Shown piece by piece: positions 1-18,404 of a stretch of 18,404 nt of DNA. How positions within the stretch are numbered: position 1 is the first letter of the stretch; the number at the start of each line of letters is the position of its first letter. Made by a program: the position numbers and the translations under genes. This DNA is from Candidatus Altimarinota bacterium (GTDB lineage: Bacteria; Patescibacteriota; Gracilibacteria; CAIRYL01): the NCBI GenBank assembly GCA_027053135.1, contig JALUEA010000020.1:1-18404 (forward strand), written 5' to 3'. The notes beneath the pieces were generated by a model, which was not told the DNA's origin, searched no databases, and worked only from the letters and a program-made list of their open reading frames with translations.

Positions 1-53
1 GTATATATATTTATTATTTATTAGAGAAAAATTATTTGTATTGAGTCTGTTTA

Positions 54-518
54 TTATAAATTAAATGTAATAAGAAAATTAATTATTACCCAAGAAAATA
101 AAATAATTAAAATACCTATTGCGGCATTTATCATTGCCTCTTTTGCACCATCGACATCAGATCCAAAACTTGTTATATACCGAAACCCAGCGTATAAAAA
201 TGCAAAAAGTGCAATTACTCCTGCGAAAATCAAAAGATATTTTATAACAAATAAAATCGTATCCATTAAAGATCCTTCCTCAGCAATTCCTAAATCACTT
301 CCTTCTATTTTCTCCTGTACAAGATGAGCCCCACCTTGAAGCCCTTCTCCCTCAAAAACAGGATCACTCGTTCCACTTCCAAATAAATCTGCCACATTAA
401 GGACTCTCACCATCGAAAAACTCCCCACAAATACTACAAAGAATAAAATACCTAATTTAAAAGTATCTTTCTCAAGAAACCGTCGAAACCTTCCAACAAT
501 ATTTGTTATAAATTTCAT
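54..518 (-). CDS. TrbC/VirB2-like pilin-type membrane protein (paralogue 2 of tandem pair)
   Basis: 154 residues. Three hydrophobic segments are visible: an N-terminal signal-like helix (about 21-40) after a basic stretch, then two helices at about 86-112 and 129-151. These are joined by a short loop holding the block FGSDVDGAKEAMINA. This two-helix hairpin with a charged loop is the layout of TrbC/VirB2-type pilin subunits found in many Patescibacteria genomes. The middle region (about 42-85) is acidic and Gly-rich and is likely extracytoplasmic. The C-terminal half is nearly the same as that of the neighbour at 524-970, so the two are tandem duplicates. The start codon lies five bases after the stop of that neighbour and has no Shine-Dalgarno site, so translation is probably coupled. 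The gene ends in TAA. The pilin family call is inferred from topology and motif resemblance. No conjugation or type IV secretion ATPase gene is in the window, so the role (surface filament or membrane complex) is open. Confidence 0.7.
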   Translation of the reverse strand: MKFITNIVGRFRRFLEKDTFKLGILFFVVFVGSFSMVRVLNVADLFGSGTSDPVFEGEGLQGGAHLVQEKIEGSDLGIAEEGSLMDTILFVIKYLLIFAGVIALFAFLYAGFRYITSFGSDVDGAKEAMINAAIGILIILFSWVIINFLITFNL

Positions 519-523
519 AAATA

Positions 524-970
524 TTACAAATCAAAACTAATAAGAAATTGAATAATTATCCAAGAAAATAAAATAATAACAATACCAATAACTGCATTTA
601 TCATTGCCTCTTTTGCACCATCAACATCATCTCCAAAACTAAAAATATACCGAAACCCAGCATATAAAAATACAAGAATTGCAATAACTCCTGCAAAAAT
701 TAAAATATATTTAATAGCAAAAATAACAGAATCCATTAAACTTCCATCTTCCGCTATTCCTGTATTACTCTGATCTATATGTATTCCAAGTTCTTCTGCA
801 CCTCCTTCAATACCATGTCCATTTTTAAAAATAGGATCAAATCCTCCCCCATAATCCGATCCATATAATATTGCACTTGTCGCAGAACCCCAAAAAAACA
901 TACCATATACTCCAATAAATACAATAACTGCATGTATAAATCTGCCAAGTATGTTATATATTTGTGCCAT
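524..970 (-). CDS. TrbC/VirB2-like pilin-type membrane protein (paralogue 1 of tandem pair)
   Basis: 148 residues, first gene of the two-gene pilin-like operon. It has an N-terminal hydrophobic helix (about 10-33), a variable Gly/Asp-rich stretch (about 36-75), and a conserved C-terminal hairpin of two membrane helices (about 80-106 and 123-145) around the loop FGDDVDGAKEAMINA. The C-terminal 75 residues closely match the downstream copy: AEDGSLMD against AEEGSLMD, the shared core FLYAGFRYI, and the same ILFSW tail. The N-terminal halves have diverged. This suggests duplication followed by change in the exposed part, as expected for pilins or surface proteins. A promoter with -35 TTGAAT, a 17-base spacer and an extended -10 lies about 45 bases upstream. 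No Shine-Dalgarno site is seen. Stop is TAA. Function is inferred; a small holin-like or pore protein is an alternative. Confidence 0.7.
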   Translation of the reverse strand: MAQIYNILGRFIHAVIVFIGVYGMFFWGSATSAILYGSDYGGGFDPIFKNGHGIEGGAEELGIHIDQSNTGIAEDGSLMDSVIFAIKYILIFAGVIAILVFLYAGFRYIFSFGDDVDGAKEAMINAVIGIVIILFSWIIIQFLISFDL

Positions 971-1014
971 TACAATTTTTTATTTATTTTGTTTTACTCT
1001 GTACCAATCTTGAA

Positions 1015-1043
1015 ATACTATCATATTTCTCTCCAATATTCAA
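1015..1043 (-). promoter_or_regulatory. Promoter of the pilin-like operon
   Basis: Read on the minus strand: -35 TTGAAT (1043-1038), a 17-base spacer, and -10 TAGTAT (1020-1015) directly preceded by TGA, an extended -10. The start codon of the first pilin-like gene is 45 bases downstream. Spacing is ideal and the -35 is good; the -10 matches consensus at four of six positions. Confidence 0.55.
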
Positions 1044-1087
1044 GAAAGAAATTTCATAATAATTTTATTTAAATTGATAATAAAAAA

Positions 1088-1096
1088 TGATATAAT
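1088..1096 (+). promoter_or_regulatory. Extended -10 promoter of rseP
   Basis: TGATATAAT, a perfect TGn plus TATAAT extended -10, lies 66 bases before the rseP start codon. The best -35 at 17 bases is only TTTAAA (1068-1073), so the extended -10 probably carries recognition. It faces away from the pilin promoter at 1015-1043, making 971-1162 a divergent regulatory region with no gene in it. Confidence 0.6.
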
Positions 1097-1162
1097 GTTC
1101 TTACTTTATGTGTACTACCATATACAATAAAACATAAACCAAAACTCTTTACATTATTTAAT

Positions 1163-2323
1163 ATGACTCGTCTTATGGAACTTTTCCAGTCTACTGGATC
1201 TATACTTCTTAGTGTCTTTACATTTTTAGTTATTTTTGGAATTCTCATTATTCTTCATGAATTTGGACACTTCTGGGCAGCAAGAGCTGCAAAAGTAAAA
1301 GTTTTAGAATTTGGATTTGGAATGCCTCCTAAAATTTTTGGAAAAAAAACATCACGAAATACAACAGATGGAACAGAAGAAATGGAATGGACTATCAATG
1401 CAATCCCATTTGGAGGGTTTGTTCGAATGGAAGGAGAGAATGGGAATTCAGAACATCCTCGAGCATTTCATAATAGACCATTACTCTGGAGAATGCTCGT
1501 TATTTGTGGTGGAGTTATTATGAACTTTTTACTCGGTTGGGGACTTCTTACCGTAAGTTTTATGACAGGAGTACAAGTCCCAGAAAGTGGATATGGAAGT
1601 ATTCAAATTGGGAAATTAATTGAAAATATGCCAGCATCCTCTTCTGAATTACATACAAAAGATACTATCTTAACTATTGACGGAAAAAACATTACTTCAT
1701 ACGAAGATTTCTTATCTGTATTAAAACAAGATGCTGAAAAAAAACATCCTGCTCACTTTACTGTTTTACGAGAAAATGACACAAAAGAAATAGATGTAAC
1801 ACCAAATGAAAATGGACTTTTTGGAATTGTTCCACAATTTAAAATAAAAGAAGAACAATACGGATTTCTTGATGCCAGTAAGAAAAGTTTTACAGAATCA
1901 TTGGTTATTATGAAAAGTTCTATAGATTCTCTTATAAATCTTGTAAATAGTCTTACAACAAAACATGAGATACCAGAAGGAATTGGAGGTCCCGTTGCCA
2001 TAGCAAGTGTCACAGATACGATTGTAGAACATGGAACATTTCTCCAATTAGTATTATTTACAGCAACTTTATCTCTTTCTTTAGCGGTACTAAACATCAT
2101 GCCATTTCCTGGACTAGATGGTGGACGATTTCTATTTCTTCTTATAGAAGCGGTTTTTTTAATCTTTCGATATATTGCAACAAAAATATTAAAACTCCCA
2201 TATACGTTTCCTACAAAACTCCCTCAAACACTAGAAATGTATATCAACGGAATTGGACTCATTTTGCTCTTTGCATTTCTTATTTGGATTACCATTATAG
2301 ATATTGGAAAACTTTTAGGATAA
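1163..2323 (+). CDS. rseP: RseP-type site-2 intramembrane zinc metalloprotease
   Basis: 386 residues, family M50B. The zinc-binding HEFGH motif is at residues 32-36 inside the first membrane helix, and the third metal ligand is in the LDGG motif at 318-321, preceded by NIMPFP, the usual NxxPxPxLDGG signature. A single PDZ domain spans about 140-215. Other membrane helices are at about 108-132, 288-312 and 360-383. It cleaves membrane-embedded substrates such as anti-sigma factors or signal-peptide remnants; the substrate here is unknown. Length is within the usual range of the family, although the stretch after LDGG is longer than in short homologues. Start ATG at 1163 is chosen because it follows a clear extended -10 promoter; an ATG four codons later would also work. 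No Shine-Dalgarno site. The neighbouring genes are divergent or convergent, so it is transcribed alone. Stop is TAA. Confidence 0.95.
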   Translation: MTRLMELFQSTGSILLSVFTFLVIFGILIILHEFGHFWAARAAKVKVLEFGFGMPPKIFGKKTSRNTTDGTEEMEWTINAIPFGGFVRMEGENGNSEHPRAFHNRPLLWRMLVICGGVIMNFLLGWGLLTVSFMTGVQVPESGYGSIQIGKLIENMPASSSELHTKDTILTIDGKNITSYEDFLSVLKQDAEKKHPAHFTVLRENDTKEIDVTPNENGLFGIVPQFKIKEEQYGFLDASKKSFTESLVIMKSSIDSLINLVNSLTTKHEIPEGIGGPVAIASVTDTIVEHGTFLQLVLFTATLSLSLAVLNIMPFPGLDGGRFLFLLIEAVFLIFRYIATKILKLPYTFPTKLPQTLEMYINGIGLILLFAFLIWITIIDIGKLLG

Positions 2324-2342
2324 AGAAAAAAATAAAAGCAAC

Positions 2343-3155
2343 CTAAAAATGTTTTTTTACTGCATCAAAATTATCTATCCATGGAAAATGTCCAGCATTT
2401 GGAATAATACATAATTCAATTTTTGGATACATTTTCTGTATGTTTTGTGCATACGATACTGGAGTTACCATATCGTTTTCTCCCCAAATACATTTCATAT
2501 TTGATTCATACGGTTTTAGTACTTCGAGATATGCAGAAATATCTTCATTTACAATATTTTGAAATGTTTTTTTCATTATTTCTCCATCTAACACACTATA
2601 ATCAGAATTGGTATTATGAAAAAAAACTCTATAAAAAGAAGAAATAATACGCTTTATAAAACGCGTATATTTCTTTTTTTCTAAAAATTGAGACACTCTG
2701 AGTTGTGTTTTTTGGAATAGCGTAAGTGTTCTATAAAACGGAACTCCCATACAAATAATACTTTGTATATTATATGAAATTGTTTCCTTACAATTTTCTA
2801 AATACTTCAACAACACTCGTCCTCCGAAACTATGTACCACAAACTCTACAGATGGTAGATTCGTATTAGTACTCTTCTTTTTTTCTTGTATAACTTTTTC
2901 TATAAAATCTTTTAAAAATACAGCATAATCATGTAAAGTAAACACTTTCTCAAGAGATACACTTTTCCCAAATGCGGGGAAATCAAGAGCTATACTCTTG
3001 TTTCGTAACGAAAAAAATGAAAGAAAAGATTCTTTATTACTTCCCCATCCATGTAAAAAGAGTGTTATTGTTTCATTCCTCTTCTCTTCTCCCACCTCAT
3101 AATACGAAATTCTTCTTCCTTGTATCATTACCTGTTTTTCCTTTATTTTTTTCAT
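2343..3155 (-). CDS. Alpha/beta-hydrolase fold protein
   Basis: 270 residues. The oxyanion-hole motif HGWG is at 35-38, the nucleophile elbow is VHSFGG with Ser109, the acid is Asp228 in WGENDMVTP, and the base is His256 in NAGHFPW. The full Ser-Asp-His triad of a BioH/lipase/haloperoxidase-type hydrolase is therefore present. The lid region (about 140-210) is rich in Lys, Phe and Tyr and gives no substrate clue. There is no signal peptide, so the protein is probably cytoplasmic. It converges with rseP, with 19 bases between stop codons and no clear terminator, and diverges from dnaB. It ends in TAG. The substrate (ester, lactone or lipid) cannot be told from sequence; carboxylesterase or acylglycerol lipase are the usual names for such proteins. 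Confidence 0.85.
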   Translation of the reverse strand: MKKIKEKQVMIQGRRISYYEVGEEKRNETITLFLHGWGSNKESFLSFFSLRNKSIALDFPAFGKSVSLEKVFTLHDYAVFLKDFIEKVIQEKKKSTNTNLPSVEFVVHSFGGRVLLKYLENCKETISYNIQSIICMGVPFYRTLTLFQKTQLRVSQFLEKKKYTRFIKRIISSFYRVFFHNTNSDYSVLDGEIMKKTFQNIVNEDISAYLEVLKPYESNMKCIWGENDMVTPVSYAQNIQKMYPKIELCIIPNAGHFPWIDNFDAVKKHF

Positions 3156-3231
3156 ATATTATTAAAAACTATCGAATACTAGAATAAAATTTTTACATAA
3201 TATTTTCTAGAGGAAAATAACCAAATCATAT

Positions 3232-3258
3232 ATTATACAAACGATCTTTTATTATACA
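3232..3258 (-). promoter_or_regulatory. Repeated -10-like elements between hydrolase and dnaB
   Basis: The 9-base word TATTATACA occurs twice on the plus strand (3231-3239 and 3250-3258), 19 bases apart. On the minus strand each copy reads TG followed directly by TATAAT, a perfect -10 hexamer. The copy at 3237-3232 lies 77 bases before the hydrolase start and could be its promoter. No convincing -35 is seen. The dnaB promoter, which must also lie in 3156-3264, could not be assigned. Confidence 0.35.
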
Positions 3259-3264
3259 GTACTC

Positions 3265-4611
3265 ATGACTATCACCCATAAAATTCCTCCACACTCACTT
3301 GATGCAGAACATTCTGTATTAGGAGCGTTATTAGTAGATCCAAATGCTCTTATGAAAATTTCTGATTTTCTACAAGTGGATGATTTTTATTCACAAGGAA
3401 ACAAAGATATTTATGAAACTATTTTACATTTATCAAATCTCCGAAAACCAATAGATTTAATTACTGTTCCAGAAGAGTTAAAGAAAAAAGACCTCCTTGA
3501 TAATATCGGTGGGGTAAGTTTTTTAGCAGAACTAATGACCATAGTCCCATCTGCTATAAATATTTTAGAATACGCCAATATTGTAAAACAAAAATCCACA
3601 CTCAGAAAAATGGTACATGCTGGACAAAAAATTACTTCATTTGGATATGATGAGGACGAAGATATCGAAAAATTACTGGAACAAAGTGAAAAAGAAGTTT
3701 TTGCTATTTCACAAACATTTTTAAGAAATAAATTTGTACCAATAAATGAAATTTTATCTGGACGATTTGAAATTTTTTCCGAACGCCATGATAACGACGA
3801 TGAAGATTTAGATATTGGAGTAAAATCAGGATTTGATAATTTAGATAAAATACTTGGCGGATTTCAACCTTCTGATTTAATTATATTAGCAGCACGACCT
3901 TCTATGGGGAAAACAGGATTTGCGTTAGCAACTGCAATAAATGCAGCTGATATATACGGGAAATCAATTGGTATCTTCTCTCTTGAAATGTCAAAAGAAC
4001 AACTCGTTGATAGAATGTTTGCCAATGTTTTACAAGTTAATTCATATAAATTACAAAAAGGACAATTATCTGATGATGAATTTATGCGTATGGGGCCAGC
4101 AATGGATAAACTTTCTAAAATGCCTATTTATATTGATGATACCGTTGAATCAAGTATTTCTGCATTACGAGCAAAAGCACGACGACTACAAATGGAACAT
4201 GGATTAGACATGATTATTATTGATTACTTACAATTAATGTCCACAGGCGATCCCAAATTATCTGGAAATCGAGTCTTAGAAATTGCCGAAATTTCTCGGA
4301 GTTTAAAAGCATTAGCCAGAGAACTTCATATTCCTATAATAGCATTATCGCAACTCTCTCGAGGTGTAGAATCTCGAAACGATAAACGCCCAATGCTTTC
4401 AGACTTACGAGATTCAGGTGCTATTGAACAAGATGCTGATGTTGCTATCATGTTATATAGAGATGAATACTATAATAAGGATACAGATAAACCTGGTGAA
4501 ACAGAACTCTTAATTCGAAAACATCGAAATGGTGAAATAGGAGAATGTGTCCTTATATTTGATAAAGCAAAAATGCGATTTCGTGAAAAAAATCCTCAAA
4601 ATGATTATTAA
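3265..4611 (+). CDS. dnaB: Replicative DNA helicase DnaB
   Basis: 448 residues, typical of bacterial DnaB. The N-terminal helical domain starts with the family hallmark PPHSLDAEHSVLGALL and binds primase; a linker around 155-190 is acidic. The RecA-like helicase domain follows, with Walker A ARPSMGKT at 210-217, Walker B ending in IIIDYLQLM (Asp320), and the arginine-finger region near the C-terminus. It works as a hexameric ATPase that unwinds DNA at the fork. No intein or insertion is visible. The start is the ATG at 3265; there is no Shine-Dalgarno site, and the leader contains two copies of TATTATACA. The gene stands alone on the plus strand and ends in TAA six bases before a strong hairpin terminator. 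The Walker A arginine is encoded by CGA, which supports CGA as arginine in this genome. Confidence 0.98.
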   Translation: MTITHKIPPHSLDAEHSVLGALLVDPNALMKISDFLQVDDFYSQGNKDIYETILHLSNLRKPIDLITVPEELKKKDLLDNIGGVSFLAELMTIVPSAINILEYANIVKQKSTLRKMVHAGQKITSFGYDEDEDIEKLLEQSEKEVFAISQTFLRNKFVPINEILSGRFEIFSERHDNDDEDLDIGVKSGFDNLDKILGGFQPSDLIILAARPSMGKTGFALATAINAADIYGKSIGIFSLEMSKEQLVDRMFANVLQVNSYKLQKGQLSDDEFMRMGPAMDKLSKMPIYIDDTVESSISALRAKARRLQMEHGLDMIIIDYLQLMSTGDPKLSGNRVLEIAEISRSLKALARELHIPIIALSQLSRGVESRNDKRPMLSDLRDSGAIEQDADVAIMLYRDEYYNKDTDKPGETELLIRKHRNGEIGECVLIFDKAKMRFREKNPQNDY

Positions 4612-4617
4612 CACACA

Positions 4618-4650
4618 AAAAAACAGATATAAAAAGTATATCTGTTTTTT
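4618..4650. terminator. Bidirectional intrinsic terminator between dnaB and pnp
   Basis: A 14-bp perfect inverted repeat (4618-4631 and 4637-4650) with a 5-base loop. The core CAGATATA is flanked by A-runs on the left and T-runs on the right, so each strand ends in a U-tract after the hairpin. It lies between two convergent genes and probably stops both transcripts. Confidence 0.9.
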
Positions 4651-4678
4651 ATTACACATATTCACATGTTCGTATTAA

Positions 4679-6802
4679 CTAATCTGCATCTTTAATAGAA
4701 AAATTTAATCGTCCCTTATCATCAATATCTATAAGTTTTACCCGAACACTATCCCCTACAGATAATATATCTGAAACATTTTCTACTCGTGTATCTGCAA
4801 CTTTTGATACGTGAACAAGTCCTCCAACCGTCGAAGTAATATCCACAAAAACTCCATAGGATTCTACCCGTGCGACTTTTGCTGTATATGTTTCTCCTAC
4901 TTTTGGTTCAAATGCAAGCATTTTAATAATTTCTACTGTTTTTTCAAGAACTTTTATATTTCCTTCTCCTACAGATGCGACTGTTACCAAACCATCTTCA
5001 CTAATATTAATTTCACATCCACTATCTTCTGTAAGTTTTTGAATAATTTCACCACCTCTTCCAATAACTTTTCCAATAAGATCTGGAGAAATTTGTACCG
5101 TTAAAATTTTCGGAGCATAATGAGATAAATGATCTTCTACTGTTGGAACAACTTTCAACATCTCATTCAAAATATGTTCTCGTCCCTTCTTTGCTTGTGA
5201 TAATGCCTGTTTAAATACCTCTAAATCAATCTTTTTTAACTTAATATCCATTTGAATTGCCGTAATTCCTTTTGTTGTTCCTGTTACCTTAAAATCCATA
5301 TCTCCAACAAAATCTTCATCATCTTGAATATCAGACAAAACTTTATAACACGAACCATCTTCTGCAGTCACTAATCCCATTGCTATCCCTGAAACAGGTC
5401 TTTTAATAGGAACTCCTGCAGCCATCAATGCCATTGTAGAACCACATGTTGCTGCCATAGAAGAAGACCCATTCGACATTAAAATTTCTGAAACAACTCG
5501 AATTGTATACCCAAACTCTTCTTGAGAAGGAATAACAGGACGCAATGCCCTTTCCGCTAATGCTCCGTGTCCAATTTCTCTATTTCCTGTCATTAACCGA
5601 TGCGAACATGATGCAACAGAAAAAGGAGGAAAATTATAATGATGAAAATAATGTCGAACTTCTTCCCCTTCTATTCCTTCAACAACTAATCCCTGTGATG
5701 GAGATGCAAGTGTTACAATAGAAACACATTGTGTTTCTCCTCGTTGAAATAACGCAGATCCATGTGTTCTTTCAAACATATTTTTTTCTCCATGAATAGG
5801 ACGAACTTCATCTAGTTTTCGACCAGCAATTCGATTTTCGTCTTGTAAAATTGCAGTTCGTAAAATATTTTTCCATACTAAATCAGCAACTATTTGAAAC
5901 TGTTCTTCTATTCGATCTTCATCAAATTTCCCAGATTGTAACGCTTTTTCTTTTGCATTCTCAGTAATAGCAGTTTTTTCTGCGACTCTTTGTAACTTTC
6001 CAGGAATTGTTAATAACGCATTTTTGTATGCATCAGAACACTCTTGTCGTATAAATTCTTCTAATTCTGTATCGTGTTGTACATCTTCAAGAAACATTTT
6101 TTCTTGTCCTCTTTCAGATCGAATATCTTCAAAAAATTGACAAATTTTCGCTCCTTCTTTTTGACCGAACTCTATTGCTGACAACATCGTTTCTTCTGAT
6201 ACCTCATTTGCTCCAGCTTCAATCATAACAACTCCATCTTGTGTTGAAGATACAATAAGATCCAAATCTTGTACCTTTCGTTCTTCAAAAGTTGGATTTA
6301 ATACAAAATTTCCCGTTTGTTTATCTATTCCTACTCGAAGCATTGCAATTGGTCCTCCCCAAGGAACATTTGATACATGGAGTGCGACTGAAGCTCCCAG
6401 TGCCGCACAAATATCATGTTCATTTTCCCTATCATATGAAAGAGTTGTAAGCATTACCTGTACATCGTTTCGTAAATGTTTCGGAAACAATGGACGAATT
6501 GAACGATCTATAACTCGAGAAATAAGAATTTTATCATCAGAAGAACGCGTTTCTCTTTTTACAAATCGAGAACTTTTAATCATTCCTGATGCATATAATT
6601 TTTCTTGATAATTTACCATCAACGGAAAATAATCAATATCTCTTTCCGTTTGAGACATAACAACCGTTACTAAAACAGATGTTCCTCCACATGTAACAAC
6701 ACATGACCCATTAGAAAGAGTAGCATATTTCCCAAAATCAAACATATATTCTTTTCCCGCAATTTCTAATGTATAGATTTTATGATTTGAGTAATAACTC
6801 AT
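4679..6802 (-). CDS. pnp: Polyribonucleotide nucleotidyltransferase (PNPase)
   Basis: 707 residues, close to the 711 of E. coli. Order of domains: first RNase PH-like core (about 10-230), helical linker (about 240-315), second RNase PH-like core (about 320-545), KH domain (about 555-615) with GxxG loop GRGG at 581-584, and S1 RNA-binding domain (about 630-703). The segment DDEDFVGDMDF holds Asp495 and Asp501, which align with the essential Asp486 and Asp492 of the E. coli enzyme. It degrades RNA 3' to 5' with phosphate, releasing nucleoside diphosphates. It lies 86 bases after murA on the same strand; the gap holds no clear terminator, so co-transcription is possible. Start ATG at 6802 has no Shine-Dalgarno site. 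Stop is TAG, then the shared terminator. No rpsO, its frequent neighbour, is present. Confidence 0.98.
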   Translation of the reverse strand: MSYYSNHKIYTLEIAGKEYMFDFGKYATLSNGSCVVTCGGTSVLVTVVMSQTERDIDYFPLMVNYQEKLYASGMIKSSRFVKRETRSSDDKILISRVIDRSIRPLFPKHLRNDVQVMLTTLSYDRENEHDICAALGASVALHVSNVPWGGPIAMLRVGIDKQTGNFVLNPTFEERKVQDLDLIVSSTQDGVVMIEAGANEVSEETMLSAIEFGQKEGAKICQFFEDIRSERGQEKMFLEDVQHDTELEEFIRQECSDAYKNALLTIPGKLQRVAEKTAITENAKEKALQSGKFDEDRIEEQFQIVADLVWKNILRTAILQDENRIAGRKLDEVRPIHGEKNMFERTHGSALFQRGETQCVSIVTLASPSQGLVVEGIEGEEVRHYFHHYNFPPFSVASCSHRLMTGNREIGHGALAERALRPVIPSQEEFGYTIRVVSEILMSNGSSSMAATCGSTMALMAAGVPIKRPVSGIAMGLVTAEDGSCYKVLSDIQDDEDFVGDMDFKVTGTTKGITAIQMDIKLKKIDLEVFKQALSQAKKGREHILNEMLKVVPTVEDHLSHYAPKILTVQISPDLIGKVIGRGGEIIQKLTEDSGCEINISEDGLVTVASVGEGNIKVLEKTVEIIKMLAFEPKVGETYTAKVARVESYGVFVDITSTVGGLVHVSKVADTRVENVSDILSVGDSVRVKLIDIDDKGRLNFSIKDAD

Positions 6803-6861
6803 AGTATATTTTGTAAATAAATAATTTTTCTGTTTTTCCTATACACTCTACCAAATGTAGG

Positions 6862-6882
6862 GATAAATGATAAGAGATAATA
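6862..6882. repeat. Three-unit GATAA heptad repeat in the murA-pnp gap
   Basis: GATAAAT, GATAAGA and GATAATA follow one another with an exact 7-base period. On the transcribed (minus) strand this reads as three TTATC units about 60 bases before the pnp start. It could be a protein-binding site or chance in AT-rich DNA. Confidence 0.35.
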
Positions 6883-6888
6883 CAGAAG

Positions 6889-8223
6889 TTACGAAATTGT
6901 TTTAATATCTGCCCCTAATTTTCGTAAATTCCCTTCAATATCTTCATATCCTCTATGAATATAATAAATATTGGTAATTTCCGTAACTCCATTTGTAACT
7001 AATGCAGCAAGAATCATGGCAGCTCCCGCTCGAATATCTTGTGATGCCACTGTTGTTCCAATAAATGCAGTAGGCCCCTTTACCTTAAATACGTGAGGAT
7101 TTTGAATTTCTACATCTGCTCCCATTTTTTCTAATTCAAGTAAATATGCAAACTTTCGCTCAAAAAGAGTTTCTTGAATTTTAGAAACACCTTCACATTG
7201 TGTCAGCAACACTGCAAATTGTGGATGTAAATCCGTTGCAAATTTAGGAAATACCCCTGTCTGAATATCTACTGCACGTAATTTTTCATGTGGATTTGAA
7301 AGATCCCTCTTAATGGTTTTAATCGTTTTATCGGTTTCTGATACTTCAAATTTTGCACCCGTTTGTCGTAACCGTTCTATAAAAGAATCTAAATGAGAAA
7401 CTTCTACATTTTTTACCGTAATTTCAGAATTTGTTAAAATTCCTGCTAATACATATGTTCCTACTTGTAAATAATCTGATGTGACTTCTATTTCTGCCGC
7501 AATATTTTCATTTTTTTCTATTCCTTGTATTTCAAGAGCATGACTTCCTACTCCAGAAATTTTTGCTCCTGCAGATTGTAAAAATGCACATAAATTTTGT
7601 ACATGAGGCTCAGAAGCTGCAAGGCGTAACTGAGAAGCCCCTTTCGCAAATACCATTGCGATTAAAGCATTTTCTGTAGCTGTAACAGAAAGCTCAGGCA
7701 TAACAAATTGTGTCCCAACAAACCCTTTTCGACTCCCTTTCTCGTCCTCTTGTAACTCTAACTCTATATGTGTTTCTGATTCTATAATCTTTGCACCTAA
7801 CGCTTCAAATACACTCAAATGAACATCAACAGATCGTTTCCCTAACACACATCCTCCTGGAAATGGAATACGAACTCTTCCAAATCGTACTAAAAGAGGA
7901 GCTAAAAACATTATACTCGAACGCATTTTTCCTATATAACTCCCCGAAACATTTCCATTTCCTGTAAGATTTCTTGCATCAATAGTAAAGTTTCTTTTAT
8001 TCTCTTTATCTTGTTCTATTTTTGCACCAATAGATTTCATAATTTCCATAAATCCACGCGTATCAGATAAATCAGGAATATTTGTGACACGCGAAATACC
8101 GTTCACTGCAAGTGTTGCTGCCAATATTGGTAATGCAGCATTTTTTGAACCAGGAATTTCTATTGAACCAGATAATTCTTTTCCTCCATGTATATAAAAT
8201 CGCTCATTTAATGGTACTTGCAT
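6889..8223 (-). CDS. murA: UDP-N-acetylglucosamine 1-carboxyvinyltransferase (MurA)
   Basis: 444 residues, somewhat longer than the usual 417-430. It transfers enolpyruvate from PEP to UDP-GlcNAc, the first committed step of peptidoglycan synthesis, in the cytoplasm. Visible marks: the N-terminal substrate loop PGSKNAALPILAATL (Lys27, Asn28), the catalytic loop PFPGGCVLG with Cys125, equivalent to Cys115 of E. coli, and the C-terminal RAGAAMILAALV block of the EPSP-synthase fold. Because the cysteine is kept rather than replaced by Asp, the enzyme is predicted to be fosfomycin-sensitive (family knowledge, not tested). Start ATG at 8223 has ATTAGG just upstream, too close to be a normal ribosome site. 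A terminator separates it from the upstream regulator gene, so it should have its own promoter, perhaps the TATACT at 8257-8252. Ends in TAA. Confidence 0.97.
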   Translation of the reverse strand: MQVPLNERFYIHGGKELSGSIEIPGSKNAALPILAATLAVNGISRVTNIPDLSDTRGFMEIMKSIGAKIEQDKENKRNFTIDARNLTGNGNVSGSYIGKMRSSIMFLAPLLVRFGRVRIPFPGGCVLGKRSVDVHLSVFEALGAKIIESETHIELELQEDEKGSRKGFVGTQFVMPELSVTATENALIAMVFAKGASQLRLAASEPHVQNLCAFLQSAGAKISGVGSHALEIQGIEKNENIAAEIEVTSDYLQVGTYVLAGILTNSEITVKNVEVSHLDSFIERLRQTGAKFEVSETDKTIKTIKRDLSNPHEKLRAVDIQTGVFPKFATDLHPQFAVLLTQCEGVSKIQETLFERKFAYLLELEKMGADVEIQNPHVFKVKGPTAFIGTTVASQDIRAGAAMILAALVTNGVTEITNIYYIHRGYEDIEGNLRKLGADIKTIS

Positions 8224-8251
8224 CCTAATATTGAAATAGTCTATTACAAGA

Positions 8252-8257
8252 AGTATA
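8252..8257 (-). promoter_or_regulatory. Possible -10 of the murA promoter
   Basis: TATACT on the minus strand, 28 bases before the murA start codon and downstream of the terminator at 8286-8321. The upstream sequence is a T-rich run without a clear -35, so the call rests on the hexamer and the need for a promoter in this gap. Confidence 0.3.
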
Positions 8258-8285
8258 TAAAAATTTACAAAAAAACAAAATATAA

Positions 8286-8321
8286 AAAAATAAGTTATAC
8301 CGTATAATATAACTTATTTTT
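8286..8321 (-). terminator. Intrinsic terminator after the sigma-region-4 gene
   Basis: A 14-bp perfect inverted repeat (8286-8299 and 8308-8321, core TAAGTTATA) with an 8-base loop. On the minus strand it ends in seven T, 33 bases after the stop of the gene at 8354-9508. The other strand also ends in a T-run, but no plus-strand gene reads into it. Confidence 0.88.
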
Positions 8322-8353
8322 CCGTACCATATAACACCACTTATACAAAAACA

Positions 8354-9508
8354 TTATTTTTTTTCTTTCCCTTTTAAATATGCTCTTCCTCGTCCTCCTT
8401 CTGGTTCTTCCCATTTAGATTCATCAAAATCATAAACAGCACGCCCAACTCGAACAAATGCCGGTGATTTTTGAAGATTTAAAGAAATAGTATTTTCTTT
8501 TACATCTCGTAATTTTTCTACTTCTTCAATAATTTCTCTTCGTTTTAATGGACCTTTTTCCTTTAACACTTTTGCGATAATATCCATTACTGTTCCTGCT
8601 GGAATCCCCCATTCACTTAATGCATATACTCCTCGCCCAACAAGAACAAAATCCTTATATCGAATTAAATCATTATGTACCGCTTGCACTGTTACATGTT
8701 TTTGTGTCTTTCCAAACTCAGAGATTTTATTTGCCAACTCAATAAAATGAAGTGGTTTCTTTTCTTTTTGAAAAATTAAAATTGCCTTATCTTTAATACT
8801 TTTTGGGTTAATATGTCTCCATTTTGAAAGACCAATACGACCTTCGTCAACAACAAGAATATCTATTGCAGCTTTTGCAATACTTTCCATCGTAAGCTTC
8901 CCAACCTCTATAGAATCTTTAATATCTTTATAAATTGCTGCAAAAGACATCACATCTTTATTTTCTTGTAACCGTTTTCGTACTGCTTTATACGTTTTCG
9001 TAATTTGTGAAAACGGAATCGCAGTAAAATGATAAATTGGAGCAAAATACTTATCTCTTCGTACTTCAGAAATCTCTTTATCTAATCGAATAACAAATCG
9101 AATAACATTTGCCGTATAGGAACTATCACTATTTAAAGCAATCAATGCTTTTGAAACAAGCGTATCAGAATCTAAAACCCCTCCATATTCTTGGAGAATA
9201 CTACGTGTAACATCAGTAATATTTCTAATATGAGAATTCATTACATTCCGTTGCAATTTTTTTAAAGCATTATTTTCTATTTGTCGAATTCGTTCCCGTG
9301 TTACATCAAAATGCTGACCTATTTTTTCTAATGTTTGTTTTGGTTGATCATCTAAAGAAAATCGTTTTGTAATAACTTGCTTCTCTGTTTGAGACAAAAT
9401 AAGAAAAAAATCTTTAATGAGTCCCTGTAACTTTTCCTCTGAAGCTTCAAAGTGTTTCACAACTGTAGACATAAACCTAATATAATAAAAAAACACAAAC
9501 GATTCCAT
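8354..9508 (-). CDS. Sigma-70 region 4 protein fused to tandem winged helices (HARE-HTH)
   Basis: 384 residues from the first ATG. ATG13 (base 9472) is the more likely start, because the first 12 residues (Phe/Tyr-rich) look unlike the rest and the upstream bases ATTAGG resemble those before murA. Residues about 36-88 are a textbook sigma region 4: LSQTEKQVITKRFSL then TLEKIGQHFDVTRERIRQIE, including the -35-recognition helix. There is no region 2 or 3, so it cannot melt a promoter alone. Next come winged-helix-like segments (about 90-150 and 180-230). A HARE-HTH domain (about 232-302) follows, with PLHFIELANKI and VGRGVYALSEWG, as in the RNA polymerase delta subunit. Another winged helix (about 308-372) holds VRVGRAVYDFD. 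The Lys/Gly-rich tail is disordered. It is probably an RNA polymerase-associated transcription regulator in the cytoplasm; the exact role is unknown. It is a single-gene unit with its own terminator. Confidence 0.82.
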   Translation of the reverse strand: MESFVFFYYIRFMSTVVKHFEASEEKLQGLIKDFFLILSQTEKQVITKRFSLDDQPKQTLEKIGQHFDVTRERIRQIENNALKKLQRNVMNSHIRNITDVTRSILQEYGGVLDSDTLVSKALIALNSDSSYTANVIRFVIRLDKEISEVRRDKYFAPIYHFTAIPFSQITKTYKAVRKRLQENKDVMSFAAIYKDIKDSIEVGKLTMESIAKAAIDILVVDEGRIGLSKWRHINPKSIKDKAILIFQKEKKPLHFIELANKISEFGKTQKHVTVQAVHNDLIRYKDFVLVGRGVYALSEWGIPAGTVMDIIAKVLKEKGPLKRREIIEEVEKLRDVKENTISLNLQKSPAFVRVGRAVYDFDESKWEEPEGGRGRAYLKGKEKK

Positions 9509-9639
9509 TCATTCTATTCTTATCTTAATAAATTCCAAACCAAATTAAAAGATTTTTTTTGCAAAAAGACAAGAATTATTGCATGAACCCTATAATATAG
9601 ACAAAAAAAACTTCTATGGAGTAATACATATATTTTAAA
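9509..9639. other. Intergenic gap between RND gene and sigma-region-4 gene
   Basis: 131 bases without a gene. On the minus strand, an imperfect short hairpin (around 9611-9623) followed by eight T could end the RND transcript weakly. Farther along, TATATT/TATTAT-like hexamers near 9591-9600 could serve the regulator gene. The plus strand shows TATAAT at 9591-9596 but no gene to drive. None of these is convincing. Confidence 0.3.
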
Positions 9640-12600
9640 TTATTTTTTTTGAAACAACATATAACCAATAGGAATTAAAAACAGTGTTAAAAACGATGAT
9701 ACAGATAATCCAAAAATAATAGTATAGGCAAGTCCTTCCCAAAAACTATCAATAAAAATTAATGGGAAAATACCTGCACTAGTCGTCAAAGTTGTTAAAA
9801 CAACAGGTATAAATCGAGTTTTTCCTGCATCTAAAATAGCCTCAATCTTATTAGAAAATGTACCAGAAAAAACATTATTCCGAATCTTATCAACAAGAAT
9901 AATCGCATCATTTACCACTATTCCAGATAGAGAAATAAGACCTAACATATACGACATACTCTTCTCTGTTCCCGTAAAATACAAGCCAATTGCAACTCCT
10001 ATCTGTGCAAAAAGTACCGTCTGTAAAATTAAAAGAGGCGGAGTATACGATTCAAATTGAAGAACTAAAACAAAAAATATCATTAAAATAGCGAGAACAA
10101 ATGCATTCATCATAGCTTTCATCACTGCCTCATTATTTTTATTTTCTGAAGCATCTTCAATTGTTATCCCTTTTGGAAGCACAAAGTCTCCAGAAGAAAT
10201 TTTCCTCTTTAATAATGAAAAAAATGATTTTGTAACTTCTTCTGCATTTCCAGTTTCCGTTAAAAATGAAGAAACAGTAAATACTAAATCACCATCATCT
10301 CGTGTTATTTCTGCTATACCAGATTTTTTTTGAACTGTTACTATATCTGATAATTTTACTCCCTTTGCAATTTCTATCGATAATATCTTTTGTATATCAG
10401 AAACCTGCGTTTCTTTAAATGCTAACCGAATATCTATATCATCAGAAAATCCTTGTTTTTTGAAAACCGCTACAATATCACCATATACCATCCCACGAAT
10501 ACTTGATGGAATATCGAGAGGATTTATGCCCTGTAAAAATGCTTTTTCTTTATCAATTAGAAAATCATATTCTCCAGGAATTTCTGTAAGAGAATTTGTA
10601 ACGCCCTGTGTTCCGTCTATCGTTTGTAATAATGCCGTTACTTCTTTCGTTACATTTTTCCCCTCTTGTAATAAATGAGAATCTGCAATTTTTATATTAA
10701 AACCAACAGGAAAAGACGATTTTGGTCCTTTTTTTTCTCTCTGTACTTGCAGTATAATATCTTTATCCCTCATATGAAACTTCTCTATAAGAAAGGTTTC
10801 AAGCTCTGAAGAAGTCCGCAACCCTTTCTCTTCTCGATCTTTAAAAGGCTGTAATTCTAAATCAATCTCTGCTATATTTTTATGAATAGTTACTGAAAAA
10901 ACAGAAGTTTCTGGTAAGTTTTCTAACACATCTTCCATATGCAATACTCGAAGTGTATCAATAACTTTTTTTGATTCTGTCCCCTCTGGTAACAGTAATT
11001 TTATAGCAATTCTATCAGAATCTTTCGTTGGAAACATTTCAAACTGTGTTGGCAAAAACAATGTTCCTATAAATAACAAAACAGTAGACAAAAATATTCC
11101 GTATTTCCGTATCGGCGAAACTAAAATCTTTTGTAATAAACGAACATACCACTCAATACATGTATTGATTTTTTTATTTATACTTTCTCGAAGAGAATAA
11201 AAAATACTCTTTTTATATTCAGGTGATTGATCTTCTTTTCGTAAGACTAATGCAGATATTGCAGGAATAATAAATAACGAAACAAACAATGCAACCGTTA
11301 AAACGATTGTAACAGTAATAGGAATAAACGATAAAAACTTTCCAACTATGCCAGGAAGAAAAAATAATGGTAAAAAAACAATAAGTGTTGTAAGCATTCC
11401 CGAAACTAACGGTGAACGAAATTCTATAAATGATTGTAACGCGGCATCTCTTGGATGAAATCCTTTTTTAATATAATGCACCGTCCCTTCAACCATTACA
11501 ATAGCAGTATCTACTAAAATACCAAGTGCTAAAATCATGGCAAAATTGGTCATGAAATTCATCGTCCTGCCGAACATATTTAAAACAAAAACTGTTCCTA
11601 AAAACGAAATAGGAATCACTAACGACGCAACAATTCCTTCTTTCACTCCAATAAAAAAGAAAATAGAAATCAATACTATTGCTATAGAAAAAACAAAACT
11701 GGTAAAAAGATTCCAATAATCTTTTCTCATAACATCAGTTACTTTACTAAACACTACCGTCTCTACATGATTTGCTTTATATTCTGAATTATCTAAAAAT
11801 CTCTGCAATACGCTATAAACTTTTGGCTCCGTAACAAAAATATCACTTCCTGATTTTGGAGATATTTTTAAAACAATTCCTTGTTTTTTATTAAAACGTG
11901 TAATAGTTGGATTTTTCTCTGGTCCAAATTGTATTGTTGCAATATCTTTTAAGAATATAGAATGAGCAGAAAAATCTGGTCCTATTGTTCCAACTTTCCC
12001 AAGAACAATATTTTTTAAATCTTCTATAGAATCAGATTCCCCTTTAAACTTTAAAGAATATTCCTTTGAATTTTTTATAAATGTTCCCATCGAAATATTT
12101 CTTTCCGATAACGAAATGGCATGTTTTATTTGATTATACGATAAATGTAACGATTCAACTTTTTGTTTATCTAAAAAAATTTTTACCTCTGTATCGACCT
12201 TTCCCAAAATCTGTACATCTCCTACTCCAACAATATCTTCTAATTTTGATTTCAACTTTTCTGCTATTTCAGAAAGTTCTTCAATAGACACATCATTACT
12301 TATTAAAGCTACTTTCATAAATGGTCTCTCTTTTGAAGAATCAATTTCTGAAACACGTGGATCATTTGGTAAATTTGATGGTAAATCAGCTTTTGCATCA
12401 TCTACAGCACTCCTAATATCTGAAACCACTTTATAAATAGGAACATCTGTTTCTAACGTTAGAACAATATTTGAAACTCCTTCAGTAGAAGTAGATTTCA
12501 TTGTATCTATTCCTGAAACAAAACTCAGTTTATTTTCAATTTTTCGCGTAATACTTTTATCTATATCCTCTGCTGATACACCAGGATTAACAGTCGTAAC

Positions 12601-12744
12601 AGTCACTACTCCATATTCAATATATGGTGTACTTTCTTTTGAAATTGTAAACACAGATAACAACCCAAGAACCATTATAATAAAACCTAAAAATAAAGGA
12701 ATTTTAGGCTTTTTAACACAATATTTTCCAAATGATAAAAACAT
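9640..12744 (-). CDS. RND-family (AcrB/HAE1-type) transporter
   Basis: 1034 residues, full length for the family. The layout is the duplicated RND plan: helix 1 at about 14-35, a large extracytoplasmic loop (about 36-335), helices 2-6 (about 338-497), helix 7 (about 545-562), a second large loop (about 563-870), and helices 8-12 (about 880-1030). The helix-4 proton site GILVDTAIVMVEG keeps the first Asp (Asp412), but the second is Thr413. In helix 10 the AcrB Lys940 position is Asn945, followed by Asp946 (GIVVNDAIILVD), a substitution common in RND pumps outside AcrB itself. The N-terminal loop motif PGVSAEDIDKSITRKIE matches the porter domain of HAE pumps. It probably exports a hydrophobic substrate using the proton gradient; the substrate is unknown. 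It starts 15 bases after panB and is the last gene of the aspS-panB-RND unit. No adaptor or outer-membrane channel gene is adjacent. Stop TAA. Confidence 0.92.
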   Translation of the reverse strand: MFLSFGKYCVKKPKIPLFLGFIIMVLGLLSVFTISKESTPYIEYGVVTVTTVNPGVSAEDIDKSITRKIENKLSFVSGIDTMKSTSTEGVSNIVLTLETDVPIYKVVSDIRSAVDDAKADLPSNLPNDPRVSEIDSSKERPFMKVALISNDVSIEELSEIAEKLKSKLEDIVGVGDVQILGKVDTEVKIFLDKQKVESLHLSYNQIKHAISLSERNISMGTFIKNSKEYSLKFKGESDSIEDLKNIVLGKVGTIGPDFSAHSIFLKDIATIQFGPEKNPTITRFNKKQGIVLKISPKSGSDIFVTEPKVYSVLQRFLDNSEYKANHVETVVFSKVTDVMRKDYWNLFTSFVFSIAIVLISIFFFIGVKEGIVASLVIPISFLGTVFVLNMFGRTMNFMTNFAMILALGILVDTAIVMVEGTVHYIKKGFHPRDAALQSFIEFRSPLVSGMLTTLIVFLPLFFLPGIVGKFLSFIPITVTIVLTVALFVSLFIIPAISALVLRKEDQSPEYKKSIFYSLRESINKKINTCIEWYVRLLQKILVSPIRKYGIFLSTVLLFIGTLFLPTQFEMFPTKDSDRIAIKLLLPEGTESKKVIDTLRVLHMEDVLENLPETSVFSVTIHKNIAEIDLELQPFKDREEKGLRTSSELETFLIEKFHMRDKDIILQVQREKKGPKSSFPVGFNIKIADSHLLQEGKNVTKEVTALLQTIDGTQGVTNSLTEIPGEYDFLIDKEKAFLQGINPLDIPSSIRGMVYGDIVAVFKKQGFSDDIDIRLAFKETQVSDIQKILSIEIAKGVKLSDIVTVQKKSGIAEITRDDGDLVFTVSSFLTETGNAEEVTKSFFSLLKRKISSGDFVLPKGITIEDASENKNNEAVMKAMMNAFVLAILMIFFVLVLQFESYTPPLLILQTVLFAQIGVAIGLYFTGTEKSMSYMLGLISLSGIVVNDAIILVDKIRNNVFSGTFSNKIEAILDAGKTRFIPVVLTTLTTSAGIFPLIFIDSFWEGLAYTIIFGLSVSSFLTLFLIPIGYMLFQKK

Positions 12745-12759
12745 AAAATTATTAGTAAA

Positions 12760-13536
12760 TTAGTAACTCTCCTTCTTACTCGGAAACACATTTTCTTCAT
12801 TGCAACTCTGTACTGCAGATTTATAGCTTTGTATCGAAGCAATATTTTCTTTTAAGTTTTCCCCAAATCGTCGTAAAAATTTTGGCTTAAAATCTGAACA
12901 GGTTCTTCCTACAACATCATCAAAAACTAAAATCTGTGCATTTACAGCACCACCTGCTCCAATACCTATTATATTTCCAGAAAATATTTCTTGAGCACGC
13001 TGTGCGAAATGTGCCGGAACACATTCCAAAACTATATTTTTTATCCCAATATCGTCAAAAACGTTAATTGTTTCTAAAATTTCATTTTGTTCCGATTCAG
13101 TTTTCGCATGCACTTTTAAATCGGAAGTTTGCGGTGTAAGTCCTAAATGCCCAACAATTTCAAACCCTCTTGAAAGAAGTTCTAACATAATAGAAAGTTT
13201 TTCTTTTCCTCCTTCTATCTTAAACGATGTAGCACCTACATTTTTAAATCGTTCTGCTGTTTCAATTGCTATAGCAATATTCTCTGTTGTTCCATATGGA
13301 AAATCTAATACTAATTTTGTATTATTATGTTTATCTAAAAAAGAAGTATAAACTTTATACACTGCTTCAAAATGTCTCTCCATTATATCAACAGTCACTT
13401 CTCGTGTTGACTGAAACCCATATACCGTCATTCCTAAAGAATCTCCTACTAAAATTCCATCCACTCCAGCCTCCAAAGAAGCTGTTGCAGACGGAACATC
13501 ATATGCAGTAATCCAAACTTTTTTCTTCATAGTCAT
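12760..13536 (-). CDS. panB: 3-methyl-2-oxobutanoate hydroxymethyltransferase (PanB)
   Basis: 258 residues, near the 260-280 usual for PanB. It adds a hydroxymethyl group from methylene-tetrahydrofolate to 2-oxoisovalerate, the first step to pantoate, pantothenate and CoA. Family marks in order: ITAYD (9-13), VGDSLGM with metal ligand Asp32, LDFPYG with Asp78, KIEGG with Glu108, GHLGLTPQ (129-136), catalytic Glu171 in ECVPA, and the IGIGAG loop. The segment after GHLGLTPQ is shorter than in E. coli. ATG at 13536 begins six bases after the aspS stop; ATG3 is an alternative. Tight spacing indicates translation coupled to aspS and then to the RND gene. panC, panD and panE are not in the window, so whether the pathway is complete is unknown. 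Stop TAA. Confidence 0.95.
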   Translation of the reverse strand: MTMKKKVWITAYDVPSATASLEAGVDGILVGDSLGMTVYGFQSTREVTVDIMERHFEAVYKVYTSFLDKHNNTKLVLDFPYGTTENIAIAIETAERFKNVGATSFKIEGGKEKLSIMLELLSRGFEIVGHLGLTPQTSDLKVHAKTESEQNEILETINVFDDIGIKNIVLECVPAHFAQRAQEIFSGNIIGIGAGGAVNAQILVFDDVVGRTCSDFKPKFLRRFGENLKENIASIQSYKSAVQSCNEENVFPSKKESY

Positions 13537-13542
13537 GGATTA

Positions 13543-15303
13543 TTAATCTTCTAATACCTGAATATTTTGTTCTGCTAATTCTTTTGCAGGCATCGGTGCT
13601 GGTGCTCGCAACATTAAATCTCGTGCATTTTGATCTTTCGGAAATGCAATCACTTCTCGAATTGTTGATTCATCTGCCCATAACATAACAAGCCTATCAA
13701 GTCCTAATGCACACCCAGCATGTGGAGGACATCCATATTCAAAAGCTTTAATAATATGTCCAAACTTCATTTCTGTTTCTTCTTTCGATAACCCTAATGC
13801 TGTAAACATTCGCTCCTGCATTTCTGGATCATGAATCCGTACAGACCCTCCACCTAACTCAACTCCATTCATAACAACATCATAAGCATATGATTTTACT
13901 GATAATGGATCAGATTCTAATTTATCTAAATCCTCTATTTGTGGATGCGTAAAAGGATGATGAGCAGACTGAATAGATCCATCATCTTTCTTCTCAAACA
14001 TCGGAAAATCTACAATCCATGCAAATGCAAATTCATTTGGATTTTTAAGCTGAAACATATTTCCAAGCTCTGATCGAACTGCTCCAAGTGGTTCAGTTGA
14101 TGCAATAAACTCTCCTGCTCCAAAAAATACAACATCTCCTGCCTTTGCTGCGGTTTTTTCTATAACAGCATTAATAAACTCTGTATTTGAATTCTTAGCC
14201 ACAGGCCCACTTTCTTCTCCGACTCTTAACCAAGCAAGCCCACCTGCACCATGTTGTTGTGCGAGTTTTGTTAAATTATCAATATCTTTTCGTGATAACT
14301 CTCCATTTTCTTTTGCTGCTTTTAACGCAAATAAACACTCTGATTTTTCAAAAATTCCAAACCCAGAATCTTTTGCTTCAACAGATAAATTTACAAATTC
14401 CATTCCAAAACGCAAATCTGGCTTATCACTTCCATACTTTTCCATTGCTTCTTGCCATGTAAGTCGTCGAAATTGATTATTTACTAAGTATTTTTTCCAT
14501 TCTTTCTGGGGAGCACATTTTTCTGTTAATTCATGTAACATTCCTTCTACCACTTGAATCACATCTTCTTGTTCTACAAAACTCATTTCTAAATCAAGTT
14601 GTGTAAACTCTGGCTGACGATCTCCTCGTAAATCCTCATCTCGAAAACATCGTGCAATTTGATAATACTTATCAATCCCTCCTACCATACACATTTGTTT
14701 TAATTGCTGAGGAGACTGAGGAAGAACATAAAAATCACCTGCATGAAGACGAGATGGAACAAGATATTCCCGTGAACCTTCTGGTGTTCCTTTTACCATA
14801 ATAGGAGTTTCAATATCCAAAAACCCCTTACCATGAAAATAATTTCGAATAACATGCGTCATGTCATTTCGTAACTTCATATTCTTTTGCATTTTCCCTC
14901 GACGCAAATCTAAATACCGATACTCTAACCGTAAATCTTCTCTAACATCTTTTTCCGTTGAAATTTCAAATGGAGGAGTCTTTGAAGTATTTAATACCTC
15001 TATTTCCGTAACCAACACTTCAATTTCACCTGTTTGTAGATTTACATTTGTAAGTCCTTCTCCTCGTGCTCGAACTATTCCTGTAACCTTTAAAACCCAC
15101 TCGCTTCGAACTTTATCTGCAATCCCATGTGATTCTGCATTTGACTCAGGATCAAATACTATTTGTGTTACGCCATATCGATCTCGTAAATCAATAAAAA
15201 TAATTCCTCCATGATCTCGTCTATGAAATACCCAACCAGATAAAGTAACCTCTTTCCCTATATCTGCTATTCGTAATTCTCCACATGTATTTGTTCGAAA
15301 CAT
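13543..15303 (-). CDS. aspS: Aspartyl-tRNA synthetase, bacterial type, predicted non-discriminating
   Basis: 586 residues, the normal size of the bacterial enzyme with a GAD domain. N-terminal anticodon-binding OB fold (about 1-105), class II catalytic core, GAD insertion (about 290-420), and the rest of the core. Seen: the QSPQQLKQ loop, motif 2 FRDEDLRGDRQPEFTQLD with Arg221, and motif 3 GLDRLVML with Arg537. In the anticodon domain, RRDHGG gives His31 and GEGLTN gives Gly83. These two residues mark non-discriminating enzymes such as that of Pseudomonas aeruginosa, which charge both tRNA-Asp and tRNA-Asn; discriminating enzymes have Leu and Lys there. This implies GatCAB converts Asp-tRNA(Asn) to Asn-tRNA(Asn) (inference). 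First gene of the aspS-panB-RND unit, with a promoter 39 bases upstream. No Shine-Dalgarno site. Stop TAA. Confidence 0.98.
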   Translation of the reverse strand: MFRTNTCGELRIADIGKEVTLSGWVFHRRDHGGIIFIDLRDRYGVTQIVFDPESNAESHGIADKVRSEWVLKVTGIVRARGEGLTNVNLQTGEIEVLVTEIEVLNTSKTPPFEISTEKDVREDLRLEYRYLDLRRGKMQKNMKLRNDMTHVIRNYFHGKGFLDIETPIMVKGTPEGSREYLVPSRLHAGDFYVLPQSPQQLKQMCMVGGIDKYYQIARCFRDEDLRGDRQPEFTQLDLEMSFVEQEDVIQVVEGMLHELTEKCAPQKEWKKYLVNNQFRRLTWQEAMEKYGSDKPDLRFGMEFVNLSVEAKDSGFGIFEKSECLFALKAAKENGELSRKDIDNLTKLAQQHGAGGLAWLRVGEESGPVAKNSNTEFINAVIEKTAAKAGDVVFFGAGEFIASTEPLGAVRSELGNMFQLKNPNEFAFAWIVDFPMFEKKDDGSIQSAHHPFTHPQIEDLDKLESDPLSVKSYAYDVVMNGVELGGGSVRIHDPEMQERMFTALGLSKEETEMKFGHIIKAFEYGCPPHAGCALGLDRLVMLWADESTIREVIAFPKDQNARDLMLRAPAPMPAKELAEQNIQVLED

Positions 15304-15341
15304 AGTAATATATAATTATAATCTATATAAATTCACAATAA

Positions 15342-15350
15342 AGTATATCA
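15342..15350 (-). promoter_or_regulatory. Extended -10 promoter of aspS-panB-RND
   Basis: TGATATACT on the minus strand, an extended -10 (TGn plus TATACT) ending 38 bases before the aspS start codon. No good -35 is seen at 16-18 bases. A second reading, TTGATA as -35 with TATATA 16 bases later, would place the start closer to the gene. Either way the promoter lies in this gap. Confidence 0.5.
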
Positions 15351-15429
15351 AATACTGAAAAATGAAAAGGTAAAAATTCTTTTTTATTGTAAATCTCTAT
15401 TGAATTTTATTTTTTTGTATGTAAAATAT

Positions 15430-16974
15430 CTATTTTGAGACAACTTCTTTAATAATTTCTGCTGCTTTTTTTGTTCCTTCATATGATAAGTTTGGTAAAC
15501 TCACACGAATAACCCGTGTTCTATTTTTTTTATGACGATCAGAACGAGAAAAAAACAAATTTGCAGGCATTACCACTACCCCCAACTTGGCAATATCTTC
15601 CATTACAGCCTCTATATCTCGTGATTTCGAATAATCTGATTCAATTGTTTCTAAATCCACCATTCCATAATAACTATTTCCCTTATATGGAATTCCTAAC
15701 GTTTCATAAAAAATAGTAACTTTTTTTCGAAGCATCTTTACATACTCATCTCTTTCTTTTTTTCCAAGAATCACATGAGCTAAAGAAAGTGCAACAGATG
15801 GACCAGGTATCCCTGTAATATGTTGAAACAATCCAATATTTTTTCCACCAGGAGATTTTGCTAAAAATAATAAATGTCGTATATTTTTATATTTTTTCAA
15901 AAAATAATTTTGTAATATATTATTGGTAATATATTCATTTGCTTCATCAGATACATAAATATCTCCAGACCGAACCCCAGTAGCTCTTTCAATTTTTGAA
16001 AGAGAATCTATTTGAATAAGTCGTTTTCGTGCTTCTGGATAATGACAAATTGTTCGTGTATCATCAAAAAATCGAAGATACACACTATCTGTTATAATCA
16101 ATGAATTATGTTCTTCTGCTATATCAATAATTCCTCGTAAAAAAGTATCACTACTTGCAAACCCTGTAGGGTTATTAGGATCAATTAAAATAATAGCTCG
16201 TACTTTTTTCTCTAAATTTTTCACTTTCTTTAAATCATCTTCATCAATTTCTCCTGTTTGTGGATCAACAGAAATAGATACTACATTAACCCCTCTCTCT
16301 TCAAATAAATTATTATACGGTGCATATACCGGAGAAGTCATAACAACCGTATGACCACGTTTTAAATACTTAATACCCTCTCTTCCTAAAGCCTTAAAAG
16401 TTGCCCCAATTCCATGCGACGCTCCCATTATTCCAATCAATTCATGCGCTTTCACTTTTATTCCTAAATATTTCGAATATTCTTCTGCCATAGTAGCCTG
16501 TAACAATGGATGCCCTGCTGGTTGCGGATACCGTCCACCCATCAAATTTGAATATTTAAATAACTCATAATAAATATCAAATCGCGAATAGCCGAGATTT
16601 TGTGCATCACAAATACGCTCAAGTTCTGTAATAAATTCTTTCCAATCATTTACTAATTCTTCTGCAACATGTGTTGCATATTTTTCATACGCAACTTTTT
16701 CTACTAACGCTTCTATTTCTGACAAATCACTTTCTTTTCGTTTAAAAAACAAATTGTTTTCTGTATCTACATTATGATTATTGAATGCAATATCAAGCAT
16801 TGCAAGAAAAGAAAAAAATTGCCGAGAACGCACATTTGGTGAAAATCCATACCCCGGTTCCCCCTGAGACAAATCTAACACATTTCTCACTCCTACCGAT
16901 TTTTCTGCAATTTCTTTTAATTTTCGAAATGCTAAAAACGGAATTGTTTCCTCTATTGAAAATGAATATTCCAT
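15430..16974 (-). CDS. PLP-dependent aminotransferase class I/II, long form (AspD-like layout)
   Basis: 514 residues, about 120 more than ordinary class I aminotransferases. Fold-type I marks: LSQGEPGYGF near 34-43, GASHGIGATF in the cofactor loop, DPNNPTG with Asn267-Asn268-Pro269-Thr270-Gly271, ITDSVY with the ring-nitrogen Asp, and SLSKIERATGVRSGD with Schiff-base Lys327. An extra mostly helical stretch (about 50-165) separates the N-terminal arm from the core and leads into GGRYPQPAGHPLLQ. This length, the position of the lysine and the N-terminal layout resemble aspartate 4-decarboxylase/aminotransferase (AspD) enzymes more than short transaminases, but residue-level similarity cannot be measured here. 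Cytoplasmic. Transcribed alone: the ftsZ terminator is upstream and the aspS promoter downstream. Stop TAG. Substrate unproven. Confidence 0.85.
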   Translation of the reverse strand: MEYSFSIEETIPFLAFRKLKEIAEKSVGVRNVLDLSQGEPGYGFSPNVRSRQFFSFLAMLDIAFNNHNVDTENNLFFKRKESDLSEIEALVEKVAYEKYATHVAEELVNDWKEFITELERICDAQNLGYSRFDIYYELFKYSNLMGGRYPQPAGHPLLQATMAEEYSKYLGIKVKAHELIGIMGASHGIGATFKALGREGIKYLKRGHTVVMTSPVYAPYNNLFEERGVNVVSISVDPQTGEIDEDDLKKVKNLEKKVRAIILIDPNNPTGFASSDTFLRGIIDIAEEHNSLIITDSVYLRFFDDTRTICHYPEARKRLIQIDSLSKIERATGVRSGDIYVSDEANEYITNNILQNYFLKKYKNIRHLLFLAKSPGGKNIGLFQHITGIPGPSVALSLAHVILGKKERDEYVKMLRKKVTIFYETLGIPYKGNSYYGMVDLETIESDYSKSRDIEAVMEDIAKLGVVVMPANLFFSRSDRHKKNRTRVIRVSLPNLSYEGTKKAAEIIKEVVSK

Positions 16975-17078
16975 ATATTCTGTTTAAAAAATAGTATATG
17001 CACCTGCAAAGTACCATAATATATTATCTATAGACAAATAAATATTCATACTTCCTATTCCATTAATTTTTATTAATA

Positions 17079-17111
17079 AAAAAATACCGCAATATATTGT
17101 CAGTATTTTTT
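17079..17111 (-). terminator. Intrinsic terminator after ftsZ
   Basis: A 9-bp inverted repeat AAAAAATAC/GTATTTTTT (17079-17087 and 17103-17111) encloses an inner palindrome CAATATATTG, giving a longer imperfect hairpin. On the minus strand it ends in a T-rich tract. It lies 25 bases after the ftsZ stop and separates ftsZ from the aminotransferase gene. Confidence 0.75.
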
Positions 17112-17136
17112 CTGCATAATAATTTTTTGTACCGTA

Positions 17137-18357
17137 TTACACCTTTCGTCGTAAAAACGCAGGAACTTCTAAATCATCAAAAGAAGTATTTGATTTTTGT
17201 GTCTCATCAAGTTTCGATTGAACATCTAAAGACTGTTGTACTGATTTTTTATCAGATTTTAATGACAAAGACCGAACTCCCTTTGATTCTGTTTTTTTTG
17301 TTTTTCGCAACAATGGAGTATCATCTAAAATAGAATCATCATCAAAACCAGTAGCTATTACTGTACATTTTACTTCTCCAGTATACGAATCATTTACCAC
17401 TGCTCCAAAAATAATATTTGCATCTTCATCAATATGTTCTGTAACAATTTCAGCAGCTTCATTTACTTCAAACATTGAAAGATCTGTTCCTCCAGTAATA
17501 TTCAAAAGAAGTCCTTTTGCCCCATTTATTGATTGTTCAAGCAAAGGAGATTCTATTGCTGCCGTTGCAGCATCAACTGCTCGTGTTTCTCCAGTTCCAA
17601 ATCCTATCCCCATTAAAGCAGATCCTGCTGATTTCATAACAGATTTTACATCAGCAAAATCAACATTTATTAACCCATGAACCGTAATTAAATCAGAAAC
17701 ACCCTGAATACCTTGTCGCAACACTTCATCAACAATCGAAAATGCTTCTGTTAATGGCATTTTCTTGTCTATAAGTCCTAGTAATCGATCATTCGGAATG
17801 GTTATAAGCGTATCAACCCGTTCTTTTAATTGTTTCAAACCCTCAATAGATTGTTTCCGTCGTTTCGCACCTTCAAAAGAGAATGGTTTTGTTACAACCG
17901 CAACAGTTAAACACCCTAAATCTTTCGCAATTTCCGCAACAACAGGAGCAGAACCTGTTCCTGTTCCACCTCCCATTCCTGCAGTAATAAATACAAGATC
18001 AGATCCTTCCAATACTTTTCGAATTTCTTCAGAAGATTCTTCTGCAGCCTGTCGACCAATTTCTGGATTAGCCCCTGCACCTAATCCTTTTGTTGTCCCT
18101 TTTCCAATATTTATTTTTTCTTCCGCACCTGTCATTGCAAGTGCTTGAATATCTGTATTAAGAGCAACAAAACTTACTCCCTTTACATTATCTACCATTT
18201 TTGCAAGCGTATTTCCTCCAGCTCCACCACAACCAACTACTTTAATAACTGCACCTGGTCCAAATTGATTAACTACAGGTTCTTTTTTCTTCTGCACAGA
18301 TGATTTTTTCGAAGATGTATTTCCAGAAAAAATATCTTTAATCCTTGAATCTGACAT
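17137..18357 (-). CDS. ftsZ: Cell division GTPase FtsZ
   Basis: 406 residues. It is the tubulin-like GTPase that polymerises into the division ring on the inner face of the membrane. Seen: GCGGAGGN (42-49) at the start of the nucleotide fold, the GTP-binding signature GGGTGTGS at 129-136, and the T7 synergy loop NVDFAD at 231-236. After a Lys/Ser-rich linker (about 350-390) comes the C-terminal conserved peptide VPAFLRRKV (398-406), which anchors FtsZ to FtsA, SepF or ZipA-type partners. An N-terminal tail of about 35 Lys/Ser-rich residues precedes the core, longer than in E. coli. ATG at 18357 is preceded by AAGA, a weak ribosome site. Its upstream neighbour (often ftsA) is outside the window. 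Stop TAA, then its own terminator. Confidence 0.98.
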   Translation of the reverse strand: MSDSRIKDIFSGNTSSKKSSVQKKKEPVVNQFGPGAVIKVVGCGGAGGNTLAKMVDNVKGVSFVALNTDIQALAMTGAEEKINIGKGTTKGLGAGANPEIGRQAAEESSEEIRKVLEGSDLVFITAGMGGGTGTGSAPVVAEIAKDLGCLTVAVVTKPFSFEGAKRRKQSIEGLKQLKERVDTLITIPNDRLLGLIDKKMPLTEAFSIVDEVLRQGIQGVSDLITVHGLINVDFADVKSVMKSAGSALMGIGFGTGETRAVDAATAAIESPLLEQSINGAKGLLLNITGGTDLSMFEVNEAAEIVTEHIDEDANIIFGAVVNDSYTGEVKCTVIATGFDDDSILDDTPLLRKTKKTESKGVRSLSLKSDKKSVQQSLDVQSKLDETQKSNTSFDDLEVPAFLRRKV

Positions 18358-18404
18358 ATTCTTATTTTAAATTTTTTTATAAATAATATTATTATTCTTA
18401 ATAC

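Follow-up and report, generated by a model that had tools for sequence, protein, structure and literature searches.

Several described proteins share parts with sigma4-HARE, the product of one gene in the 18,404-nucleotide stretch of Candidatus Altimarinota bacterium DNA analysed here (the window; contig JALUEA010000020.1). RpoD and other sigma-70 proteins share the sequence and fold of sigma region 4 (sigma4), with 36-42% identity over ~73-83 residues when the window protein is structurally aligned with full-length chains of primary sigma factors. They differ by regions 1.2, 2 and 3, which are absent from the window protein, and by the HPSRS stretch and the RpoD-typical residues at positions 80, 62 and 51, which it does not keep. 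Held against the definition of the sigma-70 family, the window protein therefore has region 4 but lacks region 2, the part for -10 recognition and core binding. The RNA polymerase delta subunit (RpoE, TIGR04567) is not known to contain sigma4 and carries an acidic C-terminal tail. It shares the HARE-HTH domain with the window protein, which in contrast scores below the delta cut-off and has no acidic C-terminal tail visible in its sequence. With MzaA, the sigma-like protein of MZA defence, only the sigma4 stretch is common and the whole protein does not match (model NF041931, 66.1 bits against a cut-off of 800).

Closer in one respect are the sigma4-beta-flap-tip chimeras of crystallography (7kug, 7kuf, 8d5v, 8cyf and 6ido), in which sigma4 likewise has a helix in the flap-tip position. 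These chimeras are laboratory-made and contain a real flap helix, whereas the window protein appears to use a helix of a winged-helix domain instead. Automatically annotated Patescibacteria entries belong to the same family as the window protein, with Sigma70_r4 and HARE-HTH in one chain. They are labelled 'sigma factor-like helix-turn-helix DNA-binding protein', 'DNA-directed RNA polymerase delta subunit' or 'hypothetical protein', and beyond these labels they give no function, winged-helix count or observation on the flap site. Our literature searches found no paper describing sigma4-HARE proteins, and the founding paper of HARE-HTH may mention sigma or alpha-CTD fusions.

The gene is a single open frame of 384 amino acids with an ATG start and no internal stops, as a sequence-only reading of the window had delimited it (Table 1). 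Since residues 1-20 are modelled at low confidence, the start may instead be the ATG at codon 13. Sigma70_r4 matches residues 38-86 at 52.2 bits (Pfam cut-off 24.1), and HARE-HTH lies C-terminally at residues 237-300 with 35.3 bits (cut-off 25.9). RpoD-type region 4 stretches of NCBIfam fall within residues 21-100, and the delta model TIGR04567 covers residues 237-300 at 33.3 bits, below its cut-off of 42. Sigma regions 1.2, 2 and 3 are absent among the five Pfam families that match at E <= 1, and at the same threshold no alpha-CTD domain is found.

Table 1. Features of the sigma4-HARE gene and its surroundings, in window positions
Feature	Position	Strand	Basis or remark
sigma4-HARE gene	8354..9508	-	384 codons + stop; ATG at 9508; ORF/sequence, Pfam, NCBIfam
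Alternative start ATG (codon 13)	9472	-	
Sigma-70 region 4 domain, residues 24-91	9236..9439	-	Pfam, PDB sequence matches to RpoD region 4, model
-35 recognition helix TRERIRQIE, residues 70-78	9275..9301	-	conservation in alignments
Winged helix 1, residues 95-161	9026..9226	-	model secondary structure
Third helix of winged helix 1, residues 130-142	9083..9121	-	structure alignments (aligned counts, ranges)
Winged helix 2, residues 166-227	8828..9013	-	model
Winged helix 3 (Pfam HARE-HTH), residues 238-297	8618..8797	-	Pfam, alignment, model
Winged helix 4, residues 307-361	8426..8590	-	alignment, model
Possible terminator (A+T-rich inverted repeat with T runs) between the sigma4-HARE and murA-like genes	8286..8321	.	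by eye; the scan did not call it

An AlphaFold2 model built from a 73-sequence alignment (pLDDT 93.3, pTM 0.84) predicts a four-helix sigma4 followed by four tandem winged helices. The same domain plan with four winged helices is modelled for P0264, a Nomurabacteria member only 28% identical to the window protein (pLDDT 92.7, pTM 0.78). Thus the earlier description from the sequence, i.e. an intact region 4 with the TRERIRQIE helix, no domains for reading the -10, and a chain of winged helices including a HARE-HTH, holds in all three parts. Both Sigma70_r4 and HARE-HTH are found in 27/27 diverse family members at E <= 0.01. Winged helices 3 and 4 carry the family signatures HN[DE]LI...FVLVGRG.YAL and TI.LNLQ...F.RVGRAVY, respectively. 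UFL1-DDRGK1, SelB and RNA polymerase III subunits came up as structural neighbours of the winged-helix tail with rmsd > 11; because the match lists are dominated by sigma4, we claim no structural relative for the tail. In a viral structure library all matches were weak and partial.

A split or frameshifted sigma factor is ruled out, since the frame is open, relatives share the architecture, a full RpoD is encoded elsewhere and the contig is without any region 2. The genome (642,107 bases, 76% complete) encodes three region-4 proteins, read from their translations as a 451-aa RpoD-like protein, a 204-aa ECF-type sigma and sigma4-HARE. Of these, the RpoD-like protein and the ECF-type sigma, both encoded on other contigs, are the only ones with region 2. 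The frameshift and the neighbouring region-2 gene considered at the outset are both excluded. On its two sides the sigma4-HARE gene has genes for an RND transporter and for a murA-like protein (EPSP synthase family). Promoter-like sites in the window are not above shuffles (83 against a mean of 89.1, sd 10.5), which does not bear out the impression that nearby promoters combine weak -35 boxes with extended -10s. No tRNA and no Rfam RNA at the gathering threshold were found in the window. About 7 kb from the sigma4-HARE gene, two T4SS pilin genes stand side by side on the minus strand (54-518 and 524-970; T4SS_pilin 27.7 and 33.5 bits, Pfam cut-off 26.6).

Conservation within sigma4 is uneven. 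In 65 representatives of 262 members, R49, T59, L60, I63, G64, T70, R71, E72, R73, R75 and Q76 are invariant; the set comprises 240 homology-fetched proteins, all matching the regular expression used, and 22 locus proteins preselected with a similar one (L010 yielded no ORF). The recognition-helix residues T70, R71, E72, R73, R75 and Q76 are also invariant in the 27-member alignment. In 33 RpoD representatives, reduced from 63 loci with a region-2-like motif, position 51 is always G, position 62 is E at a frequency of 0.94, position 80 is K at 0.91 and the HPSRS stretch at 87-91 is kept; this RpoD column is biased at the recognition helix because the loci were fetched by scan patterns including TRER[IV]RQIE. 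In the sigma4-HARE family, by comparison, position 51 is S, A or G, positions 62 and 80 are mixed and HPSRS is changed. The family thus conserves the recognition face but not all of the other faces, if these positions are matched to the contact residues of E. coli sigma. Judging from these alignments, sigma4 of the family is apparently under selection for DNA reading.

Structure alignments with both models, read from aligned counts and ranges, place helix 130-142 of winged helix 1 on the beta flap-tip helix of the artificial chimeras, and all chimera residues superpose on the P0264 model. The flap-tip site on sigma4 therefore appears in both models to be covered by this third helix, the polymerase-docking groove looks filled from within the protein, and docking of this sigma4 on the beta flap seems less likely. 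By eye, helix 130-142 has no flap-tip-like motif with clear likeness to the RpoB flap of the same genome (LTPEEQLLQSIFGEK), and the flap-mimic claim is therefore a purely structural one. The hydrophobic two-face pattern of winged helix 1 is a weak test, because winged helices 2 and 4 partly carry the same pattern. It had been proposed that the protein is a co-sigma, a competitor or a nucleoid-type regulator. The covered flap site in the two models favours a competitor or nucleoid-type regulator over a co-sigma docked on RNA polymerase, although exchange of helix 130-142 for the real flap, keeping a polymerase-bound role, is possible.

We tentatively suppose, with a confidence slightly short of even, that sigma4-HARE is an RNA-polymerase-independent -35 reader acting as a promoter regulator and not as a sigma factor. 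Its sigma4 would read a -35-like element, and winged helix 1 would pack on sigma4 at the usual place of the flap-tip helix, so that sigma4 would hold a conformation fit for DNA binding even with no polymerase present. Winged helices 3 and 4, both strongly conserved and of HARE type, could give DNA or partner contacts beside the -35-like site. At -35 elements the protein would compete with RpoD at chosen promoters and may repress or regulate locally; one target may be its own operon with a TraD-like DNA-translocating ATPase. Domain content, the conserved recognition helix, distribution and gene order are shown directly; the chain of four winged helices and the covering of the flap site come from models; DNA binding without polymerase, competition with RpoD and the regulatory role are what we infer. 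A broader version, i.e. that an internal winged-helix mimic of the flap tip has freed sigma4 from polymerase to read the -35 alone as a general promoter-occupancy regulator in a large part of Patescibacteria, a natural version of the crystallography chimeras, is possible, though less likely than not.

The family is real and widespread in Patescibacteria, as the search suggested for its architecture demonstrates. From the genus of the window to its class, 56/60 genomes have a full-length match; the four with an RpoD match only (G002, G004, G033 and G058) are 71-88% complete, and all 50/50 genomes of at least 90% completeness carry sigma4-HARE. For the whole phylum we used a tail-only profile (residues 226-362), which RpoD cannot match. 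It is positive in 163/286 genomes, including 26/26 of the own class, with weaker positives in G170 (8e-24) and G204 (1e-17). Named member lineages are Gracili-, Peregrini-, Peri-, Parcu-, Buchanan-, Niyogi-, Doudna-, Kaiser- and Nomurabacteria, and tail fragments bear Saccharibacteria names. The members used here have ~335-430 amino acids and are 26-100% identical to the window protein.

Two further observations concern the copies themselves. A second, diverged family copy is present in 9/26 class genomes (G010, G022, G031, G040, G055, G224, G244, G263 and G329), sometimes within 10 kb of the first, as at 3505-4596 and 7947-9038 of locus L066. In G019, G021, G028, G039, G046, G047, G053 and G054 the family match runs through 5 to 22 TGA codons, as expected where UGA is reassigned, and the family is retained in those lineages.

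Presence in 50/50 near-complete genomes would suit a core transcription factor, and an accessory factor bound to polymerase, co-sigma or delta-like, has to be considered. Here the beta flap would take the place of the internal helix on sigma4 and HARE would bind core in the manner of delta; the protein would then tune initiation or stand in for sigma4 once polymerase has escaped from the promoter. The kept sigma4 core and hydrophobic positions agree with such a role, and so does the match of the HARE stretch to the delta model. However, that match (33.3 bits) stays below the cut-off of 42, the acidic C-terminal tail of delta is not seen in the sequence, the flap site is apparently filled in two models, and 123/286 genomes of the phylum are without a tail match. 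We regard this explanation as rather improbable.

Relatives outside the phylum are few in the genomes sampled. The tail is absent in 35/35 genomes found by way of RpoD matches, which are largely though not entirely non-patescibacterial. In the phylum of an Anaerolineae genome (G331, a Chloroflexi record), tail matches occur in 9/201 genomes with E from 6e-4 to 1e-23. Six of these loci were fetched and three scanned: L271 has a frame of 345 aa for a sigma4-HARE protein, whereas in the other two (L272 and L274; 2/3 with alpha-CTD) a single chain joins alpha-CTD and sigma4 to a HARE stretch, with HARE below the cut-off in L274. Like the window protein, the latter Chloroflexota proteins have sigma4 followed by HARE-type winged helices and no region 2 was found in them; they differ by N-terminal alpha-CTD/HhH domains, which the window protein does not have. 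Together with L273, which was assigned by eye only, they are large proteins that look like promoter-reading parts of polymerase gathered in one stand-alone chain.

Matches on mobile DNA are nearly all partial, and a mobile or viral origin of sigma4-HARE was rejected on this ground. Among the best 80 of 243 related viral stretches, the matches of 79 are confined to residues 9-118, and the remaining one (L257) extends over residues 45-370. None of 27 matches in phage records and one of 79 in plasmid records cover more than 80% of the query; the Alkaliphilus plasmid match (H2) was discarded as a family member, since it represents ordinary sigma factors. The L257 relative, a 466-aa sigma4 and winged-helix protein on an IMG/VR contig (4812-6212), aligns over 310 columns (99.1%) by profile alignment, and adjoins a 744-aa ORF that by eye looks intein-bearing. 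A 568-aa protein of an Abditibacteriota plasmid (L269, AP024153.1), annotated rpoD, aligns over 325 columns (hhalign 99.8%). It precedes genes for an Eco57I/DrmMI-like methylase and for a DUF4007 protein in a defence-like locus. In both relatives Pfam at E <= 0.01 finds sigma4 but no HARE, and profile alignment is what suggests their C-terminal likeness. The architecture therefore extends beyond Patescibacteria, and within the sampled genomes it is common in Patescibacteria only.

The methylase next to the Abditibacteriota relative brings in a further explanation, in which sigma4 directs the HARE domains to promoters and these domains sense methylation or another base modification there, in the manner of HARE proteins linked to defence. 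That HARE-HTH recognises modified bases is itself a proposal, reported in PMC11037411. Around sigma4-HARE no methylase was seen by eye among the neighbour clusters common to at least 3 of 35 loci, and the window protein has no PADLOC match beyond the MzaA sigma4 stretch. Such a sensor is thus highly improbable.

Gene order points to a different association. Outside the own class, a membrane protein lies directly downstream of sigma4-HARE on the same strand in 98/102 genomes, counting genomes with both proteins among the matches listed (117 tail rows and 150 membrane-protein rows) and allowing at most 900 bases; the gap from the tail match is 5-604 bases. After the membrane protein, or as its fused second half, comes a TraD/VirD4-like ATPase, for which 5/5 scanned examples have coupling-protein domains over the cut-off. 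Stand-alone membrane proteins have no Pfam match in 2/2 scanned. The membrane protein paired or fused with the ATPase is present in 283/286 genomes of the phylum.

Further upstream, a secD-secF pair precedes the sigma4-HARE gene in 12/35 loci. For tail-negative genomes 20 loci were fetched, of which 11 are readable upstream of the membrane partner, nine frames being cut by the stretch taken. In 10/11 readable loci no other same-strand ORF lies between the partner and a secF-like gene upstream of it; the remaining one (L173) has two extra ORFs without Pfam match in between. The secD-secF pair is Pfam-confirmed in L158 and, among loci without sigma4-HARE, in L168; the others were assigned by clustering. 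The secD-like gene of L168 (3137-4885) contains an inserted PPIase (rotamase) domain. On this evidence sigma4-HARE sits in an old chromosomal cluster from which it was lost, or into which it was gained, singly.

The neighbourhood might also mean that sigma4-HARE is a DNA adaptor or dedicated regulator of this chromosomal TraD/VirD4-like system, binding particular DNA and handing it to the co-encoded ATPase or controlling the operon. The adjacency in 98/102 genomes, the ATPase in all five examples and the two T4SS pilin genes of the window speak for it. However, the partner occurs in 283/286 genomes and the sigma4-HARE tail in 163/286, so the partner works without sigma4-HARE. In 10 of the 11 readable loci lacking the gene a secF-like gene is the nearest same-strand ORF upstream of the partner, sigma4-HARE lies apart from the ATPase in the window and in seven apparently own-class loci (L064-L066, L069 and L144-L146), and the conserved order may reflect common descent instead of function. 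The operon link is very regular outside the own class and not obligatory, and we judge the role of adaptor or dedicated regulator unlikely.

The -35 reader acting without polymerase, which we prefer, would have consequences beyond this locus. The regular link to a TraD/VirD4-like ATPase touches a secretion or transfer system; in one Saccharibacterium an apparent T4SS is reported to be essential and to lack a recognizable coupling protein (PMC10633639). If a flap mimic indeed holds sigma4 for -35 reading without polymerase, this would be a new way from a polymerase part to a regulator, and would offer a direct test of the contribution of the flap to -35 reading. Patescibacteria are regarded as poor in transcription regulators. 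A sigma-derived protein in 50/50 near-complete genomes sampled up to the own class and in 163/286 genomes of the phylum would be one of the main DNA-reading factors of Patescibacteria.
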